Source: Amycolatopsis camponoti (GTDB lineage: Bacteria; Actinomycetota; Actinomycetes; Mycobacteriales; Pseudonocardiaceae). From it: a DNA stretch of 64,000 nucleotides. Of this stretch, positions 1 through 64,000 are shown piece after piece. The notes below the pieces were generated by a model. That model ran no database searches. It saw nothing but the letters and a program-made list of their open reading frames with translations, and was not told the origin of the DNA. The stretch spans positions 2,802,501-2,866,500 of the forward strand of contig NZ_CABVGP010000002.1 of NCBI RefSeq assembly GCF_902497555.1, given 5' to 3'. The translations under genes and the position numbers were made by a program. How positions within the stretch are numbered: the stretch's first letter is position 1; every line of letters begins with the position of its first letter.

Positions 1-1
1 C

Positions 2-484
2 GTGTCCGAAGGCGCGTCGGGCATGGCGACGGCTCGGGCCGCGCTGGTCGACCTGACGCTCGCCCACGCGCTGCGCCACGGATGGCAGCAGTCCCGTGAC
101 ACGGAGTGGCCCGATGTCACGGATCCGGGCATCGCCGCGGCGATCGACCAAATGCACGCCAATCCGCAGCAGCCGTGGACGTTGAAAAGTCTCAGTGAAA
201 TCGCGGGCATGTCGCGCACCGCGTTCAAGCAACAGTTCACCGCTCTGGTCGGTACGCCGCCGATCACCTATCTCATCGATTGGCGCCTGACGCGCGGCGC
301 GCGTGCACTGCGCGATTCAACGGCGCCGCTGGCGGTGATCGCGCGTCAGGTGGGCTACTCGAGCGAGTATGCCTTCGGAAACGCGTTCCGGCGCAAATTC
401 GGCGTGTCGCCGGGCCGATTCCGCCAGCAGGTGACTCGCGAACTGACGCCGGTAGGTGAATCGGCCGTCCCGACCCGGACTTGA
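2..484 (+). CDS. AraC-family transcriptional regulator, C-terminal part (5' end outside window)
   Basis: DNA-binding half of an AraC/XylS-type regulator. About 85 residues in the second half form the two helix-turn-helix units: first HTH around LKSLSEIAGMSRTAFKQQF, second around IARQVGYSSEYAFGNAFRRK, then the conserved FGVSPGRFR end. The frame is open to the left edge, and the family normally has a sensor domain of about 150-200 residues (often cupin-like) before this, so the gene is probably cut. The next gene, an SDR, converges on it, so a regulated target is more likely to lie outside the window. The family is certain; the ligand is unknown. Confidence 0.85.
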   Translation: MSEGASGMATARAALVDLTLAHALRHGWQQSRDTEWPDVTDPGIAAAIDQMHANPQQPWTLKSLSEIAGMSRTAFKQQFTALVGTPPITYLIDWRLTRGARALRDSTAPLAVIARQVGYSSEYAFGNAFRRKFGVSPGRFRQQVTRELTPVGESAVPTRT

Positions 485-532
485 CCGCGGTCGGGGCGTC
501 CGATGACCTGCTTTTCAAGAGGGGCCACAGAA

Positions 533-1345
533 CTACCGGGCGGTGACGCGGCGAGGATCGAAGACACGCGCCATCGTCGAGGCAGCTCGCCGGTGGCTCA
601 GGAGCCGGCTCGCGAGCACGCCGAGGCGGTTCGCGCGGCCGTCGATCACGACCGGGCCCGGGTCGCGGCTCTCCAGGTGGTTCAGTGCGGTGGTCACGAC
701 GTCGTCGGGCCGGCGGAGTTTTCCGGCGGTCAGCACCGCCGCGTCCGGGCCCATGCTCGACGTGAAGTCGGTGGCGGTGGCGCCGGGGCAGACGGCGAAC
801 ACAGTGACGCCCGTGCCGCGCAGTTCGGTCCACAGCGATTCCGTGAAGCTGAGGGAAAACGCTTTCGTGGCGCCGTAGACCGCCATCCGGGGTGCGGGCA
901 GGTAGGCGGACACGCTGGCGAGGTTGATGACGAAGCCGTGGCGGGCGTTCACCATGCCGGGGAGGAAGGCGGCGGTCAGCCGCATCGGTGCCAGGGCACC
1001 CACGGCGACCTCGGCGGAGAGCCGGGCGGGTTCTGATTCGAGGAACGGGGCGAACGATCCGGACGCGGCGTTGTTGATCAGGCCGGTGACGTGGATGCCC
1101 TGCCCGGTGACCGTTTGGTGCAGTTCATCGGCGGCGTCGGGCCGGGCGAGATCCGCCGGGACCACGTCGACGCGGGCGTCGGCAGTGCGGCGGAGTTCCT
1201 CCGCCAGCGAGGTCAGCCGGTCGGCGCGGCGGGCGACGAGCACGAGGTTCGCGCCGCGGGCGGCCAGTGTCCGGGCGAACGCGGCTCCGATACCGGAGCT
1301 CGCTCCCGTGAGCAGCACGGTCTGGGCGCGGTAGTCAACGGTCAT
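533..1345 (-). CDS. SDR-family NAD(P)-dependent oxidoreductase
   Basis: Short-chain dehydrogenase of 270 residues. It shows the cofactor-binding TGASSGIGAAFA near the N-terminus, the NNAAS motif, and the catalytic Ser plus YGATK (Tyr and Lys). The ATG at 1345 is chosen because it starts just before the first beta strand; an upstream start at 1381 would add 12 residues unlike the family. Classical SDRs of this length reduce ketones or oxidise secondary alcohols; the substrate cannot be told. It is encoded convergently with the AraC fragment and downstream of the LysR gene on the same strand, 54 bp away, so the two might be co-transcribed. Confidence 0.9.
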   Translation of the reverse strand: MTVDYRAQTVLLTGASSGIGAAFARTLAARGANLVLVARRADRLTSLAEELRRTADARVDVVPADLARPDAADELHQTVTGQGIHVTGLINNAASGSFAPFLESEPARLSAEVAVGALAPMRLTAAFLPGMVNARHGFVINLASVSAYLPAPRMAVYGATKAFSLSFTESLWTELRGTGVTVFAVCPGATATDFTSSMGPDAAVLTAGKLRRPDDVVTTALNHLESRDPGPVVIDGRANRLGVLASRLLSHRRAASTMARVFDPRRVTAR

Positions 1346-1399
1346 GCCCCCAGCGAACCGGCGGCCGGCGCGCGCGTCCAAGACCTGTTCCGCACCTGG

Positions 1400-2299
1400 T
1401 CATGCACGAGCGGCATCGCGGACGAGCAGCCTCTCCGCGGAGCGGATGAACTCCGCGACGAGCGGGTCGGTTTCCCCGGCACGGCTGGCGACGACGACCC
1501 GGCTCGGCTCGGCCCCGTCGACGGGAACGGCGACCAGGTCGGGACGCAGGGTGAAGCGCCGGTCATCGGCGGGGACGACCGCGATGGCGGTGCCCTCGGC
1601 GATGGCCTCGAGTTTGTCGTCGTAGGTGTCGGCGAGGGTGGGACCCAACGGGGCCGCGCCATTGCCTTCGCGGGGTTCGAGACGCCAGAAGCCGGTCCAG
1701 TCCTCGCCCATGCCGGTGCAGCCGACGAGCGGCTCCGATCGGACGTCCGCGACGTCGATGGACTCCTTGCCCGCGAAGCGGTGGGCGGTCGACACCAGCG
1801 CGACCAGAGGCTCGGTGTAGAGCGCTGTCACGGCGAGGTCGTCTTCGGGGATCGGCAGTGGTGCGCGGATGACCAGCGCGTCGATCTGCCGGGCCACCAG
1901 CGCACCGGCCTCCCGTGAGCTGAGATGACGGGTGCGGACGTGGGCGCCGGGACAACGGTTTCGCAGGTCGCGGACGGCGGGGGTGATGACGAGGTCGTCG
2001 GCGTACCCGACGGTGATGGTCCGGGCCGGCGCCGCCGCGCGCGCGGCGAGCACGGACTGCTCGGCGTGGTGCACCAGTTGCTGTGCCTGGGGCAGGAACG
2101 CCGCGCCGGCGGCGGTGAGCCGGCTGCCCTGGCTGGTGCGTTCCAAGAGACGAACCCCGAGTGCGTTTTCCAGCCGCTGGATCTGGCGGCTCAGGGACGG
2201 CTGGGCGACCCGCAACTGCTCGGCCGCACGGGCGAAGTTCAGCTGCTCGGCCACCACCAGAAAGTACCGGACCAGCCGGAGGTCCAGGTCGGGGAGCAT
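1400..2299 (-). CDS. LysR-family transcriptional regulator
   Basis: Typical LTTR of 299 residues. The winged HTH lies at residues 1-60 (LRLVRYFLVVAEQLNFARAA, then QPSLSRQIQRLE), followed by a two-lobed effector-binding domain. It is divergent from the alpha/beta hydrolase at 2391 across a 91-bp gap, the standard arrangement for an LTTR and its target. I could not pick a clear T-N11-A box there. The SDR at 533-1345 lies downstream on the same strand and could belong to the same function. Confidence 0.9.
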   Translation of the reverse strand: MLPDLDLRLVRYFLVVAEQLNFARAAEQLRVAQPSLSRQIQRLENALGVRLLERTSQGSRLTAAGAAFLPQAQQLVHHAEQSVLAARAAAPARTITVGYADDLVITPAVRDLRNRCPGAHVRTRHLSSREAGALVARQIDALVIRAPLPIPEDDLAVTALYTEPLVALVSTAHRFAGKESIDVADVRSEPLVGCTGMGEDWTGFWRLEPREGNGAAPLGPTLADTYDDKLEAIAEGTAIAVVPADDRRFTLRPDLVAVPVDGAEPSRVVVASRAGETDPLVAEFIRSAERLLVRDAARA

Positions 2300-2390
2300 G
2301 TCCGCAGGCTACTCCGTCATGCCGTCCCGGTATGGCGACGTGCGAACGAGGTCTTGGACCCACGGCACGGTGTGGTGGTGTCTTGGGGAC

Positions 2391-3143
2391 ATGACCATAG
2401 CTTTCGTCAACGGCGTTCCGGTGACCCCCGCGGTGTGGACGCCTCTGATCGACGAGTTGCCCGAGGCCCGGCAGCGAGAGGCGGTCCTGCTCGCACCGCC
2501 GGGCTTCGGTGCACCCCTCCCCGCGGATTTCGCGGCCACGTTCGACGACTACCGGGATTGGCTCATCGATGAGCTCTCGCGGTTCGACGCGCCGGTCGAC
2601 CTCGTCGGCCACAGCTTGGCGGGCGGGTATGTGCTGGAGGTGGCGATGAGCCGTCCCGACCTGATCCGCAGCTGGGTCAGCGACACCGTCGCCGGTTACG
2701 AGCCGGACTACACCTGGCACGACCTCGCGAAACTGTGGCAGACACCCGGCGAGGGGGAACGCCACGTCGACGAACTCTTCTCGGGGGATGCAGGTGACCG
2801 GGCGGCGCGCATGGTCGGCTGGGGCATTCCGGAGCCGACCGCCGGCGAGATCGCGCTCGACCAGGGCGAGGAGATGAGCAGAGCGATTCTCGCGCTGTAC
2901 CGGTCCGTGCCCCAGCGGGTGCTGGTCGAGCGAGGCCGCGATTTGTCCGCGGCGGCAACGAGGCCCGGGTTGGTCCCCATCGCCTTGCAGGACGACACCG
3001 TGGGCAGTCCCGCCCTCCGCCACCGAGCCGCCGAACGGGCCGCCGCCCGCACCGCGGACCTTGATGGGCTCGGCCACTGGTGGATGCTCGACGACCCGGC
3101 GCGGGCGGCCGCCATGCTGATCGACTTCTGGGACAGCCTGTGA
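2391..3143 (+). CDS. alpha/beta-fold hydrolase
   Basis: Hydrolase of 250 residues with the nucleophile elbow GHSLAGG and a late catalytic His in GLGHWW; an acid residue should lie between. The protein is of the small esterase-like group often annotated as alpha/beta hydrolase of unknown specificity. The ATG at 2391 is used because the residues after it (MTIAFVNGVPVTPAVW) are the usual first strand; a longer open frame upstream overlaps the LysR gene. It is probably controlled by the divergent LysR regulator. Confidence 0.85.
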   Translation: MTIAFVNGVPVTPAVWTPLIDELPEARQREAVLLAPPGFGAPLPADFAATFDDYRDWLIDELSRFDAPVDLVGHSLAGGYVLEVAMSRPDLIRSWVSDTVAGYEPDYTWHDLAKLWQTPGEGERHVDELFSGDAGDRAARMVGWGIPEPTAGEIALDQGEEMSRAILALYRSVPQRVLVERGRDLSAAATRPGLVPIALQDDTVGSPALRHRAAERAAARTADLDGLGHWWMLDDPARAAAMLIDFWDSL

Positions 3144-3180
3144 ACTCCGGGGGAGTGCGGCGCTCGCCGGGGTGAGTTCA
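3141..3180. terminator. bidirectional hairpin between convergent genes
   Basis: TGAACT (3141-3146) pairs with AGTTCA (3175-3180), with a further CCGG/CCGG pairing inside. The stop codons of both convergent genes lie in the two arms. No U-tract is seen, so it is a possible rather than proven terminator. Confidence 0.4.
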
Positions 3181-4647
3181 GCTGATCTCTCCGCGGACGT
3201 CGGTGTCGGCGCCGTCCTGGACGGCGTGGACGACATAGCTGACCGACGTGGGACGCGTCATGGCGTCCAACGCGTACACGCCACCGGAGGCACCCATGCC
3301 GCTGACGCCGGCGGGCTCGATGAGCCGGCCCAGGTCGCCCAGCTGCCACCCGCCCAGCCACAGCACGCCAGTGGGGATGGAGCAGGCCAGCTTCCGGTGG
3401 TCCGCGTCGGCCGTGTAAACCGTGGCCGCCAGGCCGAACTCGGTGCGCTTGGCCTCCTCGACCCCGGCCTCGAACGACGGCACGACTTGCACGGCGGCGA
3501 CGGGACCGAACGTCTCGGCGCACATCAACTCCATCTCGGGGCGCACGTCGACCACCACGGTCGGCGGGTAGAACCAGCCCGGTCCCTCGGGGACCTCGCC
3601 GCCGACGAGCACCCGGGCACCGGCGGCGACCGCGGCCTCGACCTGCCGGTGGACCAGCTGCCGCTGGTCCCCGTCGACCATGGGGCCGATCTGGGTCCCG
3701 GGGTCGGCCGGATCCCCGACAACCTGCCGGCGGGTGGCCGCCACGAGCGCGTCGACGAAGGGTTCGGCCACGTCCTGGTGGACGTAGATCCGCTCCATGG
3801 CCGTACAGATCTGGCCGCTGTTGAGGTAGGAGCCGACGGCCACCTCCTCGGCGACGGCGTGCACGTCGACGTCGGAATCGACCACGACCGGGTCCTTCCC
3901 GCCCAGCTCCAGCAGCGCCCGGTTGAAGTTCGCTGCGGCCGCCGTCGCCACCGAGCGGCCTGTGCGCACCGAGCCGGTGAAGTGCACGAGGTCGATGCCG
4001 GGGTGCCCGGCCAGCGGAGCGCCGGAGTGCCCGTCACCGAGGAGGAGGTTCACCGCGCCGGCGGGCAGGCCCGCCTGGTCGACCAGCTCGAAAAACCCGA
4101 CGGCGGAGATCGACGCCTTCTCCGACGGCTTCACGACCACCGTGTTCCCGGCGGCCAGTGCCTGCCCCAGCGTCATGAGGATCGTCGTGACGGTGAAGTT
4201 CCACGGGACGATCAGCGCAACGACACCCACGGGGAACCGCTGGACGTCCGTCGCGACCCCGTCGACGACCTTGACCCGGTGGGCGAACCGGTAGCTCTCG
4301 GCGTGGTGGAGGGCGTCGGTGAAGGCGGTCAGGCCGGCATGGATGAACTGCGCGGCGATCTGGCGCGGCTTGCCCATCTCCTCGGTCTCCATGGCCGCCA
4401 GGTCGTCGACGTTCTTCTCGACGAGAGCCGCGAGGTGCCGCAGCCGGGCCAGGCGGTCCGGCAGGTTCAGTGCCGCCCATGCCGGCTGGGCGCGCTCAGC
4501 GGCCCGGACCGCGGTGTCGGCGTCCTCGGCGGTGCCGGCGGGCAGCACCGCGACCGGGGTCTCGTGGTACGGGTTGAGCCGCGTGATGGTGTCGGCCCCG
4601 GACGAGTCGACCCACCGCCCGTCGATGTGGTTCTGCAGCGTTCGCAT
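3178..4647 (-). CDS. NAD(P)-dependent aldehyde dehydrogenase
   Basis: Aldehyde dehydrogenase of 489 residues, the full family length. It has the cofactor-binding PWNF segment, the ELGGKDP glutamate motif and the catalytic cysteine in NSGQICTAME. It oxidises an aldehyde to the acid. It is the last gene of a leftward operon (transporter, D-2-hydroxyacid dehydrogenase, DJ-1-type protein, this gene), starting 46 bp after the preceding stop. In that setting it probably removes an aldehyde made during breakdown of a hydroxy- or keto-acid, for example the aldehyde released by the nearby HpaI-type aldolase. The substrate is an inference. Confidence 0.93.
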   Translation of the reverse strand: MRTLQNHIDGRWVDSSGADTITRLNPYHETPVAVLPAGTAEDADTAVRAAERAQPAWAALNLPDRLARLRHLAALVEKNVDDLAAMETEEMGKPRQIAAQFIHAGLTAFTDALHHAESYRFAHRVKVVDGVATDVQRFPVGVVALIVPWNFTVTTILMTLGQALAAGNTVVVKPSEKASISAVGFFELVDQAGLPAGAVNLLLGDGHSGAPLAGHPGIDLVHFTGSVRTGRSVATAAAANFNRALLELGGKDPVVVDSDVDVHAVAEEVAVGSYLNSGQICTAMERIYVHQDVAEPFVDALVAATRRQVVGDPADPGTQIGPMVDGDQRQLVHRQVEAAVAAGARVLVGGEVPEGPGWFYPPTVVVDVRPEMELMCAETFGPVAAVQVVPSFEAGVEEAKRTEFGLAATVYTADADHRKLACSIPTGVLWLGGWQLGDLGRLIEPAGVSGMGASGGVYALDAMTRPTSVSYVVHAVQDGADTDVRGEIS

Positions 4648-4693
4648 GGTCGTGCCCTTCTCTCGTGACGTGTGGCGAACCGACCGGTGGAGA

Positions 4694-5371
4694 TCAGGTC
4701 AGGGCGGTCGTGGGCACGACGCCGCCGATCTTGCCGAGCTTCTCGCCGAACCGGGCTCGGAGCGCCTCGACGACCTCGGCGGGCGCGGTGCTGGGGTGCC
4801 CGGAGCCGAACGGCGGAGCCGGGTTGTACTCGATGTAGAGCTGGATCATCTGGGCGTAGGTGGGGTCCTCGATGTCCGCCATCAGCTCCAGCGCGAAGTC
4901 GACGCAGGCCGTGACCCCACCACCGCTCCAGAACTTCCCGTCACGGACCGTCCGCGCGGGGTCCGGGATCGCGCCGTACTGTGCGAGCTGGTCCAGGAAC
5001 GCCCAATGGGTGGCGCTGCGGCGGCCCCGCAGCAGACCGGCCTGGCCGAGGATCAGTGAGCCGGTGCATATGGAGGTCACGTAGCGCGCGTCCTCGCCGA
5101 GCCGCCGGAGCTGCTGGAGCATGCCGGGTGTGGTCGCCGCGCTCATGTCCGCGGTGCCGCCGACGAACAGCAGGTCGCAGCGCTCGATGTCGCTGAGCTT
5201 CTCGACGTCCCGCAGCGGGAGGCCGAGAGCGCCCGTGAGGTCGCCGCCGTGCTCGCTGGCGAGCCGGAGGTTCGCCCCTGGCAGGTGCGCGAACACCTCG
5301 TAGGCGCCGAGGAAGTCCAGCTGCGCGCACCGCGGCCAGAGCGCGAACACGATGTCGAAGGTCTTGGTCAT
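4694..5371 (-). CDS. DJ-1/PfpI-family protein, isonitrile-hydratase-like
   Basis: 225 residues of the class-I glutamine-amidotransferase fold. The nucleophile elbow reads SICTGSLILGQAGLL and the C-terminal part has EYNPAPPFGSG; both match the isocyanide (isonitrile) hydratase branch rather than Hsp31. That enzyme adds water to R-NC to give N-formamides, but many relatives are uncharacterised. The start ATG at 5371 overlaps the stop of the upstream dehydrogenase (ATGA), so translation is coupled within the operon. Its role beside sugar- or keto-acid genes is unclear. Confidence 0.85.
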   Translation of the reverse strand: MTKTFDIVFALWPRCAQLDFLGAYEVFAHLPGANLRLASEHGGDLTGALGLPLRDVEKLSDIERCDLLFVGGTADMSAATTPGMLQQLRRLGEDARYVTSICTGSLILGQAGLLRGRRSATHWAFLDQLAQYGAIPDPARTVRDGKFWSGGGVTACVDFALELMADIEDPTYAQMIQLYIEYNPAPPFGSGHPSTAPAEVVEALRARFGEKLGKIGGVVPTTALT

Positions 5372-6366
5372 TTCGATGCTCCTGTGGATCGCTGCGCCCG
5401 GGCCGCGGCGCTCGGCAGCCGGTTCACCGGTGAGCGCGGTGCCTCGCCGCGCAGGATGCGGGCCGACTCCTCGACCACCTTCCGCTTCAATTCGGCGAGC
5501 GACTCCTCGCTCCAGTGCGCCGCGTGCGGGGTGAGGATGGCCGACTCGCAGCTCAGCAGGGGGTTTCCCGGGTCGACCGGCTCGGCGTCGAAGACGTCGA
5601 TGCCGGCGCCGAAGAGATGCCCCGAGCGCAGCGCGTCGGCGAGCGCGACCTCGTCGACGAGGCCGCCGCGCGAGACGTTCACCAGCACCGCGCCCGGCTT
5701 CATCCGGGCAAGGGCGGCGCGGTCGATGACGTTGCGGGTGGACTCGAGCAGCGGGACGTGCAGTGACAGGACGTCCGACCGGGCGAGCAGCTCCTCGCTG
5801 CCGACCAGCTCGATGTCCAGCGACTCGACGTCCGCCTGTCCGACCGCCGGGTCGTGCCCGATGACCGTGTAGCCCAGAGAGCCGGCGATCTCGGCTACCC
5901 GCCGACCGATGCGGCCGAGCCCGTACAGGCCGAAGGTCTGCACGTCGGGCCGGTGCACCCCCGGCACGGCCCAGTCCGCCCAGCCCGTGGCGCGCATCCC
6001 GGCGTCGAGAGCGGGGAGGCGCCGCTGCACGGCGAGAGTGAGCGCGATGGCGTGGACGGCCACCTCGCGGTAGTTCGCGTCCGGCACGTTGCTCACCCAG
6101 ATGCCGCGCCCGGTGGCCGCGTCCAGGTCGACGGTGTCGAACCCGATGCCGCACCGGCCGATCGCCTGGCACCGCTCGAGTCCCTCGATGACCGTGCGGC
6201 TGATCTCCTCGACGACGACGATGAGCGCGTCCGCGTCCGCGGCACCGGCGAGGATGGCCTCCTCGCTCGACCCGTCGATGACCTGGAAGTCGACGTCGAG
6301 GCCGTCGTAGGCGCTCAGGTCTTCGTCGCTGAACTCGATCAGCTTGCTGGTGCAGACGACCTTCAC
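5368..6366 (-). CDS. D-2-hydroxyacid dehydrogenase, CtBP/phosphoglycerate-dehydrogenase type
   Basis: 332 residues with a GTG start at 6366 that overlaps the stop of the transporter gene (GTGA). It contains the NAD-binding GLYGLGRIGRRVAEIAG, the catalytic Arg in VSRGGLVDE and the His in TPHAAHWSEES. It interconverts a D-2-hydroxyacid and its 2-keto acid. Coupling to a transporter upstream and an aldehyde dehydrogenase downstream suggests the imported compound is a hydroxy- or keto-acid. Longer open frames upstream overlap the transporter and were rejected. Confidence 0.92.
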   Translation of the reverse strand: MKVVCTSKLIEFSDEDLSAYDGLDVDFQVIDGSSEEAILAGAADADALIVVVEEISRTVIEGLERCQAIGRCGIGFDTVDLDAATGRGIWVSNVPDANYREVAVHAIALTLAVQRRLPALDAGMRATGWADWAVPGVHRPDVQTFGLYGLGRIGRRVAEIAGSLGYTVIGHDPAVGQADVESLDIELVGSEELLARSDVLSLHVPLLESTRNVIDRAALARMKPGAVLVNVSRGGLVDEVALADALRSGHLFGAGIDVFDAEPVDPGNPLLSCESAILTPHAAHWSEESLAELKRKVVEESARILRGEAPRSPVNRLPSAAARAQRSTGASK

Positions 6367-7814
6367 CGTGCACCGCCAACGGCGGTCGGGGTAGCGGCGT
6401 AGCCCTTGAGGGCCGGGGTCTCGGCGAGCTCCTCGGCGCTGAAGAGGGGCCGGCCGAGGAAGATGCCGGCGAGCGTCATGAGCTGGGCGGCCGCGAGGAT
6501 GCCCGCGACGATCCACGGTTCCCCGCCCAGCTGGCCGACGAGGAAGGCCGCGAGGAGCGGCGTCGGGCCGGCGATGAGCGCGCCTTGCAGCTCGCGGGAC
6601 GAGAACAGCCCTGAGGAGCGGTACTCGGCCCGGAACAGGGCCGGCATGAGCACGGTGTGGGCGGCCGCCACGCCGGCCCACCCGAAGGCGTTGAGGGCCA
6701 CGCTCGCGATGATGATCGGCACGATCGCACCGGCCTTGAGGATCGCGACGTACGGGACGGCCAGCAGCAGCGCGCCCGCGATGCCGATGAACATGACGCG
6801 GCGGACGCCGATGGTGTCACCGAGCCGGCCGAACACCAGCAGCGCCAGGAACCCGCTCCCGAAGACCGCGCAGGACATCAGCAACGCGTAGCTGCCCGGC
6901 AGGCGAAGCGCGCCGCTGATGTAGCTGATGGCGAAGGCACTGGTGATGTAGCTGGTGACGTTGAGGCCGGAGGGTACGAGGAAGCCGGCCACCCAGTTGC
7001 GGGGACTGGCTTTGACGGCTTTCGCCATCGCGACGAGTGGGTTGCGGTGCGCCTGGGCGAGCTCGCCGCGCTGCCGTTCGTGCTGGACCTCTTCGAACTC
7101 CGGGGACTCCAGCATCGACCGCCGCAGGACGAGTCCGATGCCGGTGAAGACCGCGCTGAGCAGGAACGGGATGCGCCAGCCGAAGCTGAGGAAGTCCTCG
7201 GCGGAGAACACGGCGCTGGTCACCGCGAAGAGGACCGAGGCGGTCAGCACGCCGAAAGTCGCGCCGGCCATCGCCAGCGAGGACAGGTAGGACTTGCGCC
7301 CGGGCGTCGCGCTCTCGTTGGCGATGATGATCGCCCCCGCCATCTCGGCGCCGGCACCGAACCCCTGCGTCACCCGCATGAGCAGCAACAGGAGGGGTGC
7401 CCAGATGCCGATGGCCGCGGACGAGGGGAGCAGGCCGACGATCGTCGTGGAGGAACCGACGAGGATCAGCGAGAAGATCAGCACCGGCCGGCGGCCGAAG
7501 CGGTCGGACGCGGCGCCGAGCACGATGCCGCCCACCGGACGCGCGACGAACCCGACAGCGAACGCGGCGAAGGTCGCGAGCAGGGCCACTTGCGCGGACT
7601 GACCGCTGAAGAAGACCTTCGAGATGACCAGGCCCGCGGCAACGGTGTAGAGGCCGTAGTCGTACCACTCGATCGCGGTCCCGACACCCGCGGCGACCGC
7701 GGTACGGGTGCCGGAGCGCGCCGGTCGCCGCGGGACGGCGACCGCCTCCGCTTCGGTGGCGGGTGAACTCGGCGCCGTCTGGGGTGACGGGGTCATCGAT
7801 GGCTCGCTGGTCAT
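6363..7814 (-). CDS. MFS transporter of the metabolite:H+ symporter (MHS) group
   Basis: 483 residues with about twelve hydrophobic segments. Features typical of MHS-group carriers of small organic acids (alpha-ketoglutarate, shikimate, citrate type): the early IEWYDYGLYTVAA helix, GGIVLGAASDRFGRRP between helices 2 and 3, and RVTQGFGAGAE. The ATG at 7814 is chosen; an upstream start would run into the divergent GntR gene. It is the first gene of the leftward operon and sits behind a CTGTCGACAG operator, so it is probably repressed by the adjacent GntR protein until substrate is present. Confidence 0.92.
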   Translation of the reverse strand: MTSEPSMTPSPQTAPSSPATEAEAVAVPRRPARSGTRTAVAAGVGTAIEWYDYGLYTVAAGLVISKVFFSGQSAQVALLATFAAFAVGFVARPVGGIVLGAASDRFGRRPVLIFSLILVGSSTTIVGLLPSSAAIGIWAPLLLLLMRVTQGFGAGAEMAGAIIIANESATPGRKSYLSSLAMAGATFGVLTASVLFAVTSAVFSAEDFLSFGWRIPFLLSAVFTGIGLVLRRSMLESPEFEEVQHERQRGELAQAHRNPLVAMAKAVKASPRNWVAGFLVPSGLNVTSYITSAFAISYISGALRLPGSYALLMSCAVFGSGFLALLVFGRLGDTIGVRRVMFIGIAGALLLAVPYVAILKAGAIVPIIIASVALNAFGWAGVAAAHTVLMPALFRAEYRSSGLFSSRELQGALIAGPTPLLAAFLVGQLGGEPWIVAGILAAAQLMTLAGIFLGRPLFSAEELAETPALKGYAATPTAVGGAR

Positions 7815-7881
7815 CGGAGTTCCTCTCTCGTCGGCGGTGACGTCGGCTCGGGCTTGCTGAAAAGCTACGGGCTCGTTTGCG

Positions 7882-7918
7882 TTCTGTCGACAGTCCACAG
7901 AATATTTTCCGGTAAGGT
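7882..7918. promoter_or_regulatory. GntR operator and divergent promoter
   Basis: The perfect palindrome CTGTCGACAG lies at 7884-7893, with a further half-site-like TCCACAGA just to its right. A TAAGGT -10-like hexamer at 7913-7918 is only 7 bp before the GntR ATG, so the gntR mRNA may be leaderless. The same palindrome occurs upstream of the aldolase at 9546-9555. Confidence 0.65.
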
Positions 7919-7924
7919 TCGGCC

Positions 7925-8605
7925 ATGACCGCGACGGACCCCGCAGCCGAGTTCGAACGCATCCAGGTGGGCTCACTGGTCGATGAGGCGCGGCGACAGA
8001 TCCGGCGCAACATCCTCACCGGTCACCTGCGCCCGGGAGAGCGTCTCCGGGACTCGGTGCTGGCCGAGGAGATGGGCGTGAGCCGGTCGCCGGTCCGCGA
8101 GGCCCTACGTCTGCTCGAGCAGGCGGGACTCGTCGAGAAGACGAACAACCGCTCGTACCGGATACCGGCGTTCGCCCCCGAGGACGTCCATGAGCTGGCC
8201 GCGCTGCGGGCGGCCGACGAGATCCTCGCCATCCGCACCATCGTGACCAAGCGGCTGCCGCTGGACTCCCTCGCCGCCGCCATCGAAACCATGGCCGCGG
8301 CCGGGAACGATCCGACGAAGGGACTCGCCGCGGATGCCGCCTTCCACGCCGAGGTCGTACGCCTGTCCGGCCTGCCTCGGCTGGTCGAGCGCTATGAGGT
8401 GCTCATCGACCAGATCCGGCTCGTGCTGCGAGCGAACGAGATCGAGACCTGGCAGCGGACTCCCTCGATCGCGGCAGCCCACCAGCGGCTCCTCGACCTG
8501 ATGCGGGCCGCCGTCGAGGGCGGCGACGTCGCCGAGCTCGTCCGCGTGTGGGAGGACCACGTCCTGCGCGGAATGGCGGCACCGCAGGTGCTCGACCCGC
8601 TCTGA
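7925..8605 (+). CDS. GntR-family regulator, FadR/FCD subfamily
   Basis: 226 residues. The N-terminal winged HTH (residues about 20-85) contains LRPGERLRDSVLAEEMGVSRSPVREALRLLEQAGL, the hallmark of FadR-type GntR proteins. The C-terminal half is an all-helical FCD ligand domain with His-bearing helices (FHAEVVRLSG, HQRLLDL). Members usually repress catabolic operons and release DNA on binding an organic acid. It is divergent from the transporter operon and convergent with the aldolase; both targets carry the same 10-bp palindrome, so it is the likely repressor of the whole set. Confidence 0.92.
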   Translation: MTATDPAAEFERIQVGSLVDEARRQIRRNILTGHLRPGERLRDSVLAEEMGVSRSPVREALRLLEQAGLVEKTNNRSYRIPAFAPEDVHELAALRAADEILAIRTIVTKRLPLDSLAAAIETMAAAGNDPTKGLAADAAFHAEVVRLSGLPRLVERYEVLIDQIRLVLRANEIETWQRTPSIAAAHQRLLDLMRAAVEGGDVAELVRVWEDHVLRGMAAPQVLDPL

Positions 8606-8624
8606 GGCCGCCCGTGGCGTCGGG

Positions 8625-8656
8625 GGAGCGGGGGCAGGCACCTGGTCCCCCGCTCC
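8625..8656. terminator. bidirectional terminator hairpin
   Basis: GGAGCGGGGG (8625-8634) pairs perfectly with CCCCCGCTCC (8647-8656) across a 12-nt loop. It lies exactly between the convergent GntR and aldolase genes. Confidence 0.7.
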
Positions 8657-8678
8657 TCGCCGATTTACGGCAAGATCC

Positions 8679-9443
8679 TCAGACCGCGCTCCGGCTTCGG
8701 ATCCGCCCGATCGCCTCGATGTCGGCCGCGGCACCCGCGCCCACGTAGCCGATGTCCGTGCTGAACAGGACGAAGTCCGCCCCGTGGTCCACCATCCGCT
8801 GCGCCACCTCGGCGGTGAAGACATACGCGCCGTAGTGCTTCCCCAGCCGCTTGGCGCTGTCGCCGATGGTCTCGAAGGCGTGCCACACCTGCGGGGCGTC
8901 GATCCCCGCCGCCACATCGGCACCCATGCTCAGTGCCATGTCCGACGGTCCCATGACCGCTCCGTCGATTCCTTCCACGGCGAGGATCGCGTCGATGTTC
9001 GACAGCGCGAGCGGCGTCTCGATCATCACCAGGGTCAGCACGTCCTCATTGGCCGCCGCGGGCGTGGCGTGCAGTCGCGGCGCCCCCCACGAGCGGGCAC
9101 CGAGCGGGGGGAACCGAGTGTTGTCCCGCACCATCTCCGCCTGCTCCGGCGTGTTGACCATCGGCGCCACGATCCCCCGGGCGCCCAGGTCCAGGGCGCG
9201 CTGGATGCCTATGGGGTCGTTCTCCCCGATGCGCACGAACGGGGTGGTCCCGCCGAGCTCCAGCGCGTACAGCAGCGCCGGGATGCTGTCCTCGGTCACG
9301 TACGCGTGCTGCTGCTCGATGATGACCCAGTCGAACCCGGCATCGGCCATGGCGTGCGCGGTGGAGATGGCCGGGATGCCCAGCATGGCGCCGAAGGCGG
9401 GCTCGTGGTCGCGCCACCGCCGGCGGACGATGTTCTCGGTCAT
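8679..9443 (-). CDS. HpaI/HpcH-family aldolase (2-keto-3-deoxy-acid type)
   Basis: 254 residues of the class-II pyruvate-aldolase family. Visible family features are the WVIIEQQHA base region, FVRIGEND, the metal-ligand glutamate in MIETPLAL and the aspartate in MGPSDMALSMG. These enzymes split a 4-hydroxy-2-keto acid into pyruvate (or a relative) plus an aldehyde. The start at 9443 fits the family (MTENIVRRRW). Its promoter carries the same CTGTCGACAG palindrome as the transporter operon, tying it to that regulon; the aldehyde it releases could feed the aldehyde dehydrogenase. Confidence 0.9.
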   Translation of the reverse strand: MTENIVRRRWRDHEPAFGAMLGIPAISTAHAMADAGFDWVIIEQQHAYVTEDSIPALLYALELGGTTPFVRIGENDPIGIQRALDLGARGIVAPMVNTPEQAEMVRDNTRFPPLGARSWGAPRLHATPAAANEDVLTLVMIETPLALSNIDAILAVEGIDGAVMGPSDMALSMGADVAAGIDAPQVWHAFETIGDSAKRLGKHYGAYVFTAEVAQRMVDHGADFVLFSTDIGYVGAGAAADIEAIGRIRSRSAV

Positions 9444-9543
9444 ACGCACCTCTCGTCGATTCGCGCAGGTGGCGGGGACTCTCGGTCCGCCTCCGCGGGG
9501 ACGGGTCCGTCCCCCGGGCATCGACCCTACGGTTTGGTCTGAT

Positions 9544-9557
9544 TTCTGTCGACAGTA
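9544..9557. promoter_or_regulatory. second GntR operator, upstream of the aldolase
   Basis: CTGTCGACAG at 9546-9555, about 100 bp upstream of the aldolase start, inside a locally AT-rich stretch with a second TTTGTCGAT half-site to its right. It is identical to the palindrome at 7884-7893. Confidence 0.65.
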
Positions 9558-9709
9558 TTCATTTTTGTCGATGCCTGGCGAGGTCGCCGGTGCGGAATGC
9601 GGTCCGTCCGCGCGTCGTCCGCCTGCCCGTGATTTCGTGCTGGCGCACAAAGTCGCGAGCCGCGCCGCGGGTACTGCGCGAGGATTGCCGGGGAGGGTGC
9701 GTGCGACGG

Positions 9710-10345
9710 TCAGCCGCACCCGAGCGTGAGGACCTCGTCGAACGCGGCGCTTGACTCGCTGACGAGGTCGGCGGCGGTACGGGCACGACGTCGGGCCGTC
9801 TCGTAGCAGGCGAGCGCGATCTGCCCGGCGAACACGGCGATGGTCTGCGCGGTGCCGCGGCTTCGCAGCACCTCGGTGAGGTTCGACGCGAGCTGCTGGG
9901 TCTTGAGTGCTTCACGTGCGCGCAGCTCGAGGTGCTTTTCGACCAGGTCGGTGTGGTGCTGGTACGCGTCGAGGTCGTCCGTCACCTGAGCGAACAGGCG
10001 CAGGACGATCGGGCGCAGCTGTTCAATGGCCTCCCGGTGGTCGCTCGCGGCGCCGACGGTGTCGTCTGCGCCCGCCGAGGCGATCGTGTCGAGCAGCGCC
10101 TGCTCCTTGGCGAAGACGACCTCCGTCTTGTCGCCGAAGTAGCGGAAGAACGTCGTGCGGCCCACCTCGGCGCGAGCGGCGATGTCGGTCACCGACACCG
10201 CGTCGTACCCGTGCCTCGCGAAGAGCTCGTCGGCGGCATCGATGATGCGCTGCCGTGCGCGCAACTGCTTGCGCTGGATGAGGGAGTCAGGCGCCTGTTC
10301 CGGTGTCACCGAACCAGCATACGCGCATCCGGATCCCAGGCTCAT
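9710..10345 (-). CDS. TetR-family transcriptional regulator
   Basis: 211 residues if started at ATG 10345; a GTG at 10309 is an alternative. The N-terminal HTH shows FARHGYDAVSVTDIAARAEVGRTTFFRYF, standard for TetR. The C-terminal domain is divergent, as usual. The gene is divergent from the cupin/hydrolase operon at 10409, and a perfect GGTACT-G-AGTACC palindrome lies between them, so it probably represses that operon and itself. Confidence 0.9.
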   Translation of the reverse strand: MSLGSGCAYAGSVTPEQAPDSLIQRKQLRARQRIIDAADELFARHGYDAVSVTDIAARAEVGRTTFFRYFGDKTEVVFAKEQALLDTIASAGADDTVGAASDHREAIEQLRPIVLRLFAQVTDDLDAYQHHTDLVEKHLELRAREALKTQQLASNLTEVLRSRGTAQTIAVFAGQIALACYETARRRARTAADLVSESSAAFDEVLTLGCG

Positions 10346-10364
10346 TTGGAACGCGGTGTGCTAC

Positions 10365-10377
10365 GGTACTGAGTACC
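10365..10377. promoter_or_regulatory. probable TetR operator
   Basis: GGTACTGAGTACC is a perfect 13-bp inverted repeat with a central G, in the 63-bp gap between the divergent TetR and cupin genes. Confidence 0.6.
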
Positions 10378-10408
10378 AACACGAACTCCGCTGCGAAAGG
10401 ACACGATC

Positions 10409-10933
10409 GTGATCGAAGAAAAGGACACTGCCGCTGCCGTGGCGCCTCATGGGGTGCCGTTCCTGGCCGGGAGGGACACGGCCCCGGCGTACTGGGCGTT
10501 CGGTGTTCTCTGGGTCGTCTTGGCGGATTCCGAGCAGACCGGGGGAGCGTTCTCGGTGATGGAGCAGTGGATGCCGTCGGATGGCGGCCCGCCGCCGCAC
10601 GTCCACCCGATCGACGAATGGTTCAACATCCTCGAAGGCTCCATCGAGTTCCGCGTCGAGGACGAGCCGCCGATGCGGGCGACGGCGGGTGACTCGGTGT
10701 GGATTCCGCGGGGAACGGTGCACAGTTTCACGACGAAGAGCGCCGCGCACGTGTTCAACGGCTACACGCCGGCCGGTTTCGAGCAGGTCATCATGGGGCT
10801 GGGCACTCCTGCGGAGCGCCGCGAACTGCCGCCGGAGGATCTCGGGTTCGAGCCTCGTGCCGCGGCGCAGTTGATGGACAACTTCTGGTCGGCGAGCGCC
10901 GACACCGGCTGGGCCAAGAAGTGGATCCAGTGA
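10409..10933 (+). CDS. cupin-domain protein
   Basis: 174 residues starting at GTG 10409, behind a GAAAGG ribosome site 8 bp upstream. The cupin motif 1 region PPPHVHPIDEWFNILEGS gives two His and one Glu metal ligands; motif 2 is around WIPRGTVHSF with the last His. Single-domain cupins of this type include quercetinase-like dioxygenases and metal-binding proteins of unknown function. It overlaps the following dienelactone hydrolase gene by 4 bp (GTGA), so the two proteins probably act in one pathway, perhaps ring cleavage followed by lactone hydrolysis. Confidence 0.88.
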   Translation: MIEEKDTAAAVAPHGVPFLAGRDTAPAYWAFGVLWVVLADSEQTGGAFSVMEQWMPSDGGPPPHVHPIDEWFNILEGSIEFRVEDEPPMRATAGDSVWIPRGTVHSFTTKSAAHVFNGYTPAGFEQVIMGLGTPAERRELPPEDLGFEPRAAAQLMDNFWSASADTGWAKKWIQ

Positions 10934-11715
10934 GCGAGCGGACGGTGTCGCCGGAACTGGACGCTCTGCTCGACAGCGTCGCGGCGACGGTTCCCGTCCG
11001 GACGGAGACGGCCCGGTTCGGGACGGCGGGAACCGAGTACGAGGGTTTCTTCGCTCGTCCGGCCGGCAACCCATCGCTCGCGCGCCCTGGCGTGCTGGTG
11101 CTGCACGATTGGTTCGGCCGCAGCGACCACGTGCGGGTGCGGGCGCGGATGCTGGCCCGGCTCGGATACGTCGCTCTGGCCGGAGACGTCTACGGAGCGG
11201 CGGTGTCGGTGGAGGGCCCGGAGCAGGCGATGGCCCTGGCGTCCACCTACACCGGCGACCCGGCGTTGTTCCGGGAGCGGGTCGCCGCGAACCTCGCGGC
11301 GTTGCGGGCGGACCCGCAGGTCGACGCGTCCCGAGTTGCCGTCATCGGCTACTGCTTCGGCGGAACGGGGGCGCTCGAACTCGCTCGGTCCGGCGCCGAG
11401 GTCTCGGCGATCGTGACGTTCCACGGGAACTTGGAGACCCGGGCGCCGGCGCGTCCCGGCAGCATCGTCTCGCCGATCCTCGTCCTGACCGGGGCGGACG
11501 ACCCGGTCGTGCCTTCGCCCGTGCTCGCGGCCTTCGAGGAGGAGATGAGGGCGGCCGGCGCGCCGGATTGGCAGGTCGTGACGTACTCCGGTGCGATGCA
11601 TGCCTTCGCCGTCCCTGGTACTGATCTGCCCGAGCACGGGGCCGCGTTCCACCCGTCGGCGAACCGCCGCTCCTGGGTTGCCATGGCGGACTTCCTCGAA
11701 GGGGCGTTCACCTAG
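10930..11715 (+). CDS. dienelactone hydrolase family protein
   Basis: 261 residues. The nucleophile elbow is GYCFGG, where the Cys is the characteristic nucleophile of dienelactone hydrolases; the Asp in GADDPVVP and the His in AMHAFAVPG complete the triad. It would open lactone or ester bonds. The GTG start at 10930 overlaps the cupin stop, showing translational coupling. It is likely repressed with the cupin by the divergent TetR. Confidence 0.9.
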   Translation: MSERTVSPELDALLDSVAATVPVRTETARFGTAGTEYEGFFARPAGNPSLARPGVLVLHDWFGRSDHVRVRARMLARLGYVALAGDVYGAAVSVEGPEQAMALASTYTGDPALFRERVAANLAALRADPQVDASRVAVIGYCFGGTGALELARSGAEVSAIVTFHGNLETRAPARPGSIVSPILVLTGADDPVVPSPVLAAFEEEMRAAGAPDWQVVTYSGAMHAFAVPGTDLPEHGAAFHPSANRRSWVAMADFLEGAFT

Positions 11716-11768
11716 CCGGACGTCGTCCCGGGTCGAGGTGACTGGTGGCGGCCTGGCGTGCGGACAGG

Positions 11769-11830
11769 TGAAGGCCTCCGGCGGTGAAGTGGACCTGTTC
11801 GGGAACCGCTTCACCGATTGGAGGCCTTCA
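11769..11830. terminator. large nested hairpin after the cupin/hydrolase operon
   Basis: TGAAGGCCTCC (11769-11779) pairs perfectly with GGAGGCCTTCA (11820-11830). Inside it CGGTGAAG (11782-11789) pairs with CTTCACCG (11809-11816), and GTTC/GAAC can pair at the tip. This is probably a strong terminator; a mobile-element relic is possible. Confidence 0.5.
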
Positions 11831-11925
11831 TGTCCCCACCCTGACCCACGCACCCGGTTGCCACTCGCGTGCCTGATCTTTCACGTAACCTCTTCGCATA
11901 CCGCGACAGAACAGGATCCGTAGCT

Positions 11926-12588
11926 GTGACCCACCCGTTCAGCGTCAACGCCGACGGCTTCCTGTTCGACATGGACGGAACGTTGGTCGACTCGACCACC
12001 GTGGTCGAAGCCGTCTGGACGCGGTTCGCCGGCCGGCACGGACTCGACGCGGAGACCGTCATCCGCTTTTCCCATGGGCGTCCCTCGATGGACAGCCTCG
12101 CCGAGTTCCTGCGCGGCCACAGCATCGAAGCGCGTGAAGCCATCGCCGCGGACCTCGCCCGGCAAGAACTCGATGACACCGACGGCATCGTCGAGATCGT
12201 CGGCGCCGGTGCGCTCATCACGGCGCTCCAGCAGGTGCGAGCACCGGTGGCCGTCGTGACCAGCGCGCCACGGGACCTCGCCCTGCTCAGGCTGAAGGCA
12301 GCCGCCGTTCCGGTACCGGACGTGCTCGTCTCCGCCGACGACATCGCGCGCGGAAAGCCTGATCCCGAAGGCTTTCTCAAAGCCGCCGACCTCCTGGGCG
12401 TCTCGGTCGCCCAGTGTGTTGCGTTCGAGGATTCCGAGGCCGGCGTGCTCGCCGCATGCGCGTCGGGCGCCACGACGATCGTGGTCGGCACGCACACCTC
12501 CGCGGCCACAACGGGTCTTGTCCGCATCCCGCACTATGCCGACATCGCTCTCACCACCGATGGCGACCAGTTTTTCCTGCATGCCTGA
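11926..12588 (+). CDS. HAD-superfamily phosphatase, sugar-phosphatase/beta-phosphoglucomutase-like
   Basis: 220 residues from GTG 11926, which follows an AGGA site; an in-frame GTG at 11869 would add 19 residues. All HAD motifs are present: DMDGTLVDS (nucleophile and acid/base Asp), VTSAP (motif II), the Lys in GKPDPEGF (motif III) and EDSEAGV (motif IV). It is a cap-type-1 HAD hydrolase that likely dephosphorylates a small sugar phosphate. It stands alone between a terminator-like hairpin and the LysR-controlled region. Confidence 0.88.
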   Translation: MTHPFSVNADGFLFDMDGTLVDSTTVVEAVWTRFAGRHGLDAETVIRFSHGRPSMDSLAEFLRGHSIEAREAIAADLARQELDDTDGIVEIVGAGALITALQQVRAPVAVVTSAPRDLALLRLKAAAVPVPDVLVSADDIARGKPDPEGFLKAADLLGVSVAQCVAFEDSEAGVLAACASGATTIVVGTHTSAATTGLVRIPHYADIALTTDGDQFFLHA

Positions 12589-12612
12589 CAGCCGCTGGGC
12601 CGCGACGCCGAT

Positions 12613-12630
12613 TGCATGACGGTAAATAAT
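12613..12630. promoter_or_regulatory. candidate LysR-regulator site, copy 1
   Basis: TGCATGACGGTAAATAAT lies about 55 bp upstream of the NAD(P)-binding protein gene. It matches 16 of 18 bases of a sequence at the LysR start (14201-14218). The surroundings are unusually AT-rich for this genome. Confidence 0.5.
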
Positions 12631-12684
12631 CCCTTAACTGACATGCACTTGCTGTTAAATCGCGGGCTCCGTAATGTTTCCGGC

Positions 12685-13293
12685 ATGAACCTCACCGTCC
12701 TCGCCGCGTCCGGCCGAACCGGACTCGCCATCACTCGAGAAGCCTTGCAGCGTGGCCACACCGTCACGGCGATCGCGCGTGACCCCGCGCGCATCGCCCT
12801 TCCCGAATCACCCGAGCTGCGCAAGGTCGCGGGCGATGTGACCGATCCCGGCAGCATCGCCGCCGTCGTCGGCGCGGATTCCGTCGTCCTTTCCGGACTG
12901 GGGACGGAACAAGCGGGAATCCTCCTCGCCGGCGCCAAAGCGCTCGTCGCCGCCGGACCGCGGCGCATCGTCTGGCTCGGCGCCTACGGCACGGGCAAGT
13001 CCGCGGAGGTGGCCGGGGAAGGGGCCGCGGTGCTCGGAAAGCTGCTGGGCGACCGGCTGCCGGACAAGATCGACGCCGACAACACCATTCTGGCCGCCGG
13101 GGGAACGGTTTTCCACGCCGGCCTCCTCGACGAAGGTCCGGAGAGTGCCCACCGGCGCACGGTCGGGCTGGACGCCGCGCCGCCCTTCGACCTCACCGCG
13201 AAAGTCAGCCGGGAAACCGTCGCGGCCGCGATGCTCGACGAAGCCGAGACGCCGCGTTTTCCCGGCGCGGTCGCGTTGCCGCTGGCCGGCTAG
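12685..13293 (+). CDS. NAD(P)H-binding (NmrA/atypical SDR-like) protein
   Basis: 202 residues with an N-terminal Rossmann fold (VLAASGRTGLAITREALQRGH). No YxxxK catalytic pair is obvious, which fits the NAD(P)H-binding atypical SDRs used as redox sensors or reductases. The start at ATG 12685 gives the family N-terminus MNLTVLAA. It converges with the LysR gene, and the two stop codons abut. The shared 18-bp promoter motif suggests control by that LysR protein. Confidence 0.83.
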   Translation: MNLTVLAASGRTGLAITREALQRGHTVTAIARDPARIALPESPELRKVAGDVTDPGSIAAVVGADSVVLSGLGTEQAGILLAGAKALVAAGPRRIVWLGAYGTGKSAEVAGEGAAVLGKLLGDRLPDKIDADNTILAAGGTVFHAGLLDEGPESAHRRTVGLDAAPPFDLTAKVSRETVAAAMLDEAETPRFPGAVALPLAG

Positions 13294-14205
13294 TCAAGCC
13301 GCGACGGCCTCCTCGATGGCTTCCTCGATGGCCGCGCGCACCTGGTCGCGAAGCCAGGAGTGCGCGGGATCCGAACTGTAGCGCTGATGCCAGTTGCAGA
13401 TGATCGCCGCGGGTTCGGACTCGACCGGGAGCGGCCGCGTGATCAGGCCGAACGCCTCGACGAGCGGACGGCTGAGGATCGCTGTGCTCGTGACCAGTAC
13501 ATCGCTGCTGCTCGCGATCTGCAGCGCCACGGCGAGGGTGGCGACCGCGGCCACCACCCTGCGGTCGAGGCCTTCGGCCGCGAGCAGATCGTCGATCGGT
13601 GCCCTGAGACGACCGCGCCGGGAGACCAGCACGTGCGGTTGTTCCGCGTACGCCCGGAAGTCGAGGCCGTCGGCGCAGGGATGCCCCGGTCGCATCGCCA
13701 CGACGAGCGGGTCGTGCCCGAGCGCCGCGGACTCTATCTCGGGCGATTCCGGCCGGCCACCGCCGAGTTCCATGTCGACGCGGCCCTGCCGGAGGTCGTC
13801 GGTGTCGGCCGAATTCTCCGCCAGCACACGCAATTGCACGCCGGGGGCCTGCCTTTGCACCCGTCCGACCAGGGCCGGGACCAGTAACGCGGCCAGCGTG
13901 TCGTGGCACTGGATCGTGAAGGTGCGTTCCAGGGTGGCGAGGTTCGGCTTGCGGGCCGGCAGGAGCACCTCGTGGGCCATCCTGACCAGGCCGTGAACGT
14001 CCTCCCGGATCGCCGTCGCATACGGGGTCGGCACCATCGCGTGCCCGGCACGCACCAGGATGTCGTCCCCGGTCACCTTGCGCAGCCTGCCGAGCGTACG
14101 GCTCACCGCCGGCGATGAGAGGTGCAGCCGCTCGGCCGCGCCCATCACGCTGCCCTCCTCGAGCAGCGCGTCGAGCACCGTGAGCATATTCAGATCTACC
14201 TGCAT
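13294..14205 (-). CDS. LysR-family regulator, NodD/SyrM-like N-terminus
   Basis: 303 residues starting MQVDLNMLTVLDALLEEG, a start typical of the LTTR branch with DLNLL-type N-termini. The HTH (VMGAAERLHLSSPAVSRTLG) is followed by the effector domain. It is divergent from the inositol-monophosphatase-like gene at 14260. Its own start region overlaps one copy of a motif repeated upstream of 12685, so it may repress itself and activate both flanking genes. A much longer open frame upstream on the same strand is antisense to 14260-15039 and is not used. Confidence 0.88.
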   Translation of the reverse strand: MQVDLNMLTVLDALLEEGSVMGAAERLHLSSPAVSRTLGRLRKVTGDDILVRAGHAMVPTPYATAIREDVHGLVRMAHEVLLPARKPNLATLERTFTIQCHDTLAALLVPALVGRVQRQAPGVQLRVLAENSADTDDLRQGRVDMELGGGRPESPEIESAALGHDPLVVAMRPGHPCADGLDFRAYAEQPHVLVSRRGRLRAPIDDLLAAEGLDRRVVAAVATLAVALQIASSSDVLVTSTAILSRPLVEAFGLITRPLPVESEPAAIICNWHQRYSSDPAHSWLRDQVRAAIEEAIEEAVAA

Positions 14206-14218
14206 GACAGTAAATAGT
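14201..14218. promoter_or_regulatory. candidate LysR-regulator site, copy 2
   Basis: TGCATGACAGTAAATAGT overlaps the LysR start codon and lies upstream of the divergent phosphatase-like gene. It differs from the 12613 copy at only two positions. Confidence 0.5.
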
Positions 14219-14259
14219 AATGGAAAACCAATGCGTCCAACGCAATTGAAGGAGTACCC

Positions 14260-15039
14260 ATGACCACCGAACTGCTTCCCGCCGCCACTGCCGCTGTCCG
14301 TCGCGCGGGCGAACGGCTGCTGACGCGCTACTCCACCGAGACACGTCAGTCCGGTCGCGCCGAACTCCTCGCGGCCGCCTACGACAACGACGCCGCGGTG
14401 GTCGACGTGCTGCGGCCGGCGCTGGCCGAGATCCGCCCGCAGGCGAGCTGGCTGAACGACGAGCACGGCTTCGGTCCCTTGGACGAGGGCGAGTGGTGGC
14501 TCATCGACCCGGTCGGCGGCAATGTCAACACGGTGCACGGAATGACCGACTGGAACGTCGGGGTGAGCCTCGTTCGCGATGGACGCCCCGTGCTGTCGGT
14601 GCTCTACGTTCCTTTGCTGGATCAGATGTTCACGGCCACGGAGGGTGGAGGGACGTTTCTCAACGGCGTACGGCTGCGGGTTTCCGACAAGAAGTCGCTG
14701 GACGGCGCCCTGGCCGGCACCGGGCAGTCGAAGCCGAACCAGGACCCCGAGATCGCGGAGCGGATGGGGGCCTCGTTCACCGCGATGATGAAGTCGACCA
14801 TCTACGTCCGGATCTCGGTGCCGGCGACCCACCAGCTCGCCCAGGTCGCCGCGGGCCGGATGGATCTGCACTGGAACTTCGAGAACGTCCGCTCGCAGGT
14901 CGCCGGTGTGCTGCTGGTCCAGGAGGCCGGCGGTGTCGTCACCGACTTCGACGGCAAGCCGTGGACCCTCACCAGCACCGGCTACCTCGCGGCTGCCCCG
15001 GGCGTGCACGCCGCGGCGTTGGAGGTCCTCACCGCCTGA
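14260..15039 (+). CDS. inositol-monophosphatase-family protein with degenerate metal sites
   Basis: 259 residues with overall IMPase similarity, but the active-site signatures are altered. The signature DP-[IL]-DGT is DPVGGN at residues 83-88, so the second metal-binding Asp is Gly. The usual late WD motif reads HWNFEN. The early glutamate motif is DEHG. Family members need these Asp/Glu ligands for Mg2+, so this protein is probably not a normal phosphatase; it could be a binding protein or have a changed chemistry. It is divergent from LysR and probably controlled by it. Confidence 0.8.
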   Translation: MTTELLPAATAAVRRAGERLLTRYSTETRQSGRAELLAAAYDNDAAVVDVLRPALAEIRPQASWLNDEHGFGPLDEGEWWLIDPVGGNVNTVHGMTDWNVGVSLVRDGRPVLSVLYVPLLDQMFTATEGGGTFLNGVRLRVSDKKSLDGALAGTGQSKPNQDPEIAERMGASFTAMMKSTIYVRISVPATHQLAQVAAGRMDLHWNFENVRSQVAGVLLVQEAGGVVTDFDGKPWTLTSTGYLAAAPGVHAAALEVLTA

Positions 15040-15082
15040 CCGAAGGGCGCTGAGTGCGAGCCTGCTGCACCAACCCAGGGTG

Positions 15083-15117
15083 TCCGGTGCCTCGGCAGCC
15101 GCTGCCGAGGCACCGGA
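15083..15117. terminator. strong intrinsic-terminator-like hairpin
   Basis: A perfect 16-bp stem (15083-15098 with 15102-15117) and a 3-nt CCG loop, 44 bp after the phosphatase-like gene. There is no U-run, as is common in GC-rich actinobacteria. Confidence 0.7.
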
Positions 15118-15345
15118 GGCCCAGCGTGACGGCCAGGGCCGACGACGATCTGCGCGGATCCGGCCCGGGACACGCAGGCCAGCACGCTCCCCTTCGGTTC
15201 GACCGTTTCGGTGCGAAGACCGGGCGGATTCCGGAAAAGTGAATCGTGGGTTGCCGAAAGTGCACTTGTCGTCCACTCCGGATGTCCTTAGCCTCGGCCC
15301 TGACGCGATCGCCAGTAGCATCGAGACAGCGGGGTGGGCGCCTCC

Positions 15346-16128
15346 ATGGTGAAGGAACGAGGCTCGGTGAAGGCGCTGTTCTGCTATCCGGTGAAAGGGC
15401 TCAGTGCGCAGCCGCTGGGCCGTGTCGAACTCCGGCCCGGCGCGGGAATTCCGAACGACCGGATGTTCGCCTTCGCCCGTCCGGACGGCAGGTATCGGCC
15501 GGGAACTCGTGACGGACTGCCGAAGCAGGAGTTCTTCGCCCTGGTCTCGGACTGTCGCCTGGCCGGACTCGACACGCATCTCGACCCGGAGACCGATGTC
15601 CTCACCGCACGAGTCGCGGGGCACGAGGTGCTGAAGACCGACTTGACCACTGAGGACGGTCGCGACACCGCGGTGCGTTTCTTCACCCGCGTCCTCGATA
15701 TGCCTTCGGGTGCCGCGCCGTTGTTCGCGCGGGAAGCAGGTAGGCGTTTCACCGACGCTGCCGCGGCTGGGGACGGACCGATGAACTGGCTCTCGTTGGT
15801 CAACCTGGCCTCGGTCCGTGACCTGGAGCTCCGTACCGGCACCGTGGTCGATCCGATGCGCTTCCGGGCCAACATTCTCGTCGACGGCCTACGCGCGTGG
15901 TCCGAGCTGGACCTGACCGGCCGGGAGTTCGATCTGGGGGACGTGCGCGTGAGGGCCGTGCACCGGACCAAGCGCTGTGCCGCGACCGAAGTCGATCCCG
16001 TGACCGGTCGTCGCGACTTGCCGGTGGTGTCCATGATCGACAGGACGTATGGGCATCGGCTCATGGGAATATACCTGGAAGTTCTCGGCGCCGGTGTCCT
16101 GGAGAAGGGCGACGAGATCGTTGTCTGA
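15346..16128 (+). CDS. MOSC-domain protein
   Basis: 260 residues from ATG 15346; GTG 15367, preceded by AAGGA, is an alternative start. The N-terminal beta-barrel (ALFCYPVKGLSAQPL) is followed by a MOSC core, with the family cysteine in the TKRCAATEVDP segment. MOSC proteins bind the molybdenum cofactor with that cysteine and act in reduction of N-hydroxylated compounds (YcbX, mARC, YiiM). The reductase gene downstream overlaps it by 8 bp, giving an obvious electron donor. Confidence 0.88.
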   Translation: MVKERGSVKALFCYPVKGLSAQPLGRVELRPGAGIPNDRMFAFARPDGRYRPGTRDGLPKQEFFALVSDCRLAGLDTHLDPETDVLTARVAGHEVLKTDLTTEDGRDTAVRFFTRVLDMPSGAAPLFAREAGRRFTDAAAAGDGPMNWLSLVNLASVRDLELRTGTVVDPMRFRANILVDGLRAWSELDLTGREFDLGDVRVRAVHRTKRCAATEVDPVTGRRDLPVVSMIDRTYGHRLMGIYLEVLGAGVLEKGDEIVV

Positions 16129-17083
16129 ACTGCGGCTGAGGGTAACGGAGACCACCGACCTCACACCCACCGTCCGTCGTTTCGCCCTGCAGGACCCCGA
16201 GGGGCTCACGCTACCGCCGTATGAGCCGGGCGCGCACATCGTGGTGACCACCCCGGCCGGTCACAGGCGCAGTTACAGCCTGGTCGATCCAGGTGGTGCC
16301 CGGCCGCGAGAGTATGTCGTGTGCGTGCGCCGCGACGGCGGCGGCCGAGGCGGTTCGGTGAGTGTGCACGATGACGTGGCCGTGGACACCGATCTCGTGG
16401 TATCCATGCCGGCCAACAGGTTTCCGCTCCGACCTTCTCCCCGGTACCTGTTCGTCGCCGGAGGCATCGGCATCACGCCGCTGCGGGCGATGGTGCGCCG
16501 ATTGCGGGCCGAGGGCAAGACCGGTGTGCGGCTTCTCTATCTGACGCAGTGCGCTGAGGAAACGGCATTCCTCGAGGAGTTCGACGGCCCGGAGGACACT
16601 GTGCACCACAGTGACGACGGTGGCCTTCTCGACTTGTGGCCGTACTTTGCCGTTCCGGACGACGATGTGCGCATCTACTGCTGCGGGCCCGCTCCACTCA
16701 TGCGGACCGTGCAGGCGCTGACGGCACATTGGCGGATGAGCCGGATCCACATGGAGGAGTTCGCGGCCCCGCACAGCGGGATTTCCGTGCCCTTCACGGC
16801 GGTCTGGGCTCCCGACGGCCGCCGGGTGGACGTTCCCGCGCACCTGTCGCTACTCGCCGCCCTGCGCCGGGCCGGCGTTCCGGTCACCTCGTCTTGTGAG
16901 GCCGGCGTTTGCGGCACCTGCCGCCTCGAGGTCCTCGAAGGTGAGGTCGACCACCGCGACTCCGTGTTGACCGAACGAGAGAAGCTCTCAAGCATGCTGG
17001 CCTGTGTGTCGCGCGCCAAGTCCACCGAGATCGCAGTTGCGCCGCATCTGGTGGTGTCTCAGTATTCTTCTGCCGATGACTGA
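16121..17083 (+). CDS. PDR/VanB-family oxidoreductase with C-terminal 2Fe-2S ferredoxin domain
   Basis: About 320 residues from a likely TTG at 16121; an in-frame ATG at 16049 overlaps the MOSC gene deeply. The order is flavin-binding barrel (RSYSLVDPG), NAD-binding domain (AGGIGITPLRAM, CCGPAPLM), then a plant-type 2Fe-2S domain with C-x4-C-x2-C (SCEAGVCGTC) and a fourth Cys in LACVSR. Such proteins pass electrons from NADH to an oxygenase. Here the partner is probably the MOSC protein: E. coli YcbX carries MOSC and 2Fe-2S in one chain, and this pair may be the split form. Confidence 0.9.
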   Translation: MSELRLRVTETTDLTPTVRRFALQDPEGLTLPPYEPGAHIVVTTPAGHRRSYSLVDPGGARPREYVVCVRRDGGGRGGSVSVHDDVAVDTDLVVSMPANRFPLRPSPRYLFVAGGIGITPLRAMVRRLRAEGKTGVRLLYLTQCAEETAFLEEFDGPEDTVHHSDDGGLLDLWPYFAVPDDDVRIYCCGPAPLMRTVQALTAHWRMSRIHMEEFAAPHSGISVPFTAVWAPDGRRVDVPAHLSLLAALRRAGVPVTSSCEAGVCGTCRLEVLEGEVDHRDSVLTEREKLSSMLACVSRAKSTEIAVAPHLVVSQYSSADD

Positions 17084-17099
17084 AGTCTGCGGCGTGCGG

Positions 17100-17732
17100 T
17101 CAGCGTCTGGAGAGGGGTAGCCGGGCGGCCGGTGGAAGTGGCGTCGGGACGGGGTCGGCCTGGAACGACTGCATCATCAGGGCCGTGAGGCGGCGTGATG
17201 CTGCCACCCGCATCTGGGGTGTCTCGGCTCGGATGCCTTCGTTGGCCATCAACGCCAGGGCGATGTCCTCCAGCACGAAATCCGCACGCAGGCGGCCTGC
17301 TTCCTTCGCGCGCCGGACCAGTTCGAGCAGCTGACGCAGCGTGCGGTCGCGATTCGCGGCGGATTCGAGCGCGTTGGGAAGCTGCGAGGTGAACGCACGG
17401 GCGAAGCCCCGGTCGAGGGCGTGCAATTCCATGAGCTTCTCGATCACCGACCGGAACCCGCTCCACGGGTCGCCCGCCTCCAGGCCTTCGTCCACGATCG
17501 CCGAGCAGGTGGCCATCTGCTCGGCGAAGGCCTCGGTCAGCAGCGCTTCCTTGGTGGGGAAGTGCCGGTAGACCGTCGCGGCGCCGACCTCGGCGCGCCG
17601 AGCGATCTCTCGGATCGGCACGTCCAGGCCGTCGGCGGCGAAGGCGGCGCGGGCGACCACAAGGATGCGCTCGCGGTTGTCGCGAGCGTCCGAACGGAGG
17701 TGCGCTCTCACTTGGGTCGTCACCGCTCTCAT
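17100..17732 (-). CDS. TetR-family transcriptional regulator
   Basis: 210 residues. The HTH is IREIARRAEVGAATVYRHFPTK, and the C-terminal half resembles the SbtR-like/TetR_C group (ALMANEGIRAETPQ). It is divergent from the quinone-oxidoreductase-like gene at 17772 with only 39 bp between the start codons, so it very likely controls that gene. The palindrome TTAGCTAA sits in that gap. A longer frame that continues to 19382 covers antisense of the next genes and is not real. Confidence 0.9.
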   Translation of the reverse strand: MRAVTTQVRAHLRSDARDNRERILVVARAAFAADGLDVPIREIARRAEVGAATVYRHFPTKEALLTEAFAEQMATCSAIVDEGLEAGDPWSGFRSVIEKLMELHALDRGFARAFTSQLPNALESAANRDRTLRQLLELVRRAKEAGRLRADFVLEDIALALMANEGIRAETPQMRVAASRRLTALMMQSFQADPVPTPLPPAARLPLSRR

Positions 17733-17733
17733 A

Positions 17734-17741
17734 TTAGCTAA
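17734..17741. promoter_or_regulatory. short palindrome in a divergent promoter
   Basis: TTAGCTAA, the only AT-rich palindrome in the 39-bp TetR/oxidoreductase gap. It may be an operator core or part of a -10 element. Confidence 0.3.
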
Positions 17742-17771
17742 ACGGACGGGGTGCTTCGTTACGGTCGTCGT

Positions 17772-18722
17772 ATGAGAGCAGTCCAGTTCACCGAGTACGG
17801 TCCGCCCGGCGTTGTCCATGTCGCCGACGTGGAGGCGCCGCACGCCGGTCCGGGCGAGATCCGCGTCGCTGTGCGGGTCTCCGGAGTCGCGTCCGGGGAA
17901 GTCCGCATCCGCTCCGGGGCGCTGCGCGAGGTGGTGCCTGTGACATTCCCCTTCCGGACCGGGTTCGACGCCGCAGGTGTGGTGGACGAGGTCGGCGCCG
18001 GCGTCACCGGGGTGGGCGTCGGCGACGAGGTGTTCGGCATGACCACCACAGCCATGCGCGGCGCCAACGCGGATTTCGCGATCCTGGCCGCTTGGGCACC
18101 CAAACCGGCCGCGTGGAGCTGGGAGGAAGCGGGCGGCGCGGCCGGCAGCGTCGAGACGGCCACCCGGGTACTCGACCGGCTCGCGGTCAGGGCCGGGCAC
18201 ACCGTGCTCATCCAGGGCGCGGCCGGCGCGGTGGGCACGATCGCCGTCCAGCTCGCGGTCGGCCGCGGCGCCACCGTCATCGGCACCGCGAGCGAGCACA
18301 ACCACGACATCCTGCGTGCTCTCGGTGCGGAGCCGACGACGTACGGGGCGGGGCTGGCCGAACGAGTACGCGTGCTGGCCCCCGCTGGGGTGGATGCGGT
18401 GTTCGACTGCGCCGGAGGGTCGTTGCCGGACCTCATCGCCATCGCCGGTGACCCGGCGCGTGTGGTGACGATCGCCGACCTCACCGCGGCGGCCTACGGC
18501 GTGCACCTCTCGCACGGAGCACCGTCTGACAACACGGGCGCGGCGGTGGGAGCCGGCGCCGACCCGCTCGCGGTGCACGGCCTCGCGATCGCGGTCACGC
18601 TCGCCGGCGAGGGCCGGCTGCGGGTGCCGGTCGCCGCGGCGTTCCCGCTCGCCGAGGCCGCGGCCGCGCACGAACTGAGCGAAAGCCGCCATGCCCCCGG
18701 AAAGATTGTCCTGGTGAGCTGA
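17772..18722 (+). CDS. NADP-dependent quinone-oxidoreductase-like alcohol dehydrogenase (MDR superfamily)
   Basis: 316 residues with an N-terminal GroES-like domain (FTEYGPPGVVHVAD) and a Rossmann fold with AGAVGTIAVQLAV. The catalytic zinc ligands of classical ADHs are absent, so it belongs to the quinone-oxidoreductase branch. It likely reduces an electrophilic enone or quinone with NADPH. The TetR divergent from it suggests induction by such a compound. Two related enzymes occur at 40044 and 46495. Confidence 0.9.
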   Translation: MRAVQFTEYGPPGVVHVADVEAPHAGPGEIRVAVRVSGVASGEVRIRSGALREVVPVTFPFRTGFDAAGVVDEVGAGVTGVGVGDEVFGMTTTAMRGANADFAILAAWAPKPAAWSWEEAGGAAGSVETATRVLDRLAVRAGHTVLIQGAAGAVGTIAVQLAVGRGATVIGTASEHNHDILRALGAEPTTYGAGLAERVRVLAPAGVDAVFDCAGGSLPDLIAIAGDPARVVTIADLTAAAYGVHLSHGAPSDNTGAAVGAGADPLAVHGLAIAVTLAGEGRLRVPVAAAFPLAEAAAAHELSESRHAPGKIVLVS

Positions 18723-18802
18723 TCGGACGCGTGTCGAGTCTGGCGAAGAACTCCTGTTTGGACAGTCGCGAACGCAATCCCTTGCCCATGGTGTCGTCGC
18801 CG

Positions 18803-19423
18803 TCAGTCGACGACTGTTTCCGTCGCGACGGCGCTTCGGCGACGTCGGATGTAGCGGACGGCTTCGATCGCACCGGTCACCACGAACGCGAGCCCGACAC
18901 CGACGGCGATCCCGAGCAGGGTGTCCTCCTGGAACACCACGCCACCGAGGTAGCCGGTGAGCGCGGTGTAAGCACTCCACGTGGCGGTGGCGAATCCGAC
19001 GAACAACGCGTACTTGCCCAGCGGGTAGCCGACGATGCCGGTGGACAAGGTGGCCAGGTAGCGGCCGACCGGGATGAACCGCGTGGTCACGAGGATGAAG
19101 CCGCCGCGTGCCTCGAGTTCGCGAGCGAACCAGTCGTGCGCCGCGCGTCGTTTCGTCCCGGGTGGCAGTCGCCGGAGCACTCGCAGCCCGAGCAGTCGTC
19201 CGGCCACGTAAGGGATGAGGTCGCCGAGGAAGGCGCCGAAGGCCGTGGCGGCGATGACGAGCACGATGTCGGTCTGCCCGCCGGCGGCGTAGACACCGGC
19301 GACGATCACGACGGCCTCGCTGGGGATCAGCGGGAGGAAGGAGTCCAAGCAGGACACCGCGATGAGCACGGCGTACAGCCATGGGGAGGTGATGAGCGAT
19401 TCGGCCAGCTCCAGCCAGTCCAT
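18803..19423 (-). CDS. DedA-family membrane protein
   Basis: 206 residues from ATG 19423 (MDWLELAESL), the usual DedA length. It shows the early re-entrant loop LDSFLPLIPSEAVVIVAG, the middle FGAFLGDLIPYVAGRLLG, and the FIPVGRYLATLSTGIVG segment with the conserved Arg and Gly, then C-terminal membrane helices and a basic tail. DedA proteins are linked to lipid-carrier or phospholipid flipping and membrane-potential upkeep. An upstream in-frame start would add 44 hydrophilic residues that look non-coding. Confidence 0.9.
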   Translation of the reverse strand: MDWLELAESLITSPWLYAVLIAVSCLDSFLPLIPSEAVVIVAGVYAAGGQTDIVLVIAATAFGAFLGDLIPYVAGRLLGLRVLRRLPPGTKRRAAHDWFARELEARGGFILVTTRFIPVGRYLATLSTGIVGYPLGKYALFVGFATATWSAYTALTGYLGGVVFQEDTLLGIAVGVGLAFVVTGAIEAVRYIRRRRSAVATETVVD

Positions 19424-19735
19424 CACGGGCTGCCGCTCTTCGTCACGAGGTGCAGATGGATTGTCACGAGGAATCCCTTCCGGAGCGGTCGTCTGTACAT
19501 CATCGAAGTGCGGACCGCGTAACACCCGCTGCCGCGACGTTAAAGAACGGTTCAAGCATCGGCAATGACAAGTTTGTCAACATGTGTTTGAGCCTCAGGC
19601 AATCGGGAGTGCGCGCCGGACAAGCCGATTATCACAAGTGAAAGAATTTTGTACCAATATTGCACTGGTGTGAATCGGCTGCGGTTCCTACTGTCGACCC
19701 GGCACCCGCATCCCGCTCACCGAGGAGGAGACATC
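19424..19735. promoter_or_regulatory. 312-bp intergenic region with AT-rich promoter and palindrome
   Basis: No gene is seen. The middle is much less GC-rich than the rest of the window. It holds TGACAA-GT-TTGTCA (19566-19579, perfect arms) and CAATATTG (19655-19662). It probably contains the promoter and operator of the rightward acyl-CoA synthetase and perhaps of the leftward DedA gene. Confidence 0.45.
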
Positions 19736-21436
19736 GTGAACGCGACTGGCGCGTACCGGCAGAGCAGGGACCAGCTGCTGCACCTGCGTGGCGAGCACGA
19801 CCGCGCGGTAGCCGAGTTCCGATGGCCGGAACTCGGTCCGCGGTTCAACTGGGCAGTGGACTGGTTCGACGTCATCGCGGCCGGCAACGACCATCCGGCT
19901 CTCGTCGTCGTGGAGGAGGACGGGTCCGCGACCGAACGAACCTTCGCCGAGATGTCCCGTGCCTCCGATCGCCTGTCGTCGTGGCTGGCGGCCCGAGGTA
20001 TCCACAAGGGACACTCGGTGCTGCTGATGCTCGGCAACCAGGTCGAGCTGTGGGAAGCGATGCTGGCCATCATGAAGCTGGGAGCGGTGATCGTGCCGAC
20101 CACGACGGCGGTGGGGCCGGCCGACATCGATGACCGGATCGCCCGCGGCGACGTCCGGCACGTGATCTGCAACGCCGCGGACACGGGCAAGTTCGACCAG
20201 GTGCCCGGCGACTACACACGGATCAGCGTCGGTGCGGCCGAGGGCTGGTCCGACCTGCGGGCGGCCGCGCACCTGCAGCACGCCCCCGTCCCGCACCCGG
20301 GCACCACGCCGGACGATCCGTTGCTGTTGTACTTCACCTCCGGTACGACGTCGCGACCCAAGCTGGTCGAACACACGCAGGTTTCCTACCCGGTCGGTCA
20401 TCTGTCCACGATGTACTTCCTGGGCCTGCGGCCCGGCGACGTGCACCTGAACATCTCGTCACCAGGATGGGCCAAGCACGCGTGGTCCTGCTTCTTCGCG
20501 CCGTGGATCGCCGAAGCGACCGTCGTCGTCTACAACTACCGCCGCTTCGACGCCACGGCGTTGCTGGATCAGCTGCGTCGCCGGAAGGTCAGCTCGTTCT
20601 GTGCTCCACCGACTGTCTGGCGCATGCTGATCAATGCCGAGCTCGACGAGCGCCCGGAGGCGCTGCGTGAGACGGTCGCCGCCGGGGAGCCGCTCAACCC
20701 CGAAGTGATCGACCAGGTCCGTCGCGCATGGGGCCTGACCGTACGCGACGGATTCGGCCAGACCGAGACCACCGCCCAGGTCGGCAACACGCCGGGGAGC
20801 GCGGTCCGGCTCGGCTCGATGGGGCGGCCGCTGCCGGGAATTCCCGTCGTCCTCGTCGACCCGGTGACCGGTCGCCTGGTCACCGAATCGGGCGAAGGAG
20901 AACTGTGCCTCGATCTCTCGGCACGGCCGCTACCGCTCATGACCGGCTACCGGGATGACGCCGAACGCAACGCCGAAGCGATGCGCGGTGGCTACTACCA
21001 CACGGGCGACGTGGCGAGGCGCGACACCGACGGCTACATCACTTACGTCGGCCGCACCGACGACGTGTTCAAAGCGAGTGACTACAAGATCAGCCCGTTC
21101 GAACTCGAGTCGACGCTGATCGAGCATCCGGCGGTCGCCGAGGCCGCGGTGGTTCCGGCACCGGATCCTGTCCGGCTGGCTGTGCCCAAGGCGTACGTCG
21201 CGCTGGCACCCGGCCATGAACCGACGAAAGAGACGGCGTTGTCGATACTGCGGTACGCCCGGGAACACCTCGCCCCCTACCAGCGCGTACGGCGACTCGA
21301 GTTCTACGACCTGCCCAAGACCATCTCCGGCAAGATCCGGCGCGTCGAGCTCCGGGCACGCGAGGAAGACCTGGCGGACAGCCCGCAGGCGAGCGCCGAA
21401 TGGCGGGACGACCAGTTCCCGGGTCTCAAGAGCTGA
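19736..21436 (+). CDS. acyl-CoA synthetase, medium-chain/acetyl-CoA-synthetase-like (AMP-binding)
   Basis: 566 residues from GTG 19736, directly behind a GAGGAGGAG ribosome site. The P-loop YFTSGTTSRPKLVEH, the DGFGQTETT adenylation motif, YHTGDVARRD with GRTDDVFK, and the late Lys in KTISGKIRR are all intact. It should make an acyl-adenylate and then the CoA thioester. The order and spacing are closest to the medium-chain/benzoate-type ligases. It is monocistronic; no regulator adjoins it. Confidence 0.9.
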   Translation: MNATGAYRQSRDQLLHLRGEHDRAVAEFRWPELGPRFNWAVDWFDVIAAGNDHPALVVVEEDGSATERTFAEMSRASDRLSSWLAARGIHKGHSVLLMLGNQVELWEAMLAIMKLGAVIVPTTTAVGPADIDDRIARGDVRHVICNAADTGKFDQVPGDYTRISVGAAEGWSDLRAAAHLQHAPVPHPGTTPDDPLLLYFTSGTTSRPKLVEHTQVSYPVGHLSTMYFLGLRPGDVHLNISSPGWAKHAWSCFFAPWIAEATVVVYNYRRFDATALLDQLRRRKVSSFCAPPTVWRMLINAELDERPEALRETVAAGEPLNPEVIDQVRRAWGLTVRDGFGQTETTAQVGNTPGSAVRLGSMGRPLPGIPVVLVDPVTGRLVTESGEGELCLDLSARPLPLMTGYRDDAERNAEAMRGGYYHTGDVARRDTDGYITYVGRTDDVFKASDYKISPFELESTLIEHPAVAEAAVVPAPDPVRLAVPKAYVALAPGHEPTKETALSILRYAREHLAPYQRVRRLEFYDLPKTISGKIRRVELRAREEDLADSPQASAEWRDDQFPGLKS

Positions 21437-21636
21437 ATCCACGGCACGCCGATGTGCGGGCCCTGGCCTGACCCTGCACCGGGACCGGACCAGGGAGATT
21501 CCTTCCAGGTCCCCGTCCGGTGTGCCGTCGCGTCGAGCACCCGTCCCGCCACTTCGACGGCCGCCTTCTCCCGGGGTGAAAGCGCAGCATCCACAGTTGA
21601 CGCCCCCACCGCGGTCGACGCCAGGACGGAGAAACT

Positions 21637-22248
21637 TCACTCTGCCAGGCCCGCTGCCTCATCGGCGGCTTCGTCGACTGCCTTGCCCGCTTTGGCGGCC
21701 AGGTCGGCCAGGTCGGGCAGGTCCGGGTTCAGCTCCCTGGCCCTGGCGGCGAGCCGCTCCACCAGCGCCGCCGAGTTCTGTGCCAGCCGCACCGCGTCGG
21801 CCATCCGGTCGTCCGCGGCCAGCGCTTCGATGTGCCAGGCCAGCCCGGCGAGCGTCTCGTCGTCGGTGTCCGGGGACAGGTAGCCGGACAGTCCCGGCGG
21901 ATACCGTGTGCCAGCGCGCAGTTCGGACAGCGCGGTCACCACCGAGGGCTCGGCGCTGACCGTGTCCAGCAGGTCGATCAGCGCGAACAGCCTGGCCACG
22001 ATCTTCGGCCGGCCGGGGAAGCGGTCCAGCCACCGCACCAGCTCGGCGTCGCCACCGAGGTGCTGCACGATCCGGGTCATCTGCGCGGCGAGCGCGGTGG
22101 GCAGCTCCGCGTGGAACATGGCGATGAGGGCCACCTGGTCGGCCAGCTCGGCCTGGCCGTCCTCGTCCAACTCGTCGGCGACGAACCTCTTGACCAGCTT
22201 CGTGGTGAGAACGAAACCCGGTTTCGGCAGCTGCTCGTGGTCGGTCAT
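21637..22248 (-). CDS. hypothetical all-helical protein
   Basis: 203 residues; I do not recognise the family. The sequence is acidic and Ala/Leu-rich with clear amphipathic helices throughout (VKRFVADELDEDGQAELADQ, ARLFALIDLLDTV) and no signal peptide or membrane segment. Codon use matches the genome, so it is a real gene. The start at 22248 is preceded by a GAAGG site. No operon partner is visible. Confidence 0.75.
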   Translation of the reverse strand: MTDHEQLPKPGFVLTTKLVKRFVADELDEDGQAELADQVALIAMFHAELPTALAAQMTRIVQHLGGDAELVRWLDRFPGRPKIVARLFALIDLLDTVSAEPSVVTALSELRAGTRYPPGLSGYLSPDTDDETLAGLAWHIEALAADDRMADAVRLAQNSAALVERLAARARELNPDLPDLADLAAKAGKAVDEAADEAAGLAE

Positions 22249-22913
22249 GGGCCTTCCAGGTTCGGGACGGCGTCCGCTGTGGACGATGTGTGGGCGGCCC
22301 CCGGATTTTCCTCCTCGACTCAGTGGATTCCAGTCGTCACCACAATTCACCGGCCGGCAGCAGCCGCCGGGGGCCTAGCCGGGGACGAGGAGCGGTTCCG
22401 GCCCCGCCAGGCGTCCCCGCGGGTCCCGTCCGCTCCTTCTGGTCTCACCAGCCTGTCTCGACAATGCATCGGATCGCACCGGCGCCGTACCGACCTGGCA
22501 GGTCCAAAACCAGCACGGCGAACGGGCCTGCCAGACGCATCGGACGGCGCCGCGGACCAGACCGTCCACGGTGGTACTGACCTGGACCACGGCACTCTTC
22601 ACAACTCGCTCGGCCATGCGAGACCAGCGTCCGCCGCCACGAACCAGCACGCTTCGACCTCCCGAGGCCAAAAAAGGTCGCTTCCGGCAAGGTAGTCCTT
22701 CGGGTACTCCGCGTGCTCGAGGTGGCCGAGGACGTCTTCTCGCGATGGCACTGTCCGTCCTGGCTTGGCGGCGATCCACGCGCGCCGGCGAGAAGCCACC
22801 GGTGTAATTCACCGATCGCGGCACACCGGTCGGCCTGGCAGGGTGAATCGGCCCGGCAAATTCCGTCCCCGGTGTCTGAGACGCCGCCCGCCCGCGGCTG
22901 CCATGCTCGGCCC
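22249..22913. other. 665-bp region without a convincing gene
   Basis: Several overlapping frames are open, but none has both family resemblance and normal codon use. The least bad is the short leftward frame at 22599-22799, listed separately. The rest looks like spacer or decayed sequence. Confidence 0.5.
22599..22799 (-). CDS. possible small protein or gene remnant
   Basis: 66 residues with acceptable third-position GC (roughly three quarters by eye) and a plausible sequence rich in Trp and acidic residues (LAGSDLFWPREVEACWF). I recognise no family, and there is no good ribosome site. It may be a fragment of a lost gene. Confidence 0.25.
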   Translation of the reverse strand: MASRRRAWIAAKPGRTVPSREDVLGHLEHAEYPKDYLAGSDLFWPREVEACWFVAADAGLAWPSEL

Positions 22914-23327
22914 ATGGATTACCACCAGTTCGTCGACGAAGTGGCCGAGCGGGCCGACGTCTCGCGAGAACAGGCCGAGGCGCTGACCCGGGCCACCCTG
23001 TGGACGCTGGGCGAACGCATCACCGGCGGGGAGGCTCGCCATATCGCCGGGCAACTCCCCGTGGAGCTGCAGACCCGCCTGATCGCGGCCGAGGAGGAAG
23101 CCGAGGGATTCAGCCTCGACGAGTTCATCCGCCGGACCGCGGAACGGGCCGGCGTGGACCGGGGCACCGCGGACATCGGCACGGCAGCGGTCTTCGCCAC
23201 GCTGCGCGACACGATCAGCGGTGACGACGTCCGCCACATGATGAGCCAGCTGCCGCTGGAGTTCAGGGAAGTGGCACCCGGCCCTCGTCTCTCGGACGTT
23301 CGAGTAACAGGAGGAGACCTACCATGA
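22914..23327 (+). CDS. DUF2267 protein
   Basis: 137 residues made of two similar halves (MDYHQFVDEVAERADVSREQAE and FSLDEFIRRTAERAGVDRGTA), each ending in a QLP motif. This is the DUF2267 layout, seen next to small heat-shock and general-stress genes in many bacteria. The biochemical role is unknown. Its stop overlaps the ATG of the Hsp20 gene (ATGA), so they are translated together. Confidence 0.88.
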   Translation: MDYHQFVDEVAERADVSREQAEALTRATLWTLGERITGGEARHIAGQLPVELQTRLIAAEEEAEGFSLDEFIRRTAERAGVDRGTADIGTAAVFATLRDTISGDDVRHMMSQLPLEFREVAPGPRLSDVRVTGGDLP

Positions 23328-23776
23328 CTCTGCCCGTCAGGCGTTCTGCCGACCAGACGGATCGATGGAACCCCTTACGCGAATTCGAAGATTTTTATCA
23401 CCAGGTGGACCGGCTCGCGCAGTCGGCGCTGGGCACCGCACGGGACGGCGGGCCGTGGCTGCCGGCCGGAGACGTCTCGGAGACCGACGACGCCTACCTG
23501 GTCGAGATCGAACTGCCCGGCGTCCGGCGGGAGGACGTCGACGTCGAGCTTTACGGCAACGAGTTGGTCATCACCGGTGAGCTGAAAGAGCGGGAGCGCA
23601 AGGGTTTGCTCCGCCGCCGCACCCGCAAGGTCGGCGAGTTCGAGTACCGCGTGACGCTGCCCGGCGACATCCGCGCCGAGGGCATCGAGGCATCACTCGA
23701 CAGCGGCGTGCTCACCGTACGCGTCCCGAAGGTGGACGCCGCCAAGCCCAACAAGATCAAGATCACCGGTGGTTGA
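23324..23776 (+). CDS. Hsp20/alpha-crystallin small heat-shock protein
   Basis: 150 residues. The alpha-crystallin domain (about 45-140) has the dimerisation-strand region LPGVRREDVDVELYGNEL and the conserved SGVLTVRVPK, and the tail carries the short IKI that docks neighbouring subunits. It is an ATP-independent holdase. It is in an operon with DUF2267 (overlap) and the Hsp31-like gene (3-bp gap). I saw no HspR (HAIR) box upstream of 22914. Confidence 0.94.
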   Translation: MTLPVRRSADQTDRWNPLREFEDFYHQVDRLAQSALGTARDGGPWLPAGDVSETDDAYLVEIELPGVRREDVDVELYGNELVITGELKERERKGLLRRRTRKVGEFEYRVTLPGDIRAEGIEASLDSGVLTVRVPKVDAAKPNKIKITGG

Positions 23777-23779
23777 CCG

Positions 23780-24499
23780 ATGACCCGAATCCTGATGGTG
23801 CTCTCCGGCAGCGACCACTGGACGCTCAAGGACGGTACCCGGCACCCTACCGGTTACTGGGCCGAGGAGTTCGTCGTACCGCACAACGGGTTCCGCACCC
23901 AGGGTGTCGAGGTGATCGTCGCCACCCCGGGCGGGGTGGCACCGACGGTGGACCAGCGGAGCCTGAACCCGGAGATGGCGGGCGGCGAGAGGAAAGCCAC
24001 CGCGTTCCGCGACTACCTCGACGCGATCGCCACCGAACTGGCCCAGCCGATGGTGCTGGAGCACGCAGTGGGGCACGTCGCCGACTACGACGCCATCTAC
24101 ATTCCCGGCGGGCACGGGCCGATGGAGGATCTGGCCGGCTTCCAGCCGCTGGGCGAGCTCCTCGTCCGGTTCTTCGACACGGGCCGCGTCGTCACGGCGG
24201 TCTGCCACGGTCCGGCGGCACTGCTCTCGGCCAACCGGCGCAACGGCGACTGGCTGTTCGAGGGCAGGCGAATGACGGGGTACACCAACGAGGAGGAGCG
24301 CTTGGTCGGCCTCGCCGACCGCGCGCCGTGGCTGCTGGAGGACCGGCTGCGGGAGCGTGGCGCGGACTTCAAGACGGGCGCGCCGTGGGAGCCGCACGTC
24401 GTGGTGGACGCCAACCTGCTCACCGGCCAGAACCCGGCGTCGTCCCAGGCGGCCACCGACCGGACGTTGAGTGAATTGCGCGTATACAACGCACTGTGA
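23780..24499 (+). CDS. Hsp31-type DJ-1/PfpI protein (chaperone/glyoxalase III-like)
   Basis: 239 residues. The glutamine-amidotransferase-like fold shows IYIPGGHGPMEDL and the nucleophile Cys in AVCHGPAALL, the signature of the Hsp31/HchA and type-1 GATase-like subgroup. Members act as holding chaperones and remove methylglyoxal or protein glycation. Third gene of the stress operon after DUF2267 and Hsp20. Confidence 0.9.
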   Translation: MTRILMVLSGSDHWTLKDGTRHPTGYWAEEFVVPHNGFRTQGVEVIVATPGGVAPTVDQRSLNPEMAGGERKATAFRDYLDAIATELAQPMVLEHAVGHVADYDAIYIPGGHGPMEDLAGFQPLGELLVRFFDTGRVVTAVCHGPAALLSANRRNGDWLFEGRRMTGYTNEEERLVGLADRAPWLLEDRLRERGADFKTGAPWEPHVVVDANLLTGQNPASSQAATDRTLSELRVYNAL

Positions 24500-24709
24500 C
24501 GGCAATATCGACTGAAATCGCGCCGAGCCCGGCGCCGGCTACTACGAACACCTCGGTTACTCGAGTTGTGTTCCTCGGGGTGCGGGCACTGCTTGCGTCC
24601 GGCCGCCAGTTCGACGGTGCGACCGAACTGGGCTGCATCGCCGAAACCAGCGTGCTGCTGGTGCCCGGAAAAGGACTTGGACCCCACCCGGTCCGTCTGG
24701 GCTGAGGGA

Positions 24710-24983
24710 ATGACCGACTCGAGGCGGGGTTCCGGCGAAACGCCGGAGGAGCTGGCAAGCGCGTTGCAGGACCAGGCCAGGAGCGCGGCCACGGCGGCGT
24801 TGCGCACGGGCCTGGAGGACATCGAAGATCGGCACGGCCAGCACGTCGCCGATGAGGTCGCCGCGCTGGTCGACGTCGACGGTGTGTTCGCCGGCCTGAA
24901 CGACCCCGGTCCCGGCTCGCCGGGGACGGTCGCCGGAGGACGGCGACGAGCCGTACGAGTTCACGCCGGTGGGCTCGCTGTAG
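24710..24983 (+). pseudogene. small acidic protein gene with a frameshift
   Basis: From ATG 24710 a well-coded frame gives about 65 residues (TPEELASALQDQARSAATAA onwards). Around 24905-24925 codon quality collapses, and the downstream frame one base over continues sensibly as EDGDEPYEFTPVGSL and a stop at 24981-24983. The total length is not a multiple of three, so one base is extra (or two lost). It is convergent with the WXG/DUF4474 gene. The family is unknown. It could be intact in reality if the indel is a sequencing error. Confidence 0.6.
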
Positions 24984-24986
24984 GGG

Positions 24987-26300
24987 TCACTTCCGCCAGT
25001 CGTAGCTCAGCGTGGGCGGCTGGTCGGACCCCTTCGTGACGGTGAGGTGGTCGCCGGGGTGGGCGGCGGCGTACCGGACCATCTCGTCGTACATGCGGTC
25101 GCGCATCCCGACGTCCCGCACCTCGATCGTGGCGCGCTGGGCCAGCGGGAGCTGGTCGGCTTTCACGTCCGGGTCGTTGCGGATCGCCAGGTTCCAGAAG
25201 TGCTTCTTGTCGGTGCCGTCGGCGCCCTGGCCGTCGTTGGTGAAGTAGACCTGGCCGGTGTCCTTGTTGTAGATCGTCTGGGTCACCTTGATCTGGTCGT
25301 CACCCTGGGCGGCGTTGAAGTGCCCGTTGTTGTTCGGCGAATCGCTGGTGTAGAAGCCGACTTCCCCGCCGAACGCGTGGTTCGCGTACTTGCCCTTCCA
25401 CAACTCCAGCCGGTACGTCTTCCCGGTCTCGGGGTCGGTGAACTCCATGTTGTCGCCGTCGTCGCCGGTTTCGTCGAGCTCCATCCCGAACGCCTCCCCG
25501 AACTTGTCGTAGAGGTCTTTCCAGCCCAGGTAGCTCTGCACCGAATGCTCGCCGGTGGTGAAGAAGCCGCCTTCCTCGTTGTACCGGAAGCCGAGGTAGT
25601 CGTAGATCTTCTGTGCGACCTCGGGATTCTGCATGATCTTGTTCCAGTCCTGGTGAAGCAGCGCTTCCCGTAGTTCCGGGTACTTCTTCAGCAGCGCGAG
25701 GAGTCCGGGTACTTCGCGGAGCAGGATCGCGCCGATCTCGGCGAGGTTCCGCTTCTCGGAGCCCGCGAGCTCCCAGACCTGACCCGTCTTGAACCTCAGC
25801 TTCTGGCCCTCGATGAGCAGGATCGCGTCGTAGGTGGTGGTCACCCGCTCCAGGTCGGCCAGCAGGACGAGGGCCTGGGCCTTGACGGCCTTGTCCTGCG
25901 CCCAGGCGACGGCGAGGTCGACCTGGCGGATCCCGAAGCCGTGCCACCCGTGGTCGAGCTTCTTCTGGAGGCCCTGGGCGTCGGCGCGCTTGCTCCGGGC
26001 GTCCTGCTGGGCCTTCGCAAGCGCGTCGCGGATCGTCTCGAACGACTTGGCCGAATCCTCGAGGTCCTGGGCCTGGTCGTCGCGGTTCTTCTTGAACGCT
26101 TCCAGCGATGCGAGCGCCGCTTCGCCGGCGCCACCGTGCCAGCCCTCGCTCAGCTGGACACGCACGCTCTCCAGCAGGGCCTTGGTGTCCTCGACCATTT
26201 CCTTGGCGTCCCGGCACGCCCGGGCGCGGTCGTCCAGCTCGGTGGGGCTGCCCTTCTCCACCTGGTCGGCGAGCGCGTAGATCTTGTCGAAGACGCTCAC
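24987..26300 (-). CDS. WXG-type protein with C-terminal DUF4474 domain, putative type VII secretion substrate
   Basis: 437 residues. The first ~150 are a helical WXG100-like hairpin with Trp-His-Gly at 54-56 and a long coiled-coil-prone helix (KKNRDDQAQDLEDSAKSFET). After a second helical stretch, residues about 234-395 match DUF4474: LGFRYNEEGGFFTT, ELWKGKY (299-305) and GGEVGFYT. DUF4474 has no known activity. The GTG start overlaps the stop of the upstream small protein (GTGA), the usual layout of ESX partner proteins. It is probably exported as a heterodimer; an effector role is an inference. No secretion machinery lies in the window. Confidence 0.82.
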   Translation of the reverse strand: MSVFDKIYALADQVEKGSPTELDDRARACRDAKEMVEDTKALLESVRVQLSEGWHGGAGEAALASLEAFKKNRDDQAQDLEDSAKSFETIRDALAKAQQDARSKRADAQGLQKKLDHGWHGFGIRQVDLAVAWAQDKAVKAQALVLLADLERVTTTYDAILLIEGQKLRFKTGQVWELAGSEKRNLAEIGAILLREVPGLLALLKKYPELREALLHQDWNKIMQNPEVAQKIYDYLGFRYNEEGGFFTTGEHSVQSYLGWKDLYDKFGEAFGMELDETGDDGDNMEFTDPETGKTYRLELWKGKYANHAFGGEVGFYTSDSPNNNGHFNAAQGDDQIKVTQTIYNKDTGQVYFTNDGQGADGTDKKHFWNLAIRNDPDVKADQLPLAQRATIEVRDVGMRDRMYDEMVRYAAAHPGDHLTVTKGSDQPPTLSYDWRK

Positions 26301-26605
26301 CGGTCGATCCTCGCGAAGGTGCTGTCCAGGGCCTTCAGGAAGGCGTCACGAGCCCCGGAATCGGTGCTGTGATAGCTCTTCGCGGCCGTCTGGATGCTCT
26401 CGACCAGGTATTCGACCTGCTGCTGCGCGGCGTCCAGGTCGTCCTTGCGCGTCGCCAGCCAGACGTCGTAGTCCCCGGCGAAGCCGGCGGCGCGCGCTGT
26501 GCTCCCGACGTTCGGCGATCCGCCGATGGACAACGTCGGCGACGCGCCCGCACCGAGCTTGGCCGCCGCGGCGTTGATGTCCGCGACGTCGACCTCGAAA
26601 CCCAC
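26297..26605 (-). CDS. small ESX/WXG100-superfamily-like partner protein
   Basis: 102 residues, mostly two helices around a central YDVWLATRKDD turn; the length and helical pattern fit ESX-associated partner proteins (EspC or WXG100 like). It is coupled by a 4-bp overlap to the larger WXG/DUF4474 gene, so it is the likely chaperone or co-secreted partner. The N-terminus (MGFEVDVADINAAAAKLG) is similar to actinobacterial type-VII-associated small proteins. Confidence 0.72.
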   Translation of the reverse strand: MGFEVDVADINAAAAKLGAGASPTLSIGGSPNVGSTARAAGFAGDYDVWLATRKDDLDAAQQQVEYLVESIQTAAKSYHSTDSGARDAFLKALDSTFARIDR

Positions 26606-26919
26606 CGGACCTCCCTCTCCGCCGTCCGAGTGACAGGCCTCGTCGGCAATGTAACAGTTTGCCGCAGGTCGGAAGCCGGGGTGCCGTTTTCCGTTCCCCG
26701 GTCAGTGGCCAGAACCGGACACGTGCACGTTGCATCATTCGCGCCCTTCGCGCAGAGAAGCGACGACGTGCGAATGGTTTCCAGGAATTGCGACGAATTG
26801 GCATTTGGCCGACTGTCGGGCTTGCTCACTTGCACGCCTGGCGTGGCCGTCCGGTTGCCTCGCCGTCCTGTGCCGTTTCTCGCAGCATCGGTACTGCTCA
26901 AGGCTTCTAAGCTCGGCTG
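26606..26919. other. 314-bp intergenic region between divergent genes
   Basis: No gene is seen. It must hold the divergent promoters of the WXG pair (leftward) and the DUF3592 protein (rightward). GC is lower between about 26640 and 26780. I found no clear palindrome. Confidence 0.4.
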
Positions 26920-27936
26920 ATGGACCCCTTCGGCGGTTTCGTCCAGCGGCGGTGGTTGTGGTTCGCCCTCCCGGCGGCGGTGGTGGCCGTCTTCGCCTTT
27001 TCTCCGGATGTGGTGGCGGCTTTCGGGCTGGTTCCCGCCGTCGCCGTCCTGGTTGCGGTGGGGTCGGGCGGCGCGATCTGGCGCCTGCGGGTGTCGGCCC
27101 GGAATCGCGCTGCCGCGAGCGAGGACGGTTTCGGGGGCTGGCTGCCGCTGCCGACCGACCACGACCACGACCGCCGGATCGACTTCACGGCCGAAACCGG
27201 GCGGCTGCGCCGGGTGGCGCGTCGCGCGGCGGCGTTCGTCCTCGTCTGGATGGCGCTGGCCGGGGCCGGGGCCGGGGATCTGGTCCTGCTCGACAAGGTG
27301 GCCGACGAGCTCCTCGCCACCGGCGCGCGGACCACCGGCGAGGTGGTTTCCGTGCAGACGTTCACCCGGGGCGGGATGACGTTCGAGGTGCGCTTCGAGT
27401 CGCGGACCGCGAAGATCGACCGCGACTCGAAGAACTCCTACACCGTCGGCGAGCGGGTCACCGTGATCTACGACCGGGACGATCCGGATCGCGTGCGCAC
27501 CCTGGTGGAAGAGAACAAGAGCCAGTTCCTCGTGAACCTCGGCTACGTCCTGCTCGTGGCCGGCTCGCTCGGGACGTTGTTCGCCGTCTTGGCCGCGGTG
27601 GGCTGGCGGGGCCGGGCCCGCGCGGTCGCGGCCACCGGGTGGCGGAACGCGACGGTCGACATCGTGCGCGTCTTCGCGCGCAACAGCCGCTCTTTGAGGA
27701 GGCCCCCGCCGGAGATCCACGTCCGCTTCCGCGAGGGCACCGGCATCGTGCTGAAGGCGATGTCTTCGACGCACGGGGCCAATGCGCTGGCGGACTTCAC
27801 CGACCGGCTCGCGTGGGTGGGCGGCTGGGGACGGCACATGGTCGTCCTCTTCCCGAACGGCCCGCGCCGCCCGGGTCCGTACGCGGTTCCGGCTTTCGCG
27901 CTGAACCTGCGCACCGAGGGCGGGGGCCGCCGGTGA
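26920..27936 (+). CDS. DUF3592-type membrane protein
   Basis: 338 residues. Two hydrophobic helices near the N-terminus (WLWFALPAAVVAVFAF and LVPAVAVLVAVG), another at about 105-125, an extracytoplasmic or soluble segment with the DUF3592-like GEVVSVQTFTRGG and YTVGERVTVIYDRDDP, then a further helix pair (YVLLVAGSLGTLFAVLAAV) and a soluble tail. The function is unknown. It is divergent from the putative type VII substrate pair and may be unrelated to it. Confidence 0.75.
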   Translation: MDPFGGFVQRRWLWFALPAAVVAVFAFSPDVVAAFGLVPAVAVLVAVGSGGAIWRLRVSARNRAAASEDGFGGWLPLPTDHDHDRRIDFTAETGRLRRVARRAAAFVLVWMALAGAGAGDLVLLDKVADELLATGARTTGEVVSVQTFTRGGMTFEVRFESRTAKIDRDSKNSYTVGERVTVIYDRDDPDRVRTLVEENKSQFLVNLGYVLLVAGSLGTLFAVLAAVGWRGRARAVAATGWRNATVDIVRVFARNSRSLRRPPPEIHVRFREGTGIVLKAMSSTHGANALADFTDRLAWVGGWGRHMVVLFPNGPRRPGPYAVPAFALNLRTEGGGRR

Positions 27937-28116
27937 TCGGCGGGCGGCGAACCGGTCAGCCGCGGCGTTCGTCTTCCTGTTCTTCGGCGCGGGCACTAGG
28001 TACTCGCTGGCGGCGCAAGCCCCCATGAAGTAGTTCCAGCTCCGCCGGGAGAGTGTTGATCTTCGTGCCGACAGCGGGCCGGTAGATCGTAGGCGGTGGG
28101 CAGGACGGCCAGTCGG

Positions 28117-28677
28117 TCACTTGCAGGCGTCGGTCCGGCTTGGCCCGTACGCGGCCTCCGTCTTCGTGAAGCCTTCGCCGGTGCTCGACGACAGCTGCTG
28201 CTTCAACCCCGAGCACGAGAACGAGGTGGAGGACAGGTAGTTTTCCGCCGACTTGACCGCCTGCTCCTTCCAGTCGACGCCCAAGCTGTCCACCGCTTGA
28301 GTTGCGACGTCCTTCGGGTATCCGTCGCCGGCCGACGAGGACAGCTGCCGGATCAGGCCGTTGCGCGAGAACGCGGCGAAGCCGAGATAGTTCTGGGCGG
28401 AGGTGCGGGCCAGCGCGACCTGCGGAGGGAACTTCTGCTCCGTCGTGGTCGGCGAGGCGACCGATACCGACGCAGGCGGCTCCGCGGCGGTGGCCGCCGC
28501 CTCCGTGGTCGCGCTGAACGGGGCGACGCCGCCGGTCGGGATGTCAGCCTTCTTCGGCGCCGCCACGATCGCGGCGATCACCAGCACCGCGAACACGCCG
28601 AGTGGAGCCAAGACGACCGTCCGGCCGCGCCGGCGGCGCTTCGGCGGCTGCGGCTGGAGGTATACGGGCATGGCCAT
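28117..28677 (-). CDS. Ltp-repeat surface protein
   Basis: 186 residues: a short basic cytoplasmic start, one membrane anchor ([20 protein letters not shown]), a Thr/Ala-rich linker, then two Ltp repeats ([20 protein letters not shown] and [21 protein letters not shown]) around the typical [18 protein letters not shown] link. This domain was first seen in a phage lipoprotein that blocks phage DNA injection (Ltp, phage TP-J34) and is common on Gram-positive cell surfaces. No lipobox Cys is visible, so it is anchored by the helix instead. Confidence 0.85.
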
Positions 28678-28728
28678 GTGGATCTTCCTTCACGCAAAGA
28701 CGGTGTTCGACGAGGAGTCGCGAAGAAG

Positions 28729-29753
28729 ATGCAGGCCGTCGGCACGGGTCACGCTCTCGAGTACCTCGCCGCCGAGGCGGTTCTCGAGGCCGTGCCGCAC
28801 GGCGAGCGGCTGCTGTGGAGCAACACGGGGACCGAGGCGGTGCAGGTCGCGCTGCGCCTCGCCCGGGCCGCGACCGGGCGGCGCCGCGTCCTCGAGTTTC
28901 GCCAAGAGCTACCACGGCTGGCACGACAGCGTGCACGCCGGCATGTCCGAAGAGGACGGCGATCGGCCCGCGTCACCGGGCGGCCGAGGGCAGTCGCCGA
29001 GCGTGCTGGACGACCTGGTCATCGCGCGCTTCAACGACGTGCCGATGGTCGAGCGCCTCCTGGGCGAGGCTGTCGAACGCGACCTCGCGGCGCTGCTCGT
29101 CGACCCGGTGATGAGCAACGCCGTGTCCAGGCGCCCGAGCCGGAGTTCCTGTCCGCGGTGCGCAACATGTGTGACCGCCACGGTGCTGTCCTCGTCTTCG
29201 ACGAGGTGATCGCCGGATTCCGGATCGCGCGCGGCGGCGCGGCCGAGAAGTACGGCGTGCGCCCCGATCTGTCCGTCTTCGGAAAGGCGATGGCCGGAGG
29301 CTTCACCCAGAGTGCCGTCGTCGCCGGGCGGATCTGGTTGATCAGGTGACAGCCGGCGTCGTCCACGCCGGAACCTTCGACGCCAACCCGATCGCGCTCG
29401 CCGCCGTCGACGCCACCATGCACGCCCTGGCCGACCCGGCGGTCCACGAGGCGCTCGAGGAGACCTCGTCCGAGTTCGAAACCCTCGTCGGCGGTGTTCT
29501 CCGTTCGGTTCCGGGGTGCGGCAGCTTCAACCGAGTCGGTTCGCTCCTCCGGTACGTCTCCGCGGACGGGGCGACCGGACTCCGGGGCACCGGCGGGCTC
29601 TGGACGGTGATCCTGGAAGGGATGCTGCGGCAGGGCTTCCTGTTCATGCCCTCCGGCAAGGTCTTCCTCAGCACAGCGCACACCACCGCGGACATCGAGG
29701 CGACGGCCGGGGCGCTCGGGCAAGTACTGCTCGACCACCACCGGGTGTGCTGA
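28729..29753 (+). pseudogene. broken class-III aminotransferase (glutamate-1-semialdehyde aminomutase-like)
   Basis: Coding pieces in three frames read in order as one class-III PLP enzyme. Piece 1 (from 28729) has [20 protein letters not shown]. Piece 2 starts at [20 protein letters not shown]. Piece 3 has DEVIAGFR and the PLP lysine region FGKAMAGGF. Piece 4 (29346-29753) has FDANPIALAAVDATMHAL. Frame changes fall near 28900, 29130 and 29345. The first ~100 residues of the family are also missing. Several breaks plus truncation argue for true decay rather than sequencing error. Confidence 0.85.
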
Positions 29754-29796
29754 CGTGAGTGCCACGTCGCCCGACGCGCGACCCGGCCAGTGCGAT

Positions 29797-30183
29797 TCAG
29801 CTGCCGGTGGCGTCGGACAGCGTCGGGTAGACCGCCAGCACCTCGTCCAACGCGGTGAGGGAGAGACTTCGCAAGCTCGGGCCGGTCGCGACCACCCGCA
29901 GCAGGGTGTGCTCCCCGGCGGCGTGCTGGGCGACGAGCAGGACGTGCAGGCCGGCGGAGGCCAGGAAGTCCACCGCGGTCAGGTCGATGACCACCCTGGC
30001 CGGCCTTCGGGCCATGACCTCGGTGACGGCTTCGGACAATCGTGCCGCGGTGCGGATGTCCACGGTCCCCTCGACGGTCAGTACCTGCGCTCCCTCGATC
30101 GCGCGGACCGACACGACCAGGTCCTCGCGCGGGCCGGCCAGGGGTTCGTCGGGATCAGGACCGAGAAGGGGCACACCGGTCAT
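29797..30183 (-). CDS. STAS-domain anti-sigma factor antagonist
   Basis: 128 residues forming one STAS domain. The phosphorylation-site region reads VIDLTAVDFLASAGLHVLL, keeping the serine at the usual place of the DSxGL motif. Such proteins bind an RsbW-type kinase and free a sigma factor when unphosphorylated. It is the last gene of the leftward operon with two STAS-ATPase proteins, 38 bp after the previous stop. The start at 30183 is used; a longer upstream frame is antisense noise. Confidence 0.88.
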   Translation of the reverse strand: MTGVPLLGPDPDEPLAGPREDLVVSVRAIEGAQVLTVEGTVDIRTAARLSEAVTEVMARRPARVVIDLTAVDFLASAGLHVLLVAQHAAGEHTLLRVVATGPSLRSLSLTALDEVLAVYPTLSDATGS

Positions 30184-30221
30184 TCTGCGCGCACACCGGT
30201 GGACGCAGAAGGCCCGGAGCT

Positions 30222-30965
30222 TCAGCTGCCGTGGGAGACCGCGAGGGTCGCCCAGACGACTTTCCCGCCTGACCAGCGGCGGCTGCTGCCCCACGTCTCC
30301 GCGGCGTCGGCGACGATGCGCAGGCCGATACCGGGGTCGCGCAGGTGGGTTCGCTCGAGGAAGGTCGCGGGTCGGGGATTCTCGTCGGTGACGGCGATGG
30401 TGAACCGGTCCTGGTGGAGGTCGAGGCGCAGCTCGGGCGACGACGCGGTGTGCCGGAGCGCGTTGCCGAGGAGCTCGTTCACGATCAGGACCGCGTCGTA
30501 GAACAGCTCCGGCACGCCCCAGTTCGTCGTCTGGTCGCGAAGGAACGCGCCGGCCAGCCTCGTCGCGTCCCCGGTGCGAGGGAATTTCCGGTGGGCCCAC
30601 CGGCGAGCGGGGACCTTCTGGTGGCTTTCCGCGACGTCGACGTCGACGTGGACCGCGACGAACCGGTCGAGGCCTTGGCGGCGGAAGGCCCGCAGGTGGG
30701 TCCCCTGTCGCGTGACCAGGGTCAGCGGAATGCCGGGCCAGTTCGCCATCCGGCGGGCAACCAGCGGAAACACGGCGATGGGGGACAATTCGCCGATGGT
30801 CAGCCCGTCGATGTCGGCGATCAGCGCGGGCGGTCCGTCAGCGGCCACTTCCAGCAGGCCGTCACGCAGGAAGCCGTACCCGGAGAGGTCGAGCTCCCCG
30901 CTGGCGGTCACCACAGCGCTCGCCAGCCGGGGTGAGAAGGCCAGGGTGATACCGCCGGCGATCAC
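30222..30965 (-). CDS. STAS-like plus RsbW-type ATPase fusion protein (copy 2)
   Basis: 247 residues. The N-terminal ~100 resemble a STAS domain (VVTASGELDLSGYGFLRDGL, LIADIDGLTIGELS). The C-terminal half is an HATPase_c kinase of the RsbW/SpoIIAB kind, with N-box VNELLGNALRHT, DENPRP, and G-box DPGIGLRIVADAAETWG, ending in GGKVVWATL. In known partner switching the antagonist and kinase are separate chains; here they are joined. It is a tandem paralogue of the next gene upstream, 9 bp apart. Confidence 0.85.
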   Translation of the reverse strand: MIAGGITLAFSPRLASAVVTASGELDLSGYGFLRDGLLEVAADGPPALIADIDGLTIGELSPIAVFPLVARRMANWPGIPLTLVTRQGTHLRAFRRQGLDRFVAVHVDVDVAESHQKVPARRWAHRKFPRTGDATRLAGAFLRDQTTNWGVPELFYDAVLIVNELLGNALRHTASSPELRLDLHQDRFTIAVTDENPRPATFLERTHLRDPGIGLRIVADAAETWGSSRRWSGGKVVWATLAVSHGS

Positions 30966-30974
30966 GATGAGGGT

Positions 30975-31757
30975 TCAACGTTCTTCGCCGACGCCACGGG
31001 ACTCGGCGGCATCGCGGTGTCGAGGTCGGCGCGGCATCAGGACGGCCCAGACGACCTTGCCGCCGGCCCAGGACCGGCTGCACCCCCAGACACGCGTGTT
31101 CTCGGCAACCAGCCGGAGTCCGAGACCGTGCTCCCTGGGGCGCTCGAGCAGTACGGCCTCGTGCGGGTCGTCGTCGGCCACCGAGATGACGAAGGTGTCC
31201 CGGCGCAGCTCCAGCCGCAGCCGGGGGTGCGACGTGGTGTGCCGGACCGTGTTTTCCACCAGCTCGGTCGCGACCAGGCGCGCGTCGTCCACGTGCTCCT
31301 GCACCTTCCACTGCTCGCAGACACGGCCGACGAACGCCCGTGCGACCGAAGATGCCTGTGGCGACGCAGCCAGCAGCTGGAGGGCCCGTCGGCGGGGTGG
31401 TCGGTCGCGTGCCCGCTCGGCCGCGGGGACGTCGGCGTGGATCGGGACGAACCGGTCCGCTGCCTGCTTCGCCAGCCGCGCCACGTGGTCCGGGTGGTCG
31501 GTCACCACCGCGAACGGGATCCCCGGCCAAGCGTCGATCCGCGCCGCGATCGCGGTGAACACCGTCATCAAGGTGGTGTCGCCGATGTCGAGGCCCCGGA
31601 TGTCGGCGATGACGCTCACCGGCGCGTCCGTGGCCACCTTGAGCACGCCGTCACGCAGCTGCGCGTAGTTGGCCGAAGTCAGACTGCCGGTCACGGTCGC
31701 CACAGTCGACTCCGCCCGGTAGTCCGGCACCAGGTGCAGGCCGTTTTCACTGATCAT
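30975..31757 (-). CDS. STAS-like plus RsbW-type ATPase fusion protein (copy 1)
   Basis: 260 residues with the same layout as its neighbour: STAS-like front (VATVTGSLTSANYAQLRDGVL, VIADIRGLDIGDTT), then the kinase domain with N-box ATELVENTVRHTTSH and G-box EHGLGLRLVAENTRVWG. The two copies differ enough that duplication is old. The start overlaps the stop of the small upstream gene (ATGA). Likely a stress- or redox-responsive anti-sigma or phosphotransfer protein; no sigma-factor gene is nearby. Confidence 0.85.
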   Translation of the reverse strand: MISENGLHLVPDYRAESTVATVTGSLTSANYAQLRDGVLKVATDAPVSVIADIRGLDIGDTTLMTVFTAIAARIDAWPGIPFAVVTDHPDHVARLAKQAADRFVPIHADVPAAERARDRPPRRRALQLLAASPQASSVARAFVGRVCEQWKVQEHVDDARLVATELVENTVRHTTSHPRLRLELRRDTFVISVADDDPHEAVLLERPREHGLGLRLVAENTRVWGCSRSWAGGKVVWAVLMPRRPRHRDAAESRGVGEER

Positions 31758-31975
31758 GAACTCGCCTCGATCTCGGGAGGCGGCACGGGGCAGCTGCCGA
31801 CCGGGGTGCCGCAGAGGGAGGGTTCGGCGGCTTCCAGCCCGAGTGCGGCGAGCAGGGACGCGCGGTCACCGGCGTCGCTCGCGAACGATGCCACCACCCG
31901 GGCTCCGCGATGGCGCTGCTCGCGGGAAAGTCCGGTGGTGCTGGTCTCCTCGGGCGATGCCGCGGCGTGCCTCAT
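31754..31975 (-). CDS. small protein at the head of the STAS/ATPase operon
   Basis: 73 residues with strongly genome-like codon use, coupled by ATGA overlap to the STAS-ATPase gene. The sequence is Ala/Ser-rich with two Cys six residues apart near the end (CGTPVGSC) and a Pro-rich tail. I recognise no family. The position suggests a regulator or adaptor of the ATPase proteins. Confidence 0.6.
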   Translation of the reverse strand: MRHAAASPEETSTTGLSREQRHRGARVVASFASDAGDRASLLAALGLEAAEPSLCGTPVGSCPVPPPEIEASS

Positions 31976-32421
31976 CGACTTGAGAGCTGCCGTACGCCCG
32001 CCGGTTGCCCGTGCATCACGACGATCATCGGATCCTCCGCCGGTAGCTGACCTCTCTTGGTCGTACCGCCGGGGTCCGGAGCGGGACGCATATCGACAGC
32101 CGGCACGGAGGCCGGCGCGGTCGATTCACAGAGTGTAGCCCAGAAGGCACGGGGTGATCGGAGTAGAACCAGTTCGTTCGCCTCGCTCGTTCGCCGCTGC
32201 TCGACCTCAGCCCACAGTTCTGCCGGTGCTGGAAGGCCGTCGGGAAATCTCAACCACCGGATCGAGTACCACCTATTTCCGGATTTGCCTTCGCGCCGTG
32301 CTTCGACTGGTTTTGCCCCGGCACGTGGCGACCACGCGCGGTAGGGTTCCGGGGAACGCACCCGCGGTGGCGGAGCTGATCCGGACCCTGTCTTTTCCGA
32401 GTCGGTGTGGTGTGAGAACAC
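31972..32421 (-). CDS. doubtful open frame upstream of the STAS/ATPase operon
   Basis: A 149-codon frame whose stop overlaps the next start, which would fit an operon. However, its third-position GC is low (near half in the middle), it has no recognisable domain, and its 5' part overlaps a perfect 13-bp hairpin. It is more likely the promoter/leader region of the operon than a gene. Confidence 0.25.
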   Translation of the reverse strand: MFSHHTDSEKTGSGSAPPPRVRSPEPYRAWSPRAGAKPVEARREGKSGNRWYSIRWLRFPDGLPAPAELWAEVEQRRTSEANELVLLRSPRAFWATLCESTAPASVPAVDMRPAPDPGGTTKRGQLPAEDPMIVVMHGQPAGVRQLSSR

Positions 32422-32430
32422 CGACTCGGA
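32396..32430. promoter_or_regulatory. perfect hairpin in front of the GAF-ANTAR gene
   Basis: TCCGAGTCGGTGT (32396-32408) pairs with ACACCGACTCGGA (32418-32430), 9-nt loop. It is followed at once by a GGAGGAG ribosome site and an 8-codon frame (ATG 32440, stop 32464-32466). It could be a terminator for incoming transcripts or an mRNA leader structure. Confidence 0.55.
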
Positions 32431-32532
32431 GGAGAACCAATGCGGCGGCGGGTGTCCCGTGGCTGAGATCGACGTCCTGCGGGCGAGCGTGCCGGCCGCG
32501 CTCGCCGGCGGTCAGTCCGGCAGCGGGTCGAC

Positions 32533-33180
32533 ATGGTCGGCCAGGTGTGCCGCGCGTGCGTCCGGTTGCTCCCCGTGGACGGCGCCGCGGTGTCGGTGAT
32601 GGCCGACGCCGGTCAACGGGAGGTCGTCTACACCAGCGACGCGGTGAGTGCGGCGTTGGCCGAACTGCAGTTCGCCCTCGGGGAAGGGCCGTGTTTCGAG
32701 GCCTACACCCACGGCGGCCCGGTTCTGGTCGCCGATCTCGCCGCCGGGCTGCCCGCCGCGTGGCCGGTGTTCGCCGCGCAGGCCGCCGACTTCCCGGTGG
32801 CGGCGTTGTTCACCTTCCCACTGCAGATCGGGGTCGTGCGAGTGGCAACCTTGGACACCTACCGGGCGACCCCGGGCTCGCTGGCCGGCGACGAGCTCGC
32901 GACCGCCCTGCAGGTCGCGGACCTCGCCGCGCTGGCCCTGTCCGGGCTGCTCGGCGGGGACCGGTGGCTCGACGGCGACGGGCGGTGGATGGAGGGAGCC
33001 GGGATGCGGCACCGGGAGGTGCACCAGGCCACCGGCATGCTGATCGCGCAGCTGGACCTGTCGGCCGCGGAGGCGCTGGCCCGGATGCGCGCGTATGCGT
33101 TCGGGCACAGCCGCGCGCTGCGCGACGTCGCCGCCGACATCGTCGCCGGGCGGCTCGAAGTGGACCGGGAGCCCTGGTGA
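32533..33180 (+). CDS. GAF-ANTAR regulator (probable frameshift at the N-terminus)
   Basis: 215 residues from ATG 32533: GAF sensor domain (LLPVDGAAVSVM to AALALSGLL), then ANTAR RNA-binding three-helix domain (HREVHQATGMLIAQLDLS, EALARMRAYAFGHSR). ANTAR proteins bind paired RNA hairpins and prevent termination. The start at 32533 lacks a ribosome site and removes family residues. One frame over, GTG 32459 begins VAEIDVLRASVPAALAGG, which is the expected N-terminus and would join near 32515 by a frame change. So the true gene probably starts at 32459 and an indel separates the parts. Confidence 0.8.
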   Translation: MVGQVCRACVRLLPVDGAAVSVMADAGQREVVYTSDAVSAALAELQFALGEGPCFEAYTHGGPVLVADLAAGLPAAWPVFAAQAADFPVAALFTFPLQIGVVRVATLDTYRATPGSLAGDELATALQVADLAALALSGLLGGDRWLDGDGRWMEGAGMRHREVHQATGMLIAQLDLSAAEALARMRAYAFGHSRALRDVAADIVAGRLEVDREPW

Positions 33181-33225
33181 GGACCACGATGAAGACACAC
33201 GACGAACACTCAGGAGGTGGTGGGC

Positions 33226-33966
33226 ATGGCCGACCGTGAACGACAGGTGACCCGGACGTTCGTCGCGCTGGCCGACACCCTCGTCGACGACTACGACGTC
33301 GCCGACCTGCTGCACACGCTGGTGCGGCGCTGCGTGGAGCTACTCGACGTCGCCGCGGCCGGCCTCACGCTGGTCGACGAGCGCGGGAGCCTGCAAGTGC
33401 TCGCTTCCTCCACCGAGCAGGCCCGGCTGCTGGAGCTCTTCCAGCTCAGCATCGACGAGGGCCCGTGCGTGGAATGCTTCGCGACCCGGGCGCCGGTCCT
33501 GGTCGCCGACGTCGCCGCGGAGGCGACGCGGTGGCCGCGGTTCGCGGCGGAGGCGTCCCGGCAGGGGTTCGCGTCGGTGCACGCGCTGCCGATGCGGCTG
33601 CGCAAGCAGGCCGTGGGCGCGCTGAACCTGTTCGGCACCCGGCCGGGTGAGCTCGCGACCGACGATGTCGACCTGGCGCAGGGGCTGGCCGACACGGCGA
33701 CCATCGGCATCCTCCAGGAGCGGGCGATCCGGCGCGGGGAGACGATGTCCGAGCAACTGCAGACCGCCTTGAACAGCCGCGTGACCATCGAGCAGGCGAA
33801 GGGCGTCCTCGCCGTGACCGGCCGGCTCAGCATGGACGACGCCTTCACCGCGTTGCGTGGCTACGCCCGCAGTCACAACCTCCTGCTCGGCGATGTCGCC
33901 CGAGGGCTCGCGGAGCGGAAGCTCGACCCCGCACTCGTGCTGACCCGCCACGTCCGAAAGACCTGA
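33226..33966 (+). CDS. GAF-ANTAR transcription antitermination regulator
   Basis: 246 residues from ATG 33226, 7 bp after an AGGAGGT ribosome site. The GAF domain (residues about 20-160) is followed by a complete ANTAR domain (SRVTIEQAKGVLAVTGRLS, FTALRGYARSHNLLL). It lies 45 bp downstream of another GAF-ANTAR gene and divergent from the STAS/ATPase operon, so the whole island looks like one signalling unit. Ligand and RNA targets are unknown. Confidence 0.92.
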   Translation: MADRERQVTRTFVALADTLVDDYDVADLLHTLVRRCVELLDVAAAGLTLVDERGSLQVLASSTEQARLLELFQLSIDEGPCVECFATRAPVLVADVAAEATRWPRFAAEASRQGFASVHALPMRLRKQAVGALNLFGTRPGELATDDVDLAQGLADTATIGILQERAIRRGETMSEQLQTALNSRVTIEQAKGVLAVTGRLSMDDAFTALRGYARSHNLLLGDVARGLAERKLDPALVLTRHVRKT

Positions 33967-34185
33967 CCGGGATCATCGCCGGGTCGTGAGGTAGGGCGCT
34001 GGGTCGGCGTTCGATCTCGTCGAGGTAGTCCTCGGCGCTTCAGCCGACCTCACGGCACGGGCAACCACTCGGCGGCCGAACCATCCGGTCAGCGCTGCCG
34101 GTCCGGGAGACCGGCGCGTACGGTGGGTTACCCGCCCTGGACCCCGGCGAGTGCCCGTCAACCGCCGACCGAACCGGGGTGCGCC

Positions 34186-34452
34186 GTGGAATCACCGTTG
34201 GACGATCTGGACGACGAGTACCCGGTGGGCTGGGTTCTCACCTACCGGCGCCGACGGACGCCCGGTGCGCCGTTCGGCGGATTCGCGGCCGGGGTGGTCC
34301 TAGGACCGCCGGTGCGGGACGCGTGCACCGGCCTCGAATCCATCCCGCTCGCCTCGCTCGGCGACGGCCCGACGGTCTGGGTGGCGGACCGGGACGTGAT
34401 CGGCATCCAGCCCCGCCGGGTCCCGGACAGCGGGGCGGCCGCACCCCGCTGA
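34186..34452 (+). CDS. small hypothetical protein
   Basis: 88 residues from GTG 34186, with normal codon use. The sequence begins with an acidic DDLDDEYPVGWVLTYRRRR and has a compact, possibly SH3-like or beta-rich body (PTVWVADRDVIGIQPRR). I recognise no family. A start at 34123 is also open but its first 21 codons look non-coding. No operon partner is visible. Confidence 0.55.
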   Translation: MESPLDDLDDEYPVGWVLTYRRRRTPGAPFGGFAAGVVLGPPVRDACTGLESIPLASLGDGPTVWVADRDVIGIQPRRVPDSGAAAPR

Positions 34453-34755
34453 GGTATGTCCACTCAGGACACCTCGGGTTCCGGATCGGTGGTGCGGGTA
34501 GTCCGGTGAGCGGTGCTGGAAGGACCGGATCGCCGGGTTCCGGATCGTGCCGTCCCGGATTTCCCCGGCGCGGACCGTCTCGTTTCGTCCCATGTGGACG
34601 GTCCGGAAAGGACCATCCGCGGGTGGGGCAGCAAGGTCTCGCTGATCTGGTGAACTCCTCCCAGCCGCCCGGCGGCGGGGGGCGCAAGGACCGCGTGTCA
34701 CCGCCACGCTGTCAGGCAACGGCGCCGCGGCAAGTGAAGCGACTCACGATCGCAG
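34453..34755. other. 303-bp non-coding stretch
   Basis: No convincing gene. It holds a 14-bp direct repeat CGGGTTCCGGATCG (34475-34488 and 34534-34547) and a short inverted repeat GGTCC/GGACC near 34600. It ends at the operator of the monooxygenase gene. Confidence 0.4.
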
Positions 34756-34787
34756 TGATGTCACGCCGCGACATCATGGTGTAGAGT
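34756..34787 (+). promoter_or_regulatory. operator and promoter of the ABM monooxygenase gene
   Basis: GATGTCACGCCGCGACATC (34757-34775) is GATGTC-N7-GACATC. A TAGAGT -10-like hexamer follows at 34782-34787, so a bound repressor would cover the -35 region. The same 19-mer recurs in the esterase/BVMO promoter at 38118-38136. Confidence 0.65.
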
Positions 34788-34879
34788 TCCGGATGACCAG
34801 TCGATCCGGGATGCGGAGACCGTCGCCACGACGCTCGTCGAGGCTCCCGGAACGCCGAAGCCTCCCAGAATTTGGAGCG

Positions 34880-35173
34880 ATGACCATGATCCTCGAAATC
34901 GCCGAGATGAGCGTGAAGTCGGGCAGCGAGAAGGAATTCGCGGAAGCGCACGCCGCGGCCAGCGAGGCGTACGGAGCAGCCGAGGGAATGCTCTCGGCAC
35001 GCCTCACCCAGGGGGTCGAGACCCCGACGAAGTTCGTGCTTCTCGTGGAATGGACCGATATCGAGGCACACGAGCGTTACCGCGACACCGAGCAGTACGG
35101 TCATTGGCGCGCGGCGATCAGCCCGTACGTCGCTGGGCCCGCTGCCGTCCAGCACACCCGCGTCGTCGCCTGA
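34880..35173 (+). CDS. antibiotic-biosynthesis-monooxygenase (ABM) family protein
   Basis: 97 residues from ATG 34880 behind a GGAG site. The dimeric alpha-beta-barrel fold of ABM proteins is seen in MILEIAEMSVKSGSEKEFAE and KFVLLVEWTDIEAHERYRD, with the late Trp/His face (QYGHWRAAI). Members are cofactor-free oxygenases or putative heme/quinol-interacting proteins. Sharing its operator with the Baeyer-Villiger gene set 3.3 kb away places it in the same regulon. Confidence 0.85.
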   Translation: MTMILEIAEMSVKSGSEKEFAEAHAAASEAYGAAEGMLSARLTQGVETPTKFVLLVEWTDIEAHERYRDTEQYGHWRAAISPYVAGPAAVQHTRVVA

Positions 35174-35285
35174 CCCGAGCGGACCGGCCGGTCCGTGGGA
35201 ACGATCATTCGTGATGGGCCGGTTCCCGTGGATCGCCCACCGGCGTCGTCCGGCGCCGGTGGGGTCGAGGCCATGGCCGGATCGA

Positions 35286-35867
35286 TCAGCGGTGCTGTGT
35301 GGCCGGCCAGGGCACGATGGCGGAGAGCAGGGACATGACGGTTTCGGTGATGGTCGTCAGGTCGGTGTTGTCGTTGCTTTCCAGCCACTTCCGGTAGGCC
35401 GTGCGAAAGATCTGGCTTCCCGTCCCGGCCGCGAGTTCTGCGATGTCCGGGTCGATTCCGCGCTCGCAGAGTACCCGGCGGAACCCGTCGGCCATCTGGT
35501 GTTGCTTGATCAGGTCGCGTTCCAGCAGCCGGGGGTTCGCTGCGATCATCTGGGCCCGCCGGTGCTGGATGTCTCGTGATCCGAGTTTTTCCCAGTCGTA
35601 ACCGGCCAAGGTCCGGGTCACTGCCTCGAGCGGATTCGTGAGGTCGGGCATCTGCCGGAGCTCCTGGACGAGCGCCTCGTCGAGGACGTGCGCGTCAGCG
35701 AAGAGAATTTCTTCCTTGTCCGGGAAGTACCGGAAGAAGGTCCGGGCGGTGACGCGGGCGCGTTTCGCGATCTGGACCGCGGTGGTTTCCTCGAAACCTT
35801 GCTCTTCGAACAGCTCCATGGCGGCCTGTTTCATCCGCTCTCCGCTGCCTTCTTCCCACCGGGGCAT
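35286..35867 (-). CDS. TetR-family regulator of the BVMO locus (probable)
   Basis: 193 residues from ATG 35867. HTH region QGFEETTAVQIAKRARVTARTFFRYFPDKEEILF, then a helical ligand domain with the YRKWLESND segment common in actinobacterial TetR proteins. It lies between the two promoters that share GATGTC-N7-GACATC, so it is the best candidate repressor; I see no copy of that site at its own start. The IS110 element lies immediately behind its promoter, which may have changed its expression. Confidence 0.88.
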   Translation of the reverse strand: MPRWEEGSGERMKQAAMELFEEQGFEETTAVQIAKRARVTARTFFRYFPDKEEILFADAHVLDEALVQELRQMPDLTNPLEAVTRTLAGYDWEKLGSRDIQHRRAQMIAANPRLLERDLIKQHQMADGFRRVLCERGIDPDIAELAAGTGSQIFRTAYRKWLESNDNTDLTTITETVMSLLSAIVPWPATQHR

Positions 35868-36052
35868 GGCGCCAGGATACCTGTCTGTCTCGTCGGGGCA
35901 GTGCGTGAGCCGCTGACAGTGACAATGGGGGTGACGGGGTCGCCCGTCCGAGTTGACCCTTCGGCTGACCGACCTTCGGTGTCCTTGCTGAGATCTGTCG
36001 CTCGGCGCGGGTGACCCCGTCGTGCACGTCACCTGCGTGAGCGGCGTGACCT

Positions 36053-37191
36053 CATAGGAGCCTGGCCAGAGGCCCCGTCACTGTCTTGTCCGCCCGCTGG
36101 TGGGTGCCGTGCCACCACCGGATGAGGGAGATGGCATGTCCACGATGACAAATCCCGGCGCTCACGTCACGGTCGGCGTCGACACCCACCTCGAGACCCA
36201 TGTTGCGGTGGCCCTCGACCAGGTCGGGCGGGTGCTCGCGCAGCAGTCCTTCCCCGCCGATCCGCCCGGGTATCGATCACTGCTGCGCTGGAGCCGCGCA
36301 CTGGGCCATGTCCACGCCTTCGGCATCGAAGGCACCGGCTGCTACGGCGCCGGGCTGGCCCGCGCAGCCCGGCAGGCCGGGCACCGGGTGATCGAGGTCG
36401 ACCGCCCGGACCGGCGGAGCCGGCGAGCCCGCGGCAAGTCCGACCCGGTCGATGCCGAAGCAGCAGCACGCGCCGTGCTGGCCGGCACCGCGACCGGAGT
36501 CCCGAAGAACCGAGACGGCGACGTCGAGTCCATCCGCGCGCTCCGGGTCGCGCGACGAGGAGCAGTACGGATCCGGATCCAGGTCGCCAACCAACTGCAC
36601 GCCCTGGTGATCAGCGCCCCCGAGCCGTTACGCGAGAACCTGCGTCGGCTCTCCACCCGTGACCTGGTCACCGCCGCCGCCGCGCTGCGCCCCGGCCCCG
36701 CCCTCGATCCGACCGCGGCCACGAAACACGCCGTGAAAATCCTTGCCCGACGCCACCAGGACGTCGACCACGACATCGCCGTCCTGGACGACCTGCTCCG
36801 GCAGCTCGTGCCGCGGGCCTGTCCAGGACTTCTCGAACTGTTCGGCGTCGGAACCGACACCGCCGGCGCGTTGCTGGTGACCGCAGGCGACAACCCCGAC
36901 CGGCTCCACAGCGATCCCGCCTTCGCCAACCTCTGCGGGGTGGCACCGCTTCCCGCCAACAGCGGCAAGACCACCGGTCGCCACCGACTCAACCGCGGCG
37001 GCGACCGGCAGGCGAACGCAGCTCTTTACCGCATCGTCCTCTGCCGATTGCGTTACGACCCGGTCACCCGCGACTACGTCGAACGACGCACCACGGAAGG
37101 ACTGACCAAACCCGAAATCATCCGCTGCCTCAAACGCTACGTCGCTCGCGAAAGTCCGACACGCCCTCCTGGCTTGACGATCCATAGGAGC
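36053..37191 (+). mobile_element. IS110-family insertion element
   Basis: The transposase gene is bounded by the 9-bp direct repeat CATAGGAGC, at 36053-36061 and 37183-37191. IS110 elements lack long terminal inverted repeats and insert site-specifically at short core sequences, so one copy may be the target core. The exact left end is uncertain, since 36062-36135 is short for the usual non-coding end. The right end is 4 bp from the esterase stop codon. Confidence 0.7.
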
Positions 37192-37647
37192 ATCTCAGCG
37201 GAGGTGCTGGGACAGGAACAGTGCCGCGCGGTCGATGGCCTGGCCGGCTTCGTCGAGGATGCCGGCGAAGGATTGGAAGACGTGGGGAACCTCGGCGGTG
37301 ACGTCGAGGACGGCGTCCACGCCGGCGTCGATCGCTCGGGCCGCCAGGCGTGCCGAGTCGTCGAGGAGGACTTCGTTGGTGCCGGCTTGCAGCAGCATCG
37401 CCGGGAAGCCGGTGAGGTCCGCGGACAGAGCGGGGCTCAGGTGCGGGTGCCGCGGATCCTGGCCGGCGCAGTACATGCCGGCCAGTGGTCCGAGCATCTC
37501 CCGGGTGAAGATCGGGTCGGTTTCCCCCTTGGTGTCCATGCTCTCGCCGCTGAGGGTCAGGTCGAAGCAGCCGGAGAAGGCGACGACCGCGGCGGGGGCG
37601 GGCAGGCCGGATTCCCGTGCCCGCAGCGCGGTCGTGACGGCCAGTGA
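36136..37647 (+). CDS. IS110-family transposase with a read-through C-terminal tail
   Basis: ATG 36136 follows a GGGAG site. The DEDD domain is intact: GVDTHLETH (Asp), GIEGTGCYG (Glu), GKSDPVDAEAAA (Asp pair). The C-terminal domain has GVGTDTAGALLVTAGDNP and the serine in PLPANSGKTTG, so the recombinase looks catalytically complete. After about residue 350 (CLKRYVARE, then LTIHRSIS) the frame has no stop inside the element. It runs about 150 codons into sequence antisense to the esterase, so either the natural stop was lost at the insertion point or the tail is chimeric. Confidence 0.88.
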   Translation: MSTMTNPGAHVTVGVDTHLETHVAVALDQVGRVLAQQSFPADPPGYRSLLRWSRALGHVHAFGIEGTGCYGAGLARAARQAGHRVIEVDRPDRRSRRARGKSDPVDAEAAARAVLAGTATGVPKNRDGDVESIRALRVARRGAVRIRIQVANQLHALVISAPEPLRENLRRLSTRDLVTAAAALRPGPALDPTAATKHAVKILARRHQDVDHDIAVLDDLLRQLVPRACPGLLELFGVGTDTAGALLVTAGDNPDRLHSDPAFANLCGVAPLPANSGKTTGRHRLNRGGDRQANAALYRIVLCRLRYDPVTRDYVERRTTEGLTKPEIIRCLKRYVARESPTRPPGLTIHRSISAEVLGQEQCRAVDGLAGFVEDAGEGLEDVGNLGGDVEDGVHAGVDRSGRQACRVVEEDFVGAGLQQHRREAGEVRGQSGAQVRVPRILAGAVHAGQWSEHLPGEDRVGFPLGVHALAAEGQVEAAGEGDDRGGGGQAGFPCPQRGRDGQ

Positions 37648-38085
37648 GCCGCCGGCCGAGTCGCCGACCAGCGCGATGCGTGCGGGGTCTTCGCCGTTCT
37701 TCAGCAGGGCGTGGTAGGCGTTCGCGCCGTCGTCGACCGCCGCCGGGTACGGGTTCTCCGGAGCCAGCCGATAGTCCACGGACAGGGCCCGTGCCCCCGT
37801 ACGGCTCACGAGGGCGCTGGTCAGCGGCAGCGCCGTCTCCGGCGAGCCGAGGCTCCAGGCGCCGCCGTGGAAGTACAGGATCGTTCCCGGGCGGGCGCGT
37901 TCGGTGGGCTCGACGAGGAGGGCGCGGCGGTCGCCGAGCGTCGTCTCGGAGGTGCGGATCCCGTCCGAAACGGCCATCTGGGCTTGCGTCGCGGCGTAGC
38001 CGGCGCGCATCTCTTCCAGGTTCCGCGGTGCGGGCCGGGGCTGTCGCAGGATCGCGTCGACCTGCGCACGTTGTGCCTTGCTCAT
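37195..38085 (-). CDS. alpha/beta-hydrolase-fold esterase, hormone-sensitive-lipase family
   Basis: 296 residues. HSL-type oxyanion motif HGGAW, nucleophile GDSAGG, late Asp and His (EVPHVF). These esterases hydrolyse small acyl esters. It is divergent from the Baeyer-Villiger monooxygenase with a shared operator array between them. The natural pair is BVMO turning a ketone into an ester and this enzyme cleaving it to alcohol plus acid. The IS110 element ends 4 bp from its stop codon; the coding sequence looks intact. Confidence 0.92.
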   Translation of the reverse strand: MSKAQRAQVDAILRQPRPAPRNLEEMRAGYAATQAQMAVSDGIRTSETTLGDRRALLVEPTERARPGTILYFHGGAWSLGSPETALPLTSALVSRTGARALSVDYRLAPENPYPAAVDDGANAYHALLKNGEDPARIALVGDSAGGSLAVTTALRARESGLPAPAAVVAFSGCFDLTLSGESMDTKGETDPIFTREMLGPLAGMYCAGQDPRHPHLSPALSADLTGFPAMLLQAGTNEVLLDDSARLAARAIDAGVDAVLDVTAEVPHVFQSFAGILDEAGQAIDRAALFLSQHLR

Positions 38086-38117
38086 GTGCTGACCTGCCTT
38101 TTCGCGTCGAGGTGGCG

Positions 38118-38196
38118 GATGTCACGCCGCGACATCAAACTAGCACGATGTCACGTCGCGACATCAAGTGCTACGGTGATGTCACGCCGAGACAAC
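38118..38196. promoter_or_regulatory. array of three operator copies between esterase and BVMO
   Basis: Perfect GATGTC-N7-GACATC at 38118-38136 and at 38147-38165 (one base different in the spacer), and a weaker third copy at 38178-38196 with the right half altered (GACAAC). Spacings are 29 and 31 bp, about three helical turns, so bound repressors would line up on one face. -10-like TAGTTT (leftward) and TACGGT (rightward) lie among the sites. Confidence 0.75.
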
Positions 38197-38214
38197 GCGA
38201 GGAGAGGGACCGCC

Positions 38215-40047
38215 ATGAACGGCACCACGGGCAGTGGCCGGAGGGTTTCCACCGAATTCGATCCCGCGCGGCTGCGGCGGAAGTACCGCCAGGAGCGGGA
38301 GAAGCGGCTGCGGCCGGACGGCACCAAGCAGTACCTGGACGTCAGCGGGGACTACGAGAAGTTCGCGGCCGATCCGTATCTGGAGTCGAGCCCCGGAGGT
38401 CAGCCTCGTGAAGCTCGGTTCGCCGAGGTGGAAGCCCTTGTTCTCGGCGGGGGCTGGGCCGGCCTGACGATGGCGGCGCGGCTGGACGAGGCCGGGGTGC
38501 GTGACTTCTTGATCGTGGACCAGGCCGGTGACTTCGGTGGCGTCTGGTACTGGAACCGGTATCCGGGTGTGCGCTGCGACATGGAGTCCTACGTCTACAT
38601 GCCGTTGCTCGAAGAGATCGGGACGGTGCCGAGCGAGAAGTACGCCGGTGGCCCGGAGATGCTCGAGCACGCGCGGGCGATCGGACGTCACTACGACCTC
38701 TACTCGCGGGCCTTGCTCGGGACGACGTTCACCCAGGTCGTCTGGAACGAGCAGCTGTCCCGGTGGGTGGTCTCCACCGATCGGGGGGATGTGCTGCACG
38801 CGCGGTTCGTGATGGTCGGGACGGGCCCGTTGAACCGGCCCAAGCTGCCGGGCATCAAGGGGATCGAGAGCTTCCGGGGGAAGGCCTTCCACTCCAGCCG
38901 GTGGGACTACCGGGTCACCGGCGGCGACTGGAACGGCGGCCTGGACAAGCTGGCGGACCAGCGGGTCGCGCTGATCGGCACCGGCGCGAGCAGCGTCCAG
39001 ATCCTGCCGCGCCTGGCCCCGAGCGCGAAGCAGGTGTACGTCTTCCAGCGCACCCCGGCGATCGTCAACGCCCGCGACAACCGGCCGACCGATCCGGACT
39101 GGTACCGCGATCTGGAGCCCGGTTGGCAGCGCAAGCGCATGGACAACTTCGTCGAGCTCATGTCGGGCCGGCCCGTGGCGGACCTGGTCGACGACGAGGC
39201 CACCCGGATGGCCCGGCGGGTCGCGGTGGCGGCGGCCTCCGGCGGCCCGGGCGGAGCGCCGGACTTCGCCGCGATGCAGGCCGTCGACTTCGAAAAGATG
39301 GAGGAGATCCGGGCGCGGGTGACCGAGATCGTCCGTGATCCGGGTACGGCGACATCGCTGCAGCCCTGGTACGACTATTTCTGCAAGCGCCCGCTGTTCA
39401 GCGACGACTACTACCCGGCCTTCAACAACGACAACGTCACCCTGGTCGACACCGACGGCCGCGGGGTGGACCACATCACCGAACACGGAGTCGTGGTCGA
39501 CGGCGTCGAGTACCAGGTCGATCTGATCATCTATTCCACGGGGTTCGACTCCGGCGCCTACACCTACGAAGCGGGCGGGTACCAGCTGATCGGGCGGGAC
39601 GGGGTGTCACTGGCCGAGCACTGGCGGCACGGGATGCGCAGCCTGCACGGCATGATGACCAGCCGCTTCCCGAACTTCTTCCTCCTCGGCGGCATCGAGC
39701 AGGCCGCCATCTCGATCAACTTCCCGCACGTCACCTCCCGCCAGGCCGAGCACGTCGCGGCGCTGACGGCCCGTTTCCTGCGGGCCGGCGTCGCCGTCGC
39801 CGAGGTCACGGCCGAGGCCGAGCAGCGCTGGGCCGACGAGCTGGCCCGGGTGCACGTCGACCGCACGCGGTACGACGCGGAATGCACCCCGAGCTATTAC
39901 AACAACGAGGGCAGGCTCGACGACCCGAAACCGACCGTGCTGGGCGGCCAGTACGGCCCTGGGCCCCTCGGTTACCTCGCAGTGGTGCGGGAGTGGGCCG
40001 CCACGGGCGTGGATCGCGACGTCACCATCACCAAGGCCGCGCTGTGA
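38215..40047 (+). CDS. flavin-dependent Baeyer-Villiger monooxygenase
   Basis: 610 residues from ATG 38215, behind a GGAGAGGG site. FAD-binding GGGWAG at 78-83, the BVMO fingerprint FRGKAFHSSRWD near 220-231, and the NADPH-binding GTGASSVQ near 255. The ~60-residue N-terminal extension matches the larger BVMOs that act on cyclic, aryl or steroid-type ketones. It inserts oxygen next to a carbonyl using NADPH and O2. It heads an operon coupled by 4-bp overlaps to an alcohol dehydrogenase and a CoA ligase, a full ketone-to-acyl-CoA route with the divergent esterase. Confidence 0.95.
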   Translation: MNGTTGSGRRVSTEFDPARLRRKYRQEREKRLRPDGTKQYLDVSGDYEKFAADPYLESSPGGQPREARFAEVEALVLGGGWAGLTMAARLDEAGVRDFLIVDQAGDFGGVWYWNRYPGVRCDMESYVYMPLLEEIGTVPSEKYAGGPEMLEHARAIGRHYDLYSRALLGTTFTQVVWNEQLSRWVVSTDRGDVLHARFVMVGTGPLNRPKLPGIKGIESFRGKAFHSSRWDYRVTGGDWNGGLDKLADQRVALIGTGASSVQILPRLAPSAKQVYVFQRTPAIVNARDNRPTDPDWYRDLEPGWQRKRMDNFVELMSGRPVADLVDDEATRMARRVAVAAASGGPGGAPDFAAMQAVDFEKMEEIRARVTEIVRDPGTATSLQPWYDYFCKRPLFSDDYYPAFNNDNVTLVDTDGRGVDHITEHGVVVDGVEYQVDLIIYSTGFDSGAYTYEAGGYQLIGRDGVSLAEHWRHGMRSLHGMMTSRFPNFFLLGGIEQAAISINFPHVTSRQAEHVAALTARFLRAGVAVAEVTAEAEQRWADELARVHVDRTRYDAECTPSYYNNEGRLDDPKPTVLGGQYGPGPLGYLAVVREWAATGVDRDVTITKAAL

Positions 40048-41018
40048 AGCGCCTCCAATATCACCGGTACGGCGGCCCGGAAGTCCTGCGGCTGGAGGAC
40101 TTCGAGCCGGCCCGGCCGGGTCGCGGCGAAATTCTGGTGCGGGTGAAGGCCGCGGCCGCCAACGCGATGGACTGGAAGATGCGCAACGGCGAGATGCGCC
40201 TCATGACCGGCCGCAGCTTCCCGCGAGGGATCGGCAACGACTTCTCCGGTGTCGTGGCGGCCGTCGGTGCGGGCGTGACCCGGGTGCGGGTCGGCGACGC
40301 GGTGCTCGGCGGGACGAGCCTGAAGGGGGCGGGCGCGTTCGCCGAGATGGTCATCGCCGACGAGAAGGCGGTGGTCCGCAAGCCGGCCGAGCTCTCCTTC
40401 GAACAGGCCGCGGCCCTCCCGGTCGTCGGGATCACCGCGTTCCAGGCGGTCCTCGGCCGGGGCAAGCTGCGAGCCGGGCAGGCGGTCTTCGTCAACGGCT
40501 GCCTCGGCGGCGTGGGCCGGGCGGCGGCCCAGATCGCGTTGATGTCCGGCGCGTCGGTGGGAGGCAGCTGCCGGGCCACCGCCGTGGACGAGGCGCGCGA
40601 ACTCGGCATCACCCCGGTCGTCGAGTTCGGTTTCGACCCGGCGCGGCTCGAAGGACGATTCGACCTGGTCCTCGACACCCCCGGCACGCTCTCGGCCACA
40701 GCCGCGCGGACGCTGCTGAAGCCCGGTGGCCGCATCCTCGACATCGTCCCCACGCCGTCGAAGCTCGTGAGGAGTGCCCTGCCGGGACCGTATCGCCTGA
40801 TGATGGGCCGGCCCAGCCCCGAGGACCTCGACGAGGTGGCACATCTGGCCGCGCGGGGACAGCTGCGGATTCCGATCGCCCGGACCGTGTCGCTCGCCGC
40901 CGCGATCCCGGCGCTCAGCGAACTCGAACGCCACGGCACTCCCAAGGGCGGCAAGCTGATCATCACCGCCGCCGACGTCGACGAGCCGCGCCCGCGCGCC
41001 GACGGAGGTCCGCAGTGA
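40044..41018 (+). CDS. zinc-independent MDR alcohol dehydrogenase/quinone oxidoreductase
   Basis: 324 residues from GTG 40044 overlapping the BVMO stop (GTGA). GroES-like start (YHRYGGPEVLRLEDF), substrate-domain DFSGVVAAVGAGV, Rossmann NGCLGGVGRAAAQIALM. The catalytic zinc Cys/His set is missing. In this operon it probably oxidises the alcohol released by the esterase or reduces an enone before the BVMO step. Its start depends on the overlap; the longer open frame upstream is inside the BVMO gene. Confidence 0.9.
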   Translation: MKRLQYHRYGGPEVLRLEDFEPARPGRGEILVRVKAAAANAMDWKMRNGEMRLMTGRSFPRGIGNDFSGVVAAVGAGVTRVRVGDAVLGGTSLKGAGAFAEMVIADEKAVVRKPAELSFEQAAALPVVGITAFQAVLGRGKLRAGQAVFVNGCLGGVGRAAAQIALMSGASVGGSCRATAVDEARELGITPVVEFGFDPARLEGRFDLVLDTPGTLSATAARTLLKPGGRILDIVPTPSKLVRSALPGPYRLMMGRPSPEDLDEVAHLAARGQLRIPIARTVSLAAAIPALSELERHGTPKGGKLIITAADVDEPRPRADGGPQ

Positions 41019-42502
41019 ACCTCGCCGGCACCCTCGTGCGCAGCGCGGACGCATTCCCCGGAGACCCCGCGGTCCGCCTGCACGACACCGTCCTCACCTA
41101 CGCCGACCTCGACCGCCGCAGCGCCGCCGTCGCCGCCATGCTCGACGCCCGCGGGGTGCGGCCGGGCGACCGGATCGCCGTGATGCTGCCCAATGTGCCC
41201 GAGTTCGCCGTCGTGTACTACGCGATCCTGCGCGCCGGCGCCGTCGTCGTACCGATGAATCCGCTGTTGAAGGAACGAGAGGTCACCTACTACCTCGGCG
41301 ACTCGCAGGCGCGGATGATCTTCGCGGGGGAGGGGTGCGCCGGCGCGGCCCTGGCCGGCATCGACCGCGCAGTCGTCGAGGACGGCTTCGGCACCGCCCT
41401 GCCGGTGCCTGCGGAGCGCGGCGTCCGCGACCGGAAGCCGTCCGACACCGCGGTCATCCTCTACACCTCCGGCACCACCGGCCGGCCCAAGGGCGCGGAG
41501 CTGACCCACGCCAACCTGGCCACCAACGCCGAGGCCGCGGCCGGCGACCTGTTCCGGCTCGGGCCGGACGACGTCGTCTTCGGCGGGCTCCCGCTGTTCC
41601 ATTCTTTCGGCCAGACCTGCGGCCTCAACGCCGCGGTGGGCGCCGGCGCCTGCTTGACCCTCGTCCCGCGGTTCACCCCCGATTCGGTGCTCGGCGTGCT
41701 CGCCCAGCACCGGGTGACGGTCTTCGAAGGCGTGCCGGCCATGTACGTGGCCCTGCTCGCCGCCGCCGACGCCGCGGCCGGCACGCCCCGCTTCGACGCG
41801 CTGCGGGTCTGCGTCTCCGGCGGGGCCGCGCTGCCGGTGGAGGTGCTGCACGCGTTCGAGAAGAAGTTCGAGTGCACGATCCTGGAGGGTTACGGCCTGT
41901 CCGAAACCTCCCCGGTCGCCGCGTTCAACCACCCCGATCGCCGACGCAAGCCCGGCTCCATCGGCACCCCGATCCGCGGCGTGCGGATCCGCGTGGTCGA
42001 CGACACCGGCGCCGACGTGCCGGACGGCGAAGTCGGCGAGATCGCCATCCGCGGCCACAACGTGATGAAGCGTTACTGGCGCCGTCCGGACGCGACCGCC
42101 GAGGCGATCCCGGACGGCTGGTTCCGCACCGGCGACCTGGCCCGGAGGGACGACGAGGGATACCTGTTCATCGTCGATCGCAAGAAGGAGCTCATCATCC
42201 GCGGCGGGTACAACGTCTATCCGCGCGAGATCGAGGAGGTCCTCTACGAGCATCCCGCCGTGCTCGAGGCCGCGGTGGTCGGCATCGCCGACCCCGCGCT
42301 CGGCGAGGAGGTCGGCGCGGCCGTCGTGCTCCGGCCGGGAGCCACCGCCACGGCCGAGATCCTGCAGGCCTACGTCAAGAGCCAGGTCGCGCCGTACAAG
42401 TACCCCCGCCGCATCTGGCTCCTCGCCGCGCTGCCGAAGGGCCCGACCGGCAAGATCCTCAAGCGCGAGATCAGCCCACCGCCGCTCGGGCAAGTCGAGT
42501 AG
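41015..42502 (+). CDS. long-chain fatty-acid-CoA ligase-like AMP-binding enzyme
   Basis: 495 residues from GTG 41015, overlapping the dehydrogenase stop. P-loop YTSGTTGRPKGAELTH, adenylation motif GYGLSETSP, hinge GWFRTGDLARRDDEGY, DRKKELIIRGGYNVYPREIEE, and the C-terminal catalytic Lys in LPKGPTGKILKR. All sites are intact. It would activate the acid formed from ketone cleavage for beta-oxidation. It is the last gene of the BVMO operon. Confidence 0.93.
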   Translation: MNLAGTLVRSADAFPGDPAVRLHDTVLTYADLDRRSAAVAAMLDARGVRPGDRIAVMLPNVPEFAVVYYAILRAGAVVVPMNPLLKEREVTYYLGDSQARMIFAGEGCAGAALAGIDRAVVEDGFGTALPVPAERGVRDRKPSDTAVILYTSGTTGRPKGAELTHANLATNAEAAAGDLFRLGPDDVVFGGLPLFHSFGQTCGLNAAVGAGACLTLVPRFTPDSVLGVLAQHRVTVFEGVPAMYVALLAAADAAAGTPRFDALRVCVSGGAALPVEVLHAFEKKFECTILEGYGLSETSPVAAFNHPDRRRKPGSIGTPIRGVRIRVVDDTGADVPDGEVGEIAIRGHNVMKRYWRRPDATAEAIPDGWFRTGDLARRDDEGYLFIVDRKKELIIRGGYNVYPREIEEVLYEHPAVLEAAVVGIADPALGEEVGAAVVLRPGATATAEILQAYVKSQVAPYKYPRRIWLLAALPKGPTGKILKREISPPPLGQVE

Positions 42503-42582
42503 CCGGGGAAGATCTCCCCTGCCCGGGGCTCCGCAAGCGCACACGGCGGGGCGAGGGTCGTCCGCAACCCCGTTGCGGAAGA

Positions 42583-43170
42583 TCAGCCGGCCGAGGACCC
42601 GGCATCGCGGAACTGTGCGACCAGCAGCTCGACGCGGTCGGCGTCATACCCCGGGCGCAGCCGGCCGTTGCGCCCGAGCATGACCAGTCCGTGCAGTGCC
42701 GCCCAGAGGGCCTCGGTGAGGGTGTCGACGTCGCGCTCGGCGACGGCGGCGACGGCATCGCGCAGCTCGCCGAAGGCTTCGGCCAGCGGCGCGGGGGTGC
42801 TCTCCCCGCTGAAGCGCAGCCGGGTGGCCCGGGTGAACATCGCGTCGTAGAGGGCGGGGTTCTTCATGGCGAAGCCGTGGAACGCGGTGGCGACCCGGCC
42901 GACGTCGTCGCCGGGCGCGGCGCCGCCGTGGCGGGCCTCGTGCAGCTCCTCGGCGAGTTCGCCGAAGCCCTCCAGCGCGACGGCTTCGACGATGTCTCCC
43001 ATCGATCCGAAATGCTTGTACAGCACCGGCTGGCTGCACTCGATCTCGGTCGACAACCTGCGGGTGGTGACCGCATCCCAGCCCTCACCCTCCGCCAGGG
43101 TGCGCGCCGTCGCCGTGATGAGGCGGCGACGGGCGGGGTGTTCGCGCCCGCGGCGGTCTTGGGTGGCCAT
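42583..43170 (-). CDS. TetR-family transcriptional regulator
   Basis: 195 residues from ATG 43170. HTH TTRRLSTEIECSQPVLYKHFGSM with the YKHF ending, then a C-terminal domain of the kind that starts ALYDAMF and ends near WAALHGLVMLGR. It is divergent from the SnoaL-DUF1772-NIPSNAP-hydrolase operon, and two large imperfect palindromes lie in the gap, so it is the likely repressor of that operon. Confidence 0.92.
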   Translation of the reverse strand: MATQDRRGREHPARRRLITATARTLAEGEGWDAVTTRRLSTEIECSQPVLYKHFGSMGDIVEAVALEGFGELAEELHEARHGGAAPGDDVGRVATAFHGFAMKNPALYDAMFTRATRLRFSGESTPAPLAEAFGELRDAVAAVAERDVDTLTEALWAALHGLVMLGRNGRLRPGYDADRVELLVAQFRDAGSSAG

Positions 43171-43180
43171 GCCTGACTGT

Positions 43181-43258
43181 AGCACCGCTAGCTTTCCTAG
43201 CAGTGCTATTGACGCGGTCGGCCCGAGGGGTTAGCGTTGCTAGAACTAGCAGTGCTAA
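43181..43258. promoter_or_regulatory. two TetR operators
   Basis: Site 1: AGCACCGCTAG / CTAGCAGTGCT at 43181-43207 (10 of 11 pairs). Site 2: TTAGCGTTGCTAG-AA-CTAGCAGTGCTAA at 43231-43243 and 43246-43258 (11 of 13 pairs). Both carry the right arm CTAGCAGTGCT. They flank the divergent promoters. Confidence 0.7.
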
Positions 43259-43277
43259 CCACTACGAGGAGAGCGAC

Positions 43278-43706
43278 ATGACCGCACCTGGACGCCGGCT
43301 CGCCGAGCTGTTCGCCGAGATGACCAACACCCACGACCCGGACCTGGTGGACCGGTTCATCGCCGAGGACTACGTCAACCACAACGACTTCGTCGCCGGC
43401 GGCCGCGAGGCCAACCGCCAGTTCTGGACGGCGTTCTTCACCGGACTGCCCGACGTGGCCGTCACGATGGAGGACCTGATCGTCTCCGGTGACCGCGTCG
43501 TGGGCCGCTTCACCTACCGCGGCACCCACACCGGGGACCTGCTGGGCATCCCGGCCAGCGGCGCATCCGTCGAAATGCGCAGTATCGACATCTGGCGCGT
43601 GCAGGACGGCATGTTCGTCGAACACTGGGACCAGCTGAACCTGATGCAAATGTTCCAGCAGATCGGCGCCCTGCCGCCGCTCGGCGCCGCCGGAGCCCAG
43701 GCATGA
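43278..43706 (+). CDS. SnoaL-like polyketide-cyclase/ester-cyclase family protein
   Basis: 142 residues from ATG 43278 behind a GAGGAGAG site. The SnoaL fold is seen in FIAEDYVNHNDFVAGGRE, DVAVTMEDLIVSGDRVVGRFTYRGTHTG and VEHWDQLNLMQMFQQIG. Members close rings in aromatic polyketides or act as small isomerases and hydrolases. It is the first gene of a four-gene operon; its stop overlaps the DUF1772 start. Confidence 0.9.
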   Translation: MTAPGRRLAELFAEMTNTHDPDLVDRFIAEDYVNHNDFVAGGREANRQFWTAFFTGLPDVAVTMEDLIVSGDRVVGRFTYRGTHTGDLLGIPASGASVEMRSIDIWRVQDGMFVEHWDQLNLMQMFQQIGALPPLGAAGAQA

Positions 43707-44173
43707 CACTGCTCTCGCACCTCGCCGCGCTCTTGGCGATCTTGAGCACGGGGATCGTCTACGGCACCGACGCTTTCTGCGCGCTCGTCCAACGATCCGC
43801 ACTCGCGCACGTCGACGACACCACCCTCACCGCGATCATGGGCAACGTGCACCGGTTCGGCGACCGGCGGATGCCCGTTCCCGGAATCCTCGGCGTCATC
43901 GCGGCCGCCGTCGCATCCGTGCTCGCCGCGGTGGCCGGCCACCCGGCCGCGGCGGTGACCGCGGGAGCGGCTTTCCTGCTGCTGGTGGTCTGGGTGCTGC
44001 TGTACCTGCGCATCAGCGCACCCATCAACCGGCGGCTCACCGCGGCCGCCGACGCCCACGAAACTCCCGCCGACGTCCGCACCTGGCAACGAAACTGGGA
44101 CCGCATCATCGTCCCCAGGGCCGTCCTGCAGGGCCTGGCCGTCCTCGCCCTGGGCGTAAGCCTCATCAGCTGA
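43703..44173 (+). CDS. DUF1772 (anthrone-oxygenase family) membrane protein
   Basis: 156 residues with four hydrophobic helices (LLSHLAALLAILSTGIVYG; GILGVIAAAVASVLAAVAG; GAAFLLLVVWVLLYLRI; VLQGLAVLALGVSLI) and the family motifs APINRRL and WQRNWDR. The family includes fungal anthrone oxygenases that oxidise aromatic polyketides, and many bacterial proteins of unknown role. It overlaps the SnoaL gene by 4 bp, so both may act on one aromatic substrate. Confidence 0.88.
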   Translation: MTLLSHLAALLAILSTGIVYGTDAFCALVQRSALAHVDDTTLTAIMGNVHRFGDRRMPVPGILGVIAAAVASVLAAVAGHPAAAVTAGAAFLLLVVWVLLYLRISAPINRRLTAAADAHETPADVRTWQRNWDRIIVPRAVLQGLAVLALGVSLIS

Positions 44174-44200
44174 CACCGGACCGAAAGGAATCCGACGATC

Positions 44201-44518
44201 GTGTACCAGCTCAGGTTTTACACCCTCCGCACGGCCGAAGCGCTCCAGGACTACGCGACCGTGCACTGGCCGCGACACATCCCGAGCCTGCGCGCGTTCG
44301 GCGTCACCACGCACGGGATCTGGACCGACCACGACGCCGATACGCACCGCCTGGTCGCCCTGATCGCGTACCCCGACGGCGCCGATCCCGGCGAAGTCAC
44401 CGCCGCGTACATGGCCAGCCCCGAGTTCGCGGCCGACATGCGGGGCTTCGACATCGGCAACATCGTCGACGTCGAGGAAGTGCTGCTCGACCCCGCCGCT
44501 CTGTCGCCGCTGTCCTGA
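44201..44518 (+). CDS. NIPSNAP-family protein
   Basis: 105 residues from GTG 44201, behind a GAAAGGA site. Dimeric alpha-beta-barrel features: YQLRFYTLRTAEALQDYAT at the start, a central HGIWTDHDADTHRLVALIAY, and the family's acidic end. NIPSNAP proteins are related to ABM oxygenases; the bacterial function is unknown. Third gene of the SnoaL operon. Confidence 0.87.
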   Translation: MYQLRFYTLRTAEALQDYATVHWPRHIPSLRAFGVTTHGIWTDHDADTHRLVALIAYPDGADPGEVTAAYMASPEFAADMRGFDIGNIVDVEEVLLDPAALSPLS

Positions 44519-44544
44519 CCACCCCGAACCGAAGAAGGTGCACG

Positions 44545-45819
44545 ATGAGTAGCTCCCCTCGGGTTGCCTGCCCGCCGTTCCACGTCCAGACCGCCGCTCG
44601 GGGGCTGAAGAACGGGTATCCGTACTTCGACCACCACGATGCCGTTTCCCTGCTCTGGGCGAACAAATGGCGCCCCAACGCCGCCGCCGGCATCTATCCC
44701 TTCTTCGACGGGAACGTCGAAGACTTCGACCCGATCTTCGCCGAGCTGGTCCGCGTCTCGGGCGACGACACCGCCATCCTGTCGCGACCGGACGAGTACG
44801 GGGCACCGTTCCTTCCCGTGGCCGAAGATCTGGTCGCCCAGGCCGAGAAGCACCTGTCCGCCGGACGTCAGGAACAGGCTCGCGAGCTCTTCCTGCGCGC
44901 CGCTGCCGTCTGCCGGATCTCCCGCTTCCCGATCATTCGCTCGGCGCACGGTGAGAAGGCGTGGTCACTGGGCAAGGCCGCGTACGAGAAAGGCGGCCGG
45001 CTTCTCGATCCGCCCGTCATCCCGGTGAGCATCCCCTTCGCCCATGCGGACCCCACTGCGGGGGACGCGACCACGGACATCCGCGCCTACCTGCGCGTTC
45101 CGCAGGGGCCCCCGCCTCCTGGTGGCCGGCCGGTCCTGCTGTTCATCTGCGGACTGGACGCCTACAAGACGGACAACACGCCACGCACCCAGGCCCACGT
45201 CGAGCGAGGCTTCGTGACGGTGTCGTTCGAGATTCCGGGAACCGGCGACTGCCCCGCCGCCGCTCATGACCCGCAGTCGACGGACCGCCTCATGAGCAGC
45301 GTCCTCGACTGGGTCGACGCCAACGCCGGCACCTACGCCACGGACACCGGCAAGATCTGCGCGCGAGGCATCAGCACGGGCGGCTACAACGCCTTCCGGC
45401 TCGCCCACACCCACGCGGAGCGAATGCTCGCAGTGGTCAGTCAGGGCGGGGGAGCGCACTACCTGTACCACCCGGACTGGATCGATCACCAAGACCAGAT
45501 GGAATACCCCTTCGCGCTGGTCGAGGCTCTGGCCTGGAAACACGGGTTCCGTGGGGAGAACGCGGTCGCGGACTACCGGGCGCGAGGATCGAAGTTCAGC
45601 CTGCTGGACAGCGGGATCCTGGACCGGCCGTCCAGCCTCCTGCTCTGCCTCAACGGCATGGAGGACTCGATCTTCCCGATCGAGGACGGCGTCCTGGTGG
45701 CTCTGTCCGGGGGGCGCAAGGAGATCCACGCGCGCAGCGGGCTGCGCCACATGGGCAATCCCGGCGGCGAGGAGATCGTTTACGACTGGCTCGACCGGCA
45801 GGTGGCGAACCACGCGTAG
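44545..45819 (+). CDS. large alpha/beta hydrolase, FrsA/Ayg1-like
   Basis: 424 residues. A helical N-terminal region of about 150 residues (tetratricopeptide-like ARELFLRAAAVCRISRFPI) precedes a hydrolase domain with nucleophile ARGISTGGYNA and the late catalytic His (LRHMGNPGG). This layout matches the FrsA/DUF1100 group and the C-C-bond-cleaving hydrolases such as 2,6-dihydropseudooxynicotine hydrolase and fungal Ayg1, which shortens a polyketide chain. It is the last gene of the operon and ends 9 bp before a convergent TetR gene. Confidence 0.87.
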   Translation: MSSSPRVACPPFHVQTAARGLKNGYPYFDHHDAVSLLWANKWRPNAAAGIYPFFDGNVEDFDPIFAELVRVSGDDTAILSRPDEYGAPFLPVAEDLVAQAEKHLSAGRQEQARELFLRAAAVCRISRFPIIRSAHGEKAWSLGKAAYEKGGRLLDPPVIPVSIPFAHADPTAGDATTDIRAYLRVPQGPPPPGGRPVLLFICGLDAYKTDNTPRTQAHVERGFVTVSFEIPGTGDCPAAAHDPQSTDRLMSSVLDWVDANAGTYATDTGKICARGISTGGYNAFRLAHTHAERMLAVVSQGGGAHYLYHPDWIDHQDQMEYPFALVEALAWKHGFRGENAVADYRARGSKFSLLDSGILDRPSSLLLCLNGMEDSIFPIEDGVLVALSGGRKEIHARSGLRHMGNPGGEEIVYDWLDRQVANHA

Positions 45820-45828
45820 CGCCGGGCG

Positions 45829-46383
45829 TCAGCCGGCCCGATCGGTCAGGATCGCGCCCATCACGAGGTCGAAGAGCCGCTTGGCGCGCGCTTCGTGCCC
45901 GGGTTGGTCGCCGAGCCAGGCGAACGCCGAAACCAGGGCGAAGAGATCTTCACCATCGATATCGGGCCGCGCCACGTCCGCGGCCTGGGCGCTGCCGAGG
46001 ATCCGGGCACCAGCCGCACGCAGGGCGACGCAGGAAGCGTGAAGCGCGGATTCGGGCTCCTCGATCGCCTTCACCATCGACGTCACCACCCCGTGGTTGT
46101 CCGTGGTGAAACCGACGAACTCACGCACCCACGTCATCAGCGCCTCTCGAGGCGAGCCGGCGGCCTCGACCTCGGCCGCCCGGGCCGTCAACTCGTCGAA
46201 GCTCGTCCGGAGCAGGGCCTCCAGCAACGCCTCCCGGGTCGGGAAGTGCCGCAGCAGCGTCGCCAGCCCGACCCCGGCCCGGCGCGCGATGTCCCGCATC
46301 GACGCCTCGACACCCTGCTCGGCGAAGACGGCGCCGGCGACGACGAGCAGGCGGTCGCGGTTGGCTTGGGCATCCGCCCGCAT
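45829..46383 (-). CDS. TetR-family regulator
   Basis: 184 residues from ATG 46383. HTH ASMRDIARRAGVGLATLLRHFPTREALL, then a SbtR-like C-terminal domain (TTDNHGVVTSMVKAIEEPES). It is divergent from the oxidoreductase/SnoaL pair at 46495, with nested inverted repeats in between. Same arrangement as the TetR/oxidoreductase pair at 17100-18722. Confidence 0.92.
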   Translation of the reverse strand: MRADAQANRDRLLVVAGAVFAEQGVEASMRDIARRAGVGLATLLRHFPTREALLEALLRTSFDELTARAAEVEAAGSPREALMTWVREFVGFTTDNHGVVTSMVKAIEEPESALHASCVALRAAGARILGSAQAADVARPDIDGEDLFALVSAFAWLGDQPGHEARAKRLFDLVMGAILTDRAG

Positions 46384-46397
46384 GGGCCCTCCCTTGA

Positions 46398-46464
46398 CTA
46401 AGTGGACCACTGAACCATATATTCGGATCAGTGGTCCGGAAAAACGGATCCCTGGTTCACTTAG
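46398..46464. promoter_or_regulatory. nested inverted-repeat operator
   Basis: Outer arms CTAAGTGGACCA (46398-46409) and TGGTTCACTTAG (46453-46464) match at 11 of 12. Inner arms GGACCACTGA (46404-46413) and TCAGTGGTCC (46428-46437) are perfect. The core around 46418-46424 is AT-rich (CATATATTC). Confidence 0.7.
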
Positions 46465-46494
46465 CTTACCGCGCGAGAGACGAAGGAGAGTGTC

Positions 46495-47508
46495 GTGCCG
46501 GCACACACCATGAAAGCGATCCGGCTGCACGAGTTCGGCGGGCCCGAGGTACTGCGGTACGAGGACGTGCCGGTCCCCGAAGCGGGGCCGGGCGAGGTGC
46601 TCATCCGCGTGCACGCGGCCGGGCTGAACCCGCCCGACTGGTACGCGAGGGAAGGCATGCCCGACGTGCCCGCCGAGCTGAAGCCGCCGATGGAACTCCC
46701 CTTGATCCCGGGCACCGACGTCTCGGGGGTCGTGGCAGCCGTCGGTGCGGGTGTCGACGGCTTCGCGGCCGGTGACGAGGTGTTCGGGCTGCTGCGCTTC
46801 CCCGCGGTGCTCCAAAGCGACGCCTACGCCGAGTACGTCACCGCCCCGGCGTCCGACCTCGCCCGCAAACCGGCCGCCGTCGACCACGTGCACGCCGCCG
46901 CCCTGGCCATGTCGGGGCTGACGGCGTGGCAGTTCCTGATCGAGCTCGGGCACGACCACCCCTCGCCGTTCCAGAAGGCCCAGCACCGCCCGATGGCCCT
47001 CGACAGCGGGAAGACGGTGCTCGTCAACGGCGCGGCCGGCGGCGTGGGACACCTCGCCCTCCAGCTGGCCAAGTGGCAGGGCGCCCGCGTCATCGCCGTG
47101 GCCTCGGGCGCCCACCAGGACTTCCTGCGCGAACTCGGCGCCGACGAAGTCATCGACTACACCCAAGACCGGCCCGAAGACGTCGCCCGCGACCTCGACC
47201 TCGTCCTGGACAACGTCGGAGGTCCGCACAGCCGGCGCTTTCTGCGCACCCTCAAGCGCGGTGGGGCTCTCTACCCGGTGTACTTCGGCGAGTTCGACGA
47301 CGAGGAGAACGCGAAGCTCGGGGTCACGGTCACCGCTACCCAGGTCCGCGCGAACGGCGCGCAGCTCGCCGAACTCGGGCGGCTGCACGAAGAAGGCACG
47401 ATCCGCGTGGCGATCGACAGCACCTTCTCCCTCGAGGACGCCCAAGCAGCGCACAAGCGAGCTGCCGAGGGACACCTGCGGGGCAAGATCGTGCTGACGG
47501 TCGCATGA
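46495..47508 (+). CDS. NADP-dependent MDR oxidoreductase (quinone-reductase-like)
   Basis: 337 residues from GTG 46495, 6 bp after AAGGAG; ATG 46510 is an alternative. GroES-like start (RLHEFGGPEVLRYEDV), PGTDVSGVVAAVGAGVD, and Rossmann NGAAGGVGHLALQLAKWQGA. There are no zinc ligands. It contains an unusual ~20-residue insertion rich in His and Pro (DHPSPFQKAQHRPM) just before the Rossmann fold. It is coupled to a SnoaL-like gene by ATGA overlap and probably repressed by the divergent TetR. Confidence 0.9.
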   Translation: MPAHTMKAIRLHEFGGPEVLRYEDVPVPEAGPGEVLIRVHAAGLNPPDWYAREGMPDVPAELKPPMELPLIPGTDVSGVVAAVGAGVDGFAAGDEVFGLLRFPAVLQSDAYAEYVTAPASDLARKPAAVDHVHAAALAMSGLTAWQFLIELGHDHPSPFQKAQHRPMALDSGKTVLVNGAAGGVGHLALQLAKWQGARVIAVASGAHQDFLRELGADEVIDYTQDRPEDVARDLDLVLDNVGGPHSRRFLRTLKRGGALYPVYFGEFDDEENAKLGVTVTATQVRANGAQLAELGRLHEEGTIRVAIDSTFSLEDAQAAHKRAAEGHLRGKIVLTVA

Positions 47509-47987
47509 GCGCGAAAGCCGCCGCCGGCTGGGGAAGCCGCTACCTCCCCGCGATCCGTCCGGGGTCGGTGGCTCTCGACCCGGCGGAGCAGTTCGCCGTC
47601 CACCAGGCACTGGCCCGCTACGCCTTCGCCCTCGACCAGCAGGACTTGGCGGCCCTGGAAGCCGTCCTGACCGAAGACGCCACGTGGACGTTCGAGATCG
47701 CCGGCGAGAACGACCTCGGACCCGTCGTCGGACGACCGGCGATCCTCGAGTTCGCACGGGACGCGATGGGCGCCGAGACCGACCAGCGACGGCACAACCT
47801 GGTCAACGTGGTCGTGCACAGCGCGGACGCCGGCACCGCGCTGGTGCACGCCTATCTCCTGCTCACCTCGAACGCGGGCGGAAGTTCGGGCGTGATCGCC
47901 ACCGGCTTCTACACCTTCCGGCTCGATCACGCCGGCGGCGAGTGGCGGATCGCCGAGCTGTTCCTCGGCACGGACAACGCCTGGTAG
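47505..47987 (+). CDS. SnoaL/NTF2-like protein
   Basis: 160 residues. The NTF2-like cone is seen from LDPAEQFAVHQALARYAFALDQ through AVLTEDATWTF and HNLVNVVVHS to the closing WRIAELFLGT. It is of the SnoaL_4-type often found with ring-modifying dehydrogenases and dioxygenases. Coupled by 4-bp overlap to the oxidoreductase, so it likely handles the same substrate. Confidence 0.87.
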   Translation: MSAKAAAGWGSRYLPAIRPGSVALDPAEQFAVHQALARYAFALDQQDLAALEAVLTEDATWTFEIAGENDLGPVVGRPAILEFARDAMGAETDQRRHNLVNVVVHSADAGTALVHAYLLLTSNAGGSSGVIATGFYTFRLDHAGGEWRIAELFLGTDNAW

Positions 47988-48002
47988 CGGTCGGGGAGCG
48001 GA

Positions 48003-49148
48003 TCAAGACCGGGCGTCGAGGGCGTCGTAGATCGCGGTGGTGTAGGCCGCGGCGCGCGGTGAGCCGAGGACGTCGGCGCCCATGTTGTTCATGACGTAGC
48101 TGATCGTGACGTGCCGATCGAGATCCAGGATGATCATCGAACCGCCCCAGCCACCCCAGAAGGCGATGCGCCCTTCCGGGATCCACGGGAGCGTCCGCCG
48201 ATCGGGCAGCGCGAACCCGAGGCCCCACTTCACATGCAGGCCGTTGACGAGATCCGTACCGTCGGACTGCTGGTCGAAGATGAGTTCGGTGGTGCCGGGC
48301 TTGAGCAGGCGGCCGTGGGCGGCAGCGCCGGAGCGCGCGAGGGGAGCCAGGATTTCGGCCACCGACGCCGCGTTGCCGTGCCCGTTGGCCGCGCCCAGTT
48401 CGGCCGCGCGCCACGCCGGGCTGTTGGCCGCGGCCGCGCTCACGGCGGGGCCGGTGAAAGTCTTGTACGCGACGGTATCCCGGGCCAAGGCCGACGGGTC
48501 GAAATCGATCGCGGGCGGGAGGACGTCGGCAACCCGGTCCACATCGGACGCACGCAACCCGAGCTGGAAGTCGGCGCCCAAGGGTGCGCAGATGTGCTGG
48601 TGCACGAATTCGCGCAAGGACTGACCGGTCAGGCGATGCACCAGCTCCCCGATCAGGTGGCCGTAGTTCAGCAGGTGGTAGCCGGACGCCGAACCGGGGC
48701 GCCACCAGGGCGCTTGAGCGGCCATGCGCGCCGCGGCCGCACGCGGGTCGTACAGATCCTCGAGCCGTGCGGGATGGTCGAGGCCGGAGACGCCGGAGGT
48801 GTGGGACAGCAGGTGCCGTACCTCGACCTGTGCCTTGCCGTGCGCGGCGAATTCGGGCCAGTAGCGGGCGACCGGCGCGGAGACGTCCAGTTCGCCCGCG
48901 TCGACGAGCAGGAAGGCGGCCAGGCTGGTCACGGTCTTCGTGATCGACCACACGTTGGTGATCGTGTCGCGCTGCCACGGCCGGGTGCGCGCCGCATCGC
49001 GATGACCGCCCCACAGGTCCACCACCCGATCACCGTCCACGTCGACGACCAGGGACAGGCCGCACTCGGTTCCGCGACGAAGGTGTTCCGCCACGACATC
49101 GCGGACGGGTTCGAAGGCCGGGCTGACGGTTCCGTTCGGTTCACTCAT
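48003..49148 (-). CDS. serine hydrolase of the class-C beta-lactamase/family VIII esterase type
   Basis: 381 residues from ATG 49148 (MSEPNGTVS). SxxK motif SITK gives the nucleophile Ser and Lys; the Tyr motif is in SGYHLLNYGHL; the third motif is around AFWGGWGGS. There is no signal peptide, which favours a cytoplasmic esterase or EstB-like enzyme over a true beta-lactamase. It is divergent from the MerR gene, whose operator lies in the 55-bp gap, so it is the probable target. Confidence 0.88.
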   Translation of the reverse strand: MSEPNGTVSPAFEPVRDVVAEHLRRGTECGLSLVVDVDGDRVVDLWGGHRDAARTRPWQRDTITNVWSITKTVTSLAAFLLVDAGELDVSAPVARYWPEFAAHGKAQVEVRHLLSHTSGVSGLDHPARLEDLYDPRAAAARMAAQAPWWRPGSASGYHLLNYGHLIGELVHRLTGQSLREFVHQHICAPLGADFQLGLRASDVDRVADVLPPAIDFDPSALARDTVAYKTFTGPAVSAAAANSPAWRAAELGAANGHGNAASVAEILAPLARSGAAAHGRLLKPGTTELIFDQQSDGTDLVNGLHVKWGLGFALPDRRTLPWIPEGRIAFWGGWGGSMIILDLDRHVTISYVMNNMGADVLGSPRAAAYTTAIYDALDARS

Positions 49149-49162
49149 GCGGCCAGCCTCGA

Positions 49163-49197
49163 ACCTTGACACCAGCGTCAAGGTCAAGAGGTAGCGT
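49163..49197. promoter_or_regulatory. MerR-type operator/promoter
   Basis: ACCTTGAC (49163-49170) and GTCAAGGT (49177-49184) form a perfect inverted repeat. A TTGACA -35 (49166-49171) and TAGCGT -10 (49192-49197) are separated by 20 bp, the stretched spacer MerR proteins act on. The MerR GTG is 7 bp from the -10, so its mRNA may be leaderless. Confidence 0.65.
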
Positions 49198-49203
49198 TGT
49201 GAG

Positions 49204-49572
49204 GTGCGTATCGGTGAAGTGGCCGCGCGAGCAGACGCCTCGACGCGCCAAGTGCGGTTCTACGAAGCGAAGGGGTTGATCACCTCGACGCGCGGATCGA
49301 ACAACTACCGCGACTACGACGAGACGGCCCTGGGCCGCGTCCGGCAAATCCGTGAACTGCTGAACGCGGGCCTTTCCACGGAGGTGATCCGCGCGGTCCT
49401 GCCGTGCCTCGCCTCACCACGCGATCCGATCGTCTTCGAAGGCGTCACGGCGGAGACGGTGGCGGCGCTCGAACGCGAGCGGGTCAGGATGAGCACGCGC
49501 ATCGACGTCCTGGCCCGCAACCGGGACGCGATCGCCGCCTACCTGAGCGAGCTTCGGAAGCACGCCGGCTGA
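49204..49572 (+). CDS. MerR-family transcriptional regulator
   Basis: 122 residues from GTG 49204. The N-terminal winged HTH is typical (RIGEVAARADASTRQVRFYEAKGLI, then NNYRDYDETALGRVRQI), followed by the long dimerisation helix (VAALERERVRMSTRIDVLARNRDAI). There is no effector domain and no metal-binding Cys pair, so it senses something by its short C-terminus. It likely regulates itself and the divergent serine hydrolase. Confidence 0.92.
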   Translation: MRIGEVAARADASTRQVRFYEAKGLITSTRGSNNYRDYDETALGRVRQIRELLNAGLSTEVIRAVLPCLASPRDPIVFEGVTAETVAALERERVRMSTRIDVLARNRDAIAAYLSELRKHAG

Positions 49573-49609
49573 ATCGGCGGTGGCCGGCGGTTATCGGGGT
49601 GGGGGAAGG

Positions 49610-50554
49610 TCAGGCGGTCGGGAAAGTGGTCTTCGTCAGCTCCTCGGAGACCCGCCAGAGGCGTTCGGCGTCGTCGCTGCTGCGCAGTGGCGGGTAGAGC
49701 CGCTGCTCGGCCGGAGGACCGCCGAGGTTGCCGGGTCCGCTGGGGCCGTAGAGGGTGGCGGGTTTGGCGTCGGGGCCGGTCGCCGCCAGGAGGGCGGGCA
49801 GCTTGGCGGTCTCGACAGTGCCGATCAGGATGCCGCGGGCCGAGAGCGTGCGGATCAGGCGGACCTGGGGCGTGTCCTGGTTCCGGCCGATTTCGGGACG
49901 GGCGGCCAGCAGGCTGGTGGGAGCGACTCCGGGGTGGGAGAGGTTACTGCTGACGCCCCACCCCATGGCCTTGCTGCGCCGGTCCAGCTCCAGACCGAAC
50001 AGCCCGAACGCGATCTTCGACTGGCTGTAGGCACGCATCCCGTGGTAGCCGCGTTCCCAGTTCAGGTCGTCCCAGTTGATGGTGCCGCGGCGGGCGGCGA
50101 TGCTGATCTGCGAGGTCACCCGGGCGTGGCCGGCGCGCAGCAGCGGCAGGACGTGGCCGACCAGCGCGAAGTGGCCCAGGTGGTTGGTGCCGAACTGCAG
50201 CTCGAACCCGTCCGCCGTGCTCTGGCGCCGCGGCGGCTGCATCACCCCGGCGTTGTTGATCAGGAGGTGGATCGGGTGGCCCTCCTCGCGCAGCGTGTCG
50301 CCCAGGGCGGCGACGGATTCGAGCGAGGACAGGTCGAGGCTGCGCAACGAGACCTTCGCGCCCGGGACGGCCCGCATGATCGTGGTGATCGCGGCCTCGC
50401 CCTTGCGCGGGTTGCGGACGGGCATGATCACCTCCGCGCCGGCGGCGGCCAGGCGGGTGGCCATGCCCAGGCCCATGCCGTCGCTCGCGCCGGTGATCAC
50501 GGCGCGCTTTCCGGACAGGGTGGGGATGGTGATGTCGATCTGCTTGCGTGGCAT
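49610..50554 (-). CDS. SDR-family oxidoreductase, retinol-dehydrogenase/WWOX-like
   Basis: 314 residues from ATG 50554 ([11 protein letters not shown]). Cofactor motif [22 protein letters not shown], and catalytic YSQSK, with a C-terminal extension beyond the classical SDR, matching the retinol-dehydrogenase/protochlorophyllide-reductase-like branch. Divergent from the XRE regulator at 50740, an arrangement often seen for XRE/MmyB-type regulators and a single SDR target. Confidence 0.9.
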
Positions 50555-50739
50555 GGGGTTCTGCTCCTTCGAGGTTCGGGCCGTGGCACCGATCCTCGGC
50601 GGGCCGCCCGGGCGTATCCAGGACTTCCCGATCACCGGCTCGCCAGGCCGCCGCTCCGTTCCGATGGGGGGATCGGCAGGCCGTGGCTACCTCGGCCGGC
50701 AGGCGGTAGAAACGAGGCAGGTCGGAGAGGAGGAGTGTC

Positions 50740-51578
50740 GTGATCGATCGCACCGGGCTTGCGGAGTTCCTCCGCAACCGCCGGGAGGCGCTGCAGCCCG
50801 AGGACGTCGGTCTGCCGCGCGGTTCGCGGCGCCGGACCAACGGACTACGGCGCGAGGAGGTCGCGTCGCTGTGTCACATGTCGGTCGACTACTACTCCCG
50901 CTTGGAGCGTGAACGTGGTCCGCAGCCGTCGCCCATGATGCTTGCCTCGATCGCCCAGGGGCTGCACATGTCGCTCGACGAGCGCGACCACCTCTTCCGC
51001 CTCGCCGGGCACAACCCGCCGACCAGGGGAGCGCCGGCCGAGCACATCAGCCCCGGCCTCCTGCGGGTGCTCGACCGGCTGGACGACACCCCCGCCGAGA
51101 TCGTCACCGAGCTCGGCGAGACGCTGCGGCAGAGCCCGATGGGGGTCGCCCTCACGGCGACACGACGCGCTACACCGGGCCTGCGCGCAGCTCGGGGTAC
51201 CGATGGTTCACCGACCCCGATGCCCGGCGGATATACGCACCGGAAGAGCACGCGTTCCTCACCCGGATGTACACCTCGGGACTGCGCGAGCTCGTCACCG
51301 TCCGCGGTCCCGGTTCCCGGGCCGCGCACCTGGCCGACCTGCTCCTGGAGTGCAGCGGGGAGTTCCGGCGCGTGTGGGAGGACCACGAGATCGGGATCCG
51401 CCCCCACGATGTCAAGCACTTCGACCACCCCGAGGTCGGCGCGTTGGAGCTGACTTGCCAGCGGCTGGTCGACCCGGGCCAGGCCCACTCGCTGATGGTC
51501 TACACCGCCACACCCGGCAGCGAGAGCTACGAAAAGCTGCAGGTGCTGTCCGTCATCGGAGCACAGACGCTCCGCTGA
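50740..51578 (+). pseudogene. XRE-family regulator with MmyB-type ligand domain, frameshifted
   Basis: The first frame (from ATG 50740) gives a clear HTH (LRREEVASLCHMSVDYYSRLE, SPMMLASIAQGLHMSLDERD) and the start of the MmyB-like domain up to LGETLRQSPMGVALT. At about 51153 the frame is lost. The next frame continues exactly as the family does (TRYTGPARSSGYRWFTDPDA, then AHLADLLLECSGEFRRVW) to a stop at 51576-51578. One base is missing in CTCAC|GGCGAC. It is either a recent pseudogene or a sequencing error; otherwise full length (about 279 residues). Probable regulator of the divergent SDR. Confidence 0.85.
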
Positions 51579-51748
51579 GCGTGGACGCCGCGGCCGATCA
51601 CGACCGGTCGGCGGCCCGCGGCGCGCGAACCGTTCCGACAAAACGTGGAATCCGGCGGTCGGCGGCTCCGTCAGTCTTCGGTGGTCCGGCGGCACGCGCC
51701 CGGGGACGATCGGCGTGGCACTTCCTTCGGCGCGGCAGGAGAACGGTC

Positions 51749-52594
51749 ATGGGTACGTTCACGACGAACGACGGTGTGGAGCTGACCTACCGGGACAGCG
51801 GCCCGGGCGAGGACGGATCGGCGCCGTTGGTCATGTTGCACGGCTGGGGCCAGACCCAGGCCATGTTCCGGCACCAGTTCGAGCTGCTCGCGCCGCGGCG
51901 AAGGGTGGTGACGCTCGATCAGCGCGGCCACGGGCTGTCGGCCAAGCCGCACCACGGCTACCGGATCGCGCGGCTGGCGCGCGACGCCGAGCAGCTGCTC
52001 GACCACCTCGGCCTCGACCGGGCCGACGTGCTGGGCTGGTCGATGGGCGTGTCGGTGTGGTGGAGCTTCGTCGACCAGAACGGTACCGGCCGGATCCGGC
52101 GGTTCGTCGCGGTCGACCAGCCGGCCGCCGTCGCCGCGGTGCCGTGGATGAGCGCGGGGGAGCAGGCCGATTCGGGCGCGATCTTCGACGTCGGCGCGCT
52201 GGTCGCGCTCGGCGAGTCGCTGCACGGCCCGCAGGGGGGAACGGCCGGGCGGGACTTCGTGCGGAGCATGTTCTCCGGTGAGCCGGATCCGGCGGTGTGG
52301 GCTTTCGTCGAGCAGGAAATCCGGTCCACTCCCGCCTACGCCGGCGTGCCGCTGCTGTGGGACCACTGCGCGCAGGACTGGCGGGACGTGCTGCCGAGGC
52401 TGGACGTGCCGACCCTGGTGCTGGCCTGCGACGGGAGCCACGTCTCGGTCGGGTCGCAGCGCTTCATCGCCGAGCAGGTTCCCGACGCCGAACTGCACGT
52501 CTTCTCCGACGACGTCGCGAGCTCGCACTTCCCGTTCCTGGAGAACCCGAAGGCGTTCAACACCGTGGTCGAGGAGTTTCTCGACCGCCCGTGA
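51749..52594 (+). CDS. alpha/beta-fold hydrolase (haloperoxidase-like)
   Basis: 281 residues from ATG 51749 behind an AGGAG site. Oxyanion HGWG near residue 35, nucleophile GWSMGVSVWW, Asp in LACDGSH and His in SSHFPF. The start MGTFTTNDGVELTYRDSG is the usual first beta hairpin of haloperoxidase/epoxide-hydrolase-like proteins. It converges with the SDR at 52597, almost touching. Confidence 0.9.
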   Translation: MGTFTTNDGVELTYRDSGPGEDGSAPLVMLHGWGQTQAMFRHQFELLAPRRRVVTLDQRGHGLSAKPHHGYRIARLARDAEQLLDHLGLDRADVLGWSMGVSVWWSFVDQNGTGRIRRFVAVDQPAAVAAVPWMSAGEQADSGAIFDVGALVALGESLHGPQGGTAGRDFVRSMFSGEPDPAVWAFVEQEIRSTPAYAGVPLLWDHCAQDWRDVLPRLDVPTLVLACDGSHVSVGSQRFIAEQVPDAELHVFSDDVASSHFPFLENPKAFNTVVEEFLDRP

Positions 52595-52596
52595 CC

Positions 52597-53373
52597 TCAG
52601 CAGGCTCGCGCGCTGAGGCCGCCGTCGACGGGCAAGCAGACGCCGTTGACGTAGGCGGCTTCGTCGGAGGCCAGGAACACGGCGGCGTTGGCCACGTCCC
52701 ACGGGGTGCCCATGCGCCCGGTCGGGCTGGCGGCGTCCCGCCGGGCCCGCGCCCCGGGGTCGGCGTCGAGCTGGCGTCCGACCAGCGGGGTGTCGATGAG
52801 GCCGGGCAGGACGGCGTTGACGCGGATGCCGTCGCGGGCGTGGGTGAGGGCGAGGGCGACGGTGAGCTGGTTGACCGCGGCCTTGGCCGCCATGTAGGCG
52901 GGGTAGTCGTAGCCGGTGTGGCGGATCGCGGCCAGCGACGACACGTTCACGACCGCGCCGCCGCCGGCCGCGCGCAGCCGGGGCAGAGTGTGCTTGCAGG
53001 TGAGGAAGACTCCGGTGAGGTTGAGTGCGAGCGCCCGGTCCCAGGCCTGCCGCGTCAGCCCGGCCAGGCCGCCGGTCACGGCGACGCCGACGTTGTTGTG
53101 CAGGATCGTCGGCGCGCCGAGCTCGGCGGCGGTCTCGAGGGCGCGGACGACGTCGTCCTCGTCGGTCACGTCAGCCGGAACGCCGAGGGCGGTGCCGCCC
53201 TCGGCGGTGATCAGCCCGGCGGTCCGCGCGGCGCTTCCGGTGTCGATGTCGATCGCGGCGACCCTCGCCCCGGCTCGGGCGTAGGCGAGCGCCGCGGCCT
53301 GGCCGTTGCTCAGGCCGGCACCGCTGGAGCCCGCGCCGAAGACGAGGGCGACCCGGCCGTCGAGGCGACCCAT
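52597..53373 (-). CDS. SDR-family NAD(P)-dependent oxidoreductase
   Basis: 258 residues from ATG 53373, 6 bp after an AGGGAG site. Cofactor motif GAGSSGAGLSNGQAAALA, a variant of TGxxxGIG carrying an insertion; NNVGVA; catalytic Ser and YPAYMAAKAAV (Tyr/Lys); C-terminal LPVDGGLSA. Such variant-motif SDRs include 3-oxoacyl and hydroxysteroid reductases. Divergent from the PucR gene at 53479 across 105 bp, so a likely PucR target. Confidence 0.9.
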   Translation of the reverse strand: MGRLDGRVALVFGAGSSGAGLSNGQAAALAYARAGARVAAIDIDTGSAARTAGLITAEGGTALGVPADVTDEDDVVRALETAAELGAPTILHNNVGVAVTGGLAGLTRQAWDRALALNLTGVFLTCKHTLPRLRAAGGGAVVNVSSLAAIRHTGYDYPAYMAAKAAVNQLTVALALTHARDGIRVNAVLPGLIDTPLVGRQLDADPGARARRDAASPTGRMGTPWDVANAAVFLASDEAAYVNGVCLPVDGGLSARAC

Positions 53374-53478
53374 GAGAACTCCCTTCACCTGTTGTCCTCA
53401 TCTTCGGCGGGCGGTGGCGCGCCGGAAACCGCGTCCCGTCGTACATTCGGTGCTCGTGGTTCCACAGATTGTCGGACG

Positions 53479-54687
53479 GTGCGGGTGACGGACGAGGACG
53501 AGCTGCAGGTGCTGATCGACGACCTGGCCGAGGAGCTGGGCCGGTCGGTGATCATCGACGACCCGCTGGTCCGGATCCTGTGCGCCAGCCGGCACTTCGG
53601 CGACGAGGACGAGCTTCGCGTGCGTGCCGTCCTGCAACGCGATGCCGGTCCGGAGGCCAGTTCGCACGTGCTCGCCCAGGGTGTCGCCCGCTGGACCGGG
53701 CCGGGCATCGTGCCGGGCCGGGCGGACCTGGGCATGCGCGATCGGCTGTGCGTGCCGCTGCGCGAGCGCGGCGAGCTGCTCGGGCTGCTCATGGTCATCG
53801 ACGCCGAGCACACGCTCACCCCGCGCGAGCTGGCGAAGATCCAGGACCGGTCCAGGACGGCCGCTGCCGTCATGCGCCGGCGCGCCCTCGCTCACTCCGC
53901 GGACCGGACGGCGGAAGCGCACTTCCTGCTGCGGCTGGTGCACCCGGACGCCGGTATCCGGGCGGAGGCGCTGGCCGGCGGTCCGGCCGAGGACGGCCCG
54001 GTGGTCGCCGTCTCACTGCGGGTGCGAGATCGCGAGCTACCGGACGCCGAATCGGACGTCGCGTTGCACATCGTCCTCGAGTCGGCCGCGCTCCGGCAGC
54101 GCCACCGGGTGCGCACCGCGGTGCGCGACGGCCACGGCACGGCGCTCTTTTCCGGTGCGGCCACCGCGGACGTCGGAGGCGTCGTCGAGCGGATGGCGGC
54201 CGGGGCCGGCCGGCTGCTCGACGTGCCCGGGGCGGTCCTCGCCGGGATCGGTGCCCCGGCGGCCGGCCTGGGTGAGGCATGGCGGTCGTACCGGCAGGCC
54301 GAGGTGGCGGTCCGGGGCGCCGGCCGCGTCCCCGGCGCGGGTGCGGTGGTGCGGTGGGCGGACCTCGGTCCGTACGCCATGGTCTTGCAACTGCCCGCCG
54401 GGCAGCCGGGGCTGCTGCCGGCGGCGTTCACCCGGCTCGCCGAGCACGAGAAGGCCGACCGCCTGCTCGAGACGCTCCGGGCGTTCCTCGAGGCGGGCGG
54501 CTCGATCCGCCGGACGGCGGACGCCCTGCACCTGCACCGCACGTCGTTGTACTACCGCCTGGACCAGATCCGCGCGATCACGGGCCTCGACCTGGACGAC
54601 GGCGGCGACCGGCTGCAGTTGCACCTGTCCCTGCTGCTCACCGCCCTGGAAGCGCCGGAGCATCGTCAGACCCCGCTCGGTCGGTAG
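53479..54687 (+). CDS. PucR/CdaR-family transcriptional regulator
   Basis: 402 residues from GTG 53479; GTG 53485 is also possible. A GAF-like sensory N-terminus (VIIDDPLVRILCASRHFGDED) and a middle GGDEF-related region are followed by the C-terminal PucR HTH (ALHLHRTSLYYRLDQIRAITGLDL). The family regulates purine, sugar-acid and detoxification genes. It is divergent from the SDR and convergent with the RHS toxin-like gene, 65 bp away. Confidence 0.9.
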   Translation: MRVTDEDELQVLIDDLAEELGRSVIIDDPLVRILCASRHFGDEDELRVRAVLQRDAGPEASSHVLAQGVARWTGPGIVPGRADLGMRDRLCVPLRERGELLGLLMVIDAEHTLTPRELAKIQDRSRTAAAVMRRRALAHSADRTAEAHFLLRLVHPDAGIRAEALAGGPAEDGPVVAVSLRVRDRELPDAESDVALHIVLESAALRQRHRVRTAVRDGHGTALFSGAATADVGGVVERMAAGAGRLLDVPGAVLAGIGAPAAGLGEAWRSYRQAEVAVRGAGRVPGAGAVVRWADLGPYAMVLQLPAGQPGLLPAAFTRLAEHEKADRLLETLRAFLEAGGSIRRTADALHLHRTSLYYRLDQIRAITGLDLDDGGDRLQLHLSLLLTALEAPEHRQTPLGR

Positions 54688-54752
54688 CTCGGCCGTGTCG
54701 GCCCGCTTTGCCGTCGTCGGCGGCGGCGCACCGGTGGTCCTGCCGCAGCCGC

Positions 54753-57700
54753 TCAGCCTCGCCCTTGCCGCTTGCCCCAGAAGTACTCGTTGGCCAGGTT
54801 CTTCTTGATCTGGTCGGAGAGTCCGGCGTAACGCGGGTCGTTGTTCAGGACGTTCTCGATGTCCTGGACCGCGTTCTGGGTCTGCGTCTTCTTCGGGTGG
54901 TCGGCGGGCAGGTTGTTGACGTCGTTCTGGAAGTCCTCCCAGCTGTGTTTCGTCTTGTTCGCGTTGCCGGGGATGTCGTTGAGGGTGTACGAGGTCCGCG
55001 GCGGGTCGTTGAGGTTGAACTTGTTCTCGTGGTGCAGCACGTTGTGGTACTCGATGACCGACTGGTTGGTGTTGCTGCCGTTGTACCCGAGCTGGTCCTG
55101 CTTGATGTGGCCCATCTCGTGGTACAGCGTCTTGTCCGGCTGGCCGGCACCGAGGTTGATCGTGCCGGACTGGTGGTTGTACCCGCCGCCGCCCTGGAGG
55201 TCGAGAGCGTCGTGGGCCTTGTTGTGCCCGAACTCCCCGGCGACGGTGTCCGCGTCGTAGCCCATGTAGTGGCCGACCGTCTTGCCGTGGTCGGCCGGGC
55301 CGAAACCGTGTGCCACGTCGGGCGGCAGGTCTTCGATCTTGGTGTTCAGCTTGACGTTCGGGTCGTCCGGGATCTTCAGGGTCTTCTGCGGCCCGTCGAT
55401 GCCCAGCTCGTTCTGGTAATCGTCGTACTTGTCCCCGAACGGCCGGTTGTCGTTCGCCGGCCGGTTGTTCCCAGGGTGATCGGGGCCCGCGGGCTCGTAG
55501 TCGATGGGCGTGTGCTGGTTCTGGTTGCCACCGGAGTGCGATTGACCGCCGCCGGTGTGGTCGCCGCCGGGCGTACCCGTGCCGTGGCCGGGCGGAGGCG
55601 GGGGCGGCGGAGGTGGCGGCGCGCCGGTGGCCCCGTGCCCAGGGGGAGGCGGGGGCGGAGGTGGCGGCGCGCCGGTGTTCCCGTGCCCAGGGGGAGGCGG
55701 CGGTGGCGGTGGCGGCGGCGCGCCGGTGTTCCCGTGCCCCGGGGGCGGGGGCGGCGGAGGTGGTGGCGGCGCGCCGGTGGCCCCGTGCCCTGGGGGCGGC
55801 GGGGGAGGCGGTGGCGGTGGTGGCGGTTGCGGGGACGGGTTGGAATTCTGGACGTGGGTGGCGTCGTTGCCGGCGTTGGCGTGCGGCGGCGGCGCCGGGT
55901 GCGGTGCGGGCGTGTCGGTGTCGTCGGCCAGCTTGCTGCTGGTGCAGCCGAGGCCGAGCGGGTCGGCCTCGGACAACGGGTTGGGCACGTAGGCGATCGG
56001 GTTCGGCGCCGGGCTGAGCCCCAGCGGGTCCTGGCTGAGGTAGCGGCCGGTGCCCGGGTCGTAGTAGCGGAAGACGTTGTAGTGCAAGCCGGTCTCGTCG
56101 TCGGCGTACTGGCCGGGGAACCGCAGCGGCGTCGACACGCTGCCCGGGCGACCGGGCGTCACGCGGCCCCACAGCGACGTGGTGGCGTGCCAGGCCACGA
56201 CCCCGTGGGCGTCGACCATGTCGACGGGCGTGCCGATCTGGTCGGTGACGAACGAGAAGAACCGCACCCCGGTGCCGAGGTGCTCGGTCTGCGTGACCGG
56301 GCGCGTGCTGCCGGGGTAGTGGTCCCAGGTGAGCACGAGCTCGCGGCCGTCGGCGCCGCGGTGCACCTGCTCCACGAGCAGCTGGCCGCTCCAGGTGAAC
56401 GTGACCTCTTCGGCCACGCTGCCGTCGGGCGCCAGGCGCTGCTTCGCGGTGCGGCGGCCGAACGGGTCGTAGCGGTAGCGCCACTCGGCGCCCTGGGGCG
56501 TCCGGACGCCGAGGAGGCGGTCGAGCGGACCCCAGTGGTAGGTCCAGGTGCCGCTCGGGCCGCTGCGGGTGGTCAGGCGGCCCTGGGCGTCGTAGCCGAA
56601 CCGGACCGGGCCCGCGGCGGCCAGCGTGTTGCCGGTGTAGTCGCGCGGTCCGAGCTCGGCGGCCGGCAGCTGCGCGTGGACGATGTTGCCTGCCGCGTCG
56701 TAGCGGTAGCTCTCGGTTCCGCTTCGCGCGGCGACGTCGGTGACGCGACCGGCCGGGTCGAGCCGGAACCGCACCGGCCCGGAGAGGGCGTCGTCGACGC
56801 CGACGAGGCGGCCGTCGGGCTGGTAGAGGTAGCCGCGCTGCTGGATCACGCGGGCGGTGTCGCGCGCGGTCACGGTCTGCCGCGTCAGCTGGTGCTCGGC
56901 GTCGAACGCCTGGGTCAGCGTGGCGCCGGTGCCGGTGGTGCGCTCGATCTCCCGGCCGGCCTCGTCGTGACGGAACGAGACCACCTGCCCGGCGACGAGC
57001 AGCGACGCCGGGGTGCCGTCGGCGTCGTAGGTCCACGCACTGTCCACTCCGGACGGAGTGTGGCGCCGGACGCTCGCCTCGTCGTAGGAGTACGCGATCG
57101 CGCGGCCGTCGACGGTTTCCCGCACGACGTGGCCGAACTCGTCACGCTCGATCTCCACCACGCTGTCGCCTTCGGTGGCGCGCACGAGGAAACCGACCGG
57201 GTCGTAGGTGTAGGTGGTCACGCCCGCGGCGGTGTGGCGCTCGACCACGTTGCCCAGGGCGTCGTAGGTGAACGTCGTGGCCGCGCCGAGGCCGTCGACC
57301 GACTTCACGAGCTGGCCGGCGCCGTCGTACTCGAAGCGCAGCACGCGGCCGTCGAAGTCGGTCTCGGAGACCGGGCGCCCGGCGGCGTCGTAGGTGTAGG
57401 ACCAGGTCAGGCCCGCGGGGTTCGTCACGCGCGTCAGGCGCAGCTCGGTGTCGTACTCGTACGCGGTCCGGGCTCCGGTGGCGTCGATCTTCGCGACGGT
57501 GAGGTCGAACGGACCGTACTCGTAGCGTTCGCCGCCGTGCTCGACGACGTTGCCCTCGGGGTCGTAGCGCCACTTGTCCTGCCGGCCCGTCGGCCCGATC
57601 CGGAGGGCGCGGCGGCCCTCGACGGTCCAGTCGAGCCGGGTCCGGGCCCCGGAGGCGTCGGTGACCACGCGCGGACGGCCGAACAGGTCCCGCTCCACCG

Positions 57701-60008
57701 GGTCTTCGACCGGGGCCGGCGCGACCTCCGCGCGCCACTGCCGGTCCTGCCGGAACTCGACGTCCGCCGTGGAGCGCACCGCGAGCAGGTCGGGTGCGGT
57801 CCCGGCCGGGTACACCCGCCGGTGGGTCCGGGCGCCGCTGGTGACCGTGAGCGTCAGTGAACCGTCCGCTCCGGACTCGACTCCGGCGCGGGTCCCGTCC
57901 GGCCGCACGATCGTCGTGAGCAGGCCCTCCGCGGTGTACTCGAACGCCGTGGTGCGGCCGAGCGCGTCGGTGCGGGACAGGAGGCGGTCGTAGCGGTCCC
58001 AAGTGGACACCGTCGTCTCGCCGAGCGGGCCGACCTCGCGCACGACCTGGTCGGCTTCGTTGACGTGGAATTCCGTGCGGTGGCCGAGAGAGTCGGTGTA
58101 GGTGGTGACGCGGTTTTCGCGGTCGTAGGCGAACTGGCCGTCGTAGAACCCACGGTCGCCGACGGTCCGCACGCAGCGGCCTTCGGCGTCGTAGACGTAG
58201 CGGTACCAGACGCCGTTGCGGTCCTGCCAGCCGGTGATCCGGCCGTCCGCGTCGTAGTCGTAGGTCTCGGCCAGGCCCGAGGAGTTGATCACGCGGGTCA
58301 AGCGGCCGAGTTCGTCGTAGCCGAAGGTGCGGGCGAGCACGGTGAGGTTCTTCTTCGGGTCGACCACCCGGATCGCCGTGATCCGCCCGGCGGCCGAGTC
58401 GAGCTCGACCAGGTAGCCACTCGTGTGCCTCAGGAGCTTCGGTGCGCCGGACCGGTCGTACTCCACGTCGACCCGGTCGCGTCCGGCGCCGATCATCGCC
58501 GACACCGGAAGAGTCTCGCCGCCCCGGCCCGGAAGCCGGCCGAACCGCAACTCCGTGCCCCGCAGGGGATCCGTGACCGAGTACGTGCCGTCTTCGTCGA
58601 CGCTCAGCGGGCGGCGCGGACCCTCCGCCGGCTGTACCGGGGAACCGACCGCGGGGAGCGGGTAGACGAGGATCGTGCCGTCGGCGCAGTAGAAGGTCGC
58701 GGTGCGCTCGTCGAACTCGAGGCGCTGGTCCACGGTGGACGTCCAGACCGGACCGAACCACTGCCCCGCGCGGTAGGTCGAGAGGTGCAGCCGCTCCAGC
58801 ACGAGCGGGTCGGGCAGGCGCAGGTCCACCTGCTCCAGCACGACGGCCCCGCGCACCACGTCGACCGGGTCGGACTTGCAGACCAGGTTGTCCTTGCCGA
58901 CCGCGGTGTCGCGCGGGTTGTCCGGCTTGGGGGAGGGCGGCGGCGTGTTCGCCGGCCCCTTGGTCCCGGCACCGCCGCCTCCGGGCGGGTCGCCCTTCGC
59001 GAGTGGCGGCGGGGTGCCGTGGTCGCCCGGCGTCTTCACGGAGTCGTCGCCACCGGTCTTGCCGGGCGGCGGCGTGTGGTCCTTCGGGGTGCTGTGGTCG
59101 CCCGAGGCCGACGTGCTGTCGTCGCCGCCCTTGGCCGCCGGTGGCGGTGTGTGGTCCTTGGGGGTGCCGCCGCCGTCGCCACCGGGGGTTTTCCCCGGTG
59201 GCGCCTTCGGGGTTCCGGTGATGTCGCCGACCTTGGGCGGCGGGGCGGTCTTGCCGACCTTGATGTTCTTGAGCGCTTTGCCCGCGTCCTCGAACAGCGT
59301 TCCGGCCCTCTTCAGCAGCGGCACCAGGGCCTTCAACGCCTTGACGAGCTTGGTGACCAGGTCGGTGATCTTCGACGCGGTTTTCGCGACCGCGGTGATC
59401 ACCTGCGGGACGACCCAGGTCAGGCCGATGCCGAGGGTGAAGATGACCTGCAGCGCCCAGCTGATCAGGTGACCGACGAGTTCGGAGATGATGTCACGCA
59501 CCAGGGTGCGGACCGCGGCCACGACCTCACCGGCGGTTTTGACGCCGCTGGAAGCACCTTCGCAGCCCTGCTGCGCGGCTTGCAGGGTGGTGGCGACGTC
59601 CTGTCCGCGCTGCCGGTAGGTGTCCGAGGCTGGTCCGGACCACGACTGCAGATCGGCCTTGATGGCGTCGGTCAGGTCCGAGGAGACGCTGCCGAGCTCT
59701 TTGGCGACGTTGGCCCAGGTCTCGGACTGGGCGGCGATTTCGTCGGCGTTGCCGGTGAGCGCGTTGAGGGCGTCCTTGAGCGGGCCGACGTGCTCCATCA
59801 ACCAGCTGACCCCGGCGGCGAGGATCGCGCCGAACGGGTCCATGGCCATCGACAGGGCGTCGAGCGCCGTGCCGACCGCGCCCATCGCCACCGAGGCCCA
59901 GTCGCCGCTCTTGATGGCGGCCGAGAGATCGTTGGCGGATTCCAGGAGCGAGATGCCGGAGTAGGCCTTCGTCGAGTCCTGGGTCTGCGCGATCAACGGG
60001 TTGCTCAC
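54753..60008 (-). CDS. giant WXG-RHS polymorphic toxin-like protein with a C-terminal HExxH domain
   Basis: 1751 residues. Order: a WXG100-like helical N-terminus with W-S-G at 123-125; hydrophobic helices about 170-205; a Pro/Gly/Thr/Asp-rich linker (260-370) with repeated KDHTPPP; a DUF6531 start (from about 380); many YD/RHS repeats; the RHS core end RYYDPGTGRYLSQDPLGL (about 1313-1330); five polyproline tracts (about 1393-1480); then a unique C-terminal domain. That domain has HEMGH at 1630-1634 and Glu 1653 as a possible third ligand, a zincin-like metallopeptidase signature. It is probably exported by a type VII system and releases the C-terminal domain; no signal peptide or secretion gene is nearby. 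Confidence 0.9.
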   Translation of the reverse strand: MSNPLIAQTQDSTKAYSGISLLESANDLSAAIKSGDWASVAMGAVGTALDALSMAMDPFGAILAAGVSWLMEHVGPLKDALNALTGNADEIAAQSETWANVAKELGSVSSDLTDAIKADLQSWSGPASDTYRQRGQDVATTLQAAQQGCEGASSGVKTAGEVVAAVRTLVRDIISELVGHLISWALQVIFTLGIGLTWVVPQVITAVAKTASKITDLVTKLVKALKALVPLLKRAGTLFEDAGKALKNIKVGKTAPPPKVGDITGTPKAPPGKTPGGDGGGTPKDHTPPPAAKGGDDSTSASGDHSTPKDHTPPPGKTGGDDSVKTPGDHGTPPPLAKGDPPGGGGAGTKGPANTPPPSPKPDNPRDTAVGKDNLVCKSDPVDVVRGAVVLEQVDLRLPDPLVLERLHLSTYRAGQWFGPVWTSTVDQRLEFDERTATFYCADGTILVYPLPAVGSPVQPAEGPRRPLSVDEDGTYSVTDPLRGTELRFGRLPGRGGETLPVSAMIGAGRDRVDVEYDRSGAPKLLRHTSGYLVELDSAAGRITAIRVVDPKKNLTVLARTFGYDELGRLTRVINSSGLAETYDYDADGRITGWQDRNGVWYRYVYDAEGRCVRTVGDRGFYDGQFAYDRENRVTTYTDSLGHRTEFHVNEADQVVREVGPLGETTVSTWDRYDRLLSRTDALGRTTAFEYTAEGLLTTIVRPDGTRAGVESGADGSLTLTVTSGARTHRRVYPAGTAPDLLAVRSTADVEFRQDRQWRAEVAPAPVEDPVERDLFGRPRVVTDASGARTRLDWTVEGRRALRIGPTGRQDKWRYDPEGNVVEHGGERYEYGPFDLTVAKIDATGARTAYEYDTELRLTRVTNPAGLTWSYTYDAAGRPVSETDFDGRVLRFEYDGAGQLVKSVDGLGAATTFTYDALGNVVERHTAAGVTTYTYDPVGFLVRATEGDSVVEIERDEFGHVVRETVDGRAIAYSYDEASVRRHTPSGVDSAWTYDADGTPASLLVAGQVVSFRHDEAGREIERTTGTGATLTQAFDAEHQLTRQTVTARDTARVIQQRGYLYQPDGRLVGVDDALSGPVRFRLDPAGRVTDVAARSGTESYRYDAAGNIVHAQLPAAELGPRDYTGNTLAAAGPVRFGYDAQGRLTTRSGPSGTWTYHWGPLDRLLGVRTPQGAEWRYRYDPFGRRTAKQRLAPDGSVAEEVTFTWSGQLLVEQVHRGADGRELVLTWDHYPGSTRPVTQTEHLGTGVRFFSFVTDQIGTPVDMVDAHGVVAWHATTSLWGRVTPGRPGSVSTPLRFPGQYADDETGLHYNVFRYYDPGTGRYLSQDPLGLSPAPNPIAYVPNPLSEADPLGLGCTSSKLADDTDTPAPHPAPPPHANAGNDATHVQNSNPSPQPPPPPPPPPPPPGHGATGAPPPPPPPPPPGHGNTGAPPPPPPPPPPGHGNTGAPPPPPPPPPGHGATGAPPPPPPPPPPGHGTGTPGGDHTGGGQSHSGGNQNQHTPIDYEPAGPDHPGNNRPANDNRPFGDKYDDYQNELGIDGPQKTLKIPDDPNVKLNTKIEDLPPDVAHGFGPADHGKTVGHYMGYDADTVAGEFGHNKAHDALDLQGGGGYNHQSGTINLGAGQPDKTLYHEMGHIKQDQLGYNGSNTNQSVIEYHNVLHHENKFNLNDPPRTSYTLNDIPGNANKTKHSWEDFQNDVNNLPADHPKKTQTQNAVQDIENVLNNDPRYAGLSDQIKKNLANEYFWGKRQGRG
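55570..55835 (-). repeat. polyproline minisatellite inside the RHS toxin gene
   Basis: Five tracts of 12, 10, 10, 9 and 10 prolines, separated by GHGATGA or GHGNTGA and closed by GHGTG. The DNA is a tandem array of units of roughly 50 bp, made mostly of GGC/GGA/GGT-type triplets on the + strand. It lies between the RHS core end and the C-terminal HExxH domain. Copy number could vary between strains. Confidence 0.85.
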
Positions 60009-60133
60009 GTCGGCACGCTAGCAGGGGGGCCACTGCCGTGTGCCCGAACTGCGGCGTTGTCCGAATAGTCGGTTCGCCGGAACCAGGCGTTCGTGCCCAG
60101 CGGGCCCGCAGCCGCACGCCGGCAGGCGTTGAG

Positions 60134-60976
60134 CTAGGCCCGAAGCACCTCGAGTTCGCGCGCTGCTGCGGCGATTGCGCGCAGGACACCGATGGGGTCT
60201 TCGCCCGCCGCGTGCAGGCCCACGTGGTTCGCCCCGGCCGTGATTTCCGTGTGGATGCCGGCCGCGATGGCCGGCGCTTCGCCGTGGAACACGAGTACGT
60301 CGATCAACCGGTCGCTGAACGGGTCGGTGAGATCGTCGTCGGTGTAGCCGATGCGCCGGAGGTTGTTGGCGTAGTTGGCGATGCCGAGGATCTGGCGCAG
60401 CCCGGCCCGGCCGGTCTCCCGGGCCCGGTCGGCGTCGGCGTCCAGCACCACGCCGTGGCCGGGCACCACCAGCTTGGTGGGGCCGAGGGCTTCCCGGGCG
60501 CGGCGGGTGTGTTCGGGCGTCACCTGGAGCGTGAGGGTGCCCGCGGCGCGCTCGGCGGCCAGCCGGAGCATCTTGGGGCCGAGGGCGGCCAGCAGCACGC
60601 GGTCGGCGGGGACACCGGCCGCGGTCAGGGTGTCCAGGTAGCCGGCGACCTTCGCCACCGGTGACGTGTAGCCGGCGTTGATTTCGCGGTGGCCGGCGCC
60701 GATGCCGATGAGCAGCCGGTCCGGGTGCCCGGCCGCGATGCGGTGGTAGGAGTCCGCGACGGTTTCCGCGTCGGCCTGCCACACGTTGAGCACGCTGGTG
60801 CCCACCACGATCCGGTTCGTGGCGTCCAGCAGCCGCTCCGCCGAAAGGAGATCAGCGGTCGGCGACGCCGCCAGCCAGATCGCGCCGTAGCCGGCTTCCT
60901 CCAGCGCGACGGCGTCCGTCGCGGTCGCCTCGGCAGCGGTCAGGTAGGCGCCGAGGGGCCCGAGTTCGATGGTCAT
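60134..60976 (-). CDS. F420-dependent LLM-class oxidoreductase
   Basis: 280 residues from ATG 60976; GTG 60982 is an alternative. Luciferase-like barrel features: EEAGYGAIWLAASP at the start, GTSVLNVWQADAETVADSY, GIGAGHREINAGY, and the family C-terminus DPIGVLRAIA. This fits the TIGR03620-type F420-linked group of actinobacteria. It uses coenzyme F420 to reduce or oxidise an unknown substrate. Divergent from a LysR gene with a clear LTTR-type palindrome in the 100-bp gap. Confidence 0.88.
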   Translation of the reverse strand: MTIELGPLGAYLTAAEATATDAVALEEAGYGAIWLAASPTADLLSAERLLDATNRIVVGTSVLNVWQADAETVADSYHRIAAGHPDRLLIGIGAGHREINAGYTSPVAKVAGYLDTLTAAGVPADRVLLAALGPKMLRLAAERAAGTLTLQVTPEHTRRAREALGPTKLVVPGHGVVLDADADRARETGRAGLRQILGIANYANNLRRIGYTDDDLTDPFSDRLIDVLVFHGEAPAIAAGIHTEITAGANHVGLHAAGEDPIGVLRAIAAAARELEVLRA

Positions 60977-61032
60977 GATCACGACTACAGCACCGGCCGG
61001 CCACGTCCACCAGCAGCAACCGCTACGTGCTG

Positions 61033-61051
61033 CGATAAGCTGAACTTATCG
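61033..61051. promoter_or_regulatory. LysR-type operator palindrome
   Basis: CGATAAG-CTGAA-CTTATCG, a perfect inverted repeat, in the gap between the divergent LLM and LysR genes, 26 bp before the LysR start. It fits the LTTR pattern of an AT-rich dyad. Confidence 0.65.
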
Positions 61052-61076
61052 TAGGTCCGGTCCGAGGCGGGGAATC

Positions 61077-61955
61077 ATGGAGTTGCGGGCGCTGCGCTGT
61101 TTCGTCGCCGTCGCCGACGAGCTGCACTTCGGCCGGGCCGCCGAGCGGCTGCACATCGCGCAGCCCGCGGTCAGCCAGCAGATCGCCCGGCTGGAGCGGG
61201 AACTCGGGGTCCGGCTGTTCGACCGGTCGCCGCGCCGGGTCCGGCTCACCGAGGCCGGGCAGCGGGTGCTCGACGCGGCACGCACCACGCTCGCCGCGGC
61301 CGGCCAGGTGAAGATCGCGGCGAAGCAGGTCCCGACGACGGTGCGCATCGGCACCGCCGCGGGCATGACCGCCCGTCTGGAACGCGGTATCGACGCCCTG
61401 CGCGAGCGGGCGCCGGAGTTCGACGTGGTGCTGGTCGACCTGCCGGTCGAAGCCCGGATCAACGCTCTCCGGCAGGGTGACCTCGACCTGGCGCTGACCC
61501 GCGGCGTGGGCTCCGTACCCGGGCTGACGGTACTGCCGGCCTGGGAGGAGAACCTGCTGGCGGTGGTGTCCGGACGGCACCCGGCCGCGGACGGCGCTCC
61601 CGTCGGCTTGGCCGAGCTGGCCGGCGACACGCTGCGCTTACCCGCCCGGGAGCACGACCCGTCGTTGTACGACGCCGTGGTCCTGGCGCTGCGCGACACC
61701 GGCCTGTGCCCGCCGACCGGCCGGCCGGTCGGCACGCTCCAGGACACGATCGTCGAAGTCGGCTCGGATCCGCGGAGCTGGACGGTGCTGTCCGCCGACC
61801 AGGTCGCCGAGATCCACTCGACTCGTGTCCGGGCGATCCCGCTCGAACCGGCGATCACGATCGCCGGTGGCGTCATCGTCGCCGCGGATGCGGGTAACGC
61901 AGCCGAATGCGCGGTGGCGGCCTTCCGCGACGAAGTGGTCCCGCACCGTCCATAG
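61077..61955 (+). CDS. LysR-family transcriptional regulator
   Basis: 292 residues. HTH at the N-terminus (LRALRCFVAVADELHFGRAAERLHIAQPAVSQQIARLE), then the substrate-binding-protein-like effector domain. It is divergent from the F420-dependent oxidoreductase, so it probably controls that gene through the dyad at 61033-61051. Confidence 0.92.
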   Translation: MELRALRCFVAVADELHFGRAAERLHIAQPAVSQQIARLERELGVRLFDRSPRRVRLTEAGQRVLDAARTTLAAAGQVKIAAKQVPTTVRIGTAAGMTARLERGIDALRERAPEFDVVLVDLPVEARINALRQGDLDLALTRGVGSVPGLTVLPAWEENLLAVVSGRHPAADGAPVGLAELAGDTLRLPAREHDPSLYDAVVLALRDTGLCPPTGRPVGTLQDTIVEVGSDPRSWTVLSADQVAEIHSTRVRAIPLEPAITIAGGVIVAADAGNAAECAVAAFRDEVVPHRP

Positions 61956-62091
61956 TGGACACCGGCAACACCCTGTGGCGGCACGCTTCGCCGCCGCCGG
62001 TCACCGCAAGAGGTCCGGCCGGCTTCCAGGTGTTCTGTGGAGCCGGTCGAGAGCAAGACAGTGACACCGCCCTGGACGCCGGCCCCGGCGC

Positions 62092-62570
62092 GCCGGGGTC
62101 GGCAAAGCCGCGCTGTACCGGCGGTGGCGGTCGAAGCAAGCGATGCTCGCGGGCCTGATCCGGGACAAGGTCGCCGGCTCGCTGCCGCCCACCCCGGACA
62201 CCGGTGCGCTGCGGACCGACCTGCGCGAGCTGTTCGCCACCTTCCGCGCTCAGCCGGCCGATCCGCGCATCACCCGGATCGGAGCCGGGCTGTTGGCCGA
62301 AGCCGAGCACGACGCGACGCTCGCCGAGGTGCTGCGGACCGGAGTGGCCGAGCCGCGCCGGGCGGCGGCCCGGGCGATCCCGCAGGCCGCGATCGACCGC
62401 GGCGAGCTCCCGCCCGGCCGGGAAGTCGAGCTGGGCACCGACCTGCTGATCGCACCGCCGGCCTTCCGGATGCTCGTGCTCGAGGTACCGATCGATGACC
62501 GGTACCTGGAAACGCTGACGCGGGCGGTCGAGGCGGCCCTGGAGGCAGCGTTCTCAGGAGCGACGAGCGG
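62092..62570 (+). pseudogene. 5'-truncated TetR-family regulator remnant
   Basis: The frame resembles the end of a TetR HTH (AGVGKAALYRRWRSKQAML) and its C-terminal domain (TDLRELFATFRAQPADP, LLIAPPAFRMLVLEVPIDDRYLETL). The sequence upstream in that frame has no HTH beginning, and the frame runs on past the normal end without a stop. The N-terminal ~35 residues are lost. Not functional as it stands. Confidence 0.7.
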
Positions 62571-62687
62571 ACTCCGCCCCACCTGCCGCGAGGGAACCGC
62601 GCCCCCGGGCGGTTGCGGGAGAAAACCGGCGTATCCGGCTGCGTCTGCCATGCTGACCGGCGTCGGAGCCGGCGAGAGGAACAGTGA

Positions 62688-64000
62688 GTGGGTACGACGG
62701 GTCTGGCGGCTCGCCTGGCCGAGGCGCGGACCGGTGCGCTGGTGGGCCGGGAGCCGGAACGGGCGGTGCTCGACCGGATGCTGTCGGGAGCGCCGGACGC
62801 TCCCGTGGTGGCCTACGTGCACGGTCCCGGCGGGATCGGCAAGTCGTCGCTGCTGCGCTACGCCGCCCGGCAGGCGGCGCTCGCCGGGCGGCGGGTGGTG
62901 CCGGTGGACGCCCGTTACCTCGACGCCGATCCGCGTCGCCTCGCGGAGGCCGCCGCCCCGGCGTGCGCCGATCCCGGCACCGTCCTGCTCCTCGACACCT
63001 TCGAGCAGTGCCAACCGCTCGAGGGGTGGCTGCGCGAGACTTTCCTGCCACGGCTGGCCGAGGGCGCGCTGGTCGTCCTGGCGAGCCGGGTCGCGCCCGA
63101 TGCCGAGTGGTCGCTGGATCCCGGCTGGGCGCCGCTCTTCGCCGCACTGGCCGTGCGGCCGCTCGATGCCGTCCAGTCCGCCGCGTTGCTCGCCGCCCGC
63201 GGTGTCCCGGCCGAGCAGCGCGGCGCCTTCGTCACCTTCGCCGGAGGCAGCCCGCTCGCGCTGTCCCTCGCCGCCTCCGTGCCCGCCGAGGGGCCGGGCA
63301 CGCCGTGGGAACCCGCCGGGGACGTGCTGACGACCCTGGTCGACCGGCTGGTCGGCGACGTCCCGACCACGGCGCACCAACGCGCCCTCGAAGTCGTCGC
63401 GCAGGCGTACGTCACCCGGGAGCCGGTGCTGCGAGCGGTACTGGGTGAGGCGGAAGCCGCGCCGATGTTCGCCTGGCTGCGGCAGCAGCCCTACATCGAG
63501 GCGACGCCCGAAGGGCTGTACCCGCACGACGCCGTGCGGGCCACGCTCGAGGCCGACCTGCGCTGGCGGGACCCCGAACGCCACGACGACGTCCGCGTCC
63601 GCGTCTCGGTGGCCTGCCTGCAGGCGGTCCGCGGCGCCGCCGAAGACGACGTGCTGCTGCGGGTGGCGGAGTGGATGTTCCTCTTCCGCGACCGGAGCGG
63701 CCCGGAGGACCCGTACGACTGGGGAGCGCACCGGCACGTCGAAGACCGTCCGCTGCGCCCCGAGGACGTGCCCGACGTGGTGCGGATGGCGGAGGAGGCC
63801 GAGGGCGCGGCTTCCGCGGCCGCGGCCGCGCACTGGGTGCGTCGCCAGCCGGAAGGCTTTCGCGTCTACCGGTACACGGGCACGGCCGAGCCCGTGGGGT
63901 TCATGGCCATCCTGCGGCTCGACACCCCGCTGCCCCGGGACCTCGCCGCGGACCCGGTGATCGCGGCGCTGTGGGAACACGTGGCGGCGGCCGCTCCGCT
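62688..64000 (+). CDS. large NTPase-type regulator, N-terminal part (runs off the window)
   Basis: At least 437 residues from GTG 62688, behind a GAGAGGA site; open to the right edge. An AAA/NTPase module with Walker A GPGGIGKSSLL and a Walker-B-like VLLLDTFEQC, followed by helical repeats, then from about 405 a stretch that looks GNAT-like (TAEPVGFMAILRLDTPLP). This order is known in actinobacterial LuxR-type or orphan NTPase regulators; the DNA-binding domain would lie beyond the edge. A competing frame starting at 62684 has poor codon use. Confidence 0.75.
   Translation, partial: MGTTGLAARLAEARTGALVGREPERAVLDRMLSGAPDAPVVAYVHGPGGIGKSSLLRYAARQAALAGRRVVPVDARYLDADPRRLAEAAAPACADPGTVLLLDTFEQCQPLEGWLRETFLPRLAEGALVVLASRVAPDAEWSLDPGWAPLFAALAVRPLDAVQSAALLAARGVPAEQRGAFVTFAGGSPLALSLAASVPAEGPGTPWEPAGDVLTTLVDRLVGDVPTTAHQRALEVVAQAYVTREPVLRAVLGEAEAAPMFAWLRQQPYIEATPEGLYPHDAVRATLEADLRWRDPERHDDVRVRVSVACLQAVRGAAEDDVLLRVAEWMFLFRDRSGPEDPYDWGAHRHVEDRPLRPEDVPDVVRMAEEAEGAASAAAAAHWVRRQPEGFRVYRYTGTAEPVGFMAILRLDTPLPRDLAADPVIAALWEHVAAAAP

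Follow-up and report, generated by a model that had tools for sequence, protein, structure and literature searches.

The window analysed here is a stretch of 64,000 nucleotides from Amycolatopsis camponoti. The interval 54753..60008 on its minus strand holds one gene for a protein of 1751 amino acids, with a GTG start at 60008 and the stop at 54753. The plus-strand reading of the same interval is broken by an internal stop, and GC at the three codon positions (0.69/0.52/0.93) follows the pattern of a real gene. An earlier sequence-only reading had given these coordinates exactly, and the strand is minus. Long overlapping open reading frames in other frames, at 54279-57860 (+) and 54037-57036 (-), were not picked by the codon-position analysis and are most likely an effect of the GC content of roughly 72%.

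The protein begins with a WXG100-like export domain (residues 1-250, 59259..60008, minus strand as for all features below), recognised from partly sub-threshold matches and from its homology to the partner proteins described below. The match to WXG100_2 over residues 87-202 reached 26.7 bits, just short of the cut-off of 27, and WXG100 matched at E 0.0018. It is followed by a linker rich in Pro, Gly and Asp (residues 251-379, 58872..59258) and by an RHS/YD shell (residues 380-1353, 55950..58871), in which DUF6531 at 380-449 precedes ten RHS-repeat stretches. The RHS core ends at 1353 according to Pfam and NCBIfam, and the core motif DPLGL occurs at 1327 and again at 1349-1353, the end of the shell. 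Curated cut-offs were passed by PF05593 (231.7 bits, cut-off 22) and TIGR03696 (77.7 bits, cut-off 32.5), and solved Rhs shells in the PDB matched by sequence with a best E of 2e-104. A polyproline/GHG spacer (residues 1354-1523, 55440..55949), which differs in length in the related proteins P0002 and P0003, leads to the C-terminal zincin-like domain (residues 1524-1751, with the stop codon 54753..55439), delimited from alignments A3-A5 and a structure model. In the four-part architecture proposed earlier, the RHS shell and the spacer stand as described, the WXG100-like match falls narrowly below its cut-off, and the C-terminal domain is present with an alignable start near residue 1524 rather than 1500.

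The C-terminal domain and its nearest named families

The putative zinc-binding motif HEMGH occupies residues 1630-1634 (55107..55121), and Glu1653 (55050..55052), the first residue of EYHN and a candidate third zinc ligand, stands 19 residues after His1634, both at the positions first noted for them. Ahead of HEMGH lies GGGGYN (residues 1606-1611, 55176..55193), whose first two Gly and Tyr are invariant in 17/17 rows of the alignment, and behind it RTSY (Arg1671-Tyr1674, 54987..54998). Loss of HExxH among relatives had been named as an observation that would speak against a zincin; instead HExGHxxQ, EYxN and RxxY are each kept in all 18 aligned members, as are HExGH and a Glu at +19 to +22, a residue that would serve as a ligand. 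The dN/dS of the domain was 0.385 in comparison with locus L001 and 0.427 with L020; the values were 0.41 and 0.23, respectively, for the shell, and 0.08 in both comparisons, on 98 and 250 codons, for the export domain. The C-terminal tip is therefore constrained, though less so than the export domain, and the complete conservation of HExGHxxQ and EYxN together with these dN/dS values argues that the domain is more than a chance pattern.

The structure model of the domain, with pLDDT 86 and pTM 0.82, predicts a zincin-like fold. Among the structural matches listed, 44 of 50 were zinc metallopeptidases, as judged by title or general knowledge. These include 20 redundant entries of lethal factor, of which three align with the N-terminal part that is not catalytic, along with 10 clostridial collagenases; GtgA, PipA and M91 were absent among the matches listed. 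Foldseek gave no match at E 0.001 or better against the PDB and viral structures. An earlier model built from five sequences had pLDDT 62 and an uninformative fold search, and was replaced by the present one.

The earlier reading could assign the domain to no named toxin family, and this held in the profile searches: at E 10 the copy in the window had no match in Pfam, Peptidase_M91 included, and at E 1 none to GtgA/GogA in NCBIfam. The 17 members of alignment A5 matched 15 Pfam families at E 10, among them DUF6782 (9/17), PipA (3/17), M91 (2/17) and Tox-MPTase4 (1/17), and ten members scanned singly stayed below every Pfam cut-off in bits. The domain forms a genuine family and, in these Pfam and NCBIfam comparisons, one without a name; Tox-MPTase1 entered the comparison through its published description only.

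Several known groups resemble it in part. The GtgA/GogA/PipA effector proteases of type III secretion (PF07108, NF052332) have HExxH, Glu at +19 and PPRxxY in register with the domain, and the only match of the A5 profile in the PDB was GtgA (6ggo/6ggr, E 0.48), over HxxxH, EYxN and PPRxxY. Tyr1674 falls opposite GtgA Tyr-224, described as a tyrosine near the zinc (PMC6166728). However, PF07108 matched only 3/17 members (best E 0.11) and NF052332 4/17 (best E 0.028), with the window in neither set, and where GtgA has its third ligand, Asp at +7, the window has Gly (in the family Gly 16/18, Met 1, Asp 1). DUF6782 (PF20573) matched its nine members weakly, with a best E of 9.1e-5, yet its 22.3 bits remain below the cut-off of 27 and the window is not matched. 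Peptidase_M91 (PF14891), which we equate with the HopH1-like toxin domain, shares HExGHxxQ followed by E..N, and hhalign, where three nearly identical sequences served for comparison, aligned 32 columns with a probability of 56; the best member reached only 15.7 of the required 25 bits and the window none. The HExxHxxQ-E signature of the eCIS_core or PVC-metallopeptidase domain (PF13699) is found in 18/18 members, and hhalign gave a probability of 94.7 over 49 columns with a score of 52.1, the best of 40 column shuffles scoring 21.2, but this alignment leaves out the EYxN/RxxY half of the family, and PF13699 does not appear in the list of Pfam families that the 17 A5 members matched. Finally, the whole L034 protein reached 25.2 bits against Peptidase_M78/IrrE-like (PF06114, cut-off 22) over the HExxH region, whereas its domain alone reached 16.8 bits and M78 is not matched by the 17 members.

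Carriers, partners and distribution

Of 398 candidates in a protein search with residues 1540-1751, four, all RHS proteins, reached E 0.01 or better, and two of these carry the name Amycolatopsis. The profile search added P0006 and P0007 (2/1777 candidates), and a genome scan added A. vancoresmycina and a Pseudanabaena MAG (2/47 pattern matches). By whole-genome search, the domain turned up in 7/80 genus genomes, full-length in 5 and as a fragment in 2, and in 15/390 family genomes, full-length in 12, fragmentary in 2 and confined to an eCIS_core domain in 1. The actinomycete class gave 3/394 genomes, namely G001, G817 and a third whose match lies solely in an eCIS_core domain, and the cyanobacterial class gave 1/388, G002, from which L002 comes. 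The weak matches of G351 and G1038 sit within eCIS_core domains, and these two were removed from the family, as were G062 and G050, which carry fragments only. In these last two, both genus genomes, the peptidase domain survives as fragments (L031 and L032, respectively), one of which contains an in-frame stop. The last 195 residues of the domain gave no match when searched alone, the 29 pattern matches in viral contigs contained no confirmed relative, and plasmids yielded no relatives.

There were three kinds of carriers. The RHS shell is present in 79/80 genomes of the genus, often in several copies. Forty further shells were taken, of which 34 could be parsed by motif, and by eye these bear many kinds of C-terminal tail; relatives with other C-termini were what the earlier reading had proposed to look for. 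At seven loci (L024-L030) the domain occurs without RHS, in proteins of 621, 637 and 668 aa in the three that were gene-called. Their short N-terminal helical region appears EspC-like by eye, with a sub-cut-off EspC match in Pfam (E 0.032) in one of three scanned, L030. The gene just upstream is in all seven loci homologous to residues 1-300 of the window's protein (phmmer E 4.6e-20 to 3.7e-28), and two of three stand-alone partners scanned passed the PF06013 cut-off. The export domain is therefore fused in Amycolatopsis and separate elsewhere, and by sequence the export module is shared in cis by the RHS proteins and in trans by the two-gene loci. The partner family occurs in 175/200 family genomes, and in 14 of 18 stand-alone partner loci, as judged by eye, the following gene shares this type of N-terminus, while the C-terminus differs between most of them. 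In this arrangement, noted among L024-L030 and L163-L180, a WXG100-like partner of about 280 aa directly precedes a gene whose product combines a short linker and EspC-like helices with a C-terminus that varies, which suggests a polymorphic type VII cassette that is widespread in the family.

The third kind consists of two eCIS_core fusions, L002 and L034, with the domain C-terminal to a separate eCIS_core domain. Each chain (L002:9110-10642, L034:835-2244) thus has an eCIS_core zincin, then a second zincin, and two zinc-protease motifs. For neither fusion was a link to sheath genes shown; in G002 and G817 these genes lie on other contigs. EccB was found in 13/14 of the other domain-bearing genomes searched and was not found in the cyanobacterium. 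An undated tree of 18 rows, with weak deep support, groups the carriers by kind, so that platform switches look few; the three eCIS-type rows, among which P0007 was placed by eye, have long branches of over 1.0.

Proposed function and alternative readings

We consider it likely that the protein is an RHS polymorphic effector with a WXG100-like leader, exported by type VII secretion and tipped with a zinc metallopeptidase, whose target is probably absent from kin. Motif conservation, the structure model and the export module all support the original proposal of a zincin-type effector exported by this system. The WXG100-like N-terminus would most likely send the protein out through the type VII (ESX) secretion apparatus, and the RHS shell is expected to fold round the C-terminal tip. 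Rhs proteins cut off their tips at a DPLGL motif, and the copies at 1327 and 1349 are presumably such tip-cleavage sites, at which the shell would cut itself. In the released tip, His1630 and His1634 would bind zinc and Glu1631 would activate water, with Glu1653 as the likely third ligand and Tyr1674 as the likely transition-state tyrosine. Export, self-cleavage, zinc binding and proteolysis are all steps that we infer. The target, which could for instance be a protein in a eukaryotic predator or competitor, is the more speculative part, and is placed probably outside kin because of two observations: no linked immunity gene was found, and the likeness to GtgA/PipA and M91 effectors is weak.

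The neighbourhoods of the gene bear directly on the first alternative, a conventional polymorphic toxin of type VII secretion whose peptidase would act on an envelope or cytoplasmic protein of rival bacteria, with immunity encoded elsewhere or given by compartment protection. The near-universal presence of the shell in the genus speaks for it, and 19/34 other-tail shells in the motif-based parse (20/40 in a cruder scan) have a same-strand downstream gene, so the shell family is used where immunity is likely. In addition, the 2012 survey gives Imm-SuFu for a lethal-factor-like metallopeptidase toxin (PMC3482391). Against it, L001 is the only one of the 13 peptidase loci (1/13) in which a same-strand gene lies within 150 bp, and that gene encodes a cytochrome P450; Fisher tests gave p 0.003 (1/13 vs 19/34), 0.008 (vs 20/40) and 0.024 (13 loci merged to 9 contexts), values that are rough since the loci are related and genes were called by codon-position GC. 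No linked immunity gene was found at the 13 loci, and the downstream genes vary between loci. Those with a Pfam match bear no relation to one another, with AMP-binding in L021, glyoxalase in L026, TetR in L030, and in the window a convergent gene assigned to PucR. An unlinked antidote elsewhere would be compatible with such neighbourhoods. In its available portion, the survey lists no immunity family for Tox-HopH1, Tox-MPTase1-5 and the PVC type, and notes that PVC toxins without immunity may mean distantly related targets (PMC3482391). We regard an antibacterial role as possible but doubtful. A transposase lies 417 bp downstream in L029, and an open reading frame 867 bp downstream in L020 (score 0.22, no Pfam match) was set aside as probably spurious.

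Alternatively, the domain could be a processing or nutritional protease that frees or recycles the exported protein, a role proposed for PVC/eCIS metallopeptidases, and not itself a payload. The likeness to eCIS_core by hhalign points this way, and eCIS_core is characterised in the survey as chiefly autoproteolytic (PMC3482391). Nevertheless, the domain is in payload position, C-terminal to eCIS_core, in both fusions, and in the carriers examined it sits at the C-terminal end, where tails swap, which makes this reading unlikely. Quite improbable is the reading in which the zincin fold has lost its proteolytic activity or the HExxH site serves other chemistry; the catalytic Glu is kept in 18/18. 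The preferred reading, an exported peptidase-tipped effector, may be extended to a new family of zincin effectors, distant kin of GtgA/PipA and M91, that soil actinomycetes export by type VII secretion against eukaryotic competitors or predators and that three delivery platforms have come to share (WXG-RHS, WXG partner with EspC-like protein, and eCIS). This we offer tentatively, as a plausible view that we would rate at somewhat below even.

The general design is not new. A WXG leader for type VII secretion, RHS repeats and a C-terminal HExxH domain are shared with the Tox-HopH1 and Tox-MPTase1 toxins, and this metallopeptidase-tip architecture was already described by Zhang et al. (2012; PMC3482391). 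LrhA, a T7SSb Rhs toxin of Listeria, likewise has DUF6531 with RHS and an adjoining WXG100 helper (PMC10327511), but its helpers are separate small genes in the T7SSb locus, whereas in the window the WXG100-like domain is fused to RHS. An LXG-domain alarmone synthetase of Amycolatopsis azurea has been linked to type VII secretion (PMC12691689), so type VII toxins in the genus are not new either. In the open-licence literature searched, titles and abstract openings held no description of the domain, and the name DUF6782 was absent. What was an unassigned C-terminal domain becomes a defined family whose proposed catalytic residues can be tested, and the export module, in cis and in trans, gives direct access to the question of how large toxins are recognised by the type VII systems of actinobacteria. 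Should the target prove eukaryotic, the family would be an environmental relative of host-directed proteases, outside the proteobacteria. As a minor observation, the gene immediately upstream of the RHS-peptidase gene in L021 belongs to the YbjQ family (L021:14531-15004), and genes of similar size occupy this position in L022 and L023.
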